Positions 1 through 64,000 of a stretch of 64,000 bases of DNA are shown here, piece by piece. The DNA is from Leptotrichia sp. oral taxon 223 (lineage in GTDB: Bacteria; Fusobacteriota; Fusobacteriia; Fusobacteriales; Leptotrichiaceae). The DNA lies in NCBI RefSeq assembly GCF_013394795.1, contig NZ_JABXYU010000001.1, positions 1,736,001 to 1,800,000 of the forward strand, given 5' to 3'. The position numbers were made by a program, and so were the translations under genes. The notes below the pieces were generated by a model, which was given only the letters and a program-made list of their open reading frames with translations, was not told the DNA's origin and searched no databases. Positions within the stretch are counted from its first letter, which is position 1. Every line of letters starts with the position of its first letter.

Positions 1-97
1 AAATGTAAAAGTTAATTATTTTACTCAAGCAATATATTTATTTTTACTGTTCAATTGAAATTAAAATATAAATAATAAATGATAATTAGGAGGAAAA

Positions 98-514
98 ATG
101 CATATAGAAAACGTTGGTGAATATTTGAAGAAGAATGGAATAAAACCTTCAGTACAAAGAATGAAGATATTTCAATATCTACTAGATCATCATACACATC
201 CAACGGTTGATGATATTTTCCAAAGTTTATCTCCTGAAATGCCGACTTTATCAAAAACTACAGTATATAATACATTAAACATATTCGTCAGTAATAATAT
301 TATTCAAGAAATCATAATAGAGGAAAATGAAGTGAGATATGATGTAGTTACAGAGGATCATGGACATTTCAAGTGTAAATCTTGTGGAGAAATAATTGAC
401 TTTGATGTAAATTTATCAGAATTTGATTTGTCAAAATTGGGCAATGTGGAAATTGATGAAATACATTTCTACATAAAAGGTACTTGTGAAAAATGTTTAG
501 AAAAGAAAAACTAA
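98..514 (+). CDS. perR: PerR-like Fur-family metalloregulator
   Basis: A 138-residue Fur/PerR-family repressor. The N-terminal half is the winged helix (about residues 5-80). The C-terminal half carries the metal sites: His34, Asp82, His88 and His90, and two CxxC pairs (Cys93/96 and Cys130/133) for structural zinc. An aspartate (Asp101) lies five residues after Cys96, where B. subtilis PerR has its metal-ligand Asp104 and Fur has glutamate, so peroxide sensing is preferred over iron sensing. AGGAGG sits 6 bases before the ATG. The next gene downstream is ferritin, a typical PerR/Fur target, 45 bases away, so the two are probably cotranscribed. The family is certain; PerR over Fur is inference. 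Confidence 0.88.
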   Translation: MHIENVGEYLKKNGIKPSVQRMKIFQYLLDHHTHPTVDDIFQSLSPEMPTLSKTTVYNTLNIFVSNNIIQEIIIEENEVRYDVVTEDHGHFKCKSCGEIIDFDVNLSEFDLSKLGNVEIDEIHFYIKGTCEKCLEKKN

Positions 515-559
515 GATTAGAAAATAATTATTAAAATAGAATTTGGAAGTGAAGAGAAT

Positions 560-1057
560 ATGAAACTAAACAAAGAATTAGAAATCTTGTTAAATAATCA
601 AATAAATATGGAGCTAGCGGCATCGTATCAATATCAGGCTATGGCTGCATATTTTGATGACAGAGCATTGGAAGGATTTGCCAAATGGATGGATAACCAG
701 GCAAAAGAGGAAGTTGAACATTCAAGAAAATTTTACAGTTATGTTTTAAAAAGAAATGGAAAAATTGAATTTTTTGGACTGGATAAACCTAAAATGGATT
801 TTACATCAGTGAAGGAAGTATTTGAAGCTGCTCTTGCACATGAGGAAGCTGTAACAGCCTCTATCGAAAACATTCACAAACTTGCAAGAGAACTGGGAGA
901 TTATGGAGCAGAAGTGTTCTTGAATGAATTTGCCGAAGAACAGGAAGAAGAGGAGGAACAAGTTCAAAAATTAATTGATAAAATTGTTTCGCTTAATGTT
1001 GATAATAATAGTGCTACATTATATTTATTAGACAAGGAAATGGGAACAAGAGAATAA
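560..1057 (+). CDS. ftn: Ferritin (non-haem iron storage)
   Basis: A 165-residue bacterial ferritin that would assemble into a 24-subunit shell, oxidise Fe(II) and store iron in the cytoplasm. Length and four-helix pattern match FtnA. Ferroxidase ligands are visible as Glu18 and the Glu51/His54 pair on helices A and B, with further acidic residues on helices C and D. The helix D region is unusually acidic (a run of glutamates around residues 131-138), but without any length change against the family. It lies directly downstream of the PerR-like gene and is followed by a bidirectional terminator. Co-regulation by peroxide or iron is inferred from the neighbour. Confidence 0.92.
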   Translation: MKLNKELEILLNNQINMELAASYQYQAMAAYFDDRALEGFAKWMDNQAKEEVEHSRKFYSYVLKRNGKIEFFGLDKPKMDFTSVKEVFEAALAHEEAVTASIENIHKLARELGDYGAEVFLNEFAEEQEEEEEQVQKLIDKIVSLNVDNNSATLYLLDKEMGTRE

Positions 1058-1205
1058 GCAGGCGTATAATTTGGCAATTATATAATATAAAGTGGTTTTT
1101 CAAAAATGGCTAAGTATGCACGATTTGAGGAGGGCATGATAAAAGTATTTAGCTGTTTTTTCAAAACTCTAAAAAATTTTAAAATTGACAAAAGTAAAAG
1201 AAAAA

Positions 1206-1255
1206 AACCTATTTACTAAGAATTAAAATAAACTTTAGCAATAGGTTATTTTTTT
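1206..1255. terminator. Bidirectional terminator between ferritin and nadR
   Basis: AACCTATT at 1206-1213 pairs with AATAGGTT at 1240-1247, extended inward by a CTAA/TTAG pairing. The plus strand continues into a run of Ts and the minus strand reads into Ts as well. It therefore serves both the plus-strand ferritin unit and the minus-strand nadR gene, whose stop codon lies at its edge. Confidence 0.8.
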
Positions 1256-2366
1256 ATATAAAAGTATCTGCTATTTTCTGAAGCTCAGAGTTATCAGCGC
1301 CATCCAAATATGCCTTTATAATATGTTTACAAGCCAGATATCTTTTTTCATAGCTGCTTGACTTTACTGTAATGTATTGAATGCCGTATTCCTTATACAG
1401 TTCCTTCAGTAAATTCTGAAATTTTCCACGTCTGTCATCATCCCCAATTGAACGCAGCCCATCGTTTACCCAGGCAACATTATTTTCAAGTAAAATTGTC
1501 AAGTCAAATCTGTAATTTTGCACAAATTCACGAACTATAGGATTGTCCCGCTTCTCATAAGTTAGGCAAAAGGCTAGGGTGGCTATATAGTCTGTATCAA
1601 TTAATGCAAATTTATTGGCATTTCTCGCAGCATACAGAACATTTGACTGATGTCCAAAAACGATTTTTTCATAGTCAGAATATTGCAATGATTCTTCATC
1701 CCCGCCCAGTTTTTCAAAAACATATTCACGTCCGTATTCCCAAGCGGAAGTTGTATTGAAAACATTTGCAAGTTTGTCTATCATTACGCTTTTTCCACTG
1801 CTTTCCCCGCCGCAGATTGTAATAATAGGGATTAGATGCTCCCTTACTTCACGTGGCAGAAATTCCCAGTATTTGCTTGGATTTTCCCGTATCTGCTTTG
1901 AATTTACGTTGTATTCAATATAGTTTTTGTCAATTGATTTCGTTTCAGAACCAAAATGCTTTAAATTGTATTCCTTATCTCCATCTCGGTTGCTTATGAA
2001 AATCACATCATTTTTCCAGTCTATTTCTTCTTTATTTTCCAGCTTTTCTCTTTTTTCGATTTCATTTCTTAAGGCTGTCGCCCATTCTTCCCAGTTGTCG
2101 CCTTGTTGGGAATAGTTGTTTTCATCCAGTAAAAAGGATGAAATATTGGGCTGATTTTTAAATGTCTGTTTAACGAAACGCAGTCTGTCCTTTGGTGTGA
2201 TTTCTTTTACAAAACGGGAATTGGAAGTAAGCAAATCGTCAGCATCATCAGAATATGAGATAACGACGTATAATCTGTCTACAATTCCGCTGGCTCTTTG
2301 AATGAAGTTTACATGTCCGATGTGAAGCGGGAAAAACTTTCCGATAATTATTCCTATTTTTTTCAT
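1254..2366 (-). CDS. nadR: NadR-type NMN adenylyltransferase / ribosylnicotinamide kinase
   Basis: A 370-residue two-domain enzyme of NAD salvage. Residues 1-165 form a nucleotidyltransferase domain with the GKFFPLHIGH signature (residues 9-18) and a late SKQIR motif (about 156-160), making NAD from NMN and ATP. Residues 180-370 form a P-loop kinase with GGESSGKS at 186-193, matching the ribosylnicotinamide kinase domain of NadR. There is no N-terminal helix-turn-helix, so it lacks the repressor domain of enterobacterial NadR and should be purely enzymatic. It stands alone, bounded by terminators on both sides. Confidence 0.88.
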   Translation of the reverse strand: MKKIGIIIGKFFPLHIGHVNFIQRASGIVDRLYVVISYSDDADDLLTSNSRFVKEITPKDRLRFVKQTFKNQPNISSFLLDENNYSQQGDNWEEWATALRNEIEKREKLENKEEIDWKNDVIFISNRDGDKEYNLKHFGSETKSIDKNYIEYNVNSKQIRENPSKYWEFLPREVREHLIPIITICGGESSGKSVMIDKLANVFNTTSAWEYGREYVFEKLGGDEESLQYSDYEKIVFGHQSNVLYAARNANKFALIDTDYIATLAFCLTYEKRDNPIVREFVQNYRFDLTILLENNVAWVNDGLRSIGDDDRRGKFQNLLKELYKEYGIQYITVKSSSYEKRYLACKHIIKAYLDGADNSELQKIADTFI

Positions 2367-2428
2367 TGGTTTTGTTTCCTTTTCTAGTTTAGTTTTAATG
2401 GTTTTGCTCCAAAATTATATGTAAAAAA

Positions 2429-2458
2429 ACTTCCATATGTAAATATAGAAGTCTTTTT
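2429..2458 (-). terminator. Terminator downstream of nusB
   Basis: ACTTCCATAT (2429-2438) and ATATAGAAGT (2443-2452) form a 10-position stem with one mismatch and a four-base loop. Read on the minus strand, it is followed by seven Ts. It closes the accB-nusB transcription unit before nadR. The plus strand also has a T-run after the stem, so it could work in both directions. Confidence 0.75.
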
Positions 2459-2493
2459 GTCTGTTATTTGTTTCGTTTAGAATATTCTTCCAT

Positions 2494-2907
2494 TTATTTT
2501 TTTTCTTCTTTAATATTTTGTACTAATTTTGCAAGAATTCCGTTTAAAAAGTCTTTTGTATCATTGTAGGAATATTTTTTTGCAATTTCAAGAACTTCAT
2601 TAATTGCTATTTCGTATCCTACATCTTTTATAGTGATTTCATAAAAAGATATTTTCAGCAAAACTTTTTCTATTGTTCCCAAACGCTCATAAGTCCAACC
2701 GTCCAGCACTTCCCGTATTCTTTCAATTAGAATATTCTGATTTTCAATTATTTCTGTAACATAACTTCTTAAAAAGTCAATTTCTTCATCTTTTTTTAAA
2801 TTTTCTTCACTAATTACATCATTTATTCTTTTGTCAATATTGTTGTCAATTAATTCGTATTCAAAAAGAAGTTTAAATATTTCTTCTCTAATTCCTCTTC
2901 GTGTCAT
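2494..2907 (-). CDS. nusB: Transcription antitermination factor NusB
   Basis: A 137-residue NusB, which with NusE (S10) binds boxA RNA and supports antitermination of rRNA operons. The all-helical protein starts with TRRGIREEIFKLLFEYE, matching the conserved arginine-rich N-terminus, and ends with the GILAKL helix typical of the family. Its start codon overlaps the stop codon of the upstream amaP-like gene by one base, so the two are translationally coupled. The order accB-accC-asp23-amaP-nusB resembles the acc-yqhY-nusB order known in Bacillus. Confidence 0.93.
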   Translation of the reverse strand: MTRRGIREEIFKLLFEYELIDNNIDKRINDVISEENLKKDEEIDFLRSYVTEIIENQNILIERIREVLDGWTYERLGTIEKVLLKISFYEITIKDVGYEIAINEVLEIAKKYSYNDTKDFLNGILAKLVQNIKEEKK

Positions 2908-3557
2908 TAGTTTTCCTTTCCAGATGGGGAAGTATCGTTTTGTGCATCATTTTCGTTTTTTAGATTTGTATTTTCGCCATTACTGTTTTCTTCCTTTTGA
3001 ACAGTTGGGGAATCAATGATTTTCTTTTCAATGATTGTTTCACCTAAAACTTTTTTCAATTTTACTTTACTTTTTTTTACGGTAATTCCAGTTGCCTGAA
3101 AAATGTAGTCAGATAATTTGTTTTGAATATCTGCCAATTTTTCATTTAGGTTATCGACGTTATAAGTGTCTACAGTGGCTTCTATGACGACAGCCTTTCC
3201 GCTTGGATATGACTTTACTTTTGAATTTTTTATAATTTCAAGCCCGCTTAAAAAGTCTTTTGATGTTTCATTTATTGTTTTGATGGAAACTTCAATTTCT
3301 CCATTTTTATTTTTAACTTTTCTATTTTGAGAATATTTTGTTAATTTATTAATGTATGAAAGTGAAAATATAACTAAATAGATAATTGATAATATTCCAA
3401 CCAGAATTTTAAAATTTAGGCTGTTTAAATCAACAAAACTGTCGAGCTGCCCTAAATAGTCAGTCCTAAACAGCATATCTGATACGCTTGAAAATGCAAT
3501 GCTAATAAATCCAAGTATAATAGATAATTTTGCCAAAAATCCTAATATTGCAATCAT
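2907..3557 (-). CDS. amaP: AmaP-like alkaline shock response membrane anchor
   Basis: A 216-residue protein with two N-terminal membrane segments (about residues 5-30 and 50-70), a cytosolic Asp23-like region (about 85-170) and a polar Asn/Glu-rich tail. This is the architecture of AmaP, which tethers Asp23 at the staphylococcal membrane. The asp23-like gene lies just upstream, separated by 160 bases that hold a large hairpin. The C-terminal tail (last 35 residues, rich in Asn, Glu and Ser) is low-complexity. The family call is good; the function in a diderm cell is inference. Confidence 0.78.
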   Translation of the reverse strand: MIAILGFLAKLSIILGFISIAFSSVSDMLFRTDYLGQLDSFVDLNSLNFKILVGILSIIYLVIFSLSYINKLTKYSQNRKVKNKNGEIEVSIKTINETSKDFLSGLEIIKNSKVKSYPSGKAVVIEATVDTYNVDNLNEKLADIQNKLSDYIFQATGITVKKSKVKLKKVLGETIIEKKIIDSPTVQKEENSNGENTNLKNENDAQNDTSPSGKEN

Positions 3558-3654
3558 TAATATGTACTGTCAGAAATATACCATATTTTTATTAATATGA
3601 GAATTAATAGTAAAAATAGTATGCTCTTGCCAGCTTCTCCTTTCTTTTAGATTG

Positions 3655-3705
3655 TGCTCAAACTCCGAATTTGTTTACAAATTTGAAATTAACGGAGCCT
3701 GAGCA
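3655..3705. other. Compound hairpin between asp23 and amaP
   Basis: Outer arms TGCTCA-xx-CTCCG (3655-3667) and CGGAG-xx-TGAGCA (3693-3705) flank an inner AATTTG/CAAATT stem (3668-3673 with 3678-3683, loop TTTA). On the minus strand there is no T-run after it, so it is not a standard terminator of the operon. It could be an RNA processing or attenuation structure setting Asp23 above AmaP/NusB, or a copy of an intergenic palindrome. Confidence 0.55.
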
Positions 3706-3719
3706 TATTATGATTTTTA

Positions 3720-4115
3720 TTATTCTTCAATTTCTGCTGTTTCTGCTACAGTTGCTGGAACAACTTCTTTTTTATCTTCTTTTACAATTTTTTGAATGTA
3801 GACATTAACTTCCTGAACCTTTAATCCTGTCATTTCAGTAATTGCCTTTACTACTCTTGTTTGAATTTCTCCAGCCAATGCAGGTAATTTGTATCCCATT
3901 TTTGCCACGATGTATAAATCTAGCGTGCATTCAGTTTCTCCAACTTCCACTTCAATCCCTTTTCCGCCTGAAGATACATTTTGGAAAAATTTGACAATTT
4001 CATTTTTAGAAGTTCCACCAACAAGGCTGTTTACTCCTTCGATTTCTGATACTACTGATTCTGCGATTGTTGCTACCACTTCCTGTGATATATTTACATT
4101 TCCTAATTCGTTCAT
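3720..4115 (-). CDS. asp23: Asp23/Gls24 family envelope stress protein
   Basis: A 131-residue Asp23/Gls24 (YqhY-like) protein. The family core is visible: an N-terminal ISQEVVATIAESVVSEIEGV helix-strand segment, a central VEVGETECTLDLYIVAKMG strand pair, and the C-terminal VNVYIQKIV strand. YqhY in Bacillus lies beside accB-accC and influences acetyl-CoA carboxylase, which fits its position here 100 bases after accC. A strong AGGAGG lies before the ATG. It probably works with the AmaP-like protein encoded next. Confidence 0.88.
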   Translation of the reverse strand: MNELGNVNISQEVVATIAESVVSEIEGVNSLVGGTSKNEIVKFFQNVSSGGKGIEVEVGETECTLDLYIVAKMGYKLPALAGEIQTRVVKAITEMTGLKVQEVNVYIQKIVKEDKKEVVPATVAETAEIEE

Positions 4116-4154
4116 TTTAATTCCTCCTAATTTTTGTTTTTATCAAATATCAAC

Positions 4155-4182
4155 CAAATTATTTAATAATTTGATTTTTTAT
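4155..4182. other. AT-rich palindrome between accC and asp23
   Basis: CAAATTATT-T-AATAATTTG (4155-4173) is a perfect palindrome followed on the plus strand by a T-rich run. It lies in the 99-base gap between accC and asp23. It may partially terminate antisense transcription or modulate read-through; its role is not clear. Confidence 0.4.
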
Positions 4183-4214
4183 TGATTTATAAAATTTTTA
4201 ACTGGCTTTTTAAA

Positions 4215-5570
4215 TTACTTGCCAAGCGCTTCTTTAAAATGTGTTTCAATAAAGTTTGTATAGATAGTTCCATTCTTAAAGTCCTGATTATCAAGCACCT
4301 TCAAGTGAAATGGTATAGTTGTGTCAACACCTTCTATAATAAATTCCTTTAAGGCGCGTTTCATTCTTGTGATAGCTTCTTCCCTGTTTTTGCCTTTTAC
4401 AATAAGTTTTGCTATCATTGAGTCATAATAAGGCGGGATTTCATAGTTCTGATAAGAATGTGAGTCGATTCTTACTCCAATCCCTCCAGATGGAATGTAT
4501 TTTTCCAGTATTCCAGACGAGGGCAGGAATCCATTTTCAGAATCTTCTGCGTTAATTCTGCATTCTATTACGTGTCCATTAATATTTATATCTTTTTGAG
4601 AAACACTTAATTTTTCTCCTGCGGCTACTCTTATCTGCTCTTTTATCAGGTCAACTCCAGTGATTTCCTCGCTTACTGTATGTTCCACCTGAATTCTTGT
4701 ATTCATTTCCATAAAATAAAAGTTCATGTTTTTATCAACTAGAAATTCCAATGTTCCAACGCTGTCGTAACCGATGCCTTTTGCCAGTTTTGCGGCGAAT
4801 TTTCCCATTTTTTCACGTGTCTTGGCATCAATTCCCGCTGATGGCGATTCCTCTATTAATTTTTGATGCCGTCTTTGAATGGAGCAGTCTCTTTCACCTA
4901 AATGAACCACATTTCCAAATTTATCTCCAACAACTTGTATTTCCACGTGCCTTGGTTCTTCCACATACTTTTCAATATAGACATCTGGATTTCCGAATGC
5001 CGCCTTTGCTTCATTTTGCGCAGCGATGTAATTTTCCACAAGTTCCTTTTCATCGTGGGCGATTCTCATTCCTTTACCGCCGCCGCCGGCAGTGGCTTTT
5101 ATCATAACTGGATAAGTTATCCATTCTGCAACTTTTTTAGCTTCTTCCACATTTGGCACAATTCCGTCTGAACCTTTCGTTATAGGAACTTTATGCTTGA
5201 TGGCAGTTTCCCTTGCTGTTGCCTTATCTCCCATCATATTGATTAATTCAGGTTTTGGGCCAATAAAGACAATCTCGTTTTTGTCACATATTTCAGCAAA
5301 TCTTTGATTTTCTGCCAAAAATCCGTATCCAGGGTGAATGGCTTCACTTCCTGTCATTTGTGCCGCCGAAATAATATTGGGTATTTTTAAGTATGAGTCC
5401 GCACTGCTGGCAGTTCCGATACAGATAGCCTCATCAGCCAGTTTTACGTGAAGTGATTCCTTGTCAGCTTCTGAATAGACTGCAACAGTCGCTATTCCCA
5501 GCTCTCTCGCTGCTCTGATTATCCTAACAGCGATTTCTCCTCTGTTTGCTATTAATATTTTTTTGAACAT
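4215..5570 (-). CDS. accC: Acetyl-CoA carboxylase, biotin carboxylase subunit
   Basis: A 451-residue biotin carboxylase, the ATP-dependent enzyme that carboxylates biotin on the carrier protein in the first step of malonyl-CoA synthesis. The ATP-grasp core shows the glycine loop GGGGKGM (162-168). The EMNTRIQVEH segment (288-297) contains the catalytic Arg292 and Glu296, and the basic QKLIEE segment lies near residue 238. Length and motifs are normal. It lies 120 bases downstream of accB in the same operon. Its intact active site contrasts with the missing biotinyl-lysine in the accB product. Confidence 0.96.
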   Translation of the reverse strand: MFKKILIANRGEIAVRIIRAARELGIATVAVYSEADKESLHVKLADEAICIGTASSADSYLKIPNIISAAQMTGSEAIHPGYGFLAENQRFAEICDKNEIVFIGPKPELINMMGDKATARETAIKHKVPITKGSDGIVPNVEEAKKVAEWITYPVMIKATAGGGGKGMRIAHDEKELVENYIAAQNEAKAAFGNPDVYIEKYVEEPRHVEIQVVGDKFGNVVHLGERDCSIQRRHQKLIEESPSAGIDAKTREKMGKFAAKLAKGIGYDSVGTLEFLVDKNMNFYFMEMNTRIQVEHTVSEEITGVDLIKEQIRVAAGEKLSVSQKDININGHVIECRINAEDSENGFLPSSGILEKYIPSGGIGVRIDSHSYQNYEIPPYYDSMIAKLIVKGKNREEAITRMKRALKEFIIEGVDTTIPFHLKVLDNQDFKNGTIYTNFIETHFKEALGK

Positions 5571-5690
5571 TAATACCTATCCTCCTAAAAGATTTTCTAT
5601 TTTACATATTACAGTTAAACTTTTTAAAAACGAATCCCAAAAGTATTCTGAACGAATTACTAGATTCGTATTTAACAGAAAAACTGTAAA

Positions 5691-6092
5691 TTATACTTCA
5701 ATTTTAAATAATTCCTTTGCAAAATCCACAGCTGAACCGTCTGCAACAAGAATTTCTGTTAAAATGCCGTTTACAGTCGATTTTATCTCGTTATCGATTC
5801 CCATTGTGTTAATCTTTGCAAGAATTTGCCCTTTTTTTACAACTGTTCCTGTTTTTGAGCTTAGTAACTTTATTTTACCTACATTGCGTGATTTTATGAT
5901 TTCTTCTACTGGTAATGCGGGTTTTGTAACTTTTTTTTCTTCTTTTTTTGCTGCCGGTGCCAGATTATTTACAGTATTTACTGTTTCAGAATTTGTTAAT
6001 GTAAGTTTTACTTTTCCATATCTTACTTTAATTTCTGCTAAATCTTCCTTTTTTAGAACTTGCATTAATTCCTGGATATCCTTAAGTTCCAT
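5691..6092 (-). CDS. accB: AccB-like carrier protein lacking the biotin-attachment lysine
   Basis: A 133-residue protein with the layout of BCCP: an N-terminal helix typical of AccB (ELKDIQELMQVLKK), a Lys/Ala/Pro linker (about 45-65) and a C-terminal biotinyl-type barrel (about 70-133). In the barrel hairpin, where BCCPs read AMKMMNEI, this protein reads TMGIDNEI: Gly98 replaces the lysine that receives biotin. The codon is GGA (complement of 5801-5799), and the reading frame is intact on both sides, so this is not a frameshift effect. The thumb segment after the first barrel strand is also shorter than in E. coli. Position before accC says AccB; its biotinylation is doubtful. Confidence 0.85.
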   Translation of the reverse strand: MELKDIQELMQVLKKEDLAEIKVRYGKVKLTLTNSETVNTVNNLAPAAKKEEKKVTKPALPVEEIIKSRNVGKIKLLSSKTGTVVKKGQILAKINTMGIDNEIKSTVNGILTEILVADGSAVDFAKELFKIEV

Positions 6093-6160
6093 GTTCCCTC
6101 CTCATTTTTATTTTATAAATTAAATCTTTCGTTACTATAAAAATCTTTTTTGTATACGTA

Positions 6161-6189
6161 ATTTTATCATATTGTAAGCATTTTTTCAA
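6161..6189 (-). promoter_or_regulatory. Promoter of the accB operon
   Basis: On the minus strand TTGAAA (complement of 6184-6189), a 17-base spacer and TAAAAT (complement of 6161-6166) with a TGA just before the -10 form an extended -10 promoter. It lies about 70 bases upstream of the accB start and drives the accB-accC-asp23-amaP-nusB unit. Confidence 0.7.
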
Positions 6190-6329
6190 TTTTTTCTTTT
6201 TTTAAATCTTACCTTTATTATATCATATTTTCCTTTAAAATTTTATTATTTCCTTTAAAATTTTTCAAAATTTTATCTTTTAGTAAGCAAGTGAACATAA
6301 AAAATCAATTTTAGACGGCAAGATAAAAA

Positions 6330-6359
6330 TTGTTGCAAATAAATGAAAAAAGTTATAAA
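6330..6359 (+). promoter_or_regulatory. Possible promoter of coaE
   Basis: TTGTTG (6330-6335) and TATAAA (6354-6359) are separated by 18 bases. They lie about 110 bases before the preferred coaE start. The -35 is weak. Confidence 0.4.
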
Positions 6360-6471
6360 ATACATTATGTTTTGAAATTTGAAATAACGAGTTTGTAAAA
6401 AAAACAGTTTAGAACATTAAAAAATTTTGAAAAAGGTTTTACTGTGGAAAGGAAGTTTGAGAGAAAGAGAA

Positions 6472-7086
6472 ATGGTTATTGGACTCACGGGTGGAATTGG
6501 GACTGGAAAAAGTACGGTTAGTCAGATTTTACGGGAAAAAGGATATAAGGTTATTGATCTGGACGTGATTTCTCACGAGGTTATCACATTTCCGCAGGTT
6601 ATAGAAAAAATTGCGGAAAACTTTGGGAAGGAAGTTCTGGAAAAGGATAATTTTGGAAATTATGCTGTTTCACGTGAAAAGCTGGGGAAAGTTATTTTTA
6701 AAAATAAGGAAAAAAGACTTGCTTTAAATGCGATTATGCATCCAGAGATTTTACATTTCATGCGGGGAAAAATTTTGGAGTCTAAGGAAGAAAGCGGCAT
6801 TATTTTTGTGGAAATTCAGCTTCTTTTTGAAGTCCAGTGGGAGAAGGAATTTGATTACATCCTGTTAGTCAGTGCAAGTATGGATACACAAATTCAGCGT
6901 GTTTTAAAGCGGGATAACAGAACGCATGAGGAAGCCTTGAATATTATTAATTCGCAGATGTCCTTGGATGAAAAGAAGAAAAGAAGTGATTTTATTATTG
7001 AAAATGATGGAAATATTCAGGATTTGGAAGAAAAAATTGACAAGTTCCTAAAAGAAATAGTATTTGAAAGTAAAAATAGAAATTAA
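6472..7086 (+). CDS. coaE: Dephospho-CoA kinase
   Basis: A 204-residue P-loop kinase that phosphorylates the 3'-hydroxyl of dephospho-CoA, the last step of coenzyme A synthesis. The start at 6472 is chosen because the protein then begins MVIGLTGGIGTGKST with the Walker A at residues 7-14, as in the family; a frame extension to a TTG near 6427 adds 15 residues without homologous character. The substrate-binding DLD motif (IDLDVISHEV) follows, as does the lid region with conserved arginines (RVLKRDNRT). CoA supply links functionally to the divergent acc operon. Confidence 0.9.
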   Translation: MVIGLTGGIGTGKSTVSQILREKGYKVIDLDVISHEVITFPQVIEKIAENFGKEVLEKDNFGNYAVSREKLGKVIFKNKEKRLALNAIMHPEILHFMRGKILESKEESGIIFVEIQLLFEVQWEKEFDYILLVSASMDTQIQRVLKRDNRTHEEALNIINSQMSLDEKKKRSDFIIENDGNIQDLEEKIDKFLKEIVFESKNRN

Positions 7087-7226
7087 TTTTTGTTGCGCAT
7101 GACTTGACAATGCACTGATATTATTTATTGTATATTATTAAAAAATTATAATGAAAGCTTGTTTGAAATACATTGCTTGGAAAAATTGGTAAAAATATAA
7201 AAATGTAAGAATTTAGAGGTGAAAAA

Positions 7227-8027
7227 ATGAAAAAGATATTTATAATACTGGGAATATTTTTGGTAGTGCTTATAGGATGGCTCTCTGTACCGTTTAACAT
7301 TCTTGTGATAGGAGTAGACGCCTATGCAAATCAGCCAACGGAAGGATCGAGAAGTGACGGGCTTATTGTTGTAAGAGTTATACCGTATTTGGCACAGATA
7401 AAAATGATTTCGATACCGCGTGACACTTATGCTGAAATTCCTTGTGAAAATTATAGACAGGATAAAATTACGCATTCCCACCATTTTGGTGGAGTCCAAT
7501 GCACAATAGACGCTGTGGAGAATTTACTTGATACAAAAATTAATTACCATGTGCGATTCAGATTTGAAGATGTTATGAACCTGACAACTTTAATCGGCGG
7601 AGTGGACGTTGTTTCAAACCACACTTTTAATCAGGACTATTTTGATCAGGAGGTGTTCCACTTTAATCAAGGGCAAGTTTACAATTTGCAAGGAAGAATG
7701 GCGCTTGCATATACAAGACATAGAAAAAGCGACACAGCCTTTAAGCGTGACGAGCGTCAAAGACAGGTTATTCAAGGGATTGTCAAGAAAATAGCCGCAC
7801 CATCTGGCTGGAAATACATCCCGCAAGTTTACGGTTATGCAAAGCAGCATATGGACATAGCGGTGAATCCCATTAGAAGCCTGTCGGCATTACCAGCAAT
7901 TCTGATACATCATTCAGATATTGAGCAGCATGAAATTACGGGGGATGGAAAAATGATTAATGGAATCTGGTATTTTATGCCTGATGAAGCTTCGCTGGAA
8001 GATGCAAAGGAAGAATTTAAAAATTAG
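7227..8027 (+). CDS. LytR-CpsA-Psr (LCP) family phosphotransferase
   Basis: A 266-residue protein with one N-terminal membrane helix (about residues 3-22) and an extracytoplasmic LCP domain. The family's conserved run RSDGLIVVRV followed by SIPRDTY supplies the arginine and aspartate residues that bind the polyprenyl-phosphate substrate; GGVDV and the RHRKSD segment are also present. LCP enzymes transfer lipid-linked glycans to peptidoglycan in Gram-positives. In this diderm the acceptor is unknown; the glycan cluster at 26-32 kb and its TagB/F-like enzyme offer a possible donor pathway (inference). GAGGTG lies at correct spacing before the ATG. Confidence 0.85.
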   Translation: MKKIFIILGIFLVVLIGWLSVPFNILVIGVDAYANQPTEGSRSDGLIVVRVIPYLAQIKMISIPRDTYAEIPCENYRQDKITHSHHFGGVQCTIDAVENLLDTKINYHVRFRFEDVMNLTTLIGGVDVVSNHTFNQDYFDQEVFHFNQGQVYNLQGRMALAYTRHRKSDTAFKRDERQRQVIQGIVKKIAAPSGWKYIPQVYGYAKQHMDIAVNPIRSLSALPAILIHHSDIEQHEITGDGKMINGIWYFMPDEASLEDAKEEFKN

Positions 8028-8060
8028 AAAAGCAAAGAATAAAAAAAGAAGAGGTGAAAC

Positions 8061-8648
8061 ATGGAAATAAACAAGTCAGAATTTGTGAAATCAGCAGTTT
8101 TAGAAAAAGATTATCCAAAATTTAATAATATTGTGGAATTTTCTTTTATCGGAAGATCAAATGTGGGAAAATCTTCACTTATAAATTCACTCACAAAAAG
8201 AAAAAATCTGGCAAGAACAAGTAAAACACCAGGAAGGACACAGCTAATCAATTATTTTTTAATAAATGACAAAATTCATTTTGTGGATTTGCCAGGATAT
8301 GGGTTTGCTAAAGTGCCTGAGGCTGTGAAAAGAAACTGGGGAAAAACGATAGAAAGCTATCTTATGTCAAAACGTGAAAAAGTAGTATTTTTATTGCTTG
8401 ATTTGCGTAGAATCCCCTCAAATGAGGATATGGAAATGTTAAAATGGCTGGAACATTTTGAAATTGAATATTATATAATCTTTACAAAGTCTGATAAATT
8501 GTCGAATAATGAAAAATTTAAGCAGTTGAAGGAAATTAAGAAAAAACTTGTATTTAAAAATGAAGATGTGTTTTTTTATTCTTCATTAAAAAATACGGGA
8601 AGAGAAGAATTATTGGATTTTATAGGAAAAAGAATTACTGAAAAATAA
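8061..8648 (+). CDS. engB: Ribosome biogenesis GTPase EngB/YsxC
   Basis: A 195-residue TRAFAC GTPase needed for late assembly of the large ribosomal subunit. G1 is GRSNVGKSS (31-39), the threonine-rich G2 segment is SKTPGRTQ, G3 is DLPGYGFAK and G4 is TKSDK. Length is normal. It begins 33 bases after the LCP gene with a GAGGTG site, so it is probably cotranscribed, and it ends in a bidirectional terminator. Confidence 0.95.
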   Translation: MEINKSEFVKSAVLEKDYPKFNNIVEFSFIGRSNVGKSSLINSLTKRKNLARTSKTPGRTQLINYFLINDKIHFVDLPGYGFAKVPEAVKRNWGKTIESYLMSKREKVVFLLLDLRRIPSNEDMEMLKWLEHFEIEYYIIFTKSDKLSNNEKFKQLKEIKKKLVFKNEDVFFYSSLKNTGREELLDFIGKRITEK

Positions 8649-8657
8649 TAATTTATG

Positions 8658-8708
8658 AAAAAATGTGTAGTTAATCAAATAAAATTGACTGATTACACAT
8701 TTTTATTA
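8658..8708. terminator. Bidirectional terminator between engB and comM
   Basis: AAAATGTGTA (about 8660-8669) pairs with TACACATTTT, with an inner AGTTAA/TTGACT pairing around an AT-rich loop. A-runs and T-runs flank it on both sides, so it can end both engB and the opposite-strand comM. Confidence 0.75.
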
Positions 8709-10228
8709 TTATTTTCTTCGATAATTAAGTGCCTCCAATAAATGCTCCTTTTTTATGTTTTTTTCCCCATCCAGATCTGCTATCGTTCTGGATACTTTCA
8801 ATATTTTGTCAAACACTCTGACTGACAATTTTAAATTATCAATGGCAGATTTCATAATTTCTTCACTTTCTTCGTCTATTTTACAATATTTGTTCAGCTG
8901 CTTCTTGTTCATATCCCTGTTTAAGGTATTTGAATTAAAACGTTGTTTTTGAATTTCACGGGCTTTTATTACTCTTGCTTGAATATCTTTCGATTTTTCT
9001 GATAAAGTTTCGTCAAAAATTTCGTCTTTTTTCAACTGGTGCATTTCCACATACAAATCCATTCTGTCGAGAAGCGGGCCTGAAAATTTTTTCTGGTAAC
9101 GCTTTATTTCGTACAAACTGTCGTTGCATAATGGATTATCGGGGAAATAACCGCTTGGAGTAGGATTTGAAGCAGTTATTGTAATGTTTTTTACTGGATA
9201 AGTTACACTGAAATTTGCTCTTGAAATAACGATTTTTCCATCTTCCAGCGGCTGTCTTAACGTTTCCAGAGTTTTTCCCTCAAATTCCCCTATTTCATCT
9301 AGAAAGAAGACGCCGTTTAGTGCTAATGTAATTTCTCCGACTCTGTTTGCGCACCTACTAGAGCCACTTGTGTAGCTGAATAATGGGGTGCTCTAAACGG
9401 ACGCTTGCGGATTATTGGCTCATTTTGGCTTAACATTCCTGAAATGCTGTAAATTTTGGTTGTTTCAATTATTTCTTCTTCAGGCATATCAGGTAAAATT
9501 GTGTTAAATCTCTTGGCAAGCATTGACTTGCCTGAGCCAGGATCGCCTATTAAAAATACATTATGCCCGCCAGCTGCTGCAATTTCTAAAGCTCTTTTTG
9601 CAAGGAGCTGCCCTTTCACATCTGAAAAATCAATAGTTTCATCTAAATTTTCATCTTTTTCCAATTTTGAAGTATTCTTTTCAATAGCTTTTTTACACAA
9701 TGTTTCCACATCAGTTTTTCCTTCCAGAAAATCCAGCAATTCCGTTATTTCATCAACAGGAATAATTTCCACGCCTGAAATTAGTTTTGCCTCATTATAA
9801 TTTCCCGCTGGAACGATAACGCCTTTAAAATCTGTTTCTTTTGCCAGAATTGTAGCATTTATTGCTCCATTTATTGATTTTATCTTTCCATTTAGGGAAA
9901 TTTCCCCTAAAATCAGATATTTTTTTAATATTTCTATATTTGAAATATGCCCTGTATTAGCAAGTATTCCTAAAAATATGCTCAAGTCAAAATGACTGCC
10001 TTTCTTTCTGATATTTGCAGGCGACAAATTCACCAGCACACGTCTGACAGGAAACTCAAATCCCACATTCTTAAAACAGCTCCTAATCCGTTCCTTGCTC
10101 TCGGAAATCGCTTGATCCCCCATTCCGACTATATTAAACACAGGCAGCCCTCTGGATAAATCAACTTCCACTTCCACAACATAAGTATCTACACCCATAT
10201 AGCTGCAACTAAATAAACTTATTGCCAT
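8709..10228 (-). pseudogene. comM: comM/YifB Mg-chelatase-like AAA+ helicase, split by a frameshift
   Basis: Two minus-strand frames together make a full ComM/YifB (about 506 residues). The first (10228-9323) has the N-terminal lon-protease-like region, Walker A GDPGSGKS at residues 228-235 and FRAPHYSATQVALVG. It then runs out of frame at about 9352 and stops after 301 residues. The other frame picks up at once with GANRVGEITLALNGV and FFLDEIGEF (Walker B), continuing to 8709. The family needs GGTGGCGCA where the sequence reads GGTGCGCA, so one G is missing. ComM is a branch-migration helicase that promotes natural transformation. Either a real recent inactivation or a sequence error; the downstream frame shows no other decay. 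Confidence 0.88.
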
Positions 10229-10289
10229 AACCTCACCCTTTTAATTTTTTATTAATAATTAATTATAACATTTTTTATATATTTTGTAA

Positions 10290-10323
10290 ATAAAAAAGAG
10301 AAAATCTTTTTACAGATTTTCCC
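10290..10323 (-). terminator. Terminator of dps
   Basis: AGAAAATCT (10299-10307) and AGATTTTCC (10314-10322) form an almost perfect hairpin with a six-base loop. On the minus strand it is followed by TCTTTTTT. It lies 33 bases after the dps stop codon. Confidence 0.85.
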
Positions 10324-10355
10324 TAAATTTATATAATAGGTAATTTTAATGACTA

Positions 10356-10793
10356 TTATTTTAAATATGCATTTAACATCCATAAATCTTTTTCGTATGT
10401 GCTGATATATTCATCAGTTAATGCAGATGTTCCGTAGTCATTTTCTTCATCAGCGGCTTCTTTTACTTCTTTTGCTAATTTTAGCATTGCTTCAAATTCT
10501 TTTTTCACATCAGCTACCGCTTCTGGAATAGAAATTTCCTTATTTTCGGCTTCCTTAATAGTTGTAACTTCCAGATAGTCTTTTAGCGTTCCTAAAGGAC
10601 GTCCTCCTATTGACAAAATTCTTTCTGCAACATCGTCAATCTGTTTATTTATCGCATCATAATATTCTTCTAATTTTTCATGTACAGTAAAGAAATCAGC
10701 ACCAACAATGTTCCAGTGGTAATTTTGAACTTTTCTGTAAAGTACATTCAAGTTAGCTAAGTAAAGATTTAATTTTTCAATTGTTTTTGACAT
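10356..10793 (-). CDS. dps: Dps-family DNA-binding ferritin-like protein
   Basis: A 145-residue Dps miniferritin, which oxidises iron with peroxide and protects DNA. The inter-subunit ferroxidase residues are visible: NYHW, then FTVHEKLEEYYD with its His, followed by the DDVAERI helix. The start at 10793 is chosen because GAGGAG lies 8 bases upstream of it; a GTG 9 bases earlier is too close to that site. It stands alone with its own strong promoter, an operator-like dyad and a terminator. Control by the PerR-like regulator at 98-514 is plausible but unproven. Confidence 0.92.
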   Translation of the reverse strand: MSKTIEKLNLYLANLNVLYRKVQNYHWNIVGADFFTVHEKLEEYYDAINKQIDDVAERILSIGGRPLGTLKDYLEVTTIKEAENKEISIPEAVADVKKEFEAMLKLAKEVKEAADEENDYGTSALTDEYISTYEKDLWMLNAYLK

Positions 10794-10825
10794 TTTTATC
10801 ACTCCTCAGTTTATAATTTATATAT

Positions 10826-10844
10826 ATTTGTATTTATTACAAAT
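10826..10844. promoter_or_regulatory. 19-bp dyad operator at the dps transcription start
   Basis: ATTTGTA-TTTAT-TACAAAT is a perfect 7-base inverted repeat with a 5-base centre. It covers the predicted +1 of the dps promoter (about 10840), the place for a repressor. The sequence differs from the classic PerR box (TTATAATnATTATAA), so the protein that binds it is unknown. Confidence 0.5.
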
Positions 10845-10846
10845 TT

Positions 10847-10875
10847 ATTGTACCAAAATATAGATAAATTGTCAA
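10847..10875 (-). promoter_or_regulatory. Strong dps promoter
   Basis: TTGACA (complement of 10870-10875), a 17-base spacer and TACAAT (complement of 10847-10852) form a near-consensus vegetative promoter, 54 bases upstream of the dps start codon. Confidence 0.8.
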
Positions 10876-11105
10876 CATATTTTTTCCTTCTTCGTTTTTA
10901 TAGTTTTTTTTAAAATTATGTTTTATAGTTTATGTGTTCATTTATAGTTTTTAGTTTAATTATAGAAACTAATTTGATTATTGTAATTTTGTGTTAAACA
11001 GGCTTAATGTGTTTTTAAAACCTAAATTGTTATTAGTTTTATATTATTTTAGAATTGGAGTAATATAATTTGTAATTTATTTAAAATAAAGAACTTTTCC
11101 ATTTT

Positions 11106-11135
11106 TTGTTACAAAGTATTTCTAAGTACTATAAA
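11106..11135 (+). promoter_or_regulatory. Candidate promoter of the PTS-aldolase-DhaKL operon
   Basis: TTGTTA (11106-11111) and TATAAA (11130-11135), spacer 18, about 120 bases before the regulator gene. No recognisable catabolite-response element was seen near it. Confidence 0.45.
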
Positions 11136-11258
11136 ATAATGGATAAAACCTATTTCCAATTAAACATGCTTCTTTCAATAAAAGTTTCAGAAGCTTAATA
11201 TTGAAATACTTAAAATCATAGGTTATATATTAAGTAGAACCTTAATTAAGGAGAGCAT

Positions 11259-13319
11259 ATGCTAAATAATAGAGAAATAAAAATGTTGGATATTTTTTCT
11301 TCTGGCGAAGAAGTTTCAATTAAGAAACTAAAAGAAAAATTTGATATTTCTGAAAGAATGGTGAGATATGATATTGAAAAAATTAATTTTGTTTTGTCGA
11401 TATTTAATATTAAACCTATATATAGAAATAAATCAGGGATTTTTAAGTTGGATAGCGATAGCAAAATAAATAAAATAAAGGATATAGTAAAAGAAGCAGA
11501 GCCTGTGACTATTGAAAAAAGAAGAAATTTAATAAAATTTTTGCTAATAACAACTGTAAAAAAACTTAATATATCCAATTTAATGGAAAAGTTTGATACA
11601 TCAAGAATTACAATTAATAGTGATTTAAATAGGATAAAAAAAGAATTTGAAGAAAAGGAGATTAAATTAAGTACAAAAAAAGGGATAATACTCGAAGGAA
11701 GAATATCAAATTTAATAAAATATAGAGTTGAAAAAATATCAGAATGCCTGAATTATTTGAAAAATACTAAAAACAAGACTATTTATGGAATAAAAATAGA
11801 AGAAATATTTAAAGAAAATTTAGGTATAGAAGAAGTAAAGACTTTAAGTGATTTTTTGAAAAAAATATTATCTAAGTTAAATTTTTCAGCTACTGATGAA
11901 AATTATAAAACATTGCTTTCCTATATTATTTTACTGCAATCCGAGAATTTTCATGAAGAAATTAATAATTTCATATGTGTTGATGGAGGGATAATAAAAG
12001 AATGGGATGAATATGACACAATAAAAAAAGAAGTAAAAAATTATGGATTAAATGAAATTTTTAAAGAACAGGATATATTTATTATAACAGATTTAGTAGT
12101 AAAAATAAGTTCTTATAATAAAGATTCTCAATTTTATGAAAATTGGATTGATTTAGATATTTTAGTAAAAAATTTGATTGAAAATATAAATAGCAGATTA
12201 AATGTGGACATATCAAAGGATAAATTATTGTTTGAATATTTGAGACAGCATCTAAATCCTTTTTTCTATAGAGTGAAAAATGAATATACATTAAATGATA
12301 AATTTATACAGGATTTAGAATTTACAAAAAATAATTTATTCTATTTAATAAAGGACTCTTTAAATATTTTGACAAATATATTAAAAAAAGATATACCTGA
12401 TAAGGAAATATTTCTGCTGACACTTCATTTTCAAGCTTCAATAGAAAGAGTTATGAATAATAACATAAAAGTAAAAAGAATAATAATTATCAGTACGCTA
12501 GGATACGGCATTTCCCAAATATTGGTAGACAATATATCTTCCTTGTTCAATGTTGAAATAGTTGCAGTAACTCCTTATTTTAAACTGAAAGAAACATTGC
12601 TTAATAATAAAAATATAGATTATATAATAACAACAATGGATATTGAAGATAAAATTTTATATGACATACCAATATTAAAGGTAAATCCAGTATTTACAAT
12701 AGAAGATAGGAAAAAAATGTTAGATGTTGGTTTTGTATCAAATAATAAAAAAGTTTTAATATCAGAATTAATCCAAATTATAGAAAAGGAGGCAAAAATA
12801 CATAATAAAGAAAAATTGATAAAAAAACTTGAAAATAAAATGAAAGGAAAGATTATAAATGATGTCGTAGACGAGGAAGAAGAAAAGGATATAATTACAG
12901 ATGAAAGCATTATTTTTAACTATGATGGTAAAAATATTGAAGAGGCAGTTGAATACACATGCAATCTTCTTGAGAAAAAAGGATACATATCAAGTTCATA
13001 TACTAAAAGTATTCTAGATGTATTGAGAAATCATACATCCTACATGATAATACATAATGGAATAATTTTACCACATTCCAAAAATAAAAATAATGTATTT
13101 AAAACTTCAGGAATTTTACTTGAATTAAAAAATAATTTTGAACTTAATGGCAATACTATAAAATACATCTTTACCTTTGCTATAAAGGATAAAGAAAAAG
13201 AATTGAACAGAGTAAGTAAAATTATAAATAAAATTTTTAAAGATGAACTGGTTGAAATAATGAAAACAAAAAATAAAGATAAAATAGTAAAATATTTTTC
13301 AAAAAATACAAATGCATAG
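11259..13319 (+). CDS. LicR/BglG-type PRD transcriptional activator with EIIB- and EIIA-like domains
   Basis: A 686-residue PTS-controlled activator. Domains in order: two DNA-binding helix-turn-helix regions (about 5-60 and 88-145), two PTS regulation domains (about 170-290 and 300-400, the second with His331 and His390), an EIIB-like domain (about 405-500) and an EIIA-like domain (about 545-686) with the phosphorylatable His606 in ILPHSK. The EIIB-like loop at 411-418 reads STLGYGIS, without the cysteine usual in such regulators. The gene starts the operon, so the protein probably controls it according to the phosphorylation state of the EII proteins encoded downstream. Specificity is unknown. 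Confidence 0.85.
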   Translation: MLNNREIKMLDIFSSGEEVSIKKLKEKFDISERMVRYDIEKINFVLSIFNIKPIYRNKSGIFKLDSDSKINKIKDIVKEAEPVTIEKRRNLIKFLLITTVKKLNISNLMEKFDTSRITINSDLNRIKKEFEEKEIKLSTKKGIILEGRISNLIKYRVEKISECLNYLKNTKNKTIYGIKIEEIFKENLGIEEVKTLSDFLKKILSKLNFSATDENYKTLLSYIILLQSENFHEEINNFICVDGGIIKEWDEYDTIKKEVKNYGLNEIFKEQDIFIITDLVVKISSYNKDSQFYENWIDLDILVKNLIENINSRLNVDISKDKLLFEYLRQHLNPFFYRVKNEYTLNDKFIQDLEFTKNNLFYLIKDSLNILTNILKKDIPDKEIFLLTLHFQASIERVMNNNIKVKRIIIISTLGYGISQILVDNISSLFNVEIVAVTPYFKLKETLLNNKNIDYIITTMDIEDKILYDIPILKVNPVFTIEDRKKMLDVGFVSNNKKVLISELIQIIEKEAKIHNKEKLIKKLENKMKGKIINDVVDEEEEKDIITDESIIFNYDGKNIEEAVEYTCNLLEKKGYISSSYTKSILDVLRNHTSYMIIHNGIILPHSKNKNNVFKTSGILLELKNNFELNGNTIKYIFTFAIKDKEKELNRVSKIINKIFKDELVEIMKTKNKDKIVKYFSKNTNA

Positions 13320-13332
13320 AAAGGAATGAGGC

Positions 13333-13788
13333 ATGAAAGATTATTTTAAAGAAGAAAATATTTTTTTGGATTTTGAAGCAAATGACAGAAATGATTTTCT
13401 TTCTAAAATAGGTAATATTTTATTTGAAAAAAAATATGTAAATAAAGGATTTTCCGATTCAATTATTGAAAGAGAAAAAAATTATCCTACAGGTTTGGAT
13501 TTTGGTGAATATAAGATTGCAATACCTCATACGAATCCTGAATTTGTTAATAAAGAGGGCATTATAGCTGTTAAGCCCCAAAAACCAATTATTTTTAGGG
13601 ATATGGGATTAAATGAAAATGATTTGGAGGTATCAGTAATATTTGTACTATTGATACAAAAGGGAGAAGAGCAAGTGAATTTATTGACAAAGTTAATGTC
13701 TTTAATGGAACAGAAGGAAGTTTATGACAGCATAAAAAATGCATCAGATAAGAAAGAAATACTAAAGATATTAAGTGAAAATTTTTAG
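13333..13788 (+). CDS. PTS EIIA component, galactitol/fructose type
   Basis: A 151-residue soluble EIIA. The active-site histidine is His66 in the AIPHTNPEF motif, typical of the mannitol/fructose-type fold used by galactitol systems. It takes phosphate from HPr and passes it to the EIIB encoded at 14094. It begins 13 bases after the regulator gene with a GAAAGGAATGAGG region as ribosome site. It is a stand-alone domain, as in gatA. The transported sugar cannot be read from it. Confidence 0.88.
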   Translation: MKDYFKEENIFLDFEANDRNDFLSKIGNILFEKKYVNKGFSDSIIEREKNYPTGLDFGEYKIAIPHTNPEFVNKEGIIAVKPQKPIIFRDMGLNENDLEVSVIFVLLIQKGEEQVNLLTKLMSLMEQKEVYDSIKNASDKKEILKILSENF

Positions 13789-13802
13789 ACAAGGTGATTA
13801 TA

Positions 13803-14066
13803 GTGATAAGTAAAATTTTAGAAGTTAAAAATAAAACAGGGTTACATGCAAGGCCTATTTCGCAAATAATAAAGACAATATCAAAATATAAATCAAAAAC
13901 TGTATTTAGAGTAGGTGATAACAAAGTAGAAAATAAAAGCGTCCTCGGTTTTTTAAAGTTAGGAGCTAAATATGGCACAAAAGTTGAAATAGAAATAGAT
14001 GGAGAAGACGAAAATGAAGTGTTAAAAGAACTGGAAAGTTTATTTTACTCAAATTTTGGAGAATAA
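13803..14066 (+). CDS. Operon-encoded HPr-family phosphocarrier
   Basis: An 87-residue HPr. GTG at 13803 is preferred as the start: AAGGTG lies 7 bases before it, and the active-site histidine in GLHARP then becomes exactly His15 as in canonical HPr; the earlier GTG at 13794 is part of the ribosome site itself. Ser46 falls in NKSVLG, also at the canonical place, so the protein could in principle receive HPr-kinase phosphorylation. An HPr inside a sugar operon suggests a dedicated phosphate donor for the EIIA next to it, or a substitute donor for the DhaK/DhaL pair encoded downstream (inference). Confidence 0.88.
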   Translation: MISKILEVKNKTGLHARPISQIIKTISKYKSKTVFRVGDNKVENKSVLGFLKLGAKYGTKVEIEIDGEDENEVLKELESLFYSNFGE

Positions 14067-14093
14067 AAAATATTAAAATTAGGAGGAATTTAT

Positions 14094-14369
14094 ATGAAAA
14101 GAATAGTTGTAGCATGTGGATCAGGAGTAGCAACATCACAGACAGTTGCTTCAAAAATTAACAGTATGCTGGAAGATGAAGGAATAAGAGCAACAGTGGA
14201 AGCAGTAGATATAAAATCGCTTGAAAGCATAATAGATCAAGTTGATGTTTATGTAACAATAGTTCCAGGTTCTCAAACTTATGACAAGCCAATGATAAAT
14301 GGAATTAAATTTTTAACAGGAATGGGAATGGCGGAAGAATTTGAAAAATTAAAAAAACTGCTAAAATAA
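14094..14369 (+). CDS. PTS EIIB component, galactitol family
   Basis: A 91-residue EIIB of the galactitol type. The phosphocysteine is Cys8 in ACGSGVATS at the very N-terminus, as in GatB. It receives phosphate from EIIA and gives it to the incoming sugar on EIIC. AGGAGG precedes the ATG. The neighbour order EIIA-HPr-EIIB-EIIC is otherwise that of a gat operon. Confidence 0.9.
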   Translation: MKRIVVACGSGVATSQTVASKINSMLEDEGIRATVEAVDIKSLESIIDQVDVYVTIVPGSQTYDKPMINGIKFLTGMGMAEEFEKLKKLLK

Positions 14370-14400
14370 TATTGGTAATAAACTTTAGGAGGTACCAAAA

Positions 14401-15738
14401 ATGTTTGGAAATATTTTAAACTATATTTTAGGATTGGGAGCCGCAATCTTTTTACCTATAATAATGATAATAATAGGATTGATAATAAAAATGAAATTCA
14501 AAAGAGCAATAATTTCAGGGCTTACATTGGGAGTTGCTTTTACGGGAATGAACGTAGTGCTAGGCTTTATGTTTGACACTATAAGTCCTGTAGCTTCAGC
14601 TTTTGTTGAAAAAACGGGTATTCAGTTAAATATAATCGATGTAGGGTGGTCACCTATGTCTGCGATTGCGTGGGCTTGGCCTTATGCCTTGTTTATGTTT
14701 CCTTTACAGATAGGAATTAATCTTTTAATGCTTATATTTAAACAAACAGATGTATTAAATGTAGATTTGTGGAATGTGTGGGGGAAAATTTTTACAGCAA
14801 CAATGGTGGCGGCAATTACAGGAAATGTTGCATTAGGTTTTGTTGCAGCGGCAATTCAGGTTATAGCGGAGTTAAAAATAGGAGAAGCTACTCAAAAAAG
14901 AACTCAGGAAATAACAGGAATACCAGGGGTTACTTGTACTCATTATATGACACTCCAATGTATAATAATGGAACCTGTAAACAAATTATTGGATTATATT
15001 CCTTTATTTAAAAAAGAAAATGCAAATGCAGATAAATTAAAAGATAAAATAGGAATTTTTGGAGATAACAGCGTTATGGGATTCATTATAGGAGGGCTTA
15101 TAGCGATTCTTGCAGGTTATTCTGTAAAAGATACGTTAAATGTGGCTATAAAAGTAGGAACAGCTCTAGTATTATTTCCTATGGTGGCTAAATTATTTAT
15201 GCAGGCTCTGGCTCCAATTGCAGATGCTGCATCAGAATTTATGAAAAATAAATTTAAAGACAGAGAAATTTATATTGGATTAGACTGGCCGTTTATGGCA
15301 GGACAATCTGAATTATGGGTAGTAGCAATATTGTTAGTTCCAATAGAACTGCTTTTGGCTATCGTGTTTTCAAAGATGGGAATAAGCAATGTGTTGCCGT
15401 TAGCAGGAATAGTAAATGTTATAGTTGTCGTACCAGCAATGATTGTTTCTAAAAAGAACTTATTAAAAATGCTAATTCTAAGTATTCTGTACACTCCAAT
15501 TTATTTATTAGTTTCCAGCAGCTTTGCGCCATTTGCTACTCAGCTTGCAAAAACGACAAAAGCGATAGAAATACCAGCAGGACAAATGATAACATATTTT
15601 GGCGTAGAAGCTCCATTTTTCAGATGGGCTATAGCAAATGGTCTAGCAGGTAGAATATCAGGAATTATAGCATTAGTATTATTTTTTGGATTATTCTACA
15701 TATTTATAAAAAATATGAAAAAGCAAATTCAGCAATAA
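14401..15738 (+). CDS. PTS EIIC permease, galactitol family
   Basis: A 445-residue polytopic membrane protein of the GatC (SgcC) EIIC family, with roughly ten hydrophobic segments. Family signs include the GWSPMSAIAWAWP stretch around residue 80 and the large cytoplasmic loop with GVTCTHYMTLQ near residue 180. It is the sugar-translocating subunit for the EIIA and EIIB encoded just upstream. AGGAGG lies 8 bases before the start. Galactitol itself is not assured: GatC-family permeases carry several polyols and pentoses, and no tagatose-pathway genes are present here. Confidence 0.9.
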   Translation: MFGNILNYILGLGAAIFLPIIMIIIGLIIKMKFKRAIISGLTLGVAFTGMNVVLGFMFDTISPVASAFVEKTGIQLNIIDVGWSPMSAIAWAWPYALFMFPLQIGINLLMLIFKQTDVLNVDLWNVWGKIFTATMVAAITGNVALGFVAAAIQVIAELKIGEATQKRTQEITGIPGVTCTHYMTLQCIIMEPVNKLLDYIPLFKKENANADKLKDKIGIFGDNSVMGFIIGGLIAILAGYSVKDTLNVAIKVGTALVLFPMVAKLFMQALAPIADAASEFMKNKFKDREIYIGLDWPFMAGQSELWVVAILLVPIELLLAIVFSKMGISNVLPLAGIVNVIVVVPAMIVSKKNLLKMLILSILYTPIYLLVSSSFAPFATQLAKTTKAIEIPAGQMITYFGVEAPFFRWAIANGLAGRISGIIALVLFFGLFYIFIKNMKKQIQQ

Positions 15739-15760
15739 AATTTTGATAGAGGTGATGTAA

Positions 15761-16420
15761 ATGTTGGAAAATTTGAAAAGGGAAGTTATAAAAGCGGCGC
15801 AGGATGGACAAAGATTAGACTTATGTAAACATAAATCAGGAAATTTCAGTATAAGGGATAAGAAAACAGGATATGTAGTGGTCACTCCATCAGGTGTAAA
15901 CAGAGAGGAATTAACTGCAGATGATATATGTGTATTAACAGTAGATGGTGAATTAATTGAAGTTAAAAATGACAGAAAACCATCAAGTGAAACAATGATG
16001 CATTTGGAAGTATATAAAGCAAGGGAAGATATAATGGCAATTGCTCACACTCATTCAAAAATGGCAACTTCCTTTGCAGTATTAAATAAACCTATACCGG
16101 CGATTATATATGAGGTTGCAACATTTGGGCTAAAGGATGCTGTTGTGCCGGTAGCGCCATATGCAAGGCCTGGAACTGTAGAACTGGCTAAAAGTGTAAT
16201 TGAACCTGTGAAAAGGGCAGATATATTTTTACTTGAAAAACATGGGGTTGTAGCCTGCGGTACAGATATGTATGAAGCTTTTTTGAGAGCACAGTATGTA
16301 GAAGAACTGGCAGAAGTTTACTATTACACTTTATTAATAAATAAAGGCAATGAACCAGACAGTTTTTCTCCAGAAGAACTGGAAAATTGGAAATACCCGG
16401 AAAAATTGGAAAAGAACTAG
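15761..16420 (+). CDS. Class II (FucA/AraD-type) ketose-phosphate aldolase or epimerase
   Basis: A 219-residue zinc aldolase of the L-fuculose-phosphate aldolase / ribulose-phosphate epimerase superfamily. Phosphate-binding SGN (26-28) and SSE (75-77) are present, with the catalytic acid Glu77. The zinc ligands are His96 and His98 (AHTHS) plus His161 (EKHG). The C-terminal segment carries the YVEELAEVYY helix typical of aldolases. In this operon it would split a ketose-1-phosphate made after EII transport into dihydroxyacetone phosphate and an aldehyde. Its substrate is unknown. It ends 16 bases before the dhaK gene. Confidence 0.85.
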   Translation: MLENLKREVIKAAQDGQRLDLCKHKSGNFSIRDKKTGYVVVTPSGVNREELTADDICVLTVDGELIEVKNDRKPSSETMMHLEVYKAREDIMAIAHTHSKMATSFAVLNKPIPAIIYEVATFGLKDAVVPVAPYARPGTVELAKSVIEPVKRADIFLLEKHGVVACGTDMYEAFLRAQYVEELAEVYYYTLLINKGNEPDSFSPEELENWKYPEKLEKN

Positions 16421-16436
16421 GGAAGGTGATTGTCTT

Positions 16437-17444
16437 ATGAAGAAAATAATAAATGAACCTGAAAATTTTGTAAAAGAAATGATAGAAGGAATAGTAGCTG
16501 CTCATAGTGATAAAATACAGTTATTAAATGATGATATTAGAGTGCTGGTAAGAAAGGATAATCCTAAAAAAAATAAAGTGGGAATTGTTACCGCAGGAGG
16601 TAGCGGACATCTTCCAACGTTTTTAGGATATGTAGGAGAAGGAATGCTTGATGGATGTGCAATAGGAAATGTATTTGCTTCACCTTCGTCACAGAAAATG
16701 CTTGATACGATAAAGGCTTGCGATTTTGGAAAAGGGGTTTTGTGTCTTTATGGAAATTATGGCGGAGATAAGATGAATTTTAATATGGCATGTGAACTGG
16801 CTGATTTTGAAGATATAAAAACTGCTAACGTATTAGTTAAAGATGATGTTGCTTCAGCGCCTTATGAAAAAAAAGATACAAGACGAGGCGTAGCAGGAAT
16901 GCTATATGCTTATAAAATCGCAGGAGCGGCTGCAGATGAAGGATTGGATTTGGAAGAGGTTGCTCAAATCACTCAGCAGGCTTTGGAAAATATAAAAACA
17001 ATGGGAGTGGCTCTTTCCCCATGCATTGTTCCTGAAGTTGGAAAACCTACTTTTAGTATAGAAGACAATAAAATAGAAATAGGCATGGGAATACACGGAG
17101 AGCAAGGTATCGAAGTAAGGGAAATGCTAAAGGCAGATGAAATAGCAGATTTAATATTTTCCAAGATAAATGAAGAATTGGAACTGAAATCAGAAGATGA
17201 AGTTTCTGTAACTGTAAATGGATTGGGTGCAACTCCTTTAGAAGAACTTTACATTGTATATAACAGAATTTATAAAATTTTAAAAGAAAAAAATGTAAAA
17301 ATAATAAAACCACATATAGGAGAATTTGCTACTTCTATGGAAATGGCGGGATTATCAATAACAATTTTTAAATTGAATGAGGAAACTAAAAGATTATTAT
17401 TGAAAGAAGCAATTACACCGTTTTATACTAATGTGAATAAGTAA
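16437..17444 (+). CDS. dhaK: Dihydroxyacetone kinase subunit DhaK
   Basis: A 335-residue DhaK, which binds dihydroxyacetone or a related short ketose as a hemiaminal with an active-site histidine. That residue is His220 in GIHGEQGIE; the GGSGHLP loop (54-60) is the second substrate-contact region. The start at 16437 is chosen because GGAAGGTG lies just before it and the upstream part of the frame overlaps the aldolase gene. The kinase needs DhaL as the ADP-binding partner, encoded next. No DhaM gene is in the operon, so the phosphate source is open: the operon HPr, a DhaM elsewhere, or ATP directly. Confidence 0.9.
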   Translation: MKKIINEPENFVKEMIEGIVAAHSDKIQLLNDDIRVLVRKDNPKKNKVGIVTAGGSGHLPTFLGYVGEGMLDGCAIGNVFASPSSQKMLDTIKACDFGKGVLCLYGNYGGDKMNFNMACELADFEDIKTANVLVKDDVASAPYEKKDTRRGVAGMLYAYKIAGAAADEGLDLEEVAQITQQALENIKTMGVALSPCIVPEVGKPTFSIEDNKIEIGMGIHGEQGIEVREMLKADEIADLIFSKINEELELKSEDEVSVTVNGLGATPLEELYIVYNRIYKILKEKNVKIIKPHIGEFATSMEMAGLSITIFKLNEETKRLLLKEAITPFYTNVNK

Positions 17445-17465
17445 TTTCAGGAAGGACAGGCAGTT

Positions 17466-18110
17466 ATGGATATAAATGATGTAAAATTAATTACAGAAAA
17501 TGTACTCAAGTTAGTAAAGGAAAATAGAGATTATTTACTTGATTTGGACAGCCAATTTGGAGATGGAGACTTGGGAATATCAATGGTTCAAGGATTTTCC
17601 GGATTAAAAGATTATTTAGAAACTTCTAAAGAAAAAGATTTAGGGAAATTATTTTTTAAGATGGGAATGATCTTTAATGAATCAGCTCCTTCGTCATTGG
17701 GAACGATTATTTCATTCTGGCTATTAGGAATAGGTGGAAGCTTGAAAGGAAAAGAGAATGCGGATAAAAATGATATGAAAATAGCATTGGAAAATGGGAT
17801 TAGCAAGTTAAAGGAAAGAGCAAATTCAAAGGAAAACGAGAAAACAATCCTAGATTCATTGTCTCCTGCCGCAAAAGCTTTTCAGAAAAATACAGATGAG
17901 AAAAAAACAGTATTAGAAATTTTAAAAGAAGCAAGTAATGCTGCGTCAAAGGGAAGTGAAGCAACAAAAAATATGACGGCAGTTCATGGAAGAGCGGCAT
18001 ACCATGGAGAAAAAACAATAGGGCATATAGATGGAGGTTCTTATGTTGGCAAGCTGATATTTGAGGGAATTTATAATTACTATAAAGAAAAGGATGAAAA
18101 GCTGTATTAG
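17466..18110 (+). CDS. dhaL: Dihydroxyacetone kinase subunit DhaL
   Basis: A 214-residue DhaL, the nucleotide-binding subunit of dihydroxyacetone kinase. The magnesium-binding motif is DLDSQFGDGDLG (residues 26-37), and the later MTAVHGRAAYHG segment is the conserved nucleotide-cap region. In PTS-type systems DhaL holds an ADP that is re-phosphorylated by DhaM; in ATP-type enzymes the same domain exchanges ATP. The sequence alone does not decide between these. It is the last gene of the operon, followed by two terminators. Confidence 0.9.
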   Translation: MDINDVKLITENVLKLVKENRDYLLDLDSQFGDGDLGISMVQGFSGLKDYLETSKEKDLGKLFFKMGMIFNESAPSSLGTIISFWLLGIGGSLKGKENADKNDMKIALENGISKLKERANSKENEKTILDSLSPAAKAFQKNTDEKKTVLEILKEASNAASKGSEATKNMTAVHGRAAYHGEKTIGHIDGGSYVGKLIFEGIYNYYKEKDEKLY

Positions 18111-18178
18111 GTAAAAAAGACAAGGCAAAATTAACATTTATAAAGACTTCCTTAAATTTTTCGTTTTCATTTTAGTGT

Positions 18179-18230
18179 ACTGGCTTTCTTAGGTAAAAAT
18201 GTATCTTAGAAAGTCAGTATTCTTTTTTTT
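18179..18230 (+). terminator. Terminator of the PTS-aldolase-DhaKL operon
   Basis: ACTGGCTTTCTTAGGTA at 18179 pairs with the TATCTTAGAAAGTCAGT that ends at 18218, with an A-rich loop, and is followed by TCTTTTTTTT. Confidence 0.85.
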
Positions 18231-18326
18231 GCAGCCTTTTAGGAAAGCAATATAAATTGAATTATAAAATAGGACATATTGTCAGGTCAAGTGCAGAAAA
18301 AATAAAAATAATATAAAGTATTTTTA

Positions 18327-18360
18327 AAAGAGCAGAGATTTTTCCGCTCTTTAATTTTTT
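18327..18360 (+). terminator. Second hairpin terminator after dhaL
   Basis: AAAGAGC (18327-18333) and GCTCTTT (18346-18352) form a perfect 7-base stem followed by AATTTTTT. It may be a backup for the terminator at 18179. Confidence 0.65.
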
Positions 18361-18544
18361 ATGTTATAGAGTTTCAAAAACCATATTCTTCTGTTTAACT
18401 TCTTTTTTTCTTGACATAGCAGCAATATATCAAATTTTTAATTGATTTTAAAGATAGAAATAGTTTATTAAAAAAGTAGAAAAATACAAGGAATGGGTGT
18501 ATAATAGGAGAAAACAAAAAATTAATTTGAAAGGGATGAAATTA

Positions 18545-19396
18545 ATGAAGGAAAAAACTGGGTTAGTATTGGAAGGTGGAGGACTTCGGGGGATATTTAC
18601 GGCAGGGGTGCTGGATTTCTTTTTGGAAAAAAATATTGAATTTGATAATTGCATAGGGGTGTCTGCGGGAGCTTGTCATGCCTGCAGCTATTTGGCGAAA
18701 CAGCATAAGAGGGCGTTTAATGTGTCTGTTGACTATCTGGATGACAAAAGATACTGCACGCTTTATAGCTTGCTTAAAACAGGGGATTTATTTGATGTGG
18801 ATTTAGTTTATAATGAGATTCCGAATAAACTGAATCCGATTGACAACAAAACATTTATGAAAAATAAGACAAAATTTCAGGTGGTAATTACAAATTGTGA
18901 AACTGGGGAGGCGGAATATCCTGAAGTCAAAGATTTTGACAAGGATACAGTTTATGTAAGGGCTTCAAGTTCTTTGCCATTACTTGCCAGAATGGTTAAT
19001 ATTAATGGAAATGTTTATCTGGATGGTGGAGTTTCTGATTCAATACCGATTAAAAAGTCCATGGAAAATGGAAATACAAAAAATGTAGTTGTCTTGACAC
19101 GTGATAAAAGTTATAGAAAGAAGCAAAGTGCATTGGGTAAAATTACTGGGATAAGATATAAAAAGTTTCCTAAATTTGTAGAACTTATGAATACAAGATA
19201 TATTCGATATAATAAAGTGCTTGATTACATTGATGAGCTGGAGGCAAAAGGGGAGATTTTTGTGATTCGTCCAGAAGTGGAACTAACGCTTGGGAGAATT
19301 GAGAAAAATAAGAAGAAACTTTTGGAAGTGTACAATATTGGCTATGAAACAGCGAAAAAAAATTATGAAAATTTGAAAAAATATTTGGAAGGGTAA
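18545..19396 (+). CDS. Patatin-like phospholipase
   Basis: A 283-residue cytoplasmic patatin/RssA-type lipid acyl hydrolase. The oxyanion loop is GGGLRG (11-16), the nucleophile is Ser40 in GVSAG and the catalytic aspartate is Asp160 in DGG, so the Ser-Asp dyad is complete. The start at 18545 is preferred: AAAGGGATG lies at proper distance, and the frame upstream runs through the probable -10 box. There is no signal peptide. It precedes an acyltransferase-like gene and a zinc-ribbon membrane protein in the same direction, which suggests a shared lipid function (inference), although a terminator separates the first two. Confidence 0.88.
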   Translation: MKEKTGLVLEGGGLRGIFTAGVLDFFLEKNIEFDNCIGVSAGACHACSYLAKQHKRAFNVSVDYLDDKRYCTLYSLLKTGDLFDVDLVYNEIPNKLNPIDNKTFMKNKTKFQVVITNCETGEAEYPEVKDFDKDTVYVRASSSLPLLARMVNINGNVYLDGGVSDSIPIKKSMENGNTKNVVVLTRDKSYRKKQSALGKITGIRYKKFPKFVELMNTRYIRYNKVLDYIDELEAKGEIFVIRPEVELTLGRIEKNKKKLLEVYNIGYETAKKNYENLKKYLEG

Positions 19397-19440
19397 TAAT
19401 TTTTTGATTACTTGTTCTTGAGCATTTGTAAATAAGAATT

Positions 19441-19476
19441 GAACTTGTAGAAAGCAAGTTTTGAGCAAGTTCTTTT
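19441..19476 (+). terminator. Terminator after the patatin-like gene
   Basis: GAACTTG (19441-19447) pairs with CAAGTTC (19466-19472) and is followed by TTTT. The loop contains a second AAGTT copy. The U-run is short, so partial read-through into the next gene is possible. Confidence 0.6.
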
Positions 19477-19524
19477 AAATAATGCTTTAAAGGTTAAAAA
19501 TAAATAAAATAAAAGAGGATAAAT

Positions 19525-20940
19525 GTGAAAAATGAAAAAATCTGGTATGAACTGGACGCTTTTGCAAAAACTTATTCTTCAATAATTAGTGAAGGAAGAA
19601 CCACATGCTTTCGGCTTTCAGCATTGTTTTCTGAAAATATTGACTTGGAAATATTAAAAAAAGTTGCGATTTCGCTTGAAAAGAAATATCCGTTTTATAA
19701 TTCGGAGCTGAAAAAGGGAATTTTCTGGAATTATTTGCAGCAGAAAAAGGCTCATTTTATGATTGAGGAGGAGAAAACTTATCCTTGTACGGATATACAG
19801 AAGGATAATCCGCTGAGAATCATTTATTTTAATAATAAATTATCGATAGAAATAGCACATTTTTTAACTGACGGGAAAGGTGCGGCGTTATTTTTTCAAG
19901 ATTTGATTGAAGAATATTTGGAGAAAAAGTATTTTTTGGAAAATATCGAAAAAGATGAAATGGATAGTTTAACTAATGAGGTTGAAAAAAAGAAGGAAGT
20001 AAAAATTGAAAAAATAAAGAAAATAATCAATTTTGGAAAAAAGATAAATAAAAATGGGAAAGAAAAAGATTTTGAAAATAAAAAAATTGAAAAAAACTTT
20101 TTTGAAAAGACAAAGGAAATATTGGGAAATGATAGTGGATTGAAAAATGCTCAAAAAAATGAGTATGTCGATCTTTATGAAAAATATATGCGGAAAGTGA
20201 GCAAGGAAACTACGATAAAGTCAGCATTTCACTTACCAATGAAAATATTGGAAAAGGGGCAGTATCACATTACGACTGGAGAAATTAATATAAAAAGTCT
20301 GAAAGAGGAGAGTAAAAAATACGGGACGACTATCGGAAAATATCTTCTTTCCGTATATTTCAAGGTTCTGCTGGATAGGTATTCGCAGGCGAAAAATCCG
20401 ATTGTTATTGGAGTACCGGTTGATCTGCGAAAAATTTTTGAAGAAACTACATACAGAAATTTTTTTATAAACATAACTCCTAGTGTGGATGCAAGTCTTG
20501 GCGCATATTCCCTCTCTGAAATCATAACTTATCTGGATAACTATTTTGCCTTAAAAATCACAAAAAAAGAATTTTACAAAAGCATATACAAGGCAATGAA
20601 TCCAATACAGAATATAATAATAAAGTCCGTTCCATATTTGATAAAACGTATATTTTTCCCATTTATATTCGATTATTACGGAGAACGTGGCTATACGACA
20701 GGATTTTCAAATTTAGGAATTTTTAAAGTTAATAAAAAATATGAAAAATATTTAAAAGGATTCCGATTCTTACCGCCACCGAGCAAAAGGTGCAAAATTA
20801 AGATGGGAGTTATAAGCGATTATAACAAAGTTTATGTAAATTTTGGAAATCTAACTGCAAATTATGATATTGAGAGGGATTTTTTTATTTATTTGAGAAA
20901 AAGGGGAATAAAATCCAAAATTATTACAAATTATTTTTAA
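19525..20940 (+). CDS. Acyltransferase of the condensation / alcohol acetyltransferase superfamily
   Basis: A 471-residue protein starting at GTG with AGAGG upstream. The HxxxDG motif of CoA-dependent acyltransferases and NRPS condensation domains is present as HFLTDG (His112, Asp116, Gly117). The C-terminal half contains GVPVDLR and the FSNLG segment seen in alcohol-acetyltransferase-like members. Between the motif and the second lobe lies a lysine/glutamate-rich low-complexity insert (about residues 145-215), probably a flexible linker. There are no membrane segments or signal peptide. Substrate unknown; a lipid or wax-ester type reaction is a guess from the neighbours. Confidence 0.72.
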   Translation: MKNEKIWYELDAFAKTYSSIISEGRTTCFRLSALFSENIDLEILKKVAISLEKKYPFYNSELKKGIFWNYLQQKKAHFMIEEEKTYPCTDIQKDNPLRIIYFNNKLSIEIAHFLTDGKGAALFFQDLIEEYLEKKYFLENIEKDEMDSLTNEVEKKKEVKIEKIKKIINFGKKINKNGKEKDFENKKIEKNFFEKTKEILGNDSGLKNAQKNEYVDLYEKYMRKVSKETTIKSAFHLPMKILEKGQYHITTGEINIKSLKEESKKYGTTIGKYLLSVYFKVLLDRYSQAKNPIVIGVPVDLRKIFEETTYRNFFINITPSVDASLGAYSLSEIITYLDNYFALKITKKEFYKSIYKAMNPIQNIIIKSVPYLIKRIFFPFIFDYYGERGYTTGFSNLGIFKVNKKYEKYLKGFRFLPPPSKRCKIKMGVISDYNKVYVNFGNLTANYDIERDFFIYLRKRGIKSKIITNYF

Positions 20941-21053
20941 ATGTCTAATTGAATTTTTTAAAAATTAAATGGATAAAAATTACATTTTGAAAAGAATAGC
21001 ATGACTTTTGAGTTCAGTTTTAAAATGGAATTACTATAAAAAAGGAGATAAAT

Positions 21054-21737
21054 ATGTATTGTATAAAATGTGGAGTAGAGCTGGAAGACGGAGCAGAAAG
21101 ATGTCCACTGTGTGAAACGCCTGTTCCTGAGCTAAAGGGGCTGGAAGATAAGGAATTTGTGAAGGAATATCCGATAATTAATATAAATTTGTATGAAATG
21201 AAAATGAAGAAAGTTAAAAAGGCTGTATTTTTATCATTTTTTACAATTTCAATAATTTCTATTTTGGAAGTCCTTTTTCAAAATCTGATAATGTATGGAA
21301 AAATGGAATGGGGATACTATGCGATTCCGTCTATTTTAATATTTGATCTGGGATTATTTGTTTTTCTGGATTCGTACAGAATGAGGACAAATCTGTTTTT
21401 ACTGCTAAGCGGCTTAATTTTTTATTTTCTTCTGCTTGATTTTGGAGATAAAAAATTGACTTGGAGTCTAAGACTTGGGATTCCCATTGTCCTTGCCTTT
21501 TATCTTATTAGTCTTATTTTTTCGTATGCCTGGGACAAGCATAAGAGCGACAGGCTAAAGATATTGAATTTTTTTATTTTTTTTGTTGGAATATTTCTTT
21601 TAATTCTGGAGCTAATTATAAGTAAAAAAATGACATGGAGCATATTTTCATCAATTCCATTATTTATTTTAAGTATAATGCTAAGATATGCGTATAAATC
21701 TTATAAGGAAGAGTTTAAACGCAGATTACATAGGTAA
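21054..21737 (+). CDS. Zinc-ribbon membrane protein (DUF6320-like)
   Basis: A 227-residue protein. Residues 1-25 form a CxxC...CxxC zinc ribbon (Cys3, Cys6, Cys17, Cys20); residues 55-210 hold five or six hydrophobic segments ending in a basic tail. This layout matches zinc-ribbon proteins found beside alcohol-acetyltransferase-like genes in Firmicutes (from memory, not searched). AAAGGAG lies before the ATG. It is probably cotranscribed with the acyltransferase 113 bases upstream. Function unknown. Confidence 0.7.
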   Translation: MYCIKCGVELEDGAERCPLCETPVPELKGLEDKEFVKEYPIININLYEMKMKKVKKAVFLSFFTISIISILEVLFQNLIMYGKMEWGYYAIPSILIFDLGLFVFLDSYRMRTNLFLLLSGLIFYFLLLDFGDKKLTWSLRLGIPIVLAFYLISLIFSYAWDKHKSDRLKILNFFIFFVGIFLLILELIISKKMTWSIFSSIPLFILSIMLRYAYKSYKEEFKRRLHR

Positions 21738-21743
21738 TTATTT

Positions 21744-21820
21744 TCAAAATACTGTATTATTTGCTTTTATAGCCATTCTTTCTACTAAGGCAAATAATAC
21801 GGTATTTTGAGATATTTTTT
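21744..21820 (+). terminator. Very long inverted repeat / terminator after the zinc-ribbon gene
   Basis: The arms 21744-21764 and 21790-21810 are complementary over 21 positions with one mismatch (TCAAAATAC and TATTATTTGC are paired), with a 25-base loop. The run TTTTTTT at 21814-21820 follows. It can act as a terminator but the stem is far longer than needed. Confidence 0.65.
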
Positions 21821-21859
21821 TGAACTGCTAAACATTACCATATTTTGTTATATTTTTTT

Positions 21860-21908
21860 AAAAGGTTGGGAAAATAACCATTTACCTTATGCGTTGGTTA
21901 CCTTTTTT
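21860..21908 (+). terminator. Second terminator-like hairpin
   Basis: AAAAGGT (21860-21866) pairs with ACCTTTT (21900-21906), with an inner AACC/GGTT pairing, followed by TT. It lies 50 bases beyond the first dyad. Confidence 0.55.
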
Positions 21909-21950
21909 GATGTATTCAGATTATGATTTTTAGACTTTTGAATAATATTT

Positions 21951-22175
21951 TTAAGCTTCTTTAAATAAATTGAATATTTCCTCAAGTGTCATTGTATGTG
22001 TTTCTAAATTGTAAGGATTAAATAAATATTCATCTAATTTTTGTTGTTCTCCTTCCTTTGTTTATGTTTAAGTATAGTTATTTAATTTCAGTTCTTTTAA
22101 TATATTTTTACTCCAAACAAAAAATCTTTTATTCTGAATTACTTCTATATGTAGCAGAAAAAAATTAGAGAGTTT
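21951..22175 (-). pseudogene. Decayed minus-strand gene remnant
   Basis: One minus-strand frame reads about 34 residues of protein-like sequence containing NKRFFVWSKNILKELKLNNY, meets two nearby TAA codons, and continues in the same frame with EGEQQKLDEYLFNPYNLET and EEIFNLFKEA to a terminal stop at 21951. Codon use and amino-acid mix look like real Leptotrichia-type coding sequence rather than random AT-rich DNA. Upstream of 22175 the frame is closed. The parent family was not recognised. Confidence 0.45.
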
Positions 22176-22373
22176 TTAATTTGGACAAAAAAATAGAAAA
22201 AACTATTATTAATCATGATATTTATAAATAAAATTATAAAAGTCTTTAAGATGGATACTTAAGAATTAAATTTGATTTTTTTAACAGAGTTATCAAATTA
22301 ATTATTATAGAATTCTACTTTTATTTTTTAAATGGGATTTAGTATCAAAACTAAAAAATTTGTTTTGCTAAAC

Positions 22374-22409
22374 AAAAAAACTGCTTCATTTACAACATTG
22401 AAACAGCTT
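22374..22409 (-). terminator. Terminator of the small zinc-ribbon gene
   Basis: On the minus strand AGCTGTTTCA pairs with TGAAGCAGTT across a ten-base loop (two non-Watson-Crick positions) and is followed by a T-run. It lies about 30 bases after the stop of the gene at 22437. Confidence 0.65.
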
Positions 22410-22436
22410 TTGAATAAATATGTTTATTAAATAATA

Positions 22437-22649
22437 TTACTTAGGAACTTCATAGGCTTGGTGACAAATTGGACATTGCATAAATTCCTGCTTCTTGCTT
22501 ATCGGAAAAACAGGTATCCAAAAAAGCGTAAACCATTGCTGTGTGCTTATAAACTCTAAATCTGATACATTGTGACATCGAGAACATTCGTATCTTCCTA
22601 CTATGCCTAGATTTTTTATTTTATTTTTTGTTCCAAATATTATAATCAT
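22437..22649 (-). CDS. Small zinc-ribbon protein
   Basis: A 70-residue protein of the zinc-ribbon family with two CxxC knuckles (Cys22/Cys25 and Cys59/Cys62). Between them lies an aromatic FTLFWIPVFPI stretch that is conserved in such small proteins and may touch the membrane. AGGAG precedes the ATG. It sits alone between aspS and a terminator. Real by composition and by its zinc-knuckle pattern, but the function of the family is unknown. Confidence 0.75.
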   Translation of the reverse strand: MIIIFGTKNKIKNLGIVGRYECSRCHNVSDLEFISTQQWFTLFWIPVFPISKKQEFMQCPICHQAYEVPK

Positions 22650-22686
22650 TTTAGGTAGTTCTCCTTTCAGTTTTTAGGTTAAATTA

Positions 22687-24468
22687 TTAATCTTCTTTTT
22701 CAATTTCCAGTAATTTTAGCCTTAAGTCGTCTGCAAGTACATTTTCTTCAATTTCAGCAGGAGCCCCAGTCATTAAATCCTGTCCTTTATTTGTTTTAGG
22801 GAATGGGATTACTTCTTTTATTGAATTTTCCTTTAGCATTGCCATAAGCCATCTGTCGATTCCGAAGGCAAGTCCTCCGTGTGGCGGTACTCCGTATTTT
22901 AGCACTTCCAGAAAGAAGCCAAATTTTTCCTGCTGTTCTTCTTTGCTAAGCCCCAATTTTTCAAATACTTTTTCCTGTAATTCCTCTTCATGAATTCTGA
23001 TACTTCCTCCACCGATTTCATAACCGTTTAGAACCATATCGTAGGAATCTGTTTTTATTTTATCAAGTTCATTTGAATCAAGATATTTTCTGTCTTCCTG
23101 CTTTATTGAAGTAAATGGATGATGTTGAGCCTTGTATCTATTTTCCTCTTCGCTCCATTCAAACATTGGGAAATCAACTACCCATAGGAATTTGAAAGAA
23201 TCTTTGTCAATTAATTCCAGCTCTTCTCCCAGTTTTAATCTCAATGCTCCTAGCCCATCATGCACAATTTTGTATTTATCAGCCAATATTAAAGCAATCT
23301 CATTATTTTTAATTCCTAATTTTTGAGTAATTTCAGTTAATTTTTCTTTGGTAAAAAATTTTGCAATTGGAGAATTAATTTCACCATTTTCGTTAGTTTT
23401 GATATAAGCCAGCCCTTTTGCCTTGAAATATGTTTTTACAAAGTCTTCTAAATCTTTGATGTATTTTCTTGAAAATTTTTCAGCATTTGGAGCGACAACC
23501 GCTTTTACATTTCCCCCATCTTTTATTGTATTTTCAAATACTCCAAATCCACAATTTTCTGTTTCTTTGGATAAATCAATCAATTTCATGTCAAATCTTA
23601 AATCAGGCTTGTCTGAACCATAAAGATTCATTGCGTCATCATAACTCATTCTTTCAAAATTTTCAGTAATTTCAATGCCTGTAACATCTTTAAATACTTG
23701 TTTTGCAAGTGCTTCTGTCACATTTAAAATATCTTCTTGCTCAATAAACGACATTTCCAAGTCCAATTGAGTAAATTCAGGCTGTCTGTCGGCTCTTAAA
23801 TCCTCATCTCGAAAACATTTTGCAAGCTGGTAATATTTATCAACACCCGATACCATAAGTATTTGCTTAAATAGCTGTGGAGATTGCGGCAAGGCGTAAA
23901 AGTCGCCTTTGTTTATTCGGCTTGGAACTACAAAATCTCTTGCTCCTTCGGGAGTGGCTTTCGCTAAAATAGGAGTGTCAATATCTAAAAATCCACTTTC
24001 ATTCATAAATTTTCTAATTGAAAACAGCATATCATTTCTTTTTATAATGTTATTTAACATTCTTGGACGTCTTATATCAAGATATCTGTAAGTTAGCCGC
24101 ATATTTTCATTAAGATTTCCTGTTTCATCAATTTCAAATGGCAATTGCTTAGAACGGCTCAAAATCTCAATATTTTTTGCTTCAACTTCAATATCTCCAG
24201 TAGGAATATTTTTATTTTTGCTACTTCTTTCAGCAACTTTTCCAGTAACTTTTATAACCCATTCATTTTTCAATTTTCTAGCTTCCTCAAAAAGCTCTTT
24301 TCCTGAAACTTCTTCATTTACTAAAATTTGAGTAATTCCATATCTATCCCTTAAATCAATGAATGTGAAATGCCCCAAATCCCTAACTTTTGAAACCCAT
24401 CCAGATAAAATAACTTCTTCTCCGACGTTTTCCATTCTTAATTCATTTAATTTATAATTTCTGTACAT
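22687..24468 (-). CDS. aspS: Aspartyl-tRNA synthetase
   Basis: A 593-residue class II synthetase of the bacterial AspRS type. It has an N-terminal OB-fold anticodon-binding domain (residues 1-110, with [11 protein letters not shown]), class II motif 2 ([18 protein letters not shown]) and motif 3 (GLAFGIDRW), and the large GAD insertion of the bacterial form. The start at 24468 is preferred because AAAGGA lies 8-10 bases upstream; a TTG 18 bases earlier overlaps that site. It follows hisS by 27 bases in one operon, an order common in bacteria. Confidence 0.95.
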
Positions 24469-24495
24469 TTTTATTTTTCCTTTCAATTTTTCTTT

Positions 24496-25731
24496 TTATT
24501 TTAAAAGTTTAATAATTTCTTCTAATTTATATTTTTCTTGTTCCCCTGTACTAAATTTTTTCATTGTAACTACATTTTCTTTTTGTTCATCTTCGCCTAA
24601 AATCAATACATATTCTGCATTTTCACGATTTGCTTTTTTCATTTGGGCTCCAAAACTTTTTGGATTGTAGTCAAAGTTGACTTTTATTCCATTTTTTCGT
24701 AGTTCTTCTACTATTTTTACAAAATATTCTTTTGTTTCGTCAAAATAAATAACGTAAGTCTTTTTTTCTTCTTTTGCAATCAAATTTTCATCCATAAGCA
24801 TTGCGATTCTTTCCATTCCAGCGGCAAAGCCTATTCCTGGTACTTTTGCATTTCCCAGTATTTCAAGAAGCCTGTCGTAACGTCCGCCAGCCAACACAGT
24901 TGCCTGTGAGCCTAATTTATTAGATTTTATTTCAAAAACTGTGTCTGAATAGTAGTCAAGTCCACGCACCAGTTTGTCGTTTACTACATAATTAATATTC
25001 ATTAATTCAAGATATTTCTTTGTATCTTCAAAATAATTTTTACTTTCTTCGTCAAGATAGTCGTATAATTTTGGGGCGTTGATAAATTGTTCTTGATCAC
25101 CCTTATCCTTTGAATCCAATGCTCTTAAAGGATTAGTTTTATATCTTCGTTTTGAATCGTCACTAAGTTTATCCAGTCTTTTTTCCATAAATGCTTTTAA
25201 ATCATCAATATATTTTTTTCTTGATTCAATATTTCCTAGACTGTTTATTTCCACAACTAAGCCAGTAATTCCCAGCTTTTCAAGAAATTCACATCCCATC
25301 TGGATAATTTCTGCGTCAAGGTAAGCAGAACGAACTCCAAACATTTCAATTCCCATTTGGTGAAATTCTCGGAGTCTTCCTTTCTGCGGGGCTTCGTAAC
25401 GGTACATTGGACCATTGTAGAACCATTTTACGATTGGGGAAGATTTGTGAAAACCTGCTTCCAAATAGGCACGTACGACTCCAGCAGTACCTTCTGGACG
25501 CATTGTAACGTTTCTGTTTCCCTTATCTGTAAACTCATACATTTCCTTTGAAACAACATCCGTTTCATCCCCGACACCACGTCTAAAAAGCTCAGTTTCT
25601 TCTAGAATAGGCGTTATAATTCGTTCAAATCCATATTTTTCAAACACATTCCTTGCTGTATCAACGATCAAGTCGTATTTTTTTACATCGTCAGAATATC
25701 TATCTTTCATTCCCTTTAAAACACTAATCAT
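24496..25731 (-). CDS. hisS: Histidyl-tRNA synthetase
   Basis: A 411-residue class II synthetase. Motif 1 lies in the first 50 residues, motif 2 is MYRYEAPQKGRLREFHQ (about 110-127), the HisRS-specific LVRGLDYYSDTVFE segment is near residue 257 and motif 3 is GIGFAAGMERI. A C-terminal anticodon-binding domain (about 325-411) ends the protein. All family landmarks are present. It is the first gene of the hisS-aspS operon, with its own promoter at 25789-25818. Confidence 0.96.
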   Translation of the reverse strand: MISVLKGMKDRYSDDVKKYDLIVDTARNVFEKYGFERIITPILEETELFRRGVGDETDVVSKEMYEFTDKGNRNVTMRPEGTAGVVRAYLEAGFHKSSPIVKWFYNGPMYRYEAPQKGRLREFHQMGIEMFGVRSAYLDAEIIQMGCEFLEKLGITGLVVEINSLGNIESRKKYIDDLKAFMEKRLDKLSDDSKRRYKTNPLRALDSKDKGDQEQFINAPKLYDYLDEESKNYFEDTKKYLELMNINYVVNDKLVRGLDYYSDTVFEIKSNKLGSQATVLAGGRYDRLLEILGNAKVPGIGFAAGMERIAMLMDENLIAKEEKKTYVIYFDETKEYFVKIVEELRKNGIKVNFDYNPKSFGAQMKKANRENAEYVLILGEDEQKENVVTMKKFSTGEQEKYKLEEIIKLLK

Positions 25732-25788
25732 TCTTAATTTGTCCTTTCATCACATATAATTTTAGCAATTAAAAATTTATCTTCTCAT

Positions 25789-25818
25789 ATTATATCAAAA
25801 AATGTAACTTATTATCAA
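25789..25818 (-). promoter_or_regulatory. Promoter of hisS-aspS
   Basis: On the minus strand TTGATA, an 18-base spacer and TATAAT, with TGA just before the -10 (extended -10), about 60 bases upstream of the hisS start codon. No T-box leader is visible in the short 5' region. Confidence 0.7.
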
Positions 25819-25978
25819 CATTTATTTTGAATTTATCAAGGCAACTGCATGTTAGTTTTTTGATTTCATTAGAAAATTGTTAGATTTAAAATTTTTTATT
25901 TAGTAAATGAAAACCATTAGTTATAGTTATCAAGTTATTTCAAAATAAAAAAATTAAATAATGACACAACATTTTTGA

Positions 25979-26007
25979 TTGAAGTTTTAATGGTGATATG
26001 GTAAAAT
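25979..26007 (+). promoter_or_regulatory. Promoter of the surface-glycan cluster
   Basis: TTGAAG (25979-25984), 17-base spacer, TAAAAT (26002-26007) preceded by TGG, an extended -10. It lies 45 bases before the wzy-like start codon. Confidence 0.65.
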
Positions 26008-26052
26008 TTTAGATGAAATAATAAGAAAAAATTGAAAAATAGAGGTAAATTG

Positions 26053-27447
26053 ATGAAAAAAGATAAAATTGGGTTTTTGATATTTCATATATTTTTTATT
26101 GCTTTTGTGCTGTTTTTAAAAAGTGTAGTTACTTTTCAGAATGAGGCGCTGGAGATGAAATTTTTGGAATGTCTGCTTATGGGTGTTTATATTTATACGT
26201 TTTTTACAGCGAAAATTTATTTGGAATGGCTAAATTCGTATATGATTTTTTTGTATACGCTGTTTTTGTTTAATTTTACAAGGATATTTTTGGATATTGT
26301 GAATTATAAGGAGTTTGGATGGGCTACGAAGTTTGCTAACTTTTATTTTTTTTATGATGTGAGAAATGAGATAATAAATGTTTTTCTGCTAGTATTGCTG
26401 TTTACACATCTAGGATTTTTCATTGCGATTTCAAATGAGAAGATTAGTGAGATTAGAAGCAGTGTTACGCTTGAAAGCAGAAGGCTATTTATGAATGTTG
26501 GAATGGCTTTGTTTATAATTTCGCTGCCTGCTTTGGCCTACAAGATGTTTATTCAGCTGAGGGTTATTTTGCGGGCTGGATACGAGGCTTATTATACTGG
26601 AATTTTAAAGGGAGTTGACTATCCCGCATTTACAAAAGGCTCTGGTACAGTAATGACAATCGGATTTCTGATATTTTTAATTTCAATTCCATCCAAAAGA
26701 AAATTTTTGACAATTTCTTCACTTTATCTTATGGTAAAACTGCTGGATTCGTTCAAGGGGGCAAGAGCAATATTTTTGACGCAGCTACTTTTTATAATGT
26801 GGTATTACGCAAAAGTTTATGGAATTAGGATAAAAGCCAAGACGATGGTAAAATTGGTAGGATTTACCGTGATTTTTTCACAAATTCTGGTGTCTGTACG
26901 AAGTAAAAAAATATTTAGTCTGGATTTGATAAACTCAATTTTTAATTTTCTATTTTCTCAAGGAGTAAGCTACCTTGTACTTGGCTACACAATCAATTTT
27001 AAGCACGGCATTGTCGGAAACGGAAGCTATCCATACATCTTGCAGGGAATATTCGGCTTTAAGCCACAGTCGCTGGAAACACTTGCCACAACCAACTCCA
27101 TTGCGGACAAATTAACGTATTACCTAGATTCGGTTGCTTATCTGAAAGGTGAGGGAATTGGCTCAAATTACATTGCAGAAATGTACGATTTAGGTTATTT
27201 CTGGCTAATTGTAATTTCAATTTTACTTGGAATTTTTATTATAAAATACGAAAAATATGTTGTAAAAAATAGATTTTTATTATTAACAAGCTATTACTTC
27301 ATACCAAATTTATTTTATATTCCAAGAGGCTCATTCTTTGGGGAAGGGCTAATAAAAAATATGGCAATGCTAGTAGCAGTTTATGTGATGATTTTCAGTT
27401 TTGACTATATGTATAGGAAAATTGAGGAAAAGAAGGAATTGATTTGA
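26053..27447 (+). CDS. O-antigen / capsule polymerase-like membrane protein
   Basis: A 464-residue polytopic inner-membrane protein with about ten to twelve hydrophobic segments and a large periplasmic loop in the last third (about residues 300-390), the layout of Wzy-type oligosaccharide polymerases. The segment around GSGTVMTIGFL and the KGARAIFLTQ motif are typical of the O-antigen polymerase-like family. The ATG at 26053 is chosen for its AGAGG site; a TTG 21 bases earlier lacks one. It starts a cluster of glycosyltransferases, which supports the call. Substrate repeat unit unknown. Confidence 0.7.
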   Translation: MKKDKIGFLIFHIFFIAFVLFLKSVVTFQNEALEMKFLECLLMGVYIYTFFTAKIYLEWLNSYMIFLYTLFLFNFTRIFLDIVNYKEFGWATKFANFYFFYDVRNEIINVFLLVLLFTHLGFFIAISNEKISEIRSSVTLESRRLFMNVGMALFIISLPALAYKMFIQLRVILRAGYEAYYTGILKGVDYPAFTKGSGTVMTIGFLIFLISIPSKRKFLTISSLYLMVKLLDSFKGARAIFLTQLLFIMWYYAKVYGIRIKAKTMVKLVGFTVIFSQILVSVRSKKIFSLDLINSIFNFLFSQGVSYLVLGYTINFKHGIVGNGSYPYILQGIFGFKPQSLETLATTNSIADKLTYYLDSVAYLKGEGIGSNYIAEMYDLGYFWLIVISILLGIFIIKYEKYVVKNRFLLLTSYYFIPNLFYIPRGSFFGEGLIKNMAMLVAVYVMIFSFDYMYRKIEEKKELI

Positions 27448-27462
27448 TTTTTTAGGAGTTGA

Positions 27463-27741
27463 GTGGAATTGAATGAGAAAGAACAAGTATTTAAAGTTCA
27501 TTGGGTAGAGAAATTAAAAATGGTATTTAAATTGATTTATATTCCAGTATTGTTTTTTTGGGGGTGGAGATTTTCTTTGGATTTTTCAATAAATGAAATA
27601 TTTTTTAAATGCTTTTTAACTGTTCTGCTTTCAATCACGATATTTTTAATTTTATCTATTTTTGTTTTTAACAAAAAAATTGAAGTCTTTGACAATATTT
27701 TGACATATTATGAAAGAGGAAAAAAAGTTTGTGTGCTTTAG
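27463..27741 (+). CDS. Small membrane protein of unknown function
   Basis: A 92-residue protein starting at GTG with AGGAG five bases upstream. Two hydrophobic segments (about residues 24-42 and 50-68) are followed by a polar tail ending in GKKVCVL. It lies 15 bases after the polymerase-like gene and is likely cotranscribed. No family was recognised. Composition and spacing favour a real gene. Confidence 0.5.
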   Translation: MELNEKEQVFKVHWVEKLKMVFKLIYIPVLFFWGWRFSLDFSINEIFFKCFLTVLLSITIFLILSIFVFNKKIEVFDNILTYYERGKKVCVL

Positions 27742-27854
27742 GATGTGAAGCATTATTTGAGCTGAGTTATATTTTTACTAAGCAGGTTACTAAATTTTTT
27801 TAAAGTTTTTAAATGTACCATAATGAAAATAAATTGAATAGAAGGTGACATCAA

Positions 27855-28310
27855 ATGTGTATAGAATGCTATGTAAATGAAAATAGGACAACTCCATTAT
27901 TAAATCCATTGGAATGTTTGGAAAAGCATACCCAATATATTTGTGGAACTTGCGGAAGGTGCATATGTATTGAACATGATTCAAAAAGGAAGCTGCAAAG
28001 GTGGAATTTTCCTTTTAAATCGCTGGAAATTGCAAAATTGTACTTAAGAACGGCGGATTATACTGTAAAGAAATGCTGCGGGATTTATGAAATAGAAAAT
28101 AGTAATGGGAGAAAATCTTACAAAATTTTTGCAAACAATGAAGAATTAAAATTATTTTTAAAAAAGAATAAAGATAAAATTTGTAAACAAATGGCACCAA
28201 TTTTTTCAGCACTAGAATATAAAGAGTATTCTAAAACGGAAGTAAGAAAGTTGACTTCTGAGGAAGTTGAAAAATATATGAAAGAACGTAAAGCGAGTTG
28301 CGATGAATAG
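27855..28310 (+). CDS. Cysteine-rich zinc-binding protein of unknown function
   Basis: A 151-residue soluble protein. Residues 1-45 are cysteine-rich: MCIEC at the start, then CGTCGRCIC followed by Glu-His, enough ligands for one or two zinc sites. A second part (about 55-115) carries KKCCGIYEI and alternating strand/helix patterns; the C-terminus is charged. GAAGGTG lies upstream of the ATG. It may belong to a small family seen in Fusobacteria and Firmicutes next to acetyltransferases, but I do not recognise a named domain. The GNAT gene starts 10 bases later, so the two are probably translated together. Confidence 0.6.
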   Translation: MCIECYVNENRTTPLLNPLECLEKHTQYICGTCGRCICIEHDSKRKLQRWNFPFKSLEIAKLYLRTADYTVKKCCGIYEIENSNGRKSYKIFANNEELKLFLKKNKDKICKQMAPIFSALEYKEYSKTEVRKLTSEEVEKYMKERKASCDE

Positions 28311-28319
28311 GAGTTTGGT

Positions 28320-28784
28320 ATGAAAATGAAAATAATAAAAGGAATAAATGATAAAAATAAAAATGATATAGTCAAATGGACTAATGAAAAAGGGAAGGAC
28401 TTTCTTGAGCAATGGGCTGGAGCAAGTCTTGATTTTCCGCTTACAGTCAGCCAAATTGACAATATGAGCAATATTTATTCGATTTTTTGTGAAAATGAAT
28501 TTATTGGGATTATTCAGAAAATACGTGAAGAAACGGAGAATGTTCATATTGGACGGTTTTTGGTTAATCCTGAGCTTACTGGAAAAGGGCTTGGAAAAAG
28601 GGCTTTGATAGAGTTTATAAATTTAATTTTTCAAGATGAGAACGTGAATTCGATTACGTTAAATGTGTTCGATTATAATGTGGGAGCAAAGAAATTGTAT
28701 GAGAAAGTTGGATTTAAAGTTGTGAATGTTACTGAAAATCCGATGAAAAAGTATATGATGATTATGAAAAAAGGTGAAAAATAG
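28320..28784 (+). CDS. GNAT-family N-acetyltransferase
   Basis: A 154-residue acetyltransferase. The acetyl-CoA pyrophosphate loop is NPELTGKGLGKRAL (motif A, about residues 85-98), followed by the NVFDYNVGAKKLYEKVGF segment (motif B), both hallmarks of GNAT enzymes. AGGAG lies six bases before the ATG. It sits between the cysteine-rich gene and a glycosyltransferase, so an amino-sugar or protein substrate is possible. Substrate not deducible. Confidence 0.85.
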   Translation: MKMKIIKGINDKNKNDIVKWTNEKGKDFLEQWAGASLDFPLTVSQIDNMSNIYSIFCENEFIGIIQKIREETENVHIGRFLVNPELTGKGLGKRALIEFINLIFQDENVNSITLNVFDYNVGAKKLYEKVGFKVVNVTENPMKKYMMIMKKGEK

Positions 28785-29564
28785 GTGAAAATGATGATAG
28801 AAAAAAAAATATATTATGTCTGGATTGGAAATGCCAAAAAACCTGATATTTTCTATAAATGTCTGGAATCGTGGAAGAAAAATCTGCCTGATTTTGAAAT
28901 TATAGAGATAAATGAGAAAAATTTTGATATGGAAAAACATCTTGCGAAAAATAGATTTTTTCGTGAATGTTATGAAAAAAGGCTTTGGGCGTATGTTTCA
29001 GATTATATGAGAGTGCATTTTATGTATGAAAATTCTGGAATTTATGTGGATACGGATATGGAAATAATTAAGGATTTGACACCGATTTTGGAAGGAAAAG
29101 ATGAATTTTCTAAAAATGAGAAGATGAATTTTTTTATTGGCTATGAAGATGAAAAACACATAAGTGTTGGGATTTTTGGGACAACAAAGCATAATGAAGT
29201 GTTAAAGGACATTAAAGATTTTTACGAGAATGACATTTGGAAACAACCGATTTGGACAATTCCTAAAATTTTTACGTATACTTTTGAGAAAAAATATAAT
29301 TTGAGCGAGAAAAGGGAAAATGCTTTGAAAAATGGGGAGATAGTTATTTTTCCAAAAGAATATTTTTATCCTTATGGATTTCATGAAAAATATACAGATG
29401 ACTGTATAAAACCTGAAACATACGGAATTCATTGGTGGAATGACAGCTGGAGCAGCTTAAAGGCAAGGCTGTTCTTGGAAACTAAGCATTTGAGCGGGAT
29501 AAAAAAACTGGTTAAAAAGGCGAGGGTAATTGCGAGGTATTATTTGAAGGAAAAGAAAAAATAA
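28785..29564 (+). CDS. DXD-type sugar transferase (OCH1/capsular glycosyltransferase family)
   Basis: A 259-residue glycosyltransferase of the GT32-like family. It opens with KKIYYVWIGNAKKPD, continues with LWAYVSDYMRVHFMYENSG and the DXD metal-binding motif as YVDTDME (near residue 88), and ends with a HWWNDSW segment, all typical of these enzymes. The stop of the GNAT gene directly abuts the GTG used here; ATG codons at 28791 and 28794 are equally possible starts. Probable role: adding a sugar to the surface glycan. Confidence 0.85.
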   Translation: MKMMIEKKIYYVWIGNAKKPDIFYKCLESWKKNLPDFEIIEINEKNFDMEKHLAKNRFFRECYEKRLWAYVSDYMRVHFMYENSGIYVDTDMEIIKDLTPILEGKDEFSKNEKMNFFIGYEDEKHISVGIFGTTKHNEVLKDIKDFYENDIWKQPIWTIPKIFTYTFEKKYNLSEKRENALKNGEIVIFPKEYFYPYGFHEKYTDDCIKPETYGIHWWNDSWSSLKARLFLETKHLSGIKKLVKKARVIARYYLKEKKK

Positions 29565-29584
29565 AAAGAGAGAAAAAAATAAAG

Positions 29585-29613
29585 TTGGTAGATATTTAAA
29601 AAAGTGATATAAT
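29585..29613 (+). promoter_or_regulatory. Internal promoter before the EEP hydrolase gene
   Basis: TTGGTA (29585-29590), spacer of 17, TATAAT (29608-29613). It places the transcription start near 29620, which excludes the upstream ATG at 29617 and supports the start at 29665. Confidence 0.7.
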
Positions 29614-29664
29614 GGAATGAAAATTTTATACAATAAACAAAGGATTAGGAGAAACAACAGAAAA

Positions 29665-30438
29665 ATGAGTAAATTGAAAAAAATATTATTGTCGTTGATG
29701 ATTATGGGAGCGACTGTCAGCTGGGCGAAGGAATTTAAGATAATGACGTATAATATTTATGGAGCAAGACTTACAAATGGACAGAAACTGGGGGAAAGCA
29801 TTAAGCCGTATGGACCTGATTTTGTGTCGCTTCAAGAAGTTGACAAGTATACGAAAAGAAGTAATTTTCGGGATATAACTTCTGATATTGCGAAAGTTCT
29901 TGGTTATGATTATTATTTTTTTAAGAAATCAAGAGATTATGATGGCGGAGAATACGGGATTTCATTTATTTCAAAATATCCGCTTGAGAAGATATATACT
30001 TATGAGTTGCCGTCGGAAGGAGCGGAAAGAAGACAGCTTGTAGTTGCGGAACTGGCAAAAAAAACTTTTGGTAAAAAGGTGCTTGTTATGAATACGCATT
30101 TGGACTTTAAACAACAAATAAAGCCTGAGGAAATGGAATCGCTGGATTTGCTTACGAAATTTTTTGATAAGGACGAAATAAAATTTTTGAGCGGAGATTT
30201 TAATTTTTTGCCAACAACAAAATATTATGGAGAAATTACAAAAGACTGGAGAGATACTTACATGGAATCCAATGCCAGCGGCGTAAGAACGCTTTCGGAT
30301 CCACGTATTGACTATATTTTTGGAAGCCAGTCGAAAAAATGGAAGGTAAAGGCAAGCTACTTTATTAATGATGCAACGCAGGACTGGACAAAGCTGTCGG
30401 ATCATCTTCCGTATATGACAATTTTAGATATAAAATAA
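29665..30438 (+). CDS. Exported endonuclease/exonuclease/phosphatase-family protein
   Basis: A 257-residue EEP (DNase I / sphingomyelinase fold) hydrolase with a signal peptide (residues 1-21, ending TVSWA). Metal and catalytic residues are visible: Asn30 (MTYN), Glu58 (LQEVD), His145 (NTHLD), the GDFN pair Asp178/Asn180 and Asp246-His247 (SDH). All expected residues are present. The substrate may be DNA, a phospholipid or a sugar phosphate; the sequence does not decide. The start at 29665 is chosen from the signal peptide and the promoter at 29585; AGGAGA lies 12 bases upstream, somewhat long. Confidence 0.82.
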   Translation: MSKLKKILLSLMIMGATVSWAKEFKIMTYNIYGARLTNGQKLGESIKPYGPDFVSLQEVDKYTKRSNFRDITSDIAKVLGYDYYFFKKSRDYDGGEYGISFISKYPLEKIYTYELPSEGAERRQLVVAELAKKTFGKKVLVMNTHLDFKQQIKPEEMESLDLLTKFFDKDEIKFLSGDFNFLPTTKYYGEITKDWRDTYMESNASGVRTLSDPRIDYIFGSQSKKWKVKASYFINDATQDWTKLSDHLPYMTILDIK

Positions 30439-30459
30439 AAGAAGAAGGAGATGTAAAGT

Positions 30460-31293
30460 ATGAAAATTTCCCTTGTAATGCCAACAATTAATGTTACAAC
30501 AGAACTTGATTTGTTTCTAAAAAGCCTGAAGGCACAGACTTATAAGGATTTTGAGCTGATTGTGGTGGATCAGAATGAAGGAAATGAAGTTTTTGAAATT
30601 GTGAAAGATTATGAAGAGGAATTTAAGATAAAATATGTGAAAAGTGATGAAAAAGGGCTAAGTCTAAATAGAAACAGGGGACTTATGCTTATGCAGGGAG
30701 AAATTGCCGGATTTCCTGATGACGACTGCGAATATCAGCCTGATACGCTGGAAAAAGTCGTTGCATTTTTTAAGAGAAAAAAAAATTACCGGATTTATTC
30801 ATGCCGCACGCTTGAACGAGGAAAAACCTATGGAACAGGCGTTATGGAGAAAAAAGACACGGAAATAACGAAGGATAGTGTGGATACGACTGTGAAATCC
30901 ATAACTTTTTTTGTGAATTACGGCAAGGACGACATCATTTTATTTGATGAAAATTTAGGAGTTGGTGCAACTTTTGGAAGTGGCGAAGAAACTGACTATG
31001 TGCTGACATTGCTTCACAAAGGCTACAAGGGAAGATATTTTGCAAACGATATAATTTATCATCCAGCCAAAAAGGGAAACTACAACGATTTGGAACGTGC
31101 CTATAAATACGCTCTAGGTTTTGGAGCATTAGTAAAAAAGGAAGTAAAAGGCAGAAAAAACAGATTTTACATTCTGAAATACTGGAAACGTCAATTCAGA
31201 AGCTTTATTGGAATGATTATTACAAGAAACAGGGCATATCATAGGGTTGTGATGAAGGGGAGAAAAATAGGATATACACAATATAAAATTTAA
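30460..31293 (+). CDS. Family 2 glycosyltransferase
   Basis: A 277-residue GT-A fold glycosyltransferase. The nucleotide-binding N-terminus reads KISLVMPTINVTTELDLFL, VDQNEG follows, and the metal-binding aspartates are Asp87-89 (PDDDCEY). The acceptor half ends in a basic region (KRQFRSFIGMIITR) that could touch the membrane. GAAGGAG precedes the ATG. It belongs to the surface-glycan cluster and lies 16 bases before the TagB/F-like gene. Sugar donor unknown. Confidence 0.88.
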   Translation: MKISLVMPTINVTTELDLFLKSLKAQTYKDFELIVVDQNEGNEVFEIVKDYEEEFKIKYVKSDEKGLSLNRNRGLMLMQGEIAGFPDDDCEYQPDTLEKVVAFFKRKKNYRIYSCRTLERGKTYGTGVMEKKDTEITKDSVDTTVKSITFFVNYGKDDIILFDENLGVGATFGSGEETDYVLTLLHKGYKGRYFANDIIYHPAKKGNYNDLERAYKYALGFGALVKKEVKGRKNRFYILKYWKRQFRSFIGMIITRNRAYHRVVMKGRKIGYTQYKI

Positions 31294-31309
31294 AAAATAG
31301 GAGAAGAAT

Positions 31310-32503
31310 ATGGATAAGATAAAATGCTTGATAAATATGATAATAGCTTATCTAATTTATCCATTTAACAAAGGGAAATTTAAAAATAGAAATATATGGC
31401 TTGTGGGTGGAAACGCAGGAGAGCTTTTTGTGGATAATGGACGTGCGATGTATGAGTATTTACGGTCAAGACAGCAGGAAGAAGTGTACTGGGTAATAAA
31501 CAGAAATGCCAAGATTGCAAAAAAAATCCCAGGAGAAAAACTGATAAAAGGAAGTGTAAAAAGCTACCTTTATTTTATGAATGCAAAAGTTGCATTATTT
31601 TCCCACTCAATTTCTGCAGACATTGTTCCATACCTGTTTGTAGTGCCATTAATAAACAAATTTCACAAAAAAGTATTCAAAGTATTCCTAAATCATGGAA
31701 CAGTAGGCTTTAAAGTCCGACAGGCAATGAATCCAAAAACGGCAAAAGTTGCAGAAGCCCTTGTAAAATCCTATGATTTAAACATCTGCGATTCAGAATT
31801 TGAAAGAAAAGTGAAAACAGAAGTTTGGTGGGAAGTTCCGAAAGAAACAGCAGTTATAACAGGCTATCCAAGATACGATAAACTATACAACTTGCAAGTT
31901 ATTGAAAAACAAATATTTTTCATGCCAACATGGAGAAACTGGCTAAAGTCAGAAAACTCAGAAAATCAAAAATTTGAAGATACAAAATATTTCCAAAATA
32001 TTGCCAATTTAATTACAGACAAGAAATTAAATAACTATTTGGAAAAAAATGACATTAAATTAAACATTTACATTCATCAGTTAATGCAGGATTATCTAAA
32101 AAACTTTGGAAATATAAAACTTGGAAAAAATATAAAAATACTTCCAAAAGAAATAAACATAACTGAAGAACTTCAAAAATCAAAATTATTAATAACAGAC
32201 TATTCAAGCGTAGCCTACGATTTCTATTATCTAAATAAGCCAATTATCTTCTTCCAGTTCGATAAACGTGAATACGAAGAAAAAGTCGGTTCTTACGTAG
32301 ACTTAGACAAGGACTTGTTCGGAAGACAAGCCAAAACTGTAGAAAAATGCGTTGAAGAAATCATCGAAATCTCCGAAAATAATTTTCATTATGATAAGGA
32401 AATGAAGCAAAAGTCTGATAAGTTGAGAGAAAAGTTTTTGAAGTATGTGGATAAGGAGAATTGTAAAAGAGTTTATGATGAAATTTCAAAAAGAATAAAT
32501 TAA
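31310..32503 (+). CDS. CDP-glycerol glycerophosphotransferase-like protein (TagB/TagF family)
   Basis: A 397-residue cytoplasmic glycerophosphotransferase-like enzyme. Family signs are NHGTVGFK (the catalytic HG region near residue 130), GYPRYDKL, and the late TDYSSVAYDFYYLNKP block with phosphate-binding residues. TagB/F proteins add glycerol or ribitol phosphate to wall polymers in Gram-positives; in diderms homologues decorate capsules and LPS. Here it closes the glycan cluster, suggesting a phosphoglycerol-substituted or polyol-phosphate surface polymer (inference). AGGAGAAG lies before the ATG. Confidence 0.82.
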   Translation: MDKIKCLINMIIAYLIYPFNKGKFKNRNIWLVGGNAGELFVDNGRAMYEYLRSRQQEEVYWVINRNAKIAKKIPGEKLIKGSVKSYLYFMNAKVALFSHSISADIVPYLFVVPLINKFHKKVFKVFLNHGTVGFKVRQAMNPKTAKVAEALVKSYDLNICDSEFERKVKTEVWWEVPKETAVITGYPRYDKLYNLQVIEKQIFFMPTWRNWLKSENSENQKFEDTKYFQNIANLITDKKLNNYLEKNDIKLNIYIHQLMQDYLKNFGNIKLGKNIKILPKEINITEELQKSKLLITDYSSVAYDFYYLNKPIIFFQFDKREYEEKVGSYVDLDKDLFGRQAKTVEKCVEEIIEISENNFHYDKEMKQKSDKLREKFLKYVDKENCKRVYDEISKRIN

Positions 32504-32593
32504 GACTCGATTTTTTTATTAAGGATTTATAACATATGTTGTTATTAATAAACATTTTCTTTGTATTATTAAGTTTTTTCTTTATTTATTTTC

Positions 32594-32622
32594 GCAGGAT
32601 TGCTCATTGCCGCAAATCCTGC
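32594..32622. repeat. Short perfect hairpin
   Basis: GCAGGATT (32594-32601) and AATCCTGC (32615-32622) are perfectly complementary around a 13-base loop. No T-run follows on the plus strand. Confidence 0.55.
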
Positions 32623-32642
32623 AACCTATGGCTAGACTACGA

Positions 32643-32710
32643 CTTTTATTTGCCCAACTCCGAAACTCCTCCTTTCAGTCGTCAAACAGTCGTAGTTGAA
32701 CAAATAAAAG
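32643..32710. repeat. Imperfect 21-bp inverted repeat element
   Basis: Left arm 32643-32663 (starting CTTTTATTTG) and right arm 32690-32710 (ending CAAATAAAAG) match in 18 of 21 positions as an inverted repeat. A TTTTT run follows the right arm at about 32720. It could end the glycan operon or be a mobile palindromic repeat. Confidence 0.55.
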
Positions 32711-32918
32711 CTCCGTCGGTTTTTAAAATAAAAAATTTATTTTGTTAAAGAAAAAATATTTATTATAAATTTCCGAGATTTTAATTTTTCGGTAAAAGAC
32801 AACTTGTTTGAGCTTTTCTATTTTATTTGAATTGAGAACAACTTCATGAAATTAAAACAACTTTTATTAAAAGCGAGTTTTGTCTTTTGCTGTAAAATTA
32901 AAATTCGAGAGCGGGAGT

Positions 32919-32946
32919 GCAGAGGTATGGCGTTTGATACCTCTGC
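32919..32946. other. Perfect 10-bp hairpin without a T-run
   Basis: GCAGAGGTAT (32919-32928), loop GGCGTTTG, ATACCTCTGC (32937-32946). On the plus strand it is followed by GTTAAAAAAAG, so it is not a plus-strand terminator; on the minus strand the following bases are C-rich. It is a stable structure 170 bases before mutS. Confidence 0.6.
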
Positions 32947-33047
32947 GTTAAAAAAAGATTATAAAGTGTGTAAATAACAATAATTATTAAATAAAAAAAT
33001 TGATATAAAAATGGAAAAGAAAAAATTTTTATTAATTTTTTAAAAAA

Positions 33048-33076
33048 TTGAAAAAGAAAATAAACTATGATAAAAT
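33048..33076 (+). promoter_or_regulatory. Promoter of mutS
   Basis: TTGAAA (33048-33053), 17-base spacer, TAAAAT (33071-33076) preceded by TGA, an extended -10. It lies 40 bases before the mutS start codon. Confidence 0.75.
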
Positions 33077-33116
33077 TTAAAAACGAAAAAATAAAGAGAA
33101 CAGAGGTAAAATAACG

Positions 33117-35807
33117 ATGGCAGATACACCGCTTATGAAGCAATATAAGGAGATAAAATCAAATTTTGAGGATTCTATATTGTTTTTTAGATTAGGTGAT
33201 TTTTATGAGATGTTTTTTGAGGATGCGGTGAAGGCTTCAAAAGAACTGGGGCTCACATTGACTTCAAGAAATAAGGAAAAAAATGCAGATGTACCGCTTG
33301 CGGGGGTTCCGTTTCATTCGGCAGATTCCTATATTACAAAACTTGTTTCAAAAGGGTATAAGGTTGCGATTTGTGAACAGACAGAAGATCCGAAGATGGC
33401 AAAGGGAATTGTAAAACGAGAAGTTGTGAAGATTATAACGCCTGGAACGGTTGTGGATGTGGAAGCACTTGATGCCAAGAGCAATAATTACTTGATGAGT
33501 ATTTTGAAAATTGAGAATAAACTTGGAATTGCGTATATTGATATAACGACTGGGGAGTTTAAGGTAACGGAAATTGAAAAGGATGATGATTTTGTAAAAT
33601 TATTTAATGAGATTAATAAGATTGAGCCTAAGGAAGTGCTTGTTACAGAGGATTTTTACGGGGAAATAAAGGAAAAGTTAGATGATTTTTTACAAAAGAA
33701 TGATTCGGTTGTAACTTTTGTAAATAAGGTTCGGGATAGTGCAAAGTATCTTATGGATTATTTTGAGATTGTGTCGCTGGAAAGTTATGGAATTAAGGAT
33801 AAAAAGGCGATAATTGGAGCTGCAGCCATTGCACTTGATTATGCGGCTACTATGCAGGTTGAGCATGAGCTGACTGTGGAGAAGATTGAGTTTGTGAATA
33901 TTTCCAATTATGCTGAAATAAATGCGATTACAAGCAGAAACTTGGAACTTTTGAAAAATCAGAGGGAAAAAACTGTTTATGGCTCGCTTTTGTGGGTGCT
34001 GGACGAATGTAAAACTTCGATGGGAACACGACTTTTAAAAAGATTTATAAATAATCCGCTTTTAAATATTGAAAAAATACGGAAAAGACAGGAAGATGTA
34101 CAGTATTTTATTGATAATATCTTGATTCGTGAGGATTTGAGGGAAAAACTTGAGGATATTTACGATTTAGAGCGGCTTTTGGGGAAAATAATCTTTGGAA
34201 GTGAAAATGGAAAAGATTTGACAGCATTGAAAAAAACGATAAAATCTGCTGTTGAAATAATGAAAATTTTGAGAAATACTGATTTTTTTAAGGATATTGA
34301 TGCAAATATTTTGTTTGAGTGTTATAAAATAATTGACGACAGTATAAATGAAGATGCACCATTTTCAGTACGTGAAGGTGGAATTATAAAATCTGGATAC
34401 AATGCGGAACTGGATGAAATTAGAAATATCATGAATTCTGGGAAGGACTTTTTGCTGGATATTGAACAGCGTGAAAGGGAAGCGACTGGAATCCGAAATA
34501 TAAAAATAAAGTTTAACAAGGTTTTTGGCTATTTTATCGAAATTACAAAAGCAAATCTGGATATGGTGCCGGAGCATTATATAAGAAAGCAGACGCTTTC
34601 AAATTCAGAGCGGTATATTACGCCTGAGCTGAAAAAATATGAGGACACAATAATAAATTCCAAAGCGAAAATCGAAGATTTGGAGTACCATTTGTTTAAG
34701 GAAATTAGTGGGAAAATCAAGGAACATCGGAAAATTTTGTCAGAACTTGCGGAAAGACTGGCATACATTGATGTAATGGTATCTTTTGCTGTAAGTGCCA
34801 TTGAAAATGATTATGCAAAGCCTGAAATCAATGAGGAATATTCCTTTGAAATTGAGGGTGGAAGGCATCCAGTTGTGGAAAAACTGATTGGAAGGACGGA
34901 TTATGTTTCAAATGATACAGTTTTTACTGAAAAGGCAAGCTTTGTTGTGCTGACAGGGCCTAATATGTCGGGAAAATCAACGTATATGAAGCAAATCGCA
35001 TTAATTTCCATAATGGCTCAGATTGGTTCGTTCGTGCCTGCCAGAAAGGCGAGTTTGTCGATTATAGATAAATATTTGACACGAATTGGGGCTTCTGATG
35101 ATATTTTGACTGGGCAGAGTACGTTTATGGTGGAAATGAGCGAGGTTTCCAACATTCTGAATAATGCAACTGAGAAAAGCTTGATAATACTGGATGAAGT
35201 TGGACGTGGAACTTCCACAACCGATGGAGTTTCCATAGCGACTGCCATTTCAATGTATATTCATGATAAAATCGGTGCTAAGACAGTTTTTGCAACACAT
35301 TATCACGAGCTTACTGATTTGGAAAATAAATTTGCACATATTGTAAATTATCGGATAGAAGTGGATGAAAAGCAGGGAAAAGTGATGTTTTTACGGAATA
35401 TTGTAAAAGGTGGGGCTGATAAGTCGTATGGTATTGAAGTGGCAAAACTGGCTGGACTTCCTAAGGAAATATTGGTTGAAAGCAAGAAAATACTGAAACG
35501 GCTGGAGCAGAAAAAGGAGCTGATTGAAAAAACTGTGGATGTTCACCAGCTTTCGCTTTTTGGAGAAAATTTGGAATTTGCGGATGAGAGTGATTTTGAA
35601 GAATTTGAAAATGAAACTGTAAATAATTTTGAAAATGCTGAAAATAATCAGTTTTATGAGGAAAAATTAGCGCAAATTGAGGAAGAGAAGGAAAATTTGC
35701 AAGAAATTGTGAATAAAATAGAAGATTATGATGTGAATAATGTTACGCCGATGGATGCGATGAAATTTTTGTTTGAACTGAAGGAAAATATGAAAAAAGG
35801 AAATTAA
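33117..35807 (+). CDS. mutS: DNA mismatch repair protein MutS
   Basis: An 896-residue MutS that recognises mispaired bases. The N-terminal mismatch-reading motif is DFYEMFFEDA (near residue 28), with the Phe-x-Glu element. The ATPase has Walker A GPNMSGKST at 614-622, the ILDEVGRGTST signature (Walker B) near residue 690, and ATHYHEL. The connector, lever and clamp regions lie between. The last 80 residues are acidic and end in a helix like the dimerisation tail of E. coli MutS. AGAGGT lies 9 bases before the ATG. It starts a run leading to the lpt-like genes. Confidence 0.97.
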   Translation: MADTPLMKQYKEIKSNFEDSILFFRLGDFYEMFFEDAVKASKELGLTLTSRNKEKNADVPLAGVPFHSADSYITKLVSKGYKVAICEQTEDPKMAKGIVKREVVKIITPGTVVDVEALDAKSNNYLMSILKIENKLGIAYIDITTGEFKVTEIEKDDDFVKLFNEINKIEPKEVLVTEDFYGEIKEKLDDFLQKNDSVVTFVNKVRDSAKYLMDYFEIVSLESYGIKDKKAIIGAAAIALDYAATMQVEHELTVEKIEFVNISNYAEINAITSRNLELLKNQREKTVYGSLLWVLDECKTSMGTRLLKRFINNPLLNIEKIRKRQEDVQYFIDNILIREDLREKLEDIYDLERLLGKIIFGSENGKDLTALKKTIKSAVEIMKILRNTDFFKDIDANILFECYKIIDDSINEDAPFSVREGGIIKSGYNAELDEIRNIMNSGKDFLLDIEQREREATGIRNIKIKFNKVFGYFIEITKANLDMVPEHYIRKQTLSNSERYITPELKKYEDTIINSKAKIEDLEYHLFKEISGKIKEHRKILSELAERLAYIDVMVSFAVSAIENDYAKPEINEEYSFEIEGGRHPVVEKLIGRTDYVSNDTVFTEKASFVVLTGPNMSGKSTYMKQIALISIMAQIGSFVPARKASLSIIDKYLTRIGASDDILTGQSTFMVEMSEVSNILNNATEKSLIILDEVGRGTSTTDGVSIATAISMYIHDKIGAKTVFATHYHELTDLENKFAHIVNYRIEVDEKQGKVMFLRNIVKGGADKSYGIEVAKLAGLPKEILVESKKILKRLEQKKELIEKTVDVHQLSLFGENLEFADESDFEEFENETVNNFENAENNQFYEEKLAQIEEEKENLQEIVNKIEDYDVNNVTPMDAMKFLFELKENMKKGN

Positions 35808-35831
35808 AATTGGTAAAATAGGAGAAAAACG

Positions 35832-38180
35832 ATGTGGAAAAAAATAGCTTATGGAGGACTTGTATTAATACTTATATATTTCATATATGCGGTATTCTTT
35901 AAAAAAATTCCGACACCGCTGGAACAGATGCAAAAGGATATGAAAGCAAAAAAAGTTGTGTACAGATTAAAGGACGATGCGATTATTTATGCGGATGAGC
36001 AGATTGGATCTGAGGGAGATGAAGTTATCAGATTCAAGAATGTAATTGTGGATTTGATAAAGAAGCAGATGATAATCTCTGGGAAAGAAGGGGAAGTTAA
36101 TACCAAGACATCTGATGTTACATTAATGAAAAAAGTTGTTGGGACAACGAAGGACAAAAAATGGGAAATTTACACAGAACGTGTGGAATATAAGAAGCAG
36201 GGAGATACGTTAATTTCACCAGTAAGGACAAAGTTGATAAATACTGTTGACAACACAGTTTCTGAAGCGGACAGGGTTGAAACGACGACAAAATTTGAAA
36301 CAATTGTGGCAATTGGGCATGCAAGCTATAATAATAAAAAAGATAAAAAAACTTTGACAGCAGATAAAATTACTTATAATGATCCAACGAAAGTATCATT
36401 TGCAGAAGGACATACAGTTTACAAGGAAGAGCAGACAAAAAGGGAACTGCGTGCAGACAAAATGCGCTATGATGACATAAATAAAATTGGAAATGCAGAA
36501 GGGAACGTAATTTATACGGATCCTGAAAATAAACTAACCGGCAATAAAGTTGACTATTATATGAAGGATGAGCGTATAGATGGGCAGGGAAATATTGTCT
36601 ATACCGGTAAAAACAGCGTGATTTCAGCAGATACCGCTTCATACTTTGTAAAGAAAAAGCAAGTTGACGGAAGAGGACATGTAAAATATACAAGCCCAAC
36701 TTTAATAGTAACAGGAGATCACGTATTCTACGATGAAATTGCCAGAATATTAAATGGTGATGGAAATGGGACATACAACTATCTGCCAAGAAAAACTACA
36801 GGAACGTATAGAAGTGGAGTTTATGATTTAAAAACCGAAACACTTACAACAAATGACTATTATACTGCAAATTATGATGACTATAAAATGGATGGAACTG
36901 GACTTGTGTATGTGTTCCCAACTGGAGACGCCACAATGAACGGACCATTTAACGTGAAAAAGCAAAACTTCAATGTACATGGTGCAAATGGAACAATGAA
37001 CACAATTTCAAAGGATATTTTTGCAAATAAAATGGAAATGACGAGTGTTCAGGGAGATAGAATTACATCCGACACAGGGCGTGGAAGTTTTGAGAAAAAG
37101 GAATTCAGGTTTGACGGACATGTTAAAGGTAAAATTCGTGGAAATGTGAAAGATCTTGTGAATGATCCAAGGCCGCTTGTGGAATCAGAAGCAGTAAACT
37201 TTATTGGAAATACTGCCAAAGTTTATTTTGTTTCACATAAAAACGGAAGCAATATGAGTATTACACGGAGTGAAATTAAGGAAAATGTGCATATGACTTA
37301 TAAGGATGTTACGCTTGATTCCCAATACAATGAAATGGATTCAGGAAGAAACCTTATTCTTGCAAGGGACAAGGTTATGGTTGACTTTAAAAATAACACG
37401 AAGATGACAGCAAATTATCTATACATGGATATGAACAAGCAGGAAGGGTATGCCAGAAACAATGTAAAAATTGTAAGTACATTGCCGCAGTTCAGAGCGA
37501 TTAACACAAGTGCGGATAAGGCTAAAATTTACTTGAAGGATAAAAAAATAAAATTAAATGGAAATGTAGTAACTTATCAAGGGAAAACGCAAATTTCGTC
37601 TAAAAATGCAATTTATGATATGGATAAGAGAATTCTTGAAAATGAAGGAAATATTCAGATGCAATATGAAATCCAGAATAACGAGGAGCAAGGGAAATCA
37701 GATCCTAAAAATGCTGCGGCAACTCAGGAAGTTATAGGCAGATTGTCAATTCCAGAAGGGGAAGTAAGTACAAGAGGCGGAATTAACCTGCCAAAATCAA
37801 TGACAGCCTCAAATGGAGTTCCAGTTACAATAAAATGGCGTTCTTCAAACTCAAGCCTATTTTCAGTATCTGGAAGAATCAATAAGCAGTTTTACGGTGG
37901 AGGAACAAAAGGCGTAACCTTGACTGCAATAGCTAAAGCTGGAGTGGACACAGCCGAAAGAACCTTTAACGTAAGCGTTCCGACAGAATCAGCGCACGAA
38001 ATGCTTGTTAGAGCTGCAAAGAATATTTATGTTTCAGAAGATGGCGGAAATTTACCATCATCAGTAAGAGTAAATGTGAGCAGGGGAACAATAGATGTAC
38101 CAATTTCATGGAGCAAAAACGGAGATAGGAATGTGGCAACATTAAGATACGGCGGTGCCTCTTATCAGAAACAGTTTTAA
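35832..38180 (+). CDS. Giant LptC/LptA-like (OstA-repeat) LPS transport bridge protein
   Basis: A 782-residue protein with one N-terminal membrane helix (residues 5-23) and a long periplasmic part. Residues 30-170 resemble LptC. From about 170 to 640 there are many short repeats of the OstA/LptA type, recurring as LTADKITYND, LRADKMRYDD, LTGNKVDYYM, ISADTASYFV and similar, the pattern of beta-jellyroll rungs that carry LPS across the periplasm. Residues 660-782 hold two Ig-like modules (INLPKSM, then VPISWSKNG). E. coli has separate LptC (191 residues) and LptA (185), so this looks like a single-chain bridge. The gene lies upstream of lptB. Confidence 0.8.
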   Translation: MWKKIAYGGLVLILIYFIYAVFFKKIPTPLEQMQKDMKAKKVVYRLKDDAIIYADEQIGSEGDEVIRFKNVIVDLIKKQMIISGKEGEVNTKTSDVTLMKKVVGTTKDKKWEIYTERVEYKKQGDTLISPVRTKLINTVDNTVSEADRVETTTKFETIVAIGHASYNNKKDKKTLTADKITYNDPTKVSFAEGHTVYKEEQTKRELRADKMRYDDINKIGNAEGNVIYTDPENKLTGNKVDYYMKDERIDGQGNIVYTGKNSVISADTASYFVKKKQVDGRGHVKYTSPTLIVTGDHVFYDEIARILNGDGNGTYNYLPRKTTGTYRSGVYDLKTETLTTNDYYTANYDDYKMDGTGLVYVFPTGDATMNGPFNVKKQNFNVHGANGTMNTISKDIFANKMEMTSVQGDRITSDTGRGSFEKKEFRFDGHVKGKIRGNVKDLVNDPRPLVESEAVNFIGNTAKVYFVSHKNGSNMSITRSEIKENVHMTYKDVTLDSQYNEMDSGRNLILARDKVMVDFKNNTKMTANYLYMDMNKQEGYARNNVKIVSTLPQFRAINTSADKAKIYLKDKKIKLNGNVVTYQGKTQISSKNAIYDMDKRILENEGNIQMQYEIQNNEEQGKSDPKNAAATQEVIGRLSIPEGEVSTRGGINLPKSMTASNGVPVTIKWRSSNSSLFSVSGRINKQFYGGGTKGVTLTAIAKAGVDTAERTFNVSVPTESAHEMLVRAAKNIYVSEDGGNLPSSVRVNVSRGTIDVPISWSKNGDRNVATLRYGGASYQKQF

Positions 38181-38189
38181 GATAATGTG

Positions 38190-38222
38190 GGAAAGTGGGT
38201 AAAAATATGCTCACTTTTCTTT
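38190..38222 (+). terminator. Hairpin after the giant lpt gene
   Basis: AAAGTG (38192-38197) pairs with CACTTT (38212-38217) and is followed by TCTTTAAT. It is modest and probably leaky, because genes in the same direction follow at once. Confidence 0.5.
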
Positions 38223-38262
38223 AATATAAAAAATTAGAAAAGGAAAGGGCTTATTAAATAGT

Positions 38263-39048
38263 ATGAATATGAAAGAATTACAAGAAAAATTGACAGAAAA
38301 GCAGTTAAATATTTTTCAGCAAATAAAATATAGTTTTTTTGTTTTCAAAAGTTTAATTTTGAACAGGAATGATGTGTGGTGGATATTATTTTTCTTTTTA
38401 ATAGATTGTGTCAGAATTACGGGAGTGTATCTTTTTCAAAATACTGCACTTTCTCCCATGTTAAATTTATTTTCAATTTTTAAATTTTGTTATTATTTGG
38501 CGCTTTTTTTGTTTTATCAAAAAGTGATTTTCAAAATAGAAGAAAAAAATTATTTAAGATTAGGGCAGCCGGCGTCAAAATTTTTCTTTTTATATTTTAT
38601 ATACTATATAGTCAGTTATATTGGGGAATCTTTTTTCCCTTATCTATTAGCGTTTTTTGATGAATTTCTTTTAGTTTTTCTCGCAGTATATTTGATAGCG
38701 CTGGCAATTTTGTGGCTGTATATGTTTTATTTTATTCCGTTATTTTCTGCAAGGCCGTTTAATTTAAAGGAATCTTGGGATTATAATTTGCATTTGATGA
38801 AAGGAAATCGTTTAAAACTGGTATTTCCTGGTGTTGTATTTTTTCTTTTTTATTTTTCGGCAGCGTTTCTTTTTTTAATTCAAATATTTCCAATTTTTGA
38901 AGGATTGAATATTGAAATGTTGTTTTTGGCGTCAAAAATTGGTATAGTCATTGTAGTGTTTTTCAATACTTTTATGATGATATTTTTTGTAATTTTACAT
39001 TGTATAATATATTTGAATGTGGAATATATGGATAGAAAGATAAAATAA
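38263..39048 (+). CDS. Polytopic membrane protein of unknown function
   Basis: A 261-residue protein with about six hydrophobic segments and a cytosolic N-terminus of about 35 residues. It is very rich in Phe, Leu, Ile and Tyr. Motifs such as ARPFNLKESWDYNLHLMKGNR in the fourth loop are not from a family I recognise. Its position between the giant LptC/LptA-like gene and lptB suggests a link with envelope assembly, but LptF and LptG are encoded elsewhere (47.9-50.1 kb), so it is not one of those. AGGAAAGGG lies 13 bases before the ATG. Confidence 0.6.
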   Translation: MNMKELQEKLTEKQLNIFQQIKYSFFVFKSLILNRNDVWWILFFFLIDCVRITGVYLFQNTALSPMLNLFSIFKFCYYLALFLFYQKVIFKIEEKNYLRLGQPASKFFFLYFIYYIVSYIGESFFPYLLAFFDEFLLVFLAVYLIALAILWLYMFYFIPLFSARPFNLKESWDYNLHLMKGNRLKLVFPGVVFFLFYFSAAFLFLIQIFPIFEGLNIEMLFLASKIGIVIVVFFNTFMMIFFVILHCIIYLNVEYMDRKIK

Positions 39049-39176
39049 TAATTTGAAGAAATTTGCAAATTTTAAAAAAAAGTAGAAAAAAAAGCAAAAA
39101 TGATTTATAATATAGCGAAGTAACAGCTTGTGAAAAGTAAGGTTATTTGAATGAGAATGTTAAAATAGGAGAAGAT

Positions 39177-39911
39177 ATGGCTAGAAAAATTAGTATAGAA
39201 GCCGATAGCTTGAAAAAAATATATAAAAACAGGGAAGTTGTAAAAAATGTAAGCCTGGCAATGGAAAAGGGCGAAGTTGTGGGACTGCTCGGGCCTAACG
39301 GGGCAGGAAAGACAACTACCTTTTATATGATTACAGGGATTGTAAGGCCAAATCACGGAAGAGTAATGTACAATGGAGAGGAAATTACAACTTTGCCTAT
39401 GTATAAGAGAGCTAGGCTTGGACTTGGATATCTGCCGCAGGAGGCCTCTGTCTTTAGGAACTTGACTGTAGAGGAAAATATTGTGTCGGTTCTGGAAATG
39501 CGGGGAGTGAACAAAAAAGAAAGAATTGCCACGATGCAGAATTTAATCGAGGAATTCAAGTTATCCCATGTTGCAAAAAGCTTGGGATATGCACTTTCTG
39601 GAGGGGAACGCAGACGTGTGGAAATTGCTAGAACCATTTCTACAAATCCAGACTTTATACTGCTGGATGAACCTTTTGCGGGAGTAGATCCGATTGCAGT
39701 TGAGGATATCCAGAATATAATAATGCAGCTAAAGGAACGTGGACTTGGAATACTAATTACCGATCATAACGTGCGTGAAACGTTGAGAATTACAGAAAGA
39801 GCATATATAATGGCGGAAGGCACAATTCTGATTGCAGGAACAGGACAGCAGATTGCAAATGATGAAACGGCTAGAAGAGTTTATCTAGGGGATAACTTCA
39901 AACTTGATTAG
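39177..39911 (+). CDS. lptB: LPS export ABC transporter ATPase LptB
   Basis: A 244-residue ABC ATPase. Walker A is GPNGAGKTT (39-47), the signature is [13 protein letters not shown], Walker B plus D-loop is [12 protein letters not shown] and the H-loop is [16 protein letters not shown] rather than the GGQ form, and the DHNVRETL segment, are characteristic of LptB. It powers extraction of LPS from the inner membrane with LptF/LptG and delivery to the LptC/LptA bridge. The start at 39177 is chosen for AGGAGA six bases upstream; a TTG 30 bases earlier has no such site. Confidence 0.95.
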
Positions 39912-39925
39912 AGAGGATGATTTTT

Positions 39926-40540
39926 TTGAAAAATATGATTTTAACATCGTCTTTATACGAAAGTATAGAACTTGTAAAAAAATTTTTAGATAAAAATACT
40001 GAAAGTAAGAAAATATTGTTTATTCCAACAGCAACTAATGTGGATGAATATAAAAAATACATATATCTTACCCAAAAGGCATTTGAAGATTTTGGTTATG
40101 AAGTGGAAAATTTTGATGTTTCTATTTTTTCAGAAGAGATTGTAAAAGAGAAATTATCAGAAGCGAAAATAGTTTTTATTTCTGGTGGAAATACATTTTA
40201 TTTATTACAGGAATTAAAAAAGAAAAATTTAATATCTTATTTGAAAGAAAGAATAGAAGATGGACTGATTTATATTGGAGAATCGGCAGGTTCGGTAATA
40301 GCTACTCCTGATATAGAGTATGCCTCTATAGTTGATGATAAGACATTAGCAACAGAATTAGATGATTATGCAGGATTAAATTTAGTAGATTTTTACATAG
40401 TTCCTCATTTTGAGGAAGAGCCTTTTGTGGAAAGTTCGAGAAAAACTGTTGAATTATATAAAGATAAATTGGATTTGAAACTGATTAATAATAAAGAAGC
40501 AATATTAGTTGAAAATAATAATTTTACAATATTAAAGTAA
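39926..40540 (+). CDS. Peptidase E-like (S51) serine peptidase
   Basis: A 204-residue class I glutamine amidotransferase-like protein of the peptidase E family. The nucleophile elbow is GESAGS, with the family's FISGGNTFYLL strand-turn before it. Start: AGAGG touches an ATG at 39917 with no spacing, while a TTG at 39926 lies 9 bases downstream of that site and gives the usual MKNMILTSSLY beginning, so the TTG is preferred. Family members remove N-terminal Asp dipeptides or cyanophycin units; the actual substrate here is unknown. It follows lptB by 14 bases. Confidence 0.8.
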   Translation: MKNMILTSSLYESIELVKKFLDKNTESKKILFIPTATNVDEYKKYIYLTQKAFEDFGYEVENFDVSIFSEEIVKEKLSEAKIVFISGGNTFYLLQELKKKNLISYLKERIEDGLIYIGESAGSVIATPDIEYASIVDDKTLATELDDYAGLNLVDFYIVPHFEEEPFVESSRKTVELYKDKLDLKLINNKEAILVENNNFTILK

Positions 40541-40550
40541 AGATACAATA

Positions 40551-40592
40551 GGAAAGGAGCGGGATTGTTTTAACAATCTCAAATAAATAATG
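40551..40592 (+). promoter_or_regulatory. alaS ribosome site separated from AUG by a hairpin
   Basis: AGGAG at 40555-40559 lies 30 bases before the alaS ATG (40590), too far for direct use. Between them GGGATTGT-TTTA-ACAATCTC (40561-40580) is a perfect short hairpin (one G-U pair). If folded, the remaining spacing is 10 bases. It thus either enables or regulates translation of alaS. Confidence 0.55.
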
Positions 40593-43208
40593 ACAGGAAA
40601 TGAAATAAGAAAAAGTTTTGTGGATTTTTTTAAATCGAAGGAGCATAAGCATTTTGAAAGTGCGTCGCTTATACCAGATGATAAGAGCTTATTGCTGACT
40701 GTAGCGGGGATGGTTCCATTTAAGCCGTTTTTTCTGGGAGAAAAAGAGGCGCCGTTTAAAAGAATTACCACTTATCAGAAATGCATCAGGACTAATGACT
40801 TGGAAAATGTTGGGAGAACGCCTAGACATCATACGTTTTTTGAAATGTTAGGTAATTTCTCATTTGGAGATTATTTTAAAAAGGAAGCTATCGAATGGTC
40901 TTGGGAATATATAACGAAAGTATTGAAATTGGAAGAGGACAGACTTTGGGTATCTGTGTATAAAACAGATGATGAGGCTTATGAGATCTGGAACAAGGAA
41001 ATTGGAGTGCCGGCAGAAAGAATTGTTAAACTTGGAGAAGAGGATAACTGGTGGGCAGCAGGACCTGTGGGATCTTGCGGGCCTTGTAGCGAGATTTATT
41101 ACGATACTCAGAATATGGGGAAAAATAACGAAGAAGCTGACAGAAAGCCGGGAGACGATGGAGATAGATTTTTAGAAATCTGGAATCTGGTATTTACTGA
41201 ATGGAACAGACTTGAAGATGGTTCACTTGTGCCACTTCCAGAAAAGAATATTGACACAGGGGCAGGACTTGAAAGAATTGCTTCTGTTGTGCAAAACAAG
41301 GATAACAACTTTGATACTGATTTATTTACAAATATTATAAAAGGGATAAAATCTGTACTTGAAATTCAAGGAAATGAAAATGAGGAAGCAATAAAAATTA
41401 TTGCCGATCACGTAAGAGCCTCAGTATTTTTGATTGGAGATGGAGTATTGCCGTCAAATGAAGGGCGTGGATATATTTTAAGAAAAATTATAAGACGTGC
41501 TTTTGGAGCTGGAAGTGCCGCAAAACAGAAGGTTTTTGAAAAAGAAGACATATTTCTCTATAAATTAGTGCCTTATGTTCTTGAAACAATGAATGAAGCA
41601 TATCCAGAACTGGCTGAAAAACAGGAATACATTGAAAAAGTTATAAGGCTGGAAGAGGAAAGGTTTGCAACAACTTTGAAAAATGGAACTGAAATGCTGG
41701 AAGAGGAAATCCAGAACTTAAAGGTAACAGATCAGAAGGAATTGCCAGCTGAACTGACTTTTAAGCTGTACGACACTTTTGGATTCCCATTTGAACTTAC
41801 AAAATTGATTTTGGAAAATCAAGGATTTGAAGCCTCGGAAGAAGAATTTGAGAAAAAGCTGGCAGAGCAGGTGCAACGTTCAAAGGACAGCAGAACAACA
41901 ATTTCTGATATGATAAAAGATGAATTTATAGACGAATTTTTTGAAAAACACGGAAAAACCGAATTTACTGGATATTTGCAAAATTTTGAGGAAGAAAGCA
42001 CGCTTTTACATATTGCCAAAAGTGAAGGAATTTCAGGATATGAGATGATATTTGACAAAACGCCGTTTTATGCTGAATCTGGAGGGCAAGTTGCTGATAC
42101 GGGAATTATTACTTCTGGAGAATTTGAAGGAAGAGTTGTAAACGTGGTTAAAAAACACGATGTCTTTATTCATCAGGTTGAAATCACAAGGGGAATTGCT
42201 CCAGCTGTAGGCGTGGAAGTGAAAATGCAAATTGATGTAAATCGTAGAAAGGATATTCAGAGAAATCATACGGCTACACATATTTTACACAAAGTTTTAA
42301 GAGAAAATCTTGGAACACATGTTGAGCAGTCTGGATCGCTTGTGGATGATGAAAAATTAAGATTTGACTTTTCACATTATGAGGCAATTAGTCCAGAAAT
42401 GATTGAAAAAATTGAAAAAGGTGTAAATGACATTATTTTATCAAATTTACAGGTAAAAATTAATTATGAAAATATTGAAGATGCAAAAGCAAGAGGAGCA
42501 ATGGCACTTTTCTCGGATAAATACGGAGATATAGTCCGTGTTGTTGAAATTGACGGATATTCCATTGAACTTTGCGGAGGAACGCACGTTAAATCGACTG
42601 GAGAAATCGGATTATTCAATATTGAATCTGAAAGCGGGATTGCTTCAGGAACACGTAGAATTACAGCCACAACTGGACATAAGAGCTTAAATTATGTAAA
42701 CAGGCTTGAAGACAAGATAAAGGAAATATCTGATATTTTCAGAACAGATGAAAAAAATGTCGTAGACATTATAGAAAAATATATTGGAGATATGAGAGCC
42801 GCAGTGAAAGTGCATGAAGAAATGCAGACAAAACTTGTAAAATACGAAATTAATGAAATGCTTGAAAACGTTAAAGCAGTAAATGACGTAAAAGTGTTAA
42901 AAACTTCATTTGAAGATAAAAATGTTGATGAGCTGAAAGAGATTGTAGACAGGGGAAAAGAAAAAATGCAGTCTGGAATCATTATTTTGGGAACAAATAA
43001 CAATGGAAAGGCAATTTTTGTAGTCGGAGTTACAAAAGACCTGATTTCAAAAGTAAAAGCTGGAGAAATAGTAAAAGTTGCAGCGCAGGTTGCTGGCGGG
43101 AACGGTGGAGGACGTCCTGACTTTGCACAGGCTGGCGGGAAAAATGGAAGTGCTGTAAAAGAAGCTGTTGAAAAGGCATTTGAGTTTGTGACTGAAAAAT
43201 TGCAATAG
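40590..43208 (+). CDS. alaS: Alanyl-tRNA synthetase
   Basis: An 872-residue class II AlaRS. The N-terminal catalytic core includes FFKSKEHKHFES and TTYQKCIRTNDLENVG, with motif 3 around NEGRGYILRKIIRR. The editing domain has the zinc-binding HTATHIL helix and CGGTHV. The C-terminal oligomerisation and glycine-rich C-Ala domain ends the protein (GGNGGGRPDFAQAGG). All expected elements are present. Its ribosome site lies upstream of a hairpin (see the separate entry). It precedes ruvX, a neighbour often seen next to alaS. Confidence 0.97.
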   Translation: MTGNEIRKSFVDFFKSKEHKHFESASLIPDDKSLLLTVAGMVPFKPFFLGEKEAPFKRITTYQKCIRTNDLENVGRTPRHHTFFEMLGNFSFGDYFKKEAIEWSWEYITKVLKLEEDRLWVSVYKTDDEAYEIWNKEIGVPAERIVKLGEEDNWWAAGPVGSCGPCSEIYYDTQNMGKNNEEADRKPGDDGDRFLEIWNLVFTEWNRLEDGSLVPLPEKNIDTGAGLERIASVVQNKDNNFDTDLFTNIIKGIKSVLEIQGNENEEAIKIIADHVRASVFLIGDGVLPSNEGRGYILRKIIRRAFGAGSAAKQKVFEKEDIFLYKLVPYVLETMNEAYPELAEKQEYIEKVIRLEEERFATTLKNGTEMLEEEIQNLKVTDQKELPAELTFKLYDTFGFPFELTKLILENQGFEASEEEFEKKLAEQVQRSKDSRTTISDMIKDEFIDEFFEKHGKTEFTGYLQNFEEESTLLHIAKSEGISGYEMIFDKTPFYAESGGQVADTGIITSGEFEGRVVNVVKKHDVFIHQVEITRGIAPAVGVEVKMQIDVNRRKDIQRNHTATHILHKVLRENLGTHVEQSGSLVDDEKLRFDFSHYEAISPEMIEKIEKGVNDIILSNLQVKINYENIEDAKARGAMALFSDKYGDIVRVVEIDGYSIELCGGTHVKSTGEIGLFNIESESGIASGTRRITATTGHKSLNYVNRLEDKIKEISDIFRTDEKNVVDIIEKYIGDMRAAVKVHEEMQTKLVKYEINEMLENVKAVNDVKVLKTSFEDKNVDELKEIVDRGKEKMQSGIIILGTNNNGKAIFVVGVTKDLISKVKAGEIVKVAAQVAGGNGGGRPDFAQAGGKNGSAVKEAVEKAFEFVTEKLQ

Positions 43209-43280
43209 TAGTTAAATTTGATTTTTAAATTGCAGAATTTTAAAATTGCTGTGGAATATTTAAGAAATGAGAAATAAAAA

Positions 43281-43697
43281 ATGAAAAAATTTATTGGATT
43301 AGATGTGGGAGATGTCAGAATTGGAGTTGCAAAATGTGATCCTTTGGGAATTTTAGCGACTGCTCTCGAAGTAATCGACAGGACAAAGACAAATCCCGTT
43401 GAAAGAATAAAGGAAATACTGGATGATGAAGGCACAAAAAAAGTCGTTGTTGGACTTCCGAAAAGTTTGGATGGAACTAAAAAAAGACAAGTTGAAAAAG
43501 TTGAAGAATTTGTGGAAGATCTGAAAAAAGAAATATCTGGAATTCAGATTATTTTTGTGGATGAAAGGTATACGACGACAGAAGCAGAACATTATTTGAA
43601 AAATTATTCTAAAAAGAATGGGAAAGAGCGAAGAAAAGTTGTGGATATGGTAGCAGCATCAATCATTTTGCAAAAATATCTAGATACATTAGCTTAG
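43281..43697 (+). CDS. ruvX: RuvX/YqgF putative Holliday junction resolvase / rRNA processing nuclease
   Basis: A 138-residue RNase H-fold protein. The first acidic motif is GLDVGDVRIGVA (Asp8, Asp11), the middle VVGLPKSLDGT motif is conserved, and the last acidic residues lie in FVDERYTT. YqgF takes part in 16S rRNA 5'-end processing and is also called a putative Holliday junction resolvase. The pair alaS-yqgF is a frequent neighbourhood. Length and motifs are normal. The gap to alaS (72 bases) has no terminator. Confidence 0.92.
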   Translation: MKKFIGLDVGDVRIGVAKCDPLGILATALEVIDRTKTNPVERIKEILDDEGTKKVVVGLPKSLDGTKKRQVEKVEEFVEDLKKEISGIQIIFVDERYTTTEAEHYLKNYSKKNGKERRKVVDMVAASIILQKYLDTLA

Positions 43698-43860
43698 AAT
43701 TATTTTTATTTATATAATAATTTCTTTTAACGAAATTTTGCTTAAAAATTTTTTATAAAACTAAATTTTAATAACTAAATAAAAATCAGTAATCTAAATA
43801 ATTAAAGAATAAATTTATGAAAAAAATTTAGATAGAAAATAAAAAAGAAAGGATTGAAAA

Positions 43861-45075
43861 ATGCAGAATAAAAAATCACATTATGTTTGGTTACTTTTGG
43901 TAATTTTTGTTCCAGCCCTTATTTTGTACTTTAATAAAGTAAAACTGGGACTTGATTTACGTGGTGGAACATCGGTTGTGTTGCAGGCGCAGGGGAAAAT
44001 TGAGCCTGATACAATGAGCAAGGTTAGAAATATTATTGAAAGACGGGTAAATAGCATTGGAGTTGCTGAGCCTGTTATTCAGCTTAGCGGAAATGATAAA
44101 CTGATAGTGGAGCTTGCGGGGATAAAAGATCCTCAAAAGGCTGTTGAACTGATTGGTACGACAGCAAAGCTGGAATTTAGGATAAAAAATAAGGATGGTT
44201 CTTACGGACCTGTTCTATTGGAGGGTTCCGCATTAAAATCAGCAGGAGTTTCCAGGGATCAGGTTGGAATGCCTTCTGTAAGTTTTGAGTTAAATTCACA
44301 AGGAGCAAATACTTTTGCCAAGATTACAAGGGAAAATATTGGAAAGCAATTGGCAATAATGCTTGATAACAAGGAACAATCAGCTCCTACAATTAATAGC
44401 GAGATTAATGGAGGAAGCGGAATTATAACTGGAAGATTTTCAATGGAAGAAGCGAACAATCTTGCAAATCTGTTAAAATCAGGAGCATTGCCTGTGGAAA
44501 TTAAAATTGTTGAAAATAGGACAGTTGGAGCAACACTTGGCGTGGATTCGATAAGACAGACTGGAATAGCAGGGCTGATTGCCTTAGGTGTAATTTCAGT
44601 ATTTATGATTGCTATTTATAAGATACCGGGAATTGTTGCAGACATAGCGCTTTTAATAAACGGAATTCTAGTTTTAGGACTGCTTAGTGGTATTGGCGCA
44701 GCTTTGACGCTTCCAGGGATTGCAGGATTTATCTTGACGTTAGGAATGGCAGTTGATTCAAATGTAATTACTTATGAAAGAATAAAGGAAGAATTACGGC
44801 TCGGGGAATCGCTGCATGATGCTGTGGAACGGGGATATGAAAATGCCTTTCCTGCGATAATTGATGGAAATATAACAACATTGCTTGTGGCAGCTGTGCT
44901 ATTTTTTCTTGGAACTGGGCCAATTAAAGGGTTCGCTGTAACATTGTCGCTTGGGGTAGTGGCTACGGTAATTACAGGAGTATTTGTTTCAAAAGTAATA
45001 TTAAGATTACTTATAAAGACATTTAATATAAAAAGGGAGCATCTGTTCTGGAAAGGAGCTTTGAATGAAGATTAA
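43861..45075 (+). CDS. secD: Protein translocase subunit SecD
   Basis: A 404-residue SecD, a proton-driven membrane factor that assists Sec export. One N-terminal helix is followed by the LGLDLRGGTS motif (first periplasmic strand), the P1 domain and five C-terminal helices. The family's GMAVDSNVITYERIKEEL segment in TM4-TM5 carries the conserved charged residues. It is a short form without the long insertions of E. coli SecD (615 residues). It overlaps secF by 11 bases, so the two are translationally coupled. Confidence 0.95.
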   Translation: MQNKKSHYVWLLLVIFVPALILYFNKVKLGLDLRGGTSVVLQAQGKIEPDTMSKVRNIIERRVNSIGVAEPVIQLSGNDKLIVELAGIKDPQKAVELIGTTAKLEFRIKNKDGSYGPVLLEGSALKSAGVSRDQVGMPSVSFELNSQGANTFAKITRENIGKQLAIMLDNKEQSAPTINSEINGGSGIITGRFSMEEANNLANLLKSGALPVEIKIVENRTVGATLGVDSIRQTGIAGLIALGVISVFMIAIYKIPGIVADIALLINGILVLGLLSGIGAALTLPGIAGFILTLGMAVDSNVITYERIKEELRLGESLHDAVERGYENAFPAIIDGNITTLLVAAVLFFLGTGPIKGFAVTLSLGVVATVITGVFVSKVILRLLIKTFNIKREHLFWKGALNED

Positions 45076-46036
45076 TTTAAAAGTAATACAAAATAGAAAA
45101 CTTTATTTGGGAATTTCAGCAGCAATGGTTGTAATTTCATTAATTTCATTATTTTCAATAAAACTAAATTTAGGAGTGGATTTTAAAGGTGGGGAACTAA
45201 TTCAATTAAAGTATGGGGGGAAAATTGATCATAATTCGGTAAACAGCACATTGAATAGTTTAATTGGAGAAATTCCTCAGATGAAAGCGAAAAGAGTTCA
45301 ATTTTCAGACACGGATAACACAGTCATTATAAGAACTGAACAGCTGAGCAATGCACAAAAAACAAAAATAATGTCAAAATTAAGTCAAAAAACTGGAAAA
45401 TATGAAGTTGTAAAAAATGAAACCGTAGGTGCGGTAATTGGGAAGGAATTGACGGCAAACGCCATTCAGGCGCTATTAATAGGAAGTATTTTAATTATTA
45501 TTTATATTACAGTAAGATTTGAGTTTATTTATGCAGTGGCAGGAATTGTGGCGCTGGTTCATGATGTCATCATTGCTTTTGGAGTCATTGCGATGCTTAA
45601 ATATGAGATAAATACACCATTTATTGCGGCAATCCTTACAATTTTAGGATATTCAATTAACGATACAATTGTCGTATTTGACAGAATTCGTGAAAATATT
45701 AAAAGGAACAGGGAAATCAGAAATAAAACTGCATTGCCGTTTGGAGAAGTAATAGAAAAATCCATAAACCAAGTATTTACAAGATCAATTTATACATCAG
45801 TAACTACGCTGTTTTCTGTAATTGTGCTGCTTATTCTTGGTGGAAGCACATTAAAGACATTTAGCATGACTCTGTTTGTAGGAATGCTTGTCGGAACTTA
45901 TTCATCAGTGTTTTTAGCAAGCCCTCTGGTTTATATAATGAAAAAAGGTAAAAATGAGCCAAAAGCCAAAGATGTTATAAAAAGTTCTGGTAAGACAGTA
46001 AACGGATATGATGAAAGAGATAAAGTCTTAGTTTAA
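45065..46036 (+). CDS. secF: Protein translocase subunit SecF
   Basis: A 323-residue SecF, partner of SecD. The N-terminal LGVDFKGGEL motif follows the first helix. Five more helices carry the FEFIYAVAGIVALVHDVII and YSINDTIVVFDRIRENI family segments. The start lies inside the end of secD with AAAGGAG 9 bases upstream. The C-terminus is a short polar tail. It is normal in length. Confidence 0.95.
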   Translation: MKINLKVIQNRKLYLGISAAMVVISLISLFSIKLNLGVDFKGGELIQLKYGGKIDHNSVNSTLNSLIGEIPQMKAKRVQFSDTDNTVIIRTEQLSNAQKTKIMSKLSQKTGKYEVVKNETVGAVIGKELTANAIQALLIGSILIIIYITVRFEFIYAVAGIVALVHDVIIAFGVIAMLKYEINTPFIAAILTILGYSINDTIVVFDRIRENIKRNREIRNKTALPFGEVIEKSINQVFTRSIYTSVTTLFSVIVLLILGGSTLKTFSMTLFVGMLVGTYSSVFLASPLVYIMKKGKNEPKAKDVIKSSGKTVNGYDERDKVLV

Positions 46037-46110
46037 TTGAAAAAGGTGTATTTGAAAACACATATATAAAAAAACAAATAAAACGATGAATTTAGAAGGT
46101 GAATTGAAAA

Positions 46111-47205
46111 ATGCGATGCTGGGCAGAAATAAACATAAATAATTTATATAGCAATATTGATGAAATTGAAAAAATTGTGCTGAAGAACAAGATAATAGCG
46201 GTTATAAAGGCAGATGCCTATGGACATGGGATGCTTGAAATATGTGATGCCTTGATAAAAAAAGGAATTAAGAGCTTTGCAGTTGCGACAAGCGATGAGG
46301 CGCTTAAAATTAAGGAGCTTCATGATGATATTATGGTGCTTATACTGGGACCTGTGGAAAATGAGTACATGGATTTAATTGCAGATAAAAATATTTATTT
46401 TATGGTGACGGATTTTGAGGAAATAGAATATTTGGAAAAAACTGGGAAAGAAAAAGGGAAAACTGCGGATGTATTTATAAAAATAGATACTGGAATGGGA
46501 CGTGTAGGCTTTCAGGAAAGTGAAGCTGAAAAACTGAATGAAATTCTTAAAAATTCCAGCCATATTAATCCAATAGGAATTTTCTCGCATTTTTCATCAT
46601 CAGACAGCGACAAAGACTATACAAAATCGCAGGAAAGCAAATTTAAAGCAATGTGTGAAAAAATATCAAGTGGGATACCATCAATAAAATACAGACATCT
46701 GCACAACAGCTTCGGAACTCTAAAATTTCAGGACAGCATAGAAGATTTTGTAAGAGTGGGAATTATACTTTATGGCGGAGTTACAGACGAAGAGACGGCT
46801 CCCTATAAATTTAAGCCAGTAATGTCCCTTCTGGCAAAAATCAGCTATATAAAGACATTAAAGGAAGACAGTTTTATAAGTTATGGGAATACATATTTAG
46901 GAAAGGCCGGGAAAACTTACGCAACTGTTTCCATCGGCTATGCTGACGGGGTAAGACGTGATTTGTCAAATAAAGGCTATGTTTTCTACAAGGGACATAA
47001 ATGTGAAATTGTAGGGCGTGTCTGTATGGATCAGCTTATAATTTTGCTTCCTGATGAATTGAAGGATATTGCTAAAAAAGGCGATGTTGTGGAATTTTTT
47101 GGAGAAAATATAAGCGTTGTGGAAGTTGCTAATCTGTGTAATACGATTTCATATGAAATTATGTGCGGAATAAGTCAAAGAGTGCCTAGAATTTATGTAA
47201 AATAG
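46111..47205 (+). CDS. alr: Alanine racemase
   Basis: A 364-residue PLP enzyme that makes D-alanine for peptidoglycan. The PLP-binding lysine is in AVIKADAYGHG (Lys33), the catalytic tyrosine is in VSIGYADGVRR and the substrate CMDQ motif (RVCMDQLII) is present. Length and fold elements are normal. The ATG has GAAGGTG upstream. It stands before cvpA and the lptF-lptG pair, without a visible terminator. Confidence 0.95.
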   Translation: MRCWAEININNLYSNIDEIEKIVLKNKIIAVIKADAYGHGMLEICDALIKKGIKSFAVATSDEALKIKELHDDIMVLILGPVENEYMDLIADKNIYFMVTDFEEIEYLEKTGKEKGKTADVFIKIDTGMGRVGFQESEAEKLNEILKNSSHINPIGIFSHFSSSDSDKDYTKSQESKFKAMCEKISSGIPSIKYRHLHNSFGTLKFQDSIEDFVRVGIILYGGVTDEETAPYKFKPVMSLLAKISYIKTLKEDSFISYGNTYLGKAGKTYATVSIGYADGVRRDLSNKGYVFYKGHKCEIVGRVCMDQLIILLPDELKDIAKKGDVVEFFGENISVVEVANLCNTISYEIMCGISQRVPRIYVK

Positions 47206-47216
47206 AGGTAGGAAAA

Positions 47217-47798
47217 ATGATATTGGATATTGGATTTATAATTATGCTAGTAATATTTATTCTTCTTGGTTATAAAAGGGGATTTTCTTTAGAGTTCTTT
47301 AATATGTTTAAATTTATTTTTATTATTTTTATAACAAATTATATTTATAAGTTTTTTTTAAACTCGGGTAGAATTAAGCACAAAAATCAATTAAAGATAT
47401 TTATTATTATGGTTGTAATCCAATATGTTATTTATTCTGTTATTTTAATAAGTAATGGAAAATTTTTAAAAAGCATAAAAATGAAGAAGTTTGACAAATT
47501 TTATGGAATGATGTTTGGCATAATGAAGATATTTTTTGTTGCAGTTATTGTGTATATAATCATTATTACAAGTTCTGGAAACAGCAGAAGAATAAGGGAG
47601 TTAAGAGATAAAAGCTTTTCCATACAGTTTATGACGAAATACGCATTAAAATTTGCAGATTCCTTTCCAAACTTTATAAAAAGCGATGTGGAAGGATATG
47701 TTATAAGTAGGCGGGAAAAACAGGTAATTAATGATGTATTGAAAAACTATGAAAACTTTAAGCCAGATGAATTTGAAAAAAATAAAATCATTAATTAA
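47217..47798 (+). CDS. CvpA-family membrane protein
   Basis: A 193-residue protein with four hydrophobic segments and a polar C-terminal part of about 60 residues, the layout of CvpA/YshB-like proteins. The opening DIGFIIMLVIFILLGYKRGF, with its GxKRGF turn, fits the family; later helices are diverged. CvpA proteins are linked to envelope integrity and colicin V production. It starts 11 bases after alr and is probably cotranscribed. Family confidence moderate. Confidence 0.68.
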   Translation: MILDIGFIIMLVIFILLGYKRGFSLEFFNMFKFIFIIFITNYIYKFFLNSGRIKHKNQLKIFIIMVVIQYVIYSVILISNGKFLKSIKMKKFDKFYGMMFGIMKIFFVAVIVYIIIITSSGNSRRIRELRDKSFSIQFMTKYALKFADSFPNFIKSDVEGYVISRREKQVINDVLKNYENFKPDEFEKNKIIN

Positions 47799-47817
47799 TA
47801 TACAAATTTACTAAAAA

Positions 47818-47838
47818 CTGATTTTAAATCAGACTCAA
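47818..47838 (+). other. Palindrome after the cvpA-like gene
   Basis: CTGATTT-T-AAATCAG (47818-47832) is a perfect palindrome inside an AAAACT...AGTTTTT context. It may slow or partly end transcription before lptF. Confidence 0.4.
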
Positions 47839-47884
47839 AAGTTTTTGGAATAAAGGAAAAATAAAAAAAGGAAAATTGATAAGA

Positions 47885-48982
47885 ATGAAAATAATTGACA
47901 GATATATTTACAATTCGCTCATATTGCCGTCATTGTTTGGAATAAGCATATTTACATTCATCATGATGCTAAATGTGGTAATGGAAGTTATGGAGCGGCT
48001 GTTTGCAAGTGATTTGCCATTTATATCTATAATTGACTATTTGTTTTATGCGATGCCAGGTGTTCTTGTCCAGACAATTCCGATGGGAGCGTTTCTGGGA
48101 GTAATGCTTGTTTATGGAGGGCTTTCTGAAACAAATGAGATTGTTGCGATGGAAGGTTCTGGAATAGGGCTGTTTAGAATAATTCGTCCAGCATTTATTT
48201 TTGGAGTAATACTTACTCTTATTGGGCTTGGACTTGAGCTTTATGTAAATCCGCGTGCATTGAAAAATATAAATGCCCAGACAAAGCAAATTCTAGCTTC
48301 AAAGCCAAATTCACTGTCGGAGGAAAAAGTATTTTTGACAAACGAGGAAAAAGGATTTGGATTTTATATTGACGAAGTAAATAATGAAAAAGCTACGGCT
48401 AAAAACTTTCTAATTATAAATAAACGTGGAGATAATCAATATCCGATAATCTTTCTTGCAGAAAATGCAAAATTTGATCCAGGAATCATAAGATTACGGA
48501 AAGTAAAGGGATATGCCTTTGATAAGGATGGTAACAGTCAAGTTTCGGCTGAGTATCAGGAGCAGGAAATACCGATTACTACTTTTTTCAGGGAGAATAA
48601 GCAGGAAGTGAAAAAAAGCCGTAAGGAAATGAACATAAAGGAATTAAAAGAATTTTACAGACAAAATATAAAAAATCCTGAAGAAAAGGAAACGGCATTA
48701 AAGGCACAGGTGGAAATTTACCAGAGGCTTATTGGGCCGCTTGCAAGTACGTTTTTATGCTGGCTGGGAGTATTGCTTTCGGTAGGGCATAGACGAAGCG
48801 GAAGAGGAATAAGCTTTGGAATAAGCTTAATCGTTATATTTGGTTATATAGGAATGGCAAGTTATGCAAAAATTATGGTGCTAAAAAATAATGTGCCTGC
48901 AAACATTGCAATGTGGATTCCTAATTTTATTTTATTTATATTGTGCATATATTTTTCAATAAAGAAATATAAAGGAAATTAG
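47885..48982 (+). CDS. lptF: LptF/LptG-family LPS export permease (first copy)
   Basis: A 365-residue YjgP/YjgQ-family protein: three N-terminal helices, a periplasmic beta-jellyroll region (about residues 120-260) and three C-terminal helices. It begins KIIDRYIYNSLILPSLFG, the family's first helix, with GIGLFRIIRPA and the later GRRSGRGISFGISL segment. With the second copy next to it and LptB it forms the inner-membrane LPS exporter. Start 47885 is preferred over a TTG nine bases earlier; which copy is LptF and which LptG is uncertain. Confidence 0.88.
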   Translation: MKIIDRYIYNSLILPSLFGISIFTFIMMLNVVMEVMERLFASDLPFISIIDYLFYAMPGVLVQTIPMGAFLGVMLVYGGLSETNEIVAMEGSGIGLFRIIRPAFIFGVILTLIGLGLELYVNPRALKNINAQTKQILASKPNSLSEEKVFLTNEEKGFGFYIDEVNNEKATAKNFLIINKRGDNQYPIIFLAENAKFDPGIIRLRKVKGYAFDKDGNSQVSAEYQEQEIPITTFFRENKQEVKKSRKEMNIKELKEFYRQNIKNPEEKETALKAQVEIYQRLIGPLASTFLCWLGVLLSVGHRRSGRGISFGISLIVIFGYIGMASYAKIMVLKNNVPANIAMWIPNFILFILCIYFSIKKYKGN

Positions 48983-48995
48983 CGGAAGGAGGAGT

Positions 48996-50072
48996 ATGAA
49001 TAAATTAGATAAATATATAATTCTAAATTATGTAAAAAGTTTTATTTTGGGAATGATGATGTTTTTTCTAATATTTCTGCTAGCTGAAAGTATTAGTCTT
49101 ACAGGATGGATTATGGATGGAAAGCTGAAAGGACATGATGCCATAAAATATCTGAGATACGGAACGCCTGAAATTATAACAAATACAGCTCCTCTTGGAG
49201 TTCTGCTTGGAAGCCTTCTATGTATAAGCAAGATGGCAAAGCAATTGGAAGTTGCAGCAATGAAGACAAGTGGAATCAGTTTCGCAAGAATAGCCCTGTT
49301 TCCAATGATTTTTTCATTTCTTGTAAGTATGGGAGTATTTTGGTTAAATTATGATATTTTAGGAAAATCAAACACTAAAAAGGAAAATTTAAAATCTTTA
49401 AAAATTGATAACAAGGAGCCAGTCAAGGAGGAGAAAAAATTTATTTTTGTAAAAATTGACAAAAAAACAGTGCTTTTTAGTGAATATGCAAATAAAAAAA
49501 CTGGAACAATGGAGTACATCGAAATATTAAAATTTGAAAAGGGATTTAAACAAATTAGTAAAATATACACTTCTCCATTTGCAAAAATTAATCCTAAGAC
49601 AAACGAGTGGACTTTTAAGGACTTAAAGGAGTACGATGAAAAAACTAATTTAATGAAACCTGCTGATACAAAAAAATTTAAGTTTACTGCAAAAATGGAA
49701 GATGTTCTGGCAAGTCCAGTCAAGGCCAAAAATCTGACAATGCCTGAGCTGCGTGAAAAAGTAGTTTATTTTACAAGAGTTGGAGCAGATTCCTTAAATT
49801 TGAGAATTGAATTTTATTACAGAATATCGTTTGCACTGGCTTCTTTCGTAATGTGCCTAATTGGGCTTTCGCTGGGGAGTAGGTATGTAAGGGGAGGAGC
49901 GGCTGTAAATATCGGATTGTCCGTAATAATTGGTTATGCCTATTACGGTGTCAGCACGATTTTGCGTTCAATGGCAGTAACTGGGACAGTTCCAATTTAT
50001 GCAGCTTGTTTTATTCCGTTAATTATATTTTTGATAGTTGGAATAAAATTATTTAGGGATTCTGAATATTAA
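48996..50072 (+). CDS. lptG: LptF/LptG-family LPS export permease (second copy)
   Basis: A 358-residue partner of the preceding permease, of the same YjgP/YjgQ architecture. It starts KLDKYIILNYVKSFILGMMMF and has the LEVAAMKTSGISFARI coupling segment that contacts LptB, a jellyroll region (about 120-250) and three C-terminal helices with GLSLGSRYVRGG. GGAAGGAGG precedes the ATG. It lies 13 bases after the first copy, in one operon. Confidence 0.88.
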   Translation: MNKLDKYIILNYVKSFILGMMMFFLIFLLAESISLTGWIMDGKLKGHDAIKYLRYGTPEIITNTAPLGVLLGSLLCISKMAKQLEVAAMKTSGISFARIALFPMIFSFLVSMGVFWLNYDILGKSNTKKENLKSLKIDNKEPVKEEKKFIFVKIDKKTVLFSEYANKKTGTMEYIEILKFEKGFKQISKIYTSPFAKINPKTNEWTFKDLKEYDEKTNLMKPADTKKFKFTAKMEDVLASPVKAKNLTMPELREKVVYFTRVGADSLNLRIEFYYRISFALASFVMCLIGLSLGSRYVRGGAAVNIGLSVIIGYAYYGVSTILRSMAVTGTVPIYAACFIPLIIFLIVGIKLFRDSEY

Positions 50073-50100
50073 TAAATATCAAAATTTAGAAAGGATTGAT

Positions 50101-51324
50101 ATGATAGAGAAGATAAAGACAGATAGCGGAATAGAAGTCATTTTTGACAGACTTGAAAGCATTTCTACCTGCTCGGTTGGCGTATTTGTAAAAACTGGCT
50201 CAAGGGATGAAAGTGATACGGAGGAAGGTATTTCACATGTGCTGGAGCATATGATCTTTAAAGGGACTCCTAATAGGAATTATTTTGAAATTTCTGATGA
50301 GATTGACTATCTTGGGGCAAATATGAATGCACATACAACTAAGGAGGAAACGGTTTTTTATATTAACGCCTTGACACAGTTTCTAGGAAAATCCGTGGAT
50401 ATTTTGTTTGACATTGTTACAAATTCTACGATTGATGAAAGGGAGCTGGAAAAGGAAAAAGATGTAATTGTGGAAGAAATCAAGATGTATAAGGACTCGC
50501 CGGATGATCTGGTTTTTGAAATGAATTATGCAGACAGTATAAATGGGCAGTATGGAAAGCCTATTATTGGGACAGAAGCCAGTGTGAAAGGTTTTACTGC
50601 TGATAAAATCAGAAAATATTACAAGGAAAGATATACAAAGGACAATATTTTGATTGTTGTTTCTGGAAATTTTGATAAAGAGAAAATTTTACAGAAAATT
50701 AATGAGTATTTTGGGAAATTGGCTGATACAAAGGTTAATAGGCATGAAAAAATTGATTTTTCGTTCAATAGTGGGAAAAAGACTGTTTCAAAGGAGATAA
50801 ATCAGGTTAATATCTGTATTTCTCATCAAAGTGAAGATTATAACAGTAAAAATAAGATATATACAGATATTTTAGCAAATGTTATTGGCGGTTCAATGAG
50901 TTCAAGGCTTTTTCAGGAAATTCGCGAGAAAAATGGACTTGCCTACTCTGTTTACACATACAATCAATACTATTTGTCAGGAGGCTTGACATCGACATAC
51001 ATTGGAACGAATCTGGAAAATTATGAAAAAGCGATAGAAATAACACTTTCGGAATTTAAGAAGTTACGGGAAAATGGAGTAACAGAAGTTGAACTTCAGA
51101 AGGCAAAAAATAAATATATGAGCAGAATTGCATTTGCAATGGAAAATCCACGTTCAAGAATGGGAATTTTGGGAAATTACTATATTAGAAAAAATGAAAT
51201 TCTGGATGCAGAAAAAGTAAGAAATCAGGTAAATGCAGTAAAACTGGAAGATGTGAATGAATTTGCGAAAACTAAATATTTAACAGAAAATATTACGGTT
51301 CTGGGAAATATTGGCTTACAGTAA
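50101..51324 (+). CDS. M16-family zinc metallopeptidase
   Basis: A 407-residue insulinase-family peptidase. The inverted zinc motif HxxEH is HVLEH (His46, Glu49, His50), and the third ligand glutamate lies in the EKDVIVEEI helix about 75 residues later. The C-terminal domain has the ISSxLFQEIREKNGLAYSVY-like segment (MSSRLFQEIREKNG) that binds substrate. It is the single-domain-pair form typical of bacteria, sometimes called PqqL or MPP-like. Its substrate is unknown. GAAAGGA lies before the ATG. Confidence 0.9.
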   Translation: MIEKIKTDSGIEVIFDRLESISTCSVGVFVKTGSRDESDTEEGISHVLEHMIFKGTPNRNYFEISDEIDYLGANMNAHTTKEETVFYINALTQFLGKSVDILFDIVTNSTIDERELEKEKDVIVEEIKMYKDSPDDLVFEMNYADSINGQYGKPIIGTEASVKGFTADKIRKYYKERYTKDNILIVVSGNFDKEKILQKINEYFGKLADTKVNRHEKIDFSFNSGKKTVSKEINQVNICISHQSEDYNSKNKIYTDILANVIGGSMSSRLFQEIREKNGLAYSVYTYNQYYLSGGLTSTYIGTNLENYEKAIEITLSEFKKLRENGVTEVELQKAKNKYMSRIAFAMENPRSRMGILGNYYIRKNEILDAEKVRNQVNAVKLEDVNEFAKTKYLTENITVLGNIGLQ

Positions 51325-51339
51325 GACTGCTTAAAAGCA

Positions 51340-51396
51340 AGCTTGGAAGTTGCAGCTGTTTTGCTTGGCTCCTTGATTTGTTTAATTTTTATCAGT
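51340..51396. other. Hairpin-rich spacer between the M16 peptidase and rodA
   Basis: AAGCAA near 51338 pairs with TTGCTT near 51361, and CAAGC/GCTTG pairings overlap it. No T-run follows directly, so it is not a standard terminator. Role unknown. Confidence 0.35.
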
Positions 51397-51452
51397 TTGA
51401 CTGTGAGGGGGCTTGAGTATATTGAATAAAAAATAAAAATTAGGAGAAAAAA

Positions 51453-52556
51453 ATGTTTCAAAGTCAAAAATTAATTGAACGGATGAAAAATAGTATTTTT
51501 CGGATGGATAAGATGATTTTATTAATAGTGTATGCCCTTGTAGCAATCAGTACAGTATTTGTTTACAGTGCGACAAGACAGAATGGAATGGTTATAAAAA
51601 ATATCCTGTGGATTGGGGTAGGTTCAATATTAGTGCTTATTTTGGCATCTATTGACTATAAAATTGTAAAAAGATATATTTGGCATATTTATGGAATTGG
51701 TGCAACTTTGCTGCTAATTGTGCGTTTTGCGGGAAAAAAGACGTTAGGGGCACAGCGATGGATTTCACTGGGGCCATTTCAGTTACAGCCATCTGAATTT
51801 GTAAAAGTGTCCATTATTATAATTATAGCCTATTGGATTGTAATAAAATATAAAAGCGGCATTAATAATTTAGCAGAGATTGTCGGCGCAATATTACCTG
51901 CATTGCCGCTTATTCTGTTAATTTTGATACAGCCTGATCTGGGAACAACATTAATAACAATTTGTGCGTTTTTATTTATGATTTTTTTGTATGGCGCAAA
52001 TATGAAGCCGATTTGGATAATAGCGATAGTGGTTATGCTATCTGTTTATCCAGTTTACAGGTTTGTGCTGAGCGATTACCAGAGAACACGTGTTGAAACG
52101 TTTTTGCATCCTGAAACTGATAGAAAGGGAAGCGGATGGCACGTAATCCAGTCAAAAATTTCTGTTGGGGCAGGAGGAATAATGGGGAAAGGAGTATTGC
52201 AAGGAAGCCAAAGTAGATTGGAATTTCTTCCAGAAGCACAGACAGATTTTATTTTTTCAGTATTATCTGAAGAATTGGGATTTGTGGGATCTTCGCTGGT
52301 GCTGCTTCTTTATTTCGGTCTGATTTATGAAATAATGCGGATAGCCCGGATCATACAGGACGATTTTGGAAAACTCATGCTTTATGGATTTTCGGGAGTA
52401 TTCTTTATGCACGTAATTGTAAATGTGGGAATGACAATCGGGCTTGTACCTGTTACAGGAAAACCGCTTTTGTTTATGAGTTATGGAGGAAGCTCCTTTT
52501 TAGCGTCATTTATAATGGTTGGAATAATAGAAAGCATAAAAATTCATAGTAATTAG
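51453..52556 (+). CDS. rodA: RodA/FtsW/SpoVE-family peptidoglycan polymerase
   Basis: A 367-residue SEDS glycosyltransferase with about ten hydrophobic segments. The family's LGAQRWISLGPFQLQPSE, PDLGTTL and LEFLPEAQTDFIFSVLSEELG segments are present, with the conserved aspartate in the last. The absence of long termini and the position next to envelope genes favour RodA (cell elongation) over FtsW, but the family does not separate these safely. AGGAG lies 8 bases before the ATG. Confidence 0.88.
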   Translation: MFQSQKLIERMKNSIFRMDKMILLIVYALVAISTVFVYSATRQNGMVIKNILWIGVGSILVLILASIDYKIVKRYIWHIYGIGATLLLIVRFAGKKTLGAQRWISLGPFQLQPSEFVKVSIIIIIAYWIVIKYKSGINNLAEIVGAILPALPLILLILIQPDLGTTLITICAFLFMIFLYGANMKPIWIIAIVVMLSVYPVYRFVLSDYQRTRVETFLHPETDRKGSGWHVIQSKISVGAGGIMGKGVLQGSQSRLEFLPEAQTDFIFSVLSEELGFVGSSLVLLLYFGLIYEIMRIARIIQDDFGKLMLYGFSGVFFMHVIVNVGMTIGLVPVTGKPLLFMSYGGSSFLASFIMVGIIESIKIHSN

Positions 52557-52572
52557 AAACAGGAGAAAATTT

Positions 52573-53529
52573 TTGGAAAAAAAGGAAATTGTTGTAGATT
52601 CTGAGCTGGAAGGGATGCGGCTGGACAGATATTTGAGAAAAAATTTTAAGGGTGAACCGCTTAGCAGGATTTTTGGAGCAATAAGGGCTGGAGATGTAAG
52701 AGTTAACGGGAAAAAGTCGAAGGAAAGCCACAGACTAGTGCTAAATGATAAAATTCTTGTCAAAAATCTGCTTCAGTCAAGTTCAGGGCAGACGGAAAAG
52801 GCAAAGGACAAAGTAAGGAAATTTAAAATACAAAAAAGTGAACTTGAAAAATATAAAAAAATGGTTATTTTTGAAAATGAAGATTTTTTTATTGTAAATA
52901 AAAAAGAAAAAGTACCAATGCACAAGGGGACAGGGCATAAATATGGACTTGCGGAAGTTTTTAAGGAAATTTATGCAAGTGAAAATATTAATTTTGCAAA
53001 TAGACTGGATTTTGAAACGTCAGGGCTTGTTATTGGCTGTAAAAATTTAAAGTTTTTGAGGTATATATCTCAGAAGATACGGGATAATGAGGTTCATAAA
53101 AAATATTTTGCGATTGTCCATAATAAAAATAAGATTGAAAGTGATAAGAATTTTAGTTTAAAAAATTTTACGATTGAAAATTATTTGACAACGATGGAAA
53201 ATAAAGTGGCAGTTTCAGAAAAACCGGTTTCAAAGGAATCAAGAAAAAGCATTACGCATTTTAAGCAGCTGGATTTTAATAAATTAAAAAATTCAAAGCA
53301 AATATTAAATTTATTAGGAAAAAATAATAAAAATATTGCTCTTTTTGATATTGAACTGATAACAGGGAGAAAACATCAGATAAGAGCACAGTTGGCAAAT
53401 CAAGGGCTTTTTATCGTGGGAGATAAAAAGTACGGGAAAAAAGATGGAAGTGACAGATTTTTCCTTTGCTGCTACTTCCTTTCTTTTGATAATTACAAGT
53501 TTTCAATTTTTGACAAGGTATTTTTTTAA
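52573..53529 (+). CDS. RluA-family pseudouridine synthase
   Basis: A 318-residue enzyme that converts uridine to pseudouridine, probably in 23S rRNA. It has an N-terminal S4-type RNA-binding domain (residues 12-85), the catalytic RLDFETSG motif (Asp146) and the C-terminal TGRKHQIRAQL segment typical of RluA/RluC. The start is a TTG with AGGAG 8-9 bases upstream; no ATG fits. It begins 16 bases after rodA. Which RNA site it modifies is not deducible. Confidence 0.88.
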   Translation: MEKKEIVVDSELEGMRLDRYLRKNFKGEPLSRIFGAIRAGDVRVNGKKSKESHRLVLNDKILVKNLLQSSSGQTEKAKDKVRKFKIQKSELEKYKKMVIFENEDFFIVNKKEKVPMHKGTGHKYGLAEVFKEIYASENINFANRLDFETSGLVIGCKNLKFLRYISQKIRDNEVHKKYFAIVHNKNKIESDKNFSLKNFTIENYLTTMENKVAVSEKPVSKESRKSITHFKQLDFNKLKNSKQILNLLGKNNKNIALFDIELITGRKHQIRAQLANQGLFIVGDKKYGKKDGSDRFFLCCYFLSFDNYKFSIFDKVFF

Positions 53530-53626
53530 AAGGTATATAATTAGCAAAGTTATTTCTAATAGAAGTGAGGTATTATATAAAATATTGTAACATCTGTTAT
53601 TTAATTTTAAACACGAGGTGAATAAA

Positions 53627-54478
53627 ATGGGATTATTTTCAAGTAGAAAATCGAAAAATAAATATGTAACGCTAACATCTAAATCAAAATTGACAGTTGA
53701 TATTGTAGATGATAACAAGTGGAAAAAATGTAATCAATGTAACGAAATTATTTATAATGAGGATTTGAAAAACAATTTAAATATATGTCCAAAATGTGGG
53801 ACTTATTTTAGATTGACGGCATTTGAGAGGATTGAGCTTTTAATTGATGAAGGTACATTTATGGAGGAGGATATGACTCTTAATTCTAAAAATGTATTAA
53901 ATTTTCCTCAATATGAAGAAAAATTGGAAGTTGCACGTGAAAAAAGCAGAATGCTGGATGGGGTAATTAGCGGAACAGGGAAAATTAATGGAATAGAAGT
54001 GAGCATTGCGGCAATGGAGTTTAACTTTATGGGCGGAAGTATGGGTTCTGTTGTCGGCGAGAGAATTACGAGGGCTTTGGAACGGGGGCTTAAAAAGAAA
54101 ATACCAGTTGTAATTGTTTCTAGTTCTGGCGGTGCGAGAATGCAGGAAGGAATTTTGTCACTTATGCAAATGGCAAAAACTTCAGGAGCGGTAAAAAAAT
54201 TAAATGAAGCAAGAATACCGTTTATCTCGGTTCCAGTTGATCCTACTACTGGTGGAGTGACTGCCTCTTTTGCTATGCTTGGTGATGTAATTATAACAGA
54301 GCCGAATGCGCTGATTGCCTTTGCAGGGCCTAGAGTTATTGAGCAGACTGTAAATCAGAAGTTGCCAAAAGGGTTCCAGAGAGCAGAATTTTTATTGGAA
54401 CACGGAATGATTGACATAATTTCAGAAAGAAAAGATTTGAAGACAACAATTTATAGAGTATTGGAAAAATTGGTGTAA
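53627..54478 (+). CDS. accD: Acetyl-CoA carboxylase carboxyltransferase beta subunit
   Basis: A 283-residue AccD. The four-cysteine zinc ribbon (Cys35, Cys38, Cys54, Cys57) precedes the crotonase-fold domain with GGSMGSVVGERITRA and the oxyanion-hole region SSGGARMQEG. It transfers the carboxyl group from carboxybiotin to acetyl-CoA, together with AccA encoded 34 bases downstream. Start 53627 has GAGGTG six bases upstream. The subunit looks fully functional, which makes the missing biotin site of AccB stand out. Confidence 0.95.
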   Translation: MGLFSSRKSKNKYVTLTSKSKLTVDIVDDNKWKKCNQCNEIIYNEDLKNNLNICPKCGTYFRLTAFERIELLIDEGTFMEEDMTLNSKNVLNFPQYEEKLEVAREKSRMLDGVISGTGKINGIEVSIAAMEFNFMGGSMGSVVGERITRALERGLKKKIPVVIVSSSGGARMQEGILSLMQMAKTSGAVKKLNEARIPFISVPVDPTTGGVTASFAMLGDVIITEPNALIAFAGPRVIEQTVNQKLPKGFQRAEFLLEHGMIDIISERKDLKTTIYRVLEKLV

Positions 54479-54512
54479 ATTTAAAAATTTTTCAAACGAA
54501 AGGATAAAAATT

Positions 54513-55460
54513 ATGAGTATAAAAGATGAAATTAAGGAATTGGAAGATAATATAGCCGAGTTAAAAAGATTTTCAGCTGAAAGAAGTATTGATTTTTCTG
54601 CTCAAATAACGGAACTGGAAAAAAATTTGGAAAATAAATATAAAGATTTTGAAGAAAATGAAATGGATGCCTGGAACAGAATTCAAATTTCAAGAAATCC
54701 CAAAAGACCATACACTTTGGATTATATAAATGCATTGACACAGGATTTTGTGGAACTGCACGGGGACAGGCTCTCAAAAGATGACAATGCCATTGTAGGT
54801 GGACTTGCGACAATTGACGGATATAAGATAATGATAATTGGACAGCAGAAAGGAAGAGATATTGAGTCAAATATTTACAGAAACTTTGGCATGGCAAGCC
54901 CTGAAGGATATAGAAAGGCATTAAGGCTGATGAGAATGGCAGAGCGGTTTAAATTGCCAATTCTAACATTAATTGATACGGCTGGAGCATATCCTGGAAT
55001 AGAAGCCGAAGAAAAGGGACAAGGAGAAGCCATTGCTAAAAATCTGGCGGAAATGTTTGGATTCCGAGTGCCAATTGTAACAGTTGTAATTGGAGAAGGT
55101 GGAAGTGGAGGAGCCTTGGGAATCGGCGTGGCAGACTCAATTTTAATGCTTGAAAACAGCGTATATTCCGTTATTTCTCCAGAAGGATGCGCCTCAATCC
55201 TGTTTAACGACTCAACAAAAGCTGCAGAAGCGGCAAAAAGTCTGAAAATGGATGCAATCAGCCTAAAAAGCCTAGGAGTAGTAGATGACATTATAAAAGA
55301 GCCGTTAGGCGGAGCTCATAGAAACTTTGAAGAAACAGCCAAAAACCTGAAAGAAGCAGTTGTAAAAGAATTTCAGAGAATAGATAAATATTCACTTCGT
55401 GAACTGTTAAAGAGAAGATATGAAAAATATAGAAAAATGGGAGATTTCTTTGAGGAATAA
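54513..55460 (+). CDS. accA: Acetyl-CoA carboxylase carboxyltransferase alpha subunit
   Basis: A 315-residue AccA. The N-terminal helical part (residues 1-80) is followed by the crotonase-fold domain with NFGMASPEGYRKALRLM, DTAGAYPG and GEGGSGGALGIGV. It pairs with AccD to form the carboxyltransferase. Length is normal. Cotranscribed with accD and closed by a terminator at 55484. accD-accA is far from accB-accC in the same window (2.5-6.1 kb), so the enzyme comes from two operons. Confidence 0.96.
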   Translation: MSIKDEIKELEDNIAELKRFSAERSIDFSAQITELEKNLENKYKDFEENEMDAWNRIQISRNPKRPYTLDYINALTQDFVELHGDRLSKDDNAIVGGLATIDGYKIMIIGQQKGRDIESNIYRNFGMASPEGYRKALRLMRMAERFKLPILTLIDTAGAYPGIEAEEKGQGEAIAKNLAEMFGFRVPIVTVVIGEGGSGGALGIGVADSILMLENSVYSVISPEGCASILFNDSTKAAEAAKSLKMDAISLKSLGVVDDIIKEPLGGAHRNFEETAKNLKEAVVKEFQRIDKYSLRELLKRRYEKYRKMGDFFEE

Positions 55461-55483
55461 AAAATTTTTAAACATTTATTTTT

Positions 55484-55517
55484 GGGATTATCATAAACTA
55501 TTGATAGTCCTTTTTTA
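55484..55517 (+). terminator. Terminator of accD-accA
   Basis: GGATTATCA (55485-55493) and TGATAGTCC (55502-55510) form a 9-base stem with one G-U pair, followed by TTTTTT. Confidence 0.85.
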
Positions 55518-55629
55518 TTATTTAAATTTTGAATGAGTTTAGTATTAAAACGCTTTTATTACAGCTATAACCTTTAAATTTGATTTCAAAAAATTTCGCT
55601 GAAAAGTTGAAAAAAAATAAAAGGAGATA

Positions 55630-55657
55630 TTGATTTTAAGAAAAAATGGGGTATACT
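55630..55657 (+). promoter_or_regulatory. Promoter of the butanediol dehydrogenase gene
   Basis: TTGATT (55630-55635), a 16-base spacer and TATACT (55652-55657). A small ATACT-ATTAA-AGTAT dyad lies over the -10, a possible operator. Confidence 0.55.
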
Positions 55658-55719
55658 ATTAAAGTATTAACCAAGAATTTTAAAAATATTATTAATAATT
55701 AATTTAGGAGGTAGCAGAA

Positions 55720-56769
55720 ATGGCAACAATGAAAGCTGCAAGATGGCATAATAGAAAAGATGTAAGAGTGGAAGAAGTTGAAGTACCAGAAATCACGAGA
55801 GAAAATCAAATCAAAATTGCAGTAAAATATGCAGGAATCTGTGGCAGTGATTTACACGAATATCTAGGAGGGCCAATTTTTATTCCTGCTGACAAGCCGC
55901 ATCCATATACAAATGAAAAAGCTCCAATTACAATGGGACACGAGTTTTGTGGAGAAGTTGTAGAAATAGGAACTGGAATTACAAAATTTAAAGCTGGAGA
56001 TAGAGTTACAGTTGAACCAATTTTAGCAAAAAATGGGTTGATTGGAAAATATAACTTAGATCCTAACTTGAATTTTATTGGACTTGCTGGCGGAGGTGGA
56101 GGATTCTCTGAGTTTGTAGTTGTAAATGAGGATCAGGCTCATAAATTGCCAGATGAAATTGACTACGAACAGGGAGCATTGACAGAACCTGCAGCAGTAG
56201 CAGTTTACGCAGTTAGACAAAGTAAATTCAATACAGGAGATACAGCGGCAGTCTTTGGTTGTGGGCCAATCGGGCTTCTTATCATCGACGCATTGAGAGC
56301 TTCTGGAGCAACAGAAATTTACGCTGTGGAAGTTTCGCCTGAAAGACAGGAAATCGCTAAAAAATTAGGAGCAATAATCGTAGATCCTACAAAAGTAAAT
56401 GCAGTTGAATTTATAAAAGAAAAAACAGATGGCGGAGTAAATGTTTCTTATGAAGTGACAGGAGTACCCGCTGTATTGCAACAATCTTTGGAAGCCGCTG
56501 AAAAAGACGGAGAATTAATGGTTGTAAGCATCTGGGAAACAGAAGCCCCAATTCAGCCTAACGAAGTGGTAATTCAGGAAAGAACAATAAAAGGAGTTAT
56601 TGCATACCGTGACGTATTCCCTAAAACACTAGAATTAATGAAACAGGGATACTTCTCAAAAGATTTATTAGTAACAAAAAGAATTAAATTAGAAGACATT
56701 GTAAATGAAGGATTTGAGGCACTTGTAAAAGAAAAGAGCCAAGTTAAGATTTTAGTGTCACCTAAATAA
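55720..56769 (+). CDS. Zinc-dependent (R,R)-butanediol-dehydrogenase-like alcohol dehydrogenase
   Basis: A 349-residue medium-chain dehydrogenase. Catalytic-zinc residues are Cys41 (GICGSD), His74 and Glu75 (GHEFCGE), with Glu156 further on; the NAD-binding loop is FGCGPIGLL. The 2,3-butanediol dehydrogenase assignment comes from the GICGSDLHEYLGGP segment. The structural-zinc lobe, where relatives have four cysteines, reads ILAKNGLIGKYNLDPN (101-116) without any cysteine, so the second zinc is lost. AGGAGG lies before the ATG. It is a single-gene unit. Acetoin/butanediol is the likely substrate, others possible. Confidence 0.82.
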   Translation: MATMKAARWHNRKDVRVEEVEVPEITRENQIKIAVKYAGICGSDLHEYLGGPIFIPADKPHPYTNEKAPITMGHEFCGEVVEIGTGITKFKAGDRVTVEPILAKNGLIGKYNLDPNLNFIGLAGGGGGFSEFVVVNEDQAHKLPDEIDYEQGALTEPAAVAVYAVRQSKFNTGDTAAVFGCGPIGLLIIDALRASGATEIYAVEVSPERQEIAKKLGAIIVDPTKVNAVEFIKEKTDGGVNVSYEVTGVPAVLQQSLEAAEKDGELMVVSIWETEAPIQPNEVVIQERTIKGVIAYRDVFPKTLELMKQGYFSKDLLVTKRIKLEDIVNEGFEALVKEKSQVKILVSPK

Positions 56770-56775
56770 TTGTAA

Positions 56776-56818
56776 AAAAGAGGGCTACCTGAAAATGGAT
56801 AGCCTTTTATAATTTTTT
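56776..56818. terminator. Bidirectional terminator after the butanediol dehydrogenase gene
   Basis: GGCTA (56783-56787) and TAGCC (56800-56804) with flanking CC/GG and A-run/T-run pairing. T-rich on both strands, serving the plus-strand gene and the convergent minus-strand gene at 56820. Confidence 0.75.
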
Positions 56819-56819
56819 A

Positions 56820-57488
56820 TTAATTTACAGATTTATATATTTCTCTAAAGTTTTTTAGTTTTTCATCAAGTTCAGCAATTCCCCATTTTCCATTATCTTT
56901 TTCTAAATAAATTGTTGTTTTCATAGAAGCATACTTATCGGTTTTTTGGAAGGCTTGTTTCATTGAACTAAGCATTTTTGTTATTATTTTATCAAAGATT
57001 TCGTCTTCTGAAAAATTATTTAGATTTTTCATTTCTTTTTCGTTTAGAAAGTTGTTATTCATTAATTCTGAATATTTTTGTAAATTTGTTGTTACATCTG
57101 GCGTTTTTATATTTAATGTTACTTCAACAATATCATTTGTAACATATCTTATCTTTTCAACGTCAATTTTGTTTTTATCCATTATATAATCAAACATATC
57201 ATTATATAATTCGTTCATTTTTTTCTGAAATTTAAGAGAATTTTTTTGACTTATTGCGGGTAATTGAATTTGTTCATCCAACATCCTGGAAATTATAGAT
57301 TTCATCCCAATTGATACTGCTCGTTTAATTGAATCATAATCCCTTTTAGCTGCAATCTCAATTTCACTGTTATTTTTTGCAATTTCCTGCTGTGATAAAG
57401 TAACGCCTTTTTTTAGGACAACTTTGTAATTGGCTGAGAATAGCTGGATTGATAGTGTTAGTAATAGAAAAATTAGTAGTTTTTTCAT
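56820..57488 (-). CDS. Exported protein of unknown function
   Basis: A 222-residue protein with a clear signal peptide (residues 1-19, ending LFSA). The mature part is mainly helical, rich in Lys, Asn and Ile; a C-terminal KTTIYLEKDNGKWGIAELDE strand pair resembles NTF2-like or DUF4878-type folds, but no family is certain. AAAGGAG-like sequence lies before the ATG. It sits alone between a terminator and the HxlR gene. Function unknown, probably periplasmic or outer-surface. Confidence 0.6.
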   Translation of the reverse strand: MKKLLIFLLLTLSIQLFSANYKVVLKKGVTLSQQEIAKNNSEIEIAAKRDYDSIKRAVSIGMKSIISRMLDEQIQLPAISQKNSLKFQKKMNELYNDMFDYIMDKNKIDVEKIRYVTNDIVEVTLNIKTPDVTTNLQKYSELMNNNFLNEKEMKNLNNFSEDEIFDKIITKMLSSMKQAFQKTDKYASMKTTIYLEKDNGKWGIAELDEKLKNFREIYKSVN

Positions 57489-57568
57489 AGGTAATCAACT
57501 CCTTTGGTAGTTTTGTTTGTGAGTTTATTTTAACATATTTTTTTGTATTTTTTTAGAGAGTAAAAAAT

Positions 57569-57883
57569 TTATTTAACATAATACTTTTCTCCATAACTTT
57601 GCATAAGTTCCAAAATAGGCAATAAATCTTTTCCTTTTTCTGAGAGGATATATTCTGTCTTTTTTGGGTAAACATCGTATTCCCGTTTTTCTATAAGTTT
57701 TTCTTTGATTAAATAGTTTAAATGCTCGATAATCATTTTTTCGTTACTGCCTTTTATTTGATTTTTGAAATCTTTTGTTCTGACTTTTCCGTGTCTTAAA
57801 AGCCATAATATGATGACTGTCCATTTTTTTGATAATATTTTTTGAGTTAGTTCCAATGGACAAGTGTAAATTTTTTCTTCCAT
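57569..57883 (-). CDS. HxlR-family winged-helix regulator
   Basis: A 104-residue HxlR/MarR-like regulator. It begins with the family's CPLELTQKILSKKWTVIIL, where the early cysteine is often redox-active, and has the LLRHGKVRTKDFKN recognition region and a wing ending in YILSEKG. The start at 57883 has AAAGGA 9 bases upstream; a longer frame (16 more residues) lacks a site. It lies 83 bases downstream of the MATE pump gene and may control it. A dyad lies in front of it (57905-57936). Confidence 0.85.
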   Translation of the reverse strand: MEEKIYTCPLELTQKILSKKWTVIILWLLRHGKVRTKDFKNQIKGSNEKMIIEHLNYLIKEKLIEKREYDVYPKKTEYILSEKGKDLLPILELMQSYGEKYYVK

Positions 57884-57904
57884 ATAAATTTTCCTTTCAA
57901 TGAA

Positions 57905-57936
57905 ATTATTTGAAATTTTAAAAAATACCAAATAAT
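57905..57936. promoter_or_regulatory. Candidate operator upstream of the HxlR gene
   Basis: ATTATTTG (57905-57912) and CAAATAAT (57929-57936) are a perfect 8-base inverted repeat separated by 16 bases, 22 bases before the HxlR start codon. It fits an autoregulatory site. Confidence 0.45.
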
Positions 57937-57966
57937 CTTGATTTTACTATAATTCTTTTAATTTTT

Positions 57967-59286
57967 CTATATTTTTTTAGAAATTTTTATAAAATACCAT
58001 ACTCGAATTAGTAGTCCTCCTGTCCATCCTATCGGTGCGGCAATCCAAATTCCGTTGTAGCCTAACGATGTTTTGGAAAGTAAAATGGCTAGAGGTACTT
58101 GAAACATACAAAACGAAGTAATGGAGGCTATTAATGGAACTAAGGATTTTCCATAGCCTAGTAGCAATCCATTTAGTATTTGCATTGTGCAGAAAATTAC
58201 GTAAAATGCTGAAATTATACGTAAATATTGATTTCCTATAAAAATCACTTCGGGATTTCGGTTAAATATTGAAATAAAGAATGCTGGAAAAATAAAAATA
58301 ATAATTGAGATTATGATGGAAAATGAGATTCCTAAAATTAGGCTATCTTTTCCACCTTTAATTATTCTATCTATTTTTTGGGCTCCATAATTTTGGGCTG
58401 TAAAAGTCATCAACGCCTGTCCTAAATTTATGGATGGCAATTCTGCGAAGGAATCAATTCGGGAAGCAGAAATAAAAGCTGCAATACAGTCTGTTCCAAA
58501 TCCATTTACAAGAATTTGAATGACAATAAATCCTAGGCTGATTAAAACTTGCTGTAACATTGCTGGCATTCCAATAATCAGTATTTCTTTTAAAATATTA
58601 AAATTTAAGTTGAAATAATGTTTTTGAAAAATTAAATTTGGATATTTAAATTTTATGTAAAATAAGCAAAGAAAAAAAGAAACAAACTGTGAAATAACAG
58701 TTGCAATTGCTGCTCCTGCAACTCCAGAATTTAGTACTGCTACAAAAAATATATCTAGGATAATATTTAAAATCACTGCGGTAATTAAGATGTAAGTCGG
58801 CGTTTTTGAATCACCTACGCCTTTTAGCGTATTTGTGAGGGAGTTATAACCAAAAGTTGGAACAACTCCAATAAAAATAATTTTTAAATAGATATTTGCC
58901 TCCAGTAACAATTTTTGTGGGACATTAATTAAAATTAAGATATTGCTTGACAGTAAAAAACCTAATGTTGTAACAATAAGAGATAAAACTATGGAAAAAA
59001 TAAATCCTGTATTTGCCGTGATTTTCAAATTTTCCATATCTTTTGCACCAAAATATTGGGAAATTAGAATGCTTGTCCCTAATGAAATACCTATAGAAAC
59101 AGCTATTATAAGTACATTAATTTGATAACTTGAGCCTACAGCCGCAAGGCTTTCCTTTCCTAAAAAATTTCCCACAATGATTGTGTCTGAAATATTATAA
59201 ATCTGCTGAAATAAATTTCCTATTAAAATTGGTAAAGAAAAATAAATTATAGTTTTTAATTCGTTTCCTTTTGTTAAGTCTTTCAT
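57967..59286 (-). CDS. MATE-family multidrug efflux transporter
   Basis: A 439-residue polytopic protein with twelve hydrophobic segments. The start KDLTKGNELKTIIYFSLPILIGNLFQQIYN, with the family's LPxLxGNLxQ pattern, and the pseudo-twofold repeat identify the NorM/DinF-type MATE class of Na+ or H+ drug exporters. It is followed by an HxlR regulator on the same strand. Substrate unknown. The start ATG has AGGAGA upstream. Confidence 0.9.
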   Translation of the reverse strand: MKDLTKGNELKTIIYFSLPILIGNLFQQIYNISDTIIVGNFLGKESLAAVGSSYQINVLIIAVSIGISLGTSILISQYFGAKDMENLKITANTGFIFSIVLSLIVTTLGFLLSSNILILINVPQKLLLEANIYLKIIFIGVVPTFGYNSLTNTLKGVGDSKTPTYILITAVILNIILDIFFVAVLNSGVAGAAIATVISQFVSFFLCLFYIKFKYPNLIFQKHYFNLNFNILKEILIIGMPAMLQQVLISLGFIVIQILVNGFGTDCIAAFISASRIDSFAELPSINLGQALMTFTAQNYGAQKIDRIIKGGKDSLILGISFSIIISIIIFIFPAFFISIFNRNPEVIFIGNQYLRIISAFYVIFCTMQILNGLLLGYGKSLVPLIASITSFCMFQVPLAILLSKTSLGYNGIWIAAPIGWTGGLLIRVWYFIKISKKI

Positions 59287-59620
59287 CTTTATTTTTTCTC
59301 CTTGTTTTTATTTATCTGCCTGTTAATTGATATTTTAACATTTATTTCATTTGATATGAATAACATACTTTTTTGTGAGTATAGTCAGTTCACTTAAAAT
59401 AGAAGTAAAAATATGTAAAAATTAGATATAGCCTAACCTTCTCTTTTTATTTTAAACTAGAATTATTATATATTTTTTTTATAAAAATAAAAAAAGAGAA
59501 TGAGGAAATTTTTGTTTGACTTATATTTTCCCGCATTGTATAATAAAATATATTTAAAAAAATGGAGAGTGGAAAAACACTGTTCCATAAGAAATTGATA
59601 CGGAAAAGAGGTTAAATTTT
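59287..59620. other. Intergenic region between divergent MATE and glnN
   Basis: A spacer of 334 bases holding the glnN promoter (59516-59544) and a long AT-rich inverted pairing (CTCTTTTTATTTT near 59442 with AAAATAAAAAAAGAG near 59485). No coding frame was seen. Confidence 0.55.
59516..59544 (+). promoter_or_regulatory. Promoter of glnN
   Basis: TTGACT (59516-59521), spacer of 17, TATAAT (59539-59544), 76 bases before the start codon. Near-consensus. Confidence 0.8.
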
Positions 59621-61726
59621 ATGGAAAACGCTATGAAAAGCTTTGGAGAAAATGTCTTTAGGGACAGTAATTTGAAAAAAAGAGTTTCCAAGGCTGTTTT
59701 TAAAGAGTTTAAGGCGTCACAACTGGGCAAGACTGAATTGTCGAAGGAAACAGCTGAAGTCATTGCAAATGCTATAAAGGACTGGGCGACTAAAAGAGGG
59801 GCAACTCACTACTGTCACTGGTTTCAGCCATTAAATGACTTGACAGCGGAAAAGCATGAATCATTTCTGGAACCTACTGAAAATGAGGAACTTATTTACA
59901 AGTTTTCTGGAAAAAATTTGATAAAAGGTGAATCTGATGCATCTTCATTTCCGAATGGAGGGCTGCGTAGCACCTTTGAGGCAAGAGGCTACACAATTTG
60001 GGATACAAGCTCATATCCGTTTATAAGAGAAAATAAAAATGGAGTTACGTTATATATTCCTACCGCCTTTATTTCATTTACTGGCGAAGCGTTGGACAAA
60101 AAAGTGCCTTTATTAAGAACAATGAAATACATAAGTGAACAAGCGTTAAGAGTTTTACGGGCTCTGGGAAATACTACAGCTAATCACGTATTTAATACTT
60201 TGGGAGTGGAGCAGGAATATTTCCTGGTGAAAAAGGACCTGTTTGAAGCAAGAAACGATTTGCTGCTTACAGGAAGAACATTATTTGGAGCGCCTGCACC
60301 GAAAGGACAGGAATTAAGCGATCATTATTATGGAAAGATTAAGGAAAATGTAATTAATTTTATGAGTGATGTCGACGTTGAGCTGTGGAAATTAGGAATT
60401 CCATCAAAGACAAGACATAATGAAGTTGCTCCGAACCAGTTTGAAGTAGCGCCGCTATTTTCAGTAGCAAACTTGGCCTCAGATCAAAATCAGATAATAA
60501 TGGAAACTATTGAAAAAACTGCATTAAGGCATGATTTGGTAGCATTGCTTCACGAAAAGCCATTCGCAGGGGTAAACGGTTCAGGAAAACATAATAACTG
60601 GTCACTGGGAACTGATGACGGCAAAAATCTTTTCAGTCCTGGAAAAGACATGAAATCAAATACGCAATTTTTAATTTTTGTAGCATCAGTAATCGAAGCC
60701 GTTGACAGATATTACCCAATGTTAAGATATGCAACTGCAACTGCAACAAATGATCACAGACTTGGAGGGCATGAAGCGCCGCCAGCAATCATCTCAATCT
60801 TTTTAGGTGATGAGTTGACAACGATTTTTAATAATATTGCATACAAAAAAGACGCACCTGTGTCAGAATCATCAAAAGTAAATTTGTCAGTTGATGTGTT
60901 ACCGACATTCAGTATGGATGCGGGAGATAGGAACAGAACTTCACCATTTGCATTTACTGGGAATAAATTTGAATTTAGAATGCCGGGATCAAGTTCCACG
61001 CCTGCAACTTCTGCCGCTGTGTTAAATGCCATGGTAGGAAAAGTGTTATCTGAATATGCTGATAAATTGGAAAAAGCAACTGAAAAATCATTGCCGAAAG
61101 TAGCAAATGAAATCATTGCAAATGCCTATAAAAAACATCACAGAATAATTTTCAATGGAAACGGATACAGCGACGAATGGGCAAAAGAGGCTAAAAAACG
61201 AGGACTTACAAACGAAGTGGCTTCAAATACGGCGCTTAGAAAGATGATAGATAAAGATGTGCTGGAATTGACTCAGGAAATTGGAATGCTTTCTGAACAG
61301 GAATCCATCGCAAGATACAATGCCTATGCAGAAAGATACGTAACGCAGTTAAATATTGAATCAAGAACATTAATTAACATTGCAAATAAAAGTATTTTGC
61401 CATCTGGATTAAAATATGCAAACTTACTGGCTGATCACATTGAAAAAAATTCAAAATATGGAAAGGCTTTTATAAAGGAACAGGAAGAAATATTAAAGGA
61501 AGTGCTGACAAATATTATCACTTTGAGAAAAGAAGTAAAGTCACTTGAAAAGGGAATTAACAGAGTTAAAAATGAAAAAGATCTGGGAAAACAGACAGAT
61601 TTGGCAAAAGAGAAATTAGTAACGGGACTAGAGGCATTGAGAATTCCTTGTGATAATTTGGAAAAAATTATTGATAAGGAATATTGGAGTTTCCCGACTT
61701 ATACTGACTTGCTATTTAAGTTATAG
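59621..61726 (+). CDS. glnN: Glutamine synthetase type III (GlnN)
   Basis: A 701-residue type III glutamine synthetase, making glutamine from glutamate, ammonia and ATP. Type III features are the large size and the opening segment with SRVTxxxF-like FRDSNLKKRVSKAVFKEF. Catalytic-domain motifs are present: the GxEQEYFLV metal-binding glutamates, NEVAPNQFEVAP (third ligand and substrate side), and KPFAGVNGSGKHNNWS (ATP/ammonium loop). The C-terminus has a long helical extension with KELAGLS-like coiled segments. AGAGG precedes the ATG. It is the only nitrogen-assimilation gene in the window, with its own promoter and terminator. Confidence 0.95.
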   Translation: MENAMKSFGENVFRDSNLKKRVSKAVFKEFKASQLGKTELSKETAEVIANAIKDWATKRGATHYCHWFQPLNDLTAEKHESFLEPTENEELIYKFSGKNLIKGESDASSFPNGGLRSTFEARGYTIWDTSSYPFIRENKNGVTLYIPTAFISFTGEALDKKVPLLRTMKYISEQALRVLRALGNTTANHVFNTLGVEQEYFLVKKDLFEARNDLLLTGRTLFGAPAPKGQELSDHYYGKIKENVINFMSDVDVELWKLGIPSKTRHNEVAPNQFEVAPLFSVANLASDQNQIIMETIEKTALRHDLVALLHEKPFAGVNGSGKHNNWSLGTDDGKNLFSPGKDMKSNTQFLIFVASVIEAVDRYYPMLRYATATATNDHRLGGHEAPPAIISIFLGDELTTIFNNIAYKKDAPVSESSKVNLSVDVLPTFSMDAGDRNRTSPFAFTGNKFEFRMPGSSSTPATSAAVLNAMVGKVLSEYADKLEKATEKSLPKVANEIIANAYKKHHRIIFNGNGYSDEWAKEAKKRGLTNEVASNTALRKMIDKDVLELTQEIGMLSEQESIARYNAYAERYVTQLNIESRTLINIANKSILPSGLKYANLLADHIEKNSKYGKAFIKEQEEILKEVLTNIITLRKEVKSLEKGINRVKNEKDLGKQTDLAKEKLVTGLEALRIPCDNLEKIIDKEYWSFPTYTDLLFKL

Positions 61727-61745
61727 TATTGATATTGATAAAAGT

Positions 61746-61773
61746 GCAGGGACTTTGACAAGTCCTTGCTTTG
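61746..61773 (+). terminator. Terminator of glnN
   Basis: GCAGGGACTT (61746-61755), loop TGAC, AAGTCCTTGC (61760-61769), one G-U pair, followed by TTTGT. Stable tetraloop stem with a short U-run. Confidence 0.75.
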
Positions 61774-61816
61774 TCTGTCTTAAAGAATTGCATAGTAAAA
61801 GAAAGGAATGTTAGAA

Positions 61817-62779
61817 ATGATTTTTTTGAAATCACTGGGAAGTATTTTCCCTATTATTGTTATGATTGCGATTGGATATATTTTGAAAAAAAGGCACTGG
61901 TTTCATCACACATTTAGTGAAAATGTGTCAAAACTTATTACAAATGTGGCTTTGCCTTGTTCAATATTCTATTCAGTCTTGAAATATTTGAATATGGATG
62001 CTTTGAAGGAAGTGTCAAACCGTTTGATTTTTACATTTGCTTCGGTTATTATCGGATATGTTGCAGCTTTTTTTGTAATAAAGCTAGTGAAGATGAGAGA
62101 AGGACGACGTGGGGTCTTTTATAATGCAGTAGTCAATGCAAATACAATATTTATTGGACTTCCGCTAAATATGGCACTTTTTGGAGAAGCAGCTTCCAAA
62201 TATTATTTAATGTATTACATTACAAATACTGTGTCAATCTGGACTTTAGGGTATATGCTTCTGGCAGGTGATTCGTTGGAAGGTAATGAAGATGAGAAAA
62301 GTGGGTTTAATCTAAAAAAGTTGTTATCACCTCCACTTATTGCTTTTGTAATAGCCTTTATTGTACTTTTGTCAGGCATAAAAGTAATAACTCCGATTGT
62401 GGAAACTACAAAATATCTTGGAAGCGTTGTAACACCTCTTGCATTGCTTTATATTGGAATAGTGCTGGCAGATGCGGGACTTCACAGTATCCGGTTTGAT
62501 TTGGATACGAACTTGGCTTTACTTGGAAGATTTGTATTTTCATCAATTGTCATGATTGTGTTATTGAAAATTGCTGGACATTTTGTGCAGCTAAATGACC
62601 TGGAAATAAAGACGTTTGTGATACAGTCGGCGGCACCAGTGTTTGCAGCATTACCAATTTTGGTTAATGAAACTAATGGAGATATTGGATATTCTACAAA
62701 TGTAGTTACAACAAGTACAATTTTATTTATATTAGTAGTGCCTATTCTGATGAGTATTTTAAATATTATACATATATAA
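61817..62779 (+). CDS. AEC-family (auxin efflux carrier-like) permease
   Basis: A 320-residue polytopic protein with ten hydrophobic segments, of the AEC/MleN-like group that transports malate, malonate or other organic acids. The family's SKLITNVALPCSIFYSVLK segment and the NANTIFIGLPL and LALLYIGIVLA helices are visible. Start 61817 is preferred: AAAGGA is 9 bases upstream, whereas the ATG at 61808 touches it. Substrate unknown. It follows glnN by 90 bases across a terminator. Confidence 0.85.
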   Translation: MIFLKSLGSIFPIIVMIAIGYILKKRHWFHHTFSENVSKLITNVALPCSIFYSVLKYLNMDALKEVSNRLIFTFASVIIGYVAAFFVIKLVKMREGRRGVFYNAVVNANTIFIGLPLNMALFGEAASKYYLMYYITNTVSIWTLGYMLLAGDSLEGNEDEKSGFNLKKLLSPPLIAFVIAFIVLLSGIKVITPIVETTKYLGSVVTPLALLYIGIVLADAGLHSIRFDLDTNLALLGRFVFSSIVMIVLLKIAGHFVQLNDLEIKTFVIQSAAPVFAALPILVNETNGDIGYSTNVVTTSTILFILVVPILMSILNIIHI

Positions 62780-62784
62780 ATCTG

Positions 62785-62812
62785 GAAAATCATTAATTTG
62801 ATTTTCTTTTTT
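62785..62812 (+). terminator. Terminator of the AEC permease gene
   Basis: GAAAATC (62785-62791), loop ATTAATTT, GATTTTC (62800-62806), then TTTTTT. Confidence 0.85.
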
Positions 62813-63062
62813 GTGTAAAAACTTGATTTTTTGTTATATCTTGAAATTAATAAAAAAATATGGTAAACTTTTATTAGTGATATACGTTAATAAAAATAAA
62901 AGATAAAATAAAACTTATAAAAATAATATTAAAAGCATTCACACATTATTTTAAAACATAAAACTATATTTTTTGAAATTAATTTATAAGTATATTTTTA
63001 TAAAATATTTATGTAACAAACTTCTTTAAAATCAAACTCAAAAAATGTTGCTTGCTGCCAGC

Positions 63063-63091
63063 TTGATTTTCCAGAGGTTTAAATATAATAT
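63063..63091 (+). promoter_or_regulatory. Possible promoter before the gene at 63117
   Basis: TTGATT (63063-63068), 17 bases, TAATAT (63086-63091). It leaves a leader of about 20 bases. Confidence 0.4.
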
Positions 63092-63116
63092 AAAATTGTA
63101 AACATTAGGAGGAAAA

Positions 63117-63656
63117 GTGAAAAAATTAATAATACTACTTATTTTATTGGTGTCAAGCATTTCATTTTCAAAAACTTGTAATTGGATAAAAGATCCGAAT
63201 ATATATGTGACTAAGGAAATTGAGCTGATAGGCCGTTCACGTTTGAAAGGGAATGTTTATTGTGATGTGGAACGTGATTTTATGACTTATTATCTCGGAC
63301 TGGACAATCTTGAAGTAGGATTGGTTTATAATATACGTGAAAGAAGGGAATTGTCTTATGAAAATATTTTTAAAATATTAATTGATTTTGAAAATGATAT
63401 TGCCAAATTGATTCCTACAAATATTCCGAAAAAAGATGAAAAGAAGAAGCCAAGATACTATACTTTCAGGCTTTATGTCTATGATGCGGCTAAAAAAGAT
63501 ACTTTTATGCTGTTTAAATATATTTTAGATACAAATAAGATTGACGGGGACTGGAAAACATATTATAATAATGAGATTTTCTCAAAAACAAGTGAACAGA
63601 TGCGGAAAACATTGAAGGACAGCGGATACAGCCCGACTGAAGATATTATATATTAA
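63117..63656 (+). CDS. Exported protein of unknown function
   Basis: A 179-residue protein with a signal peptide (residues 1-18, ending SISFS) starting at GTG with AGGAGG four bases upstream. The mature part is mixed alpha/beta with two cysteines (Cys21, Cys49) that could form a disulphide. No lipobox. It may be a small periplasmic protein; no family is recognised. The gene after it begins 12 bases later in the same direction. Confidence 0.6.
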   Translation: MKKLIILLILLVSSISFSKTCNWIKDPNIYVTKEIELIGRSRLKGNVYCDVERDFMTYYLGLDNLEVGLVYNIRERRELSYENIFKILIDFENDIAKLIPTNIPKKDEKKKPRYYTFRLYVYDAAKKDTFMLFKYILDTNKIDGDWKTYYNNEIFSKTSEQMRKTLKDSGYSPTEDIIY

Positions 63657-63668
63657 TTAAGGGGAAAA

Positions 63669-64000
63669 ATGGAATTAATTTTAGAAGAAGATATTGTATA
63701 TAAAACGAGAATAAACGACTTTGGCGTGGAACCTGTCAACAAACGGATTATAACGACTGGAGAAAAGCTGATTTATTTTAACAAAAATAAATTTGAAAAG
63801 GAAAGTGGCGGGAAAGTAAAAAACTGTGAAATTATAAAATATATAAAGGAAAAAAACCAGTTATTTGTTTCAAGCATATTTTTTGTTTCTACTCCGAATG
63901 GAAAAGTATACAAGTGTGACGGAAATAAAAAGAGAATAGTAGAACTTGTATTCGATATAAGCAATGCTATAAAAGTAATGAACTTTATAACGAGCGGCAG
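63669..64000 (+). CDS. Hypothetical protein, cut by the window end
   Basis: An open frame from an ATG with AAGGGG upstream runs to the end of the window without a stop (110 complete codons). The product starts MELILEEDIVYKTRIND and is hydrophilic, with a likely beta-rich character (repeated I/V-K/T patterns, RIITTGEKLIYF). It carries no visible signal peptide. It is probably the second gene of a unit with the exported protein before it. Function unknown, length unknown. Confidence 0.6.
   Translation, partial: MELILEEDIVYKTRINDFGVEPVNKRIITTGEKLIYFNKNKFEKESGGKVKNCEIIKYIKEKNQLFVSSIFFVSTPNGKVYKCDGNKKRIVELVFDISNAIKVMNFITSG

Follow-up and report, generated by a model that had tools for sequence, protein, structure and literature searches.

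To our knowledge, subunits of the BCCP type that lack the biotinyl lysine have been described only in plants. A different non-catalytic subunit, AccE (epsilon), holds together the biotin-dependent acyl-CoA carboxylases of actinobacteria; by the literature it resembles in this respect the role proposed below for a bacterial protein, and, compared by description, it differs in that it is not described as a BCCP homologue and belongs to a carboxylase type in which BC and BCCP are fused. The plant protein, BADC, is a BCCP paralogue without the AMKL motif that stands beside a biotinylated BCCP in the four-part acetyl-CoA carboxylase (ACC) of plastids, binds both biotin carboxylase (BC) and BCCP, and is credited with assembling or tuning the enzyme (PMC11926652, PMC12873504). 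In E. coli, four AccB are found per AccC dimer (PMC3896788). YqhY, encoded with accBC, is linked to the control of ACC in B. subtilis in the available passages of PMC5437119, which also mention an accBC-yqhY cluster in Fusobacteria and are silent on the lysine. An earlier description of a bacterial lysine-less BCCP was not found among open-licence papers, and BCCP domains were expressly left out of the analysis in PMC3199775.

The stretch analysed here, referred to as the window, comprises 64,000 nucleotides of the Leptotrichia sp. oral taxon 223 genome. Directly upstream of accC, as the first gene of its cluster, lies the gene for a lysine-less protein that we name AccB* (Table 1). As in AccB, the protein precedes accC-asp23-nusB and follows the plan of a BCCP, with an N-terminal helix and hairpin joined by a variable linker to a barrel of the biotinyl type. 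It matches Pfam Biotin_lipoyl (PF00364) at 40.3 bits, above the cut-off, its AF2-predicted barrel resembles BCCP domains (TM 0.87-0.92 on target), and the only noteworthy matches of a PDB sequence search were ordinary BCCPs and biotinyl/lipoyl domains related to them. Unlike AccB, it has a glycine in the hairpin (INTMGIDNEIKS), where Gly98 stands within INTMGIDNEI at the place of the lysine of AMK(M/L)MNE in BCCPs, and it coexists with a true AccB. The ACC-type thumb is also missing: compared with the genome's own lysine-bearing AccB, AccB* is 7 residues shorter there, and across the phylum the thumb is absent in Leptotrichiaceae and shortened elsewhere. Against the NCBIfam model for BCCP (TIGR00531), the protein of the window scores 46.7 bits, far below the cut-off of 115.2, and among the AccB* scores listed for the phylum none exceeded 65.8 bits (G092). 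Fold and homology thus place AccB* among BCCPs, whereas lysine, cut-off and thumb do not, and it is therefore not to be filed as AccB. The initial annotation had described a BCCP-like protein before accC with a glycine for the lysine at codon 98, a shortened thumb, and apparently intact AccC, AccD and AccA, a description with which all of these results agree.

Table 1. Features of the window that bear on AccB* and acetyl-CoA carboxylase.
Feature	Position in window	Strand	Remarks
nusB	2494..2907	-	end of conserved accB*-accC-asp23-amaP-nusB cluster
amaP-like gene	2907..3557	-	kept in cluster; name presumed, from synteny
Asp23/YqhY-family gene	3720..4115	-	in accC cluster
accC, biotin carboxylase	4215..5570	-	intact; TIGR00514 738 bits (cut-off 626.5)
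AccB*, lysine-less BCCP paralogue	5691..6092	-	133 aa
AccB* barrel	about 5694-5903	-	separated from N-terminal domain by linker
AccB* codon 98, GGA (Gly)	5799..5801	-	position of biotinyl lysine; 44/44 aligned, 81/81 loci read
AccB* N-terminal domain	5991-6092	-	
accD, carboxyltransferase beta	53618..54478	+	full-length ORF; four-Cys zinc motif visible in translation
accA, carboxyltransferase alpha	54513..55460	+	full-length ORF

Elsewhere in the window (about 9117-9322, minus strand), comM, a Mg-chelatase-like competence gene, is split by a frameshift; its N-terminal part ends at ...QTESEKLH in one frame and the gene resumes in another, through either mutation or sequencing error.

Among the 98 Fusobacteriota genomes sampled, 81 possess accC above the TIGR00514 cut-off, and in all 81 AccB* lies immediately upstream of it with glycine at the lysine position. 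These loci comprise 24 in Leptotrichiaceae, 31 further ones (L103-L136; Gly in 31/31) and 26 more (L351-L378; Gly in 26/26). Within the family, a full-length orthologue is present in 24 of 33 genomes, the other 23 being 45-91% identical to the protein of the window, and every one of the 24 carries the glycine, so that MKM is not what the close relatives have at this position. The same glycine in 81/81 genomes excludes the sequencing artefact that had been offered as one of three readings, and strain-specific loss is rejected with it. Of the 81 genomes, 79 yielded a true AccB of the TIGR00531 type (both exceptions are 82%-complete assemblies), and its lysine-bearing form next to folD recurs in the greater part of the phylum. 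Within Leptotrichiaceae, the presence of AccB* goes with that of accC and true AccB, and so does its absence (24 genomes with, 9 without; true AccB in 23 of the 24), although the nine genomes without the whole set may represent only few independent losses. Since AccB* occurs wherever accC does and is absent in the family where accC and accB are missing, its occurrence pattern is, as far as gene content tells, that of a stoichiometric AccC partner.

Several loci depart from the common arrangement. In two other Fusobacteriota families, the sole lysine-bearing BCCP of the AccB type forms the C-terminus of a carboxyltransferase (OadA-like) fusion of 609-612 aa (L281:3442-5271 in G095; G096:C94:1961-2419), and AccB* still precedes accC. 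G076 has, besides its own AccB*-accC, an extra lysine-bearing accB-accC pair (L357; G076:C2:1446430-1448238); the extra AccB groups with gammaproteobacterial AccB, and the pair, apparently acquired horizontally, serves as an internal control. The search also reported an in-frame TAA in the accC of a family member (G017:C1:1975697-1977028). The AccB* of G060 (L134:1931-2358) extends over two overlapping frames, a possible frameshift, and its barrel part keeps the glycine.

The genome of the window encodes a full AccB (G000:C1:1008563-1009024, 162 aa) that has both EAMKLMNE and a complete thumb. It is flanked by folD on one side and a hemolysin-like CBS gene on the other, and it scores 141.7 bits against TIGR00531, above the cut-off. 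Two birA genes are present as well. The absence of any other BCCP from the genome can be rejected, as four further genes with biotinyl/lipoyl domains accompany AccB*: the ACC-type AccB, one with pxpB/C-like genes (L003), a decarboxylase gamma and a lipoyl E2. A second accC lies beside a pxpA-like gene (L358:2609-3952; G000:C1:865611-866942); given the pxp-like neighbours of this accC and of the third BCCP, the pair probably serves another enzyme. The whole set, which resembles a biotin-dependent amidolyase/oxoprolinase, was observed in just four Leptotrichiaceae genomes. In most of the family accC is single and adjoins AccB*, and because many genomes have no other, the AccB*-linked AccC must serve ACC. 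With a separate full AccB, birA and mostly a single accC, ACC is therefore complete without biotin on AccB*, and in these bacteria it takes its biotin carriage from the remote AccB. Another BCCP serving the enzyme, with AccB* as a structural or regulatory paralogue, is consequently the reading of the initial annotation that is supported, and the new way of carboxyl transfer it had also considered is unnecessary given the full AccB.

Phylogenetic analysis placed the 44 sampled AccB* in one clade (100/99 support). Its deepest split lies at the class-level outgroup G097, which probably dates the origin of AccB* to a time before the sampled members of the phylum last shared an ancestor. Within the genus, dN/dS is 0.19 for AccB* and 0.16 for true AccB, which indicates purifying selection, and mean identity within the phylum is 40% for AccB* and 58% for AccB, so that AccB* diverges faster. 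The reading frame is open in the AccB* loci read, one fused annotation (G060) aside, and neither relaxed selection nor the broken frame of a pseudogene was observed. Across the 44 sequences, the N-terminal domain is about as conserved as the barrel and the linker is poorly conserved. Gly72, Gly98 and Gly109 alone are invariant; the invariance of Gly98 means that the glycine has been fixed, beyond a mere loss of lysine. A lysine two residues past the glycine is present in 19/44 members and replaced by Asp/Glu in Leptotrichia, and the hairpin tip has no conserved lysine among the 44 aligned sequences. Compared with the initial annotation, what is new is that the trait is, from its distribution and phylogeny, phylum-wide and ancient, and that the lysine-bearing copy has a conserved place of its own, beside folD in most genomes.

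Outside the phylum, the gene before accC-asp23-nusB in Bacillota is an ordinary lysine-bearing AccB, so that the site of AccB* seems to be the one that accB occupied ancestrally. When 398 Bacillota, 146 Cyanobacteriota and 29 further genomes were searched with profiles, and about 100 matches read residue by residue, no lysine-less AccB was identified; with rare exceptions each genome gave a single full-length BCCP, and the lysine was present in every one read. From two Bacillota genomes with two AccB matches, three sequences were taken, all with the lysine. Many Bacillota matches are the C-terminus of frames of 610-700 aa. A further 80 loci came from a contig scan with EAMKLMNE, a sample biased to lysine-bearing AccB.

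Like BADC, AccB* is a BCCP paralogue without the biotinylation motif that coexists with a biotinylatable BCCP, and by analogy it probably works like BADC. It differs in being bacterial, clustered with accC and fixed for glycine, and its binding to BC and BCCP is putative; moreover, the reported plant interaction involves the BCCP thumb, and the binding of AccB* may differ. As none of the 146 Cyanobacteriota genomes yielded a lysine-less AccB, AccB* is probably independent of BADC, a convergent bacterial counterpart. Our impression that BADC also has glycine at the lysine place is given no evidential weight.

We consider it fairly probable that AccB* is a non-biotinylated BCCP paralogue acting as a fifth, non-catalytic subunit of ACC. 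It would sit in the AccC-AccB subcomplex by means of its BCCP N-terminal domain and barrel, and would probably take some of the BCCP places on AccC. The lysine-bearing AccB, encoded elsewhere, would carry biotin between AccC and AccDA, and AccB* would either aid the assembly of the AccC-AccB half or tune activity by the share of places that it fills, in the manner of BADC in plant plastids; we infer the binding to AccC, its stoichiometry and the effect on activity. In a published model (PMC10863985) the thumb faces BirA and touches it, and it may also cover active sites like a lid; its loss is consistent with a non-catalytic AccB*. The quicker divergence of AccB* is consistent with a looser role and counts against a fifth subunit. 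Only tentatively do we suggest that ACC is in Fusobacteriota a constitutive five-subunit enzyme, whose AccC core would need a mixture of biotinylated AccB and AccB* and whose activity would depend on the mixture, the solution embodied by BADC having been reached independently.

It appears unlikely that AccB* acts by competitive inhibition, driving true AccB off AccC and throttling the production of malonyl-CoA without any role in assembly, a proposal that overlaps in part with that of a fifth subunit. BADC was originally described as a negative regulator (PMC12873504), and the loss of lysine and thumb would produce a dead-end carrier. An Asp23/YqhY gene lies in the same cluster as well, and in B. 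subtilis its relative has been tied to inhibition of ACC (PMC5437119); the product of the cluster gene, an unrelated protein, adjoins AccB* there and shares with it the association with accBC and the implication in ACC control. That AccB* heads the accC cluster in every genome suggests, however, a stoichiometric partner, and for plants more recent work leans towards assembly rather than inhibition (PMC11926652).

Quite improbable, too, is a protein that mainly regulates expression of the accC operon through its BCCP-like N-terminal domain, biotin attachment having been lost as irrelevant. The N-terminal domain of AccB does autoregulate accBC transcription in E. coli (PMC3896788), and AccB* combines a conserved N-terminal domain with the first place in the cluster. 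Yet a barrel conserved like that domain, with a fixed hairpin glycine, exceeds the needs of an N-terminal domain acting on DNA or RNA; moreover, an Rfam search of the window returned zero known RNA elements, and its promoter and terminator signals included none above chance level.

Very little speaks for a relic in decay, left from an original accB beside accC and superseded by the folD-linked copy: AccB* does occupy the position at which Bacillota keep their lysine-bearing AccB, but it is intact in 81/81 genomes with an invariant glycine and a dN/dS of about 0.19, and the survival of a relic through the history of the phylum is not expected, so that this reading is already contradicted. Biotinylation or lipoylation at another residue, or an ACC that works without the biotinyl lysine, is equally hard to credit, since the lysine that 19 members have two past the glycine is Asp/Glu in Leptotrichia, a shifted site is rejected by the hairpin tip, the thumb that would face BirA is shortened or missing, and a full AccB is available.

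In all Fusobacteriota accC loci read, the gene at the usual place of accB is, judged by its coding sequence, unable to serve as the normal biotin carrier, and annotation and drug-target work in Fusobacteriota may for that reason target the wrong gene. A phylum-wide bacterial lysine-less BCCP in an accC cluster would point to places in the BC-BCCP half that do without biotin, and AccB* would offer a small, reconstitutable system in which to ask whether such subunits assemble or inhibit ACC.

Follow-up and report, generated by a model that had tools for sequence, protein, structure and literature searches.

Gene content and extent of the operon

The locus described here raises the question of how a sugar would be degraded by an operon that places PTS genes and a class II aldolase gene beside those of the kinase subunits DhaK and DhaL, and of what would supply the kinase with phosphate. 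Within the window (the whole stretch of 64,000 nucleotides of Leptotrichia DNA that was analysed), eight genes lie near end to end on the forward (+) strand at 11259-18110. All eight genes of the preliminary description, from PRD activator to DhaL, were found in one direction, and each product scored above its Pfam cut-off.

The first gene (11259..13319) encodes a PRD-type transcriptional regulator with HTH_11 and PRD domains and a C-terminal EIIA domain carrying the motif LPHS (PF08279, PF00874 and PF00359); its orthologues are 78% identical in G017 and 37% in G028. It is followed by an EIIA of the fructose/galactitol type (13333..13788; PF00359, 114 bits) with the active-site motif IPHT, and by a private HPr with a GTG start (13794..14066; PF00381/TIGR01003, 81 bits, over cut-off). 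This HPr has the active-site motif GLHARP and the sequence KSVLG at the regulatory serine, and is one of three encoded in the genome, the other two genes being located elsewhere. A galactitol-like EIIB (14094..14369; PF02302) with the phospho-cysteine motif ACGSGVATS and an EIIC of the GAT family (14401..15738; PF03611, 246 bits) complete the PTS genes. The last three genes encode the aldolase (15761..16420; PF00596), DhaK (16437..17444; PF02733, 395 bits) and DhaL (17466..18110; PF02734, 145 bits). For DhaK the conserved start at 16437 was used; the open reading frame list extends to 16350. A probable intrinsic terminator on the same strand, read from the sequence at 18178..18230, consists of an imperfect stem (ACTGGCTTTCT / AGAAAGTCAGT) with a T run after it, and is absent from the terminator scanner's list. 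An Rfam search of 10700-18700 revealed no RNA element.

Two further genera of the family keep the same gene order, so the operon is more than a chance arrangement. It lies within an insertion of about 7.5 kb (10885..18447) whose site is empty in the close congeners G014, G007 and G008, and the copy in another genus (G017) shows 87.2% nucleotide identity over positions 11079-18091. Direct repeats at the insertion borders, sought as marks of mobile-element ends, did not exceed 9 bases. Judged from these genome comparisons, the operon is horizontally acquired.

The aldolase and EIIC point to a ketose-1-phosphate

The aldolase keeps the equivalents of the FucA zinc histidines H92, H94 and H155 and of E73, as expected of a class II aldolase, together with those of Asn29, Ser71, Ser72, Gly44 and Tyr113, the last being Phe in the G028 enzyme. 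The place aligned to FucA Tyr209 holds a conserved W-x-Y-P motif instead of that Tyr, and the L-fuculose-1-phosphate aldolase model TIGR01086 gave 125 bits against a cut-off of 400. By equivalog score and Tyr209, the enzyme is not an L-fuculose-1-phosphate aldolase, and it is classed here, also by its place in a tree, as a distinct FucA-like subfamily, predicted to act on a ketose-1-phosphate. The choice between a C1 and a distal phosphate lies beyond what motifs can settle, AraD-type enzymes sharing most of the pocket. No match to the aldolase that would suggest a defence role was found with PADLOC.

The galactitol pathway (gatYZABCD) resembles the operon in its GAT-type EIIA, EIIB and EIIC. 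However, GatD, tagatose-6-phosphate kinase and a GatYZ-type aldolase are all absent from the operon, and its EIIC scored 292 bits against the galactitol EIIC model, far below the cut-off of 542. In a tree the EIIC fell into a separate clade, all 10 members of which adjoin a class II aldolase gene; the reference was the EIIC encoded next to a GatD-like dehydrogenase (L177), since gatC is a pseudogene in MG1655 and therefore unusable. Galactitol catabolism was rejected on these grounds, and the earlier observation that its usual route is missing is borne out.

Sister aldolases were found next to MtnK-MtnA in Clostridia (G718 and G826), and one such cluster also encodes a solitary EIIC with 57% identity to ours; DhaKL is absent from these clusters. 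The association of related aldolases and EIIC with MtnK-MtnA points to a ketose-1-phosphate as substrate. MtnK and MtnA belong to the DHAP shunt (MtnK-MtnA-Ald2; salvage of 5-deoxyribose and methylthioribose), in which a related class II aldolase acts on a ketose-1-phosphate. The operon differs from the shunt in its PTS uptake, in containing neither MtnK nor MtnA, and in the addition of DhaKL. Absence of DhaKL from the MtnK-MtnA clusters is expected if the aldehyde product there has no hydroxyl, and its addition here implies a hydroxylated aldehyde. Plain 5-deoxyribose salvage was rejected, as it would need MtnK or MtnA and its acetaldehyde product needs no kinase. The first alternative of the preliminary description, cleavage of a ketose phosphate by the class II aldolase, thus gains support from the FucA-like pocket and the MtnK-MtnA-linked relatives.

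DhaK and DhaL belong to a clade without adjacent DhaM

The residues that define the Dak1/Dak2 kinase superfamily are present in both subunits: H58, D111 and H220 of DhaK (the hemiaminal histidine and the acid/base residues) and the magnesium aspartates D28, D33 and D35 of DhaL are invariant in the alignments. DhaKLM, the PTS-dependent dihydroxyacetone kinase, has homologous DhaK and DhaL subunits with the same catalytic histidines and magnesium aspartates. Unlike DhaKLM, the operon encodes no DhaM, its subunits fall in a different clade, and both score below their equivalog cut-offs (DhaK 385 bits against 406 for TIGR02363; DhaL 136.3 against 138.3 for TIGR02365, a marginal shortfall). DhaK matched PRK14479 with 430 bits. 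The DhaL motifs are GDGDLG and APSSLGT, and the GDGDHG and GGASGPLYG motifs of PTS-type DhaL are missing.

In the tree, DhaK belongs to a clade of 37 rows (SH-aLRT 96), none of which has a DhaM of its own alongside. The signature of this widespread clade is GSGH[L/F]P in DhaK (GSGHLP in ours) and GDGD[L/T/M]G in DhaL, which lacks the GGASG loop. A DhaM gene was found within 6 kb of only one of 33 GSGH[L/F]P DhaK genes, where it belongs to a second dhaKLM set, as against 34 of 70 other DhaK genes. Pointing to an aldehyde, a class II aldolase, a pyruvate-type aldolase or MtnA is encoded near 14 of the 33 and near 3 of the 70; as the loci are related to each other, p-values on these counts are only indicative. 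DhaK is predicted to be the triose-binding and DhaL, of the DhaM-free type, the ATP-binding subunit of the kinase.

The DhaK tree also bears on a scheme in which DhaKL would act on a ketotetrose, like an erythrulose kinase, in a polyol pathway, with the aldolase in a separate branch. Other DhaKL clades do adjoin RpiB and dehydrogenases, as expected of tetrulose phosphate pathways. Our DhaK, however, lies outside the RpiB-linked clade of Sebaldella-like genomes, and neither our operon nor that of the other carriers of the set contains or immediately adjoins a dehydrogenase, RpiB or triose-isomerase-like gene. We therefore regard this scheme as very improbable.

A predicted Hers-type pathway

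The best overall explanation, to which we would give about an even chance on the sequence evidence, is a self-contained, horizontally acquired ketose operon of the Hers type with a DhaM-free, ATP-driven DhaKL. Phosphate would pass from EI and HPr to EIIA-EIIB, and EIIC would bring in a ketose, probably a ketohexose, with phosphorylation at C1. The FucA-like aldolase would cleave the ketose-1-phosphate to DHAP and a hydroxy-aldehyde, most likely D-glyceraldehyde, which DhaK-DhaL would convert to glyceraldehyde-3-phosphate with ATP and without DhaM, in the role of a triokinase. The PRD regulator would respond to whether the PTS proteins are phosphorylated. D-allulose (D-ribo-2-hexulose) is our best single guess for the sugar, a tentative one that is more probably wrong than right.

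The same order of steps is predicted as in the human Hers pathway (ketohexokinase, aldolase B and triokinase/FMN cyclase TKFC), namely C1 phosphorylation, cleavage to DHAP and glyceraldehyde, and ATP-dependent phosphorylation by a DhaK-DhaL homologue. Human triokinase is a fused DhaKL homologue that phosphorylates glyceraldehyde with ATP (PMC6429413). The operon differs in its PTS first step, in a zinc-dependent class II rather than class I aldolase, and in separate DhaK and DhaL proteins. If the Hers-type scheme is correct, bacteria use the human fructose-1-phosphate route with the PTS phosphorylating the sugar. The members of a large, uncharacterised DhaKL clade, whose usual annotation is PTS dihydroxyacetone kinase, would then be kinases of hydroxy-aldehydes driven by ATP.

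The pathway could also be read with the phosphate at the other end of the sugar. The PTS would then yield a ketose-5- or 6-phosphate, from which the aldolase would release free dihydroxyacetone together with a phosphorylated aldehyde (glyceraldehyde-3-phosphate, for instance); the dihydroxyacetone would be turned into DHAP by DhaKL with ATP. The kinase family classically acts on dihydroxyacetone, which E. coli-type DhaK favours, the hemiaminal histidine is kept in our DhaK, and within the aldolase family the enzymes of the AraD type accept a phosphate at the distal end. We nevertheless consider this route unlikely, though worth keeping in view: the AraD lysine (KPSG) is missing from the aldolase and the FucA-like pocket is kept, its nearest pathway-informative relatives adjoin MtnK-MtnA, which supply a ketose-1-phosphate, and genes of the DhaK clade are repeatedly found next to those of pyruvate-type aldolases, which release an aldehyde, not dihydroxyacetone, as their second product. 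Comparable operons with a PTS, an aldolase and a 1-phosphofructokinase-type enzyme, which count in favour of the Hers-type scheme, are present in Listeria monocytogenes (lmo2093-lmo2099; PMC3721983) and E. faecium. The Listeria operon has a PRD-type regulator, GAT-type EIIA, EIIB and EIIC and a FucA-like aldolase like ours, but a PfkB-type kinase (lmo2095) instead of DhaKL. Its kinase presumably acts before cleavage rather than after, and would reach the same products as the distal-phosphate route.

The phosphoryl donor of DhaKL

The preliminary description was correct that the operon contains an HPr gene and no dhaM, but its premise that DhaL is of the PTS type and needs DhaM does not hold for a DhaL of this sequence type and clade. 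No DhaM match was found in the genome of Breznakia, where the same PTS-aldolase-DhaKL set occurs, nor in eight further genomes of the DhaK clade, and enzyme I was not found in the genomes of three relatives; completeness is not stated for these genomes, several of which are drafts. Since Breznakia has no DhaM match and three relatives have no enzyme I, ATP is the likely phosphoryl donor.

The genome search did reveal one orphan DhaM-like gene (G000:C4, about 339436-339855; TIGR02364, 83 bits against a cut-off of 98), which could make the kinase PTS-driven in trans by phosphorylating the DhaL-bound nucleotide. The histidine of VVVSHS and the motif DMGSS are both retained in the protein, and its gene is found in all three genera that have the syntenic operon. 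However, it is also kept in congeners entirely without DhaK, the sister-genus orthologue shares only 64% identity with it whereas operon proteins are 78-97% identical, and no DhaM was found in Breznakia with its like gene set. It lies at the rimM/trmD locus, where the Sebaldella-like G026 has a full dhaKLM, and so has the appearance of a remnant from an earlier system. With no link to the presence of DhaK it was rejected as a dedicated partner, and a dhaM serving the operon was not found; its action in trans appears improbable.

The private HPr might instead hand phosphate straight to DhaL-ADP. An HPr gene is present in the operon of G000 and G017 and, at another position, on enterobacterial plasmids; our HPr matches PRK11377 at 38 bits, and E. 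coli DhaM contains an HPr-like domain. Within DhaM, however, it is the EIIA-type domain rather than the HPr domain that donates to DhaL. Half of the lineages lack the HPr gene, namely G028 in its syntenic operon, Breznakia and G624, and the two operon HPr types, only 29% identical and at different positions, look independently recruited. Such a relay was rejected as scarcely credible. Very doubtful, too, is an all-PTS two-step ketose pathway in which DhaKL would be driven by the operon's own HPr or by the orphan DhaM-like protein, with PEP as sole phosphate source for uptake and the second kinase step. Of the 'undescribed catabolic pathway or phosphate relay' suggested at first, the relay is thus unlikely. 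The self-contained catabolic operon is supported. Literature searches on DhaKL with an aldolase and PTS, erythrulose kinase and fabV plasmid modules returned nothing on it and no paper giving it a substrate.

Distribution of the gene set

The gene set was also found in Clostridia, Breznakia and conjugative enterobacterial plasmids. A second DhaKL pair is present in three lineages (Breznakia, Clostridia G624 and the plasmids); it is unexplained by the Hers-type scheme and counts against it. The conjugative plasmids occur in Klebsiella, E. coli, Citrobacter and Enterobacter (for example NZ_CP027125), and their operon shares EIIA, EIIB, EIIC, the PRD regulator, the aldolase, DhaK, DhaL and HPr with ours. 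It likewise has no DhaM, and the aldolase and DhaK are each 54% identical to ours. It differs in gene order, with HPr last, and in having fabV and another, divergent dhaKL pair alongside. If the Hers-type scheme is correct, the module would give clinical Enterobacteriaceae carrying these plasmids an extra sugar, for which a sweetener-type rare ketose such as allulose is a candidate.

Operon structure

The eight-gene operon of the preliminary description was confirmed by ORF and profile checks, its gene set matching that described: PRD regulator, EIIA, HPr, EIIB, EIIC, class II aldolase, DhaK and DhaL (window 11259-18110, forward strand). The genes are separated by gaps of 5-31 bases, with an AT-rich gap of 456 bases upstream and, 3′ of DhaL, a probable terminator read from the sequence (window about 18178-18230). 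The catalytic motifs of EIIA (IPHT), EIIB (ACGSGVATS) and HPr (GLHARP) are intact, as are the zinc histidines and catalytic Glu of the aldolase, and the catalytic residues of DhaK (H58/D111/H220) and DhaL (D28/D33/D35) are present. On the minus strand, a ComM/YifB-like gene (window 8709-10228) looks split into ORFs 9323-10228 and 8709-9116, and may be a pseudogene or carry a frameshift.

Phosphate donor of DhaKL

DhaL had been thought to need DhaM. This is not borne out, as DhaK and DhaL fall in a clade without an adjacent DhaM of their own. In a DhaK tree of sequences from 80 loci (from a bacterial and archaeal species collection), Fusobacteriota and E. coli, the DhaK grouped in a clade of 37 rows marked by GSGH[L/F]P (SH-aLRT 96), and in none of these rows was an own DhaM adjacent. 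In a motif survey, the DhaL partners of this clade showed GDGD[L/T/M]G but no GGASG loop; where DhaL has GDxDHG and GGASG, DhaM adjoins in most cases. DhaM lay within 6 kb of 1 of 33 GSGH[L/F]P DhaK genes, as against 34 of 70 others, and the single exception belongs to a second dhaKLM set. DhaM was undetected in 9 of 15 genomes with the clade, including Breznakia, and the match in a tenth was only a sub-threshold fragment; enzyme I was undetected in three genomes with the clade. The DhaK scored 430 bits with the fused-kinase model PRK14479 and 385 bits with the PTS equivalog. On closer inspection of these sequences the phosphate-donor problem would disappear, with ATP the obvious alternative. 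Fused kinases use ATP, and we propose the same donor for this DhaKL, whose subunits are separate.

A genome search for dhaM did reveal a DhaM-like gene (L003 1474-1893; C4 about 339436-339855), but it is an orphan between the gene for a 187-aa protein and rimM, and looks relict. Of the 13 genomes in the genus, 10 gave a profile match to the same type of gene, only this one of the ten having DhaK, and synteny was confirmed in G006, G007, G017 and G028. The Sebaldella-like genome G026 has a complete dhaKLM-glpK set at this locus. Most simply, the orphan is a relict of such a set and not a partner of the operon. It is kept at the rimM/trmD site in Leptotrichiaceae (also L188, L189, L190, L191), including genomes without any DhaK. 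Apart from the operon DhaL, Dak2 matches just one frame in the genome, of 837 aa, whose size is like that of YloV/FakA.

Proposed pathway

Genes for class II, pyruvate-type or KDPG aldolases or MtnA were counted within 6 kb of DhaK. At least one was present at 14 of 33 GSGH[L/F]P genes and 3 of 70 others (p = 4e-6, only indicative because the loci are not independent). What these enzymes have in common is an aldehyde product. In humans, triokinase, in which DhaK and DhaL homologues are fused, uses ATP to phosphorylate D-glyceraldehyde (PMC6429413). Given both points, the simplest whole scheme would be uptake of a sugar by the PTS as ketose-1-phosphate, its cleavage by the aldolase to DHAP and glyceraldehyde, and phosphorylation of glyceraldehyde to GAP by DhaKL. 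FucA and ribulose-1-phosphate aldolases have 3R,4R stereochemistry. D-allulose, as a guess, would fit this stereochemistry and the link to ribo-configured sugars.

By eye, DhaL-DhaK in Sebaldella-like genomes (L053 9630-12627, L055 7793-10779) lies beside hexulose-6-phosphate synthase-like and 6-phospho-3-hexuloisomerase-like genes, with a mannose-type PTS also adjoining. In Fusobacterium-like genomes (L096 9234-12137, L097 7833-10821) it lies, likewise by eye, beside LsrF-like and LsrG-like genes without DhaM, possibly as an alternative kinase in AI-2-like processing.

Compared with FucA, the aldolase keeps the zinc ligands, Glu73 and phosphate-pocket residues, and has TPSG at the position of AraD KPSG. 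Its relatives in the aldolase tree include those of G718 and G826, both sited with MtnK and MtnA (above equivalog cut-offs in G826); the intermediate there is therefore a ketose-1-phosphate. The G826 cluster includes a lone EIIC, 57% identical to the operon EIIC. Neither cluster contains DhaKL, as would be expected if the aldehyde there has no hydroxyl (DHAP shunt, PMC10986504). Class II aldolase adjoins 10 of 10 sequences in the EIIC clade, and a GatD-linked EIIC falls outside it. A Clostridia genome has an MtnK-MtnA-EIIC-aldolase cluster (L227 3671-8115) in which a GAT-type EIIC, without EIIA or EIIB, lies beside the DHAP-shunt set and is perhaps a stand-alone 5-deoxypentose transporter.

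Distribution and horizontal gain

Two other genera of the family carry the operon, G017 with protein identities of 78-97% and G028, without HPr, with 37-82%. Within the genus DhaK occurs in this genome alone of 13, and close congeners (G014, G007, G008) have an empty site, roughly 100 bases replacing window 10885-18447. Nucleotide identity with G017 is 87.2% over 7017 bases of the operon block, against 70.3% at the rimM/trmD locus. No obvious repeats were found at the insertion borders (10885-18447). The operon is a recent horizontal gain. A published Sneathia genome has a galactitol-type PTS without assigned role, and the strain is negative for fermentation of galactose, fructose, mannose and sucrose (PMC3535699).

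Breznakia pachnodae (L132) and a Clostridia genome (L225) have EIIA-EIIB-EIIC, PRD regulator, aldolase (58-61% identical) and DhaKL, and each has a further DhaKL pair. Members of this aldolase subfamily are rare, exceeding the thresholds used in 7 of 391 sampled Clostridia genomes and 3 of 395 from Breznakia's class. The arrangement EIIA-EIIB-EIIC-PRD-aldolase-DhaK-DhaL-HPr occurs on conjugative plasmids of Klebsiella, E. coli, Citrobacter and Enterobacter, where a second dhaKL pair lies close by. At least 80% of the module was present in 38 plasmid records; 8 of 5426 E. coli genomes matched, every one on a plasmid, and a variant at 83.5% is carried by a C. freundii plasmid. On operon-bearing plasmids (L222 12789-13982 and 14200-15835), fabV (enoyl-ACP reductase) and the second, divergent dhaKL pair are flanked by chromosomal-looking ilv genes, an arrangement that suggests an island captured onto IncN-type plasmids.
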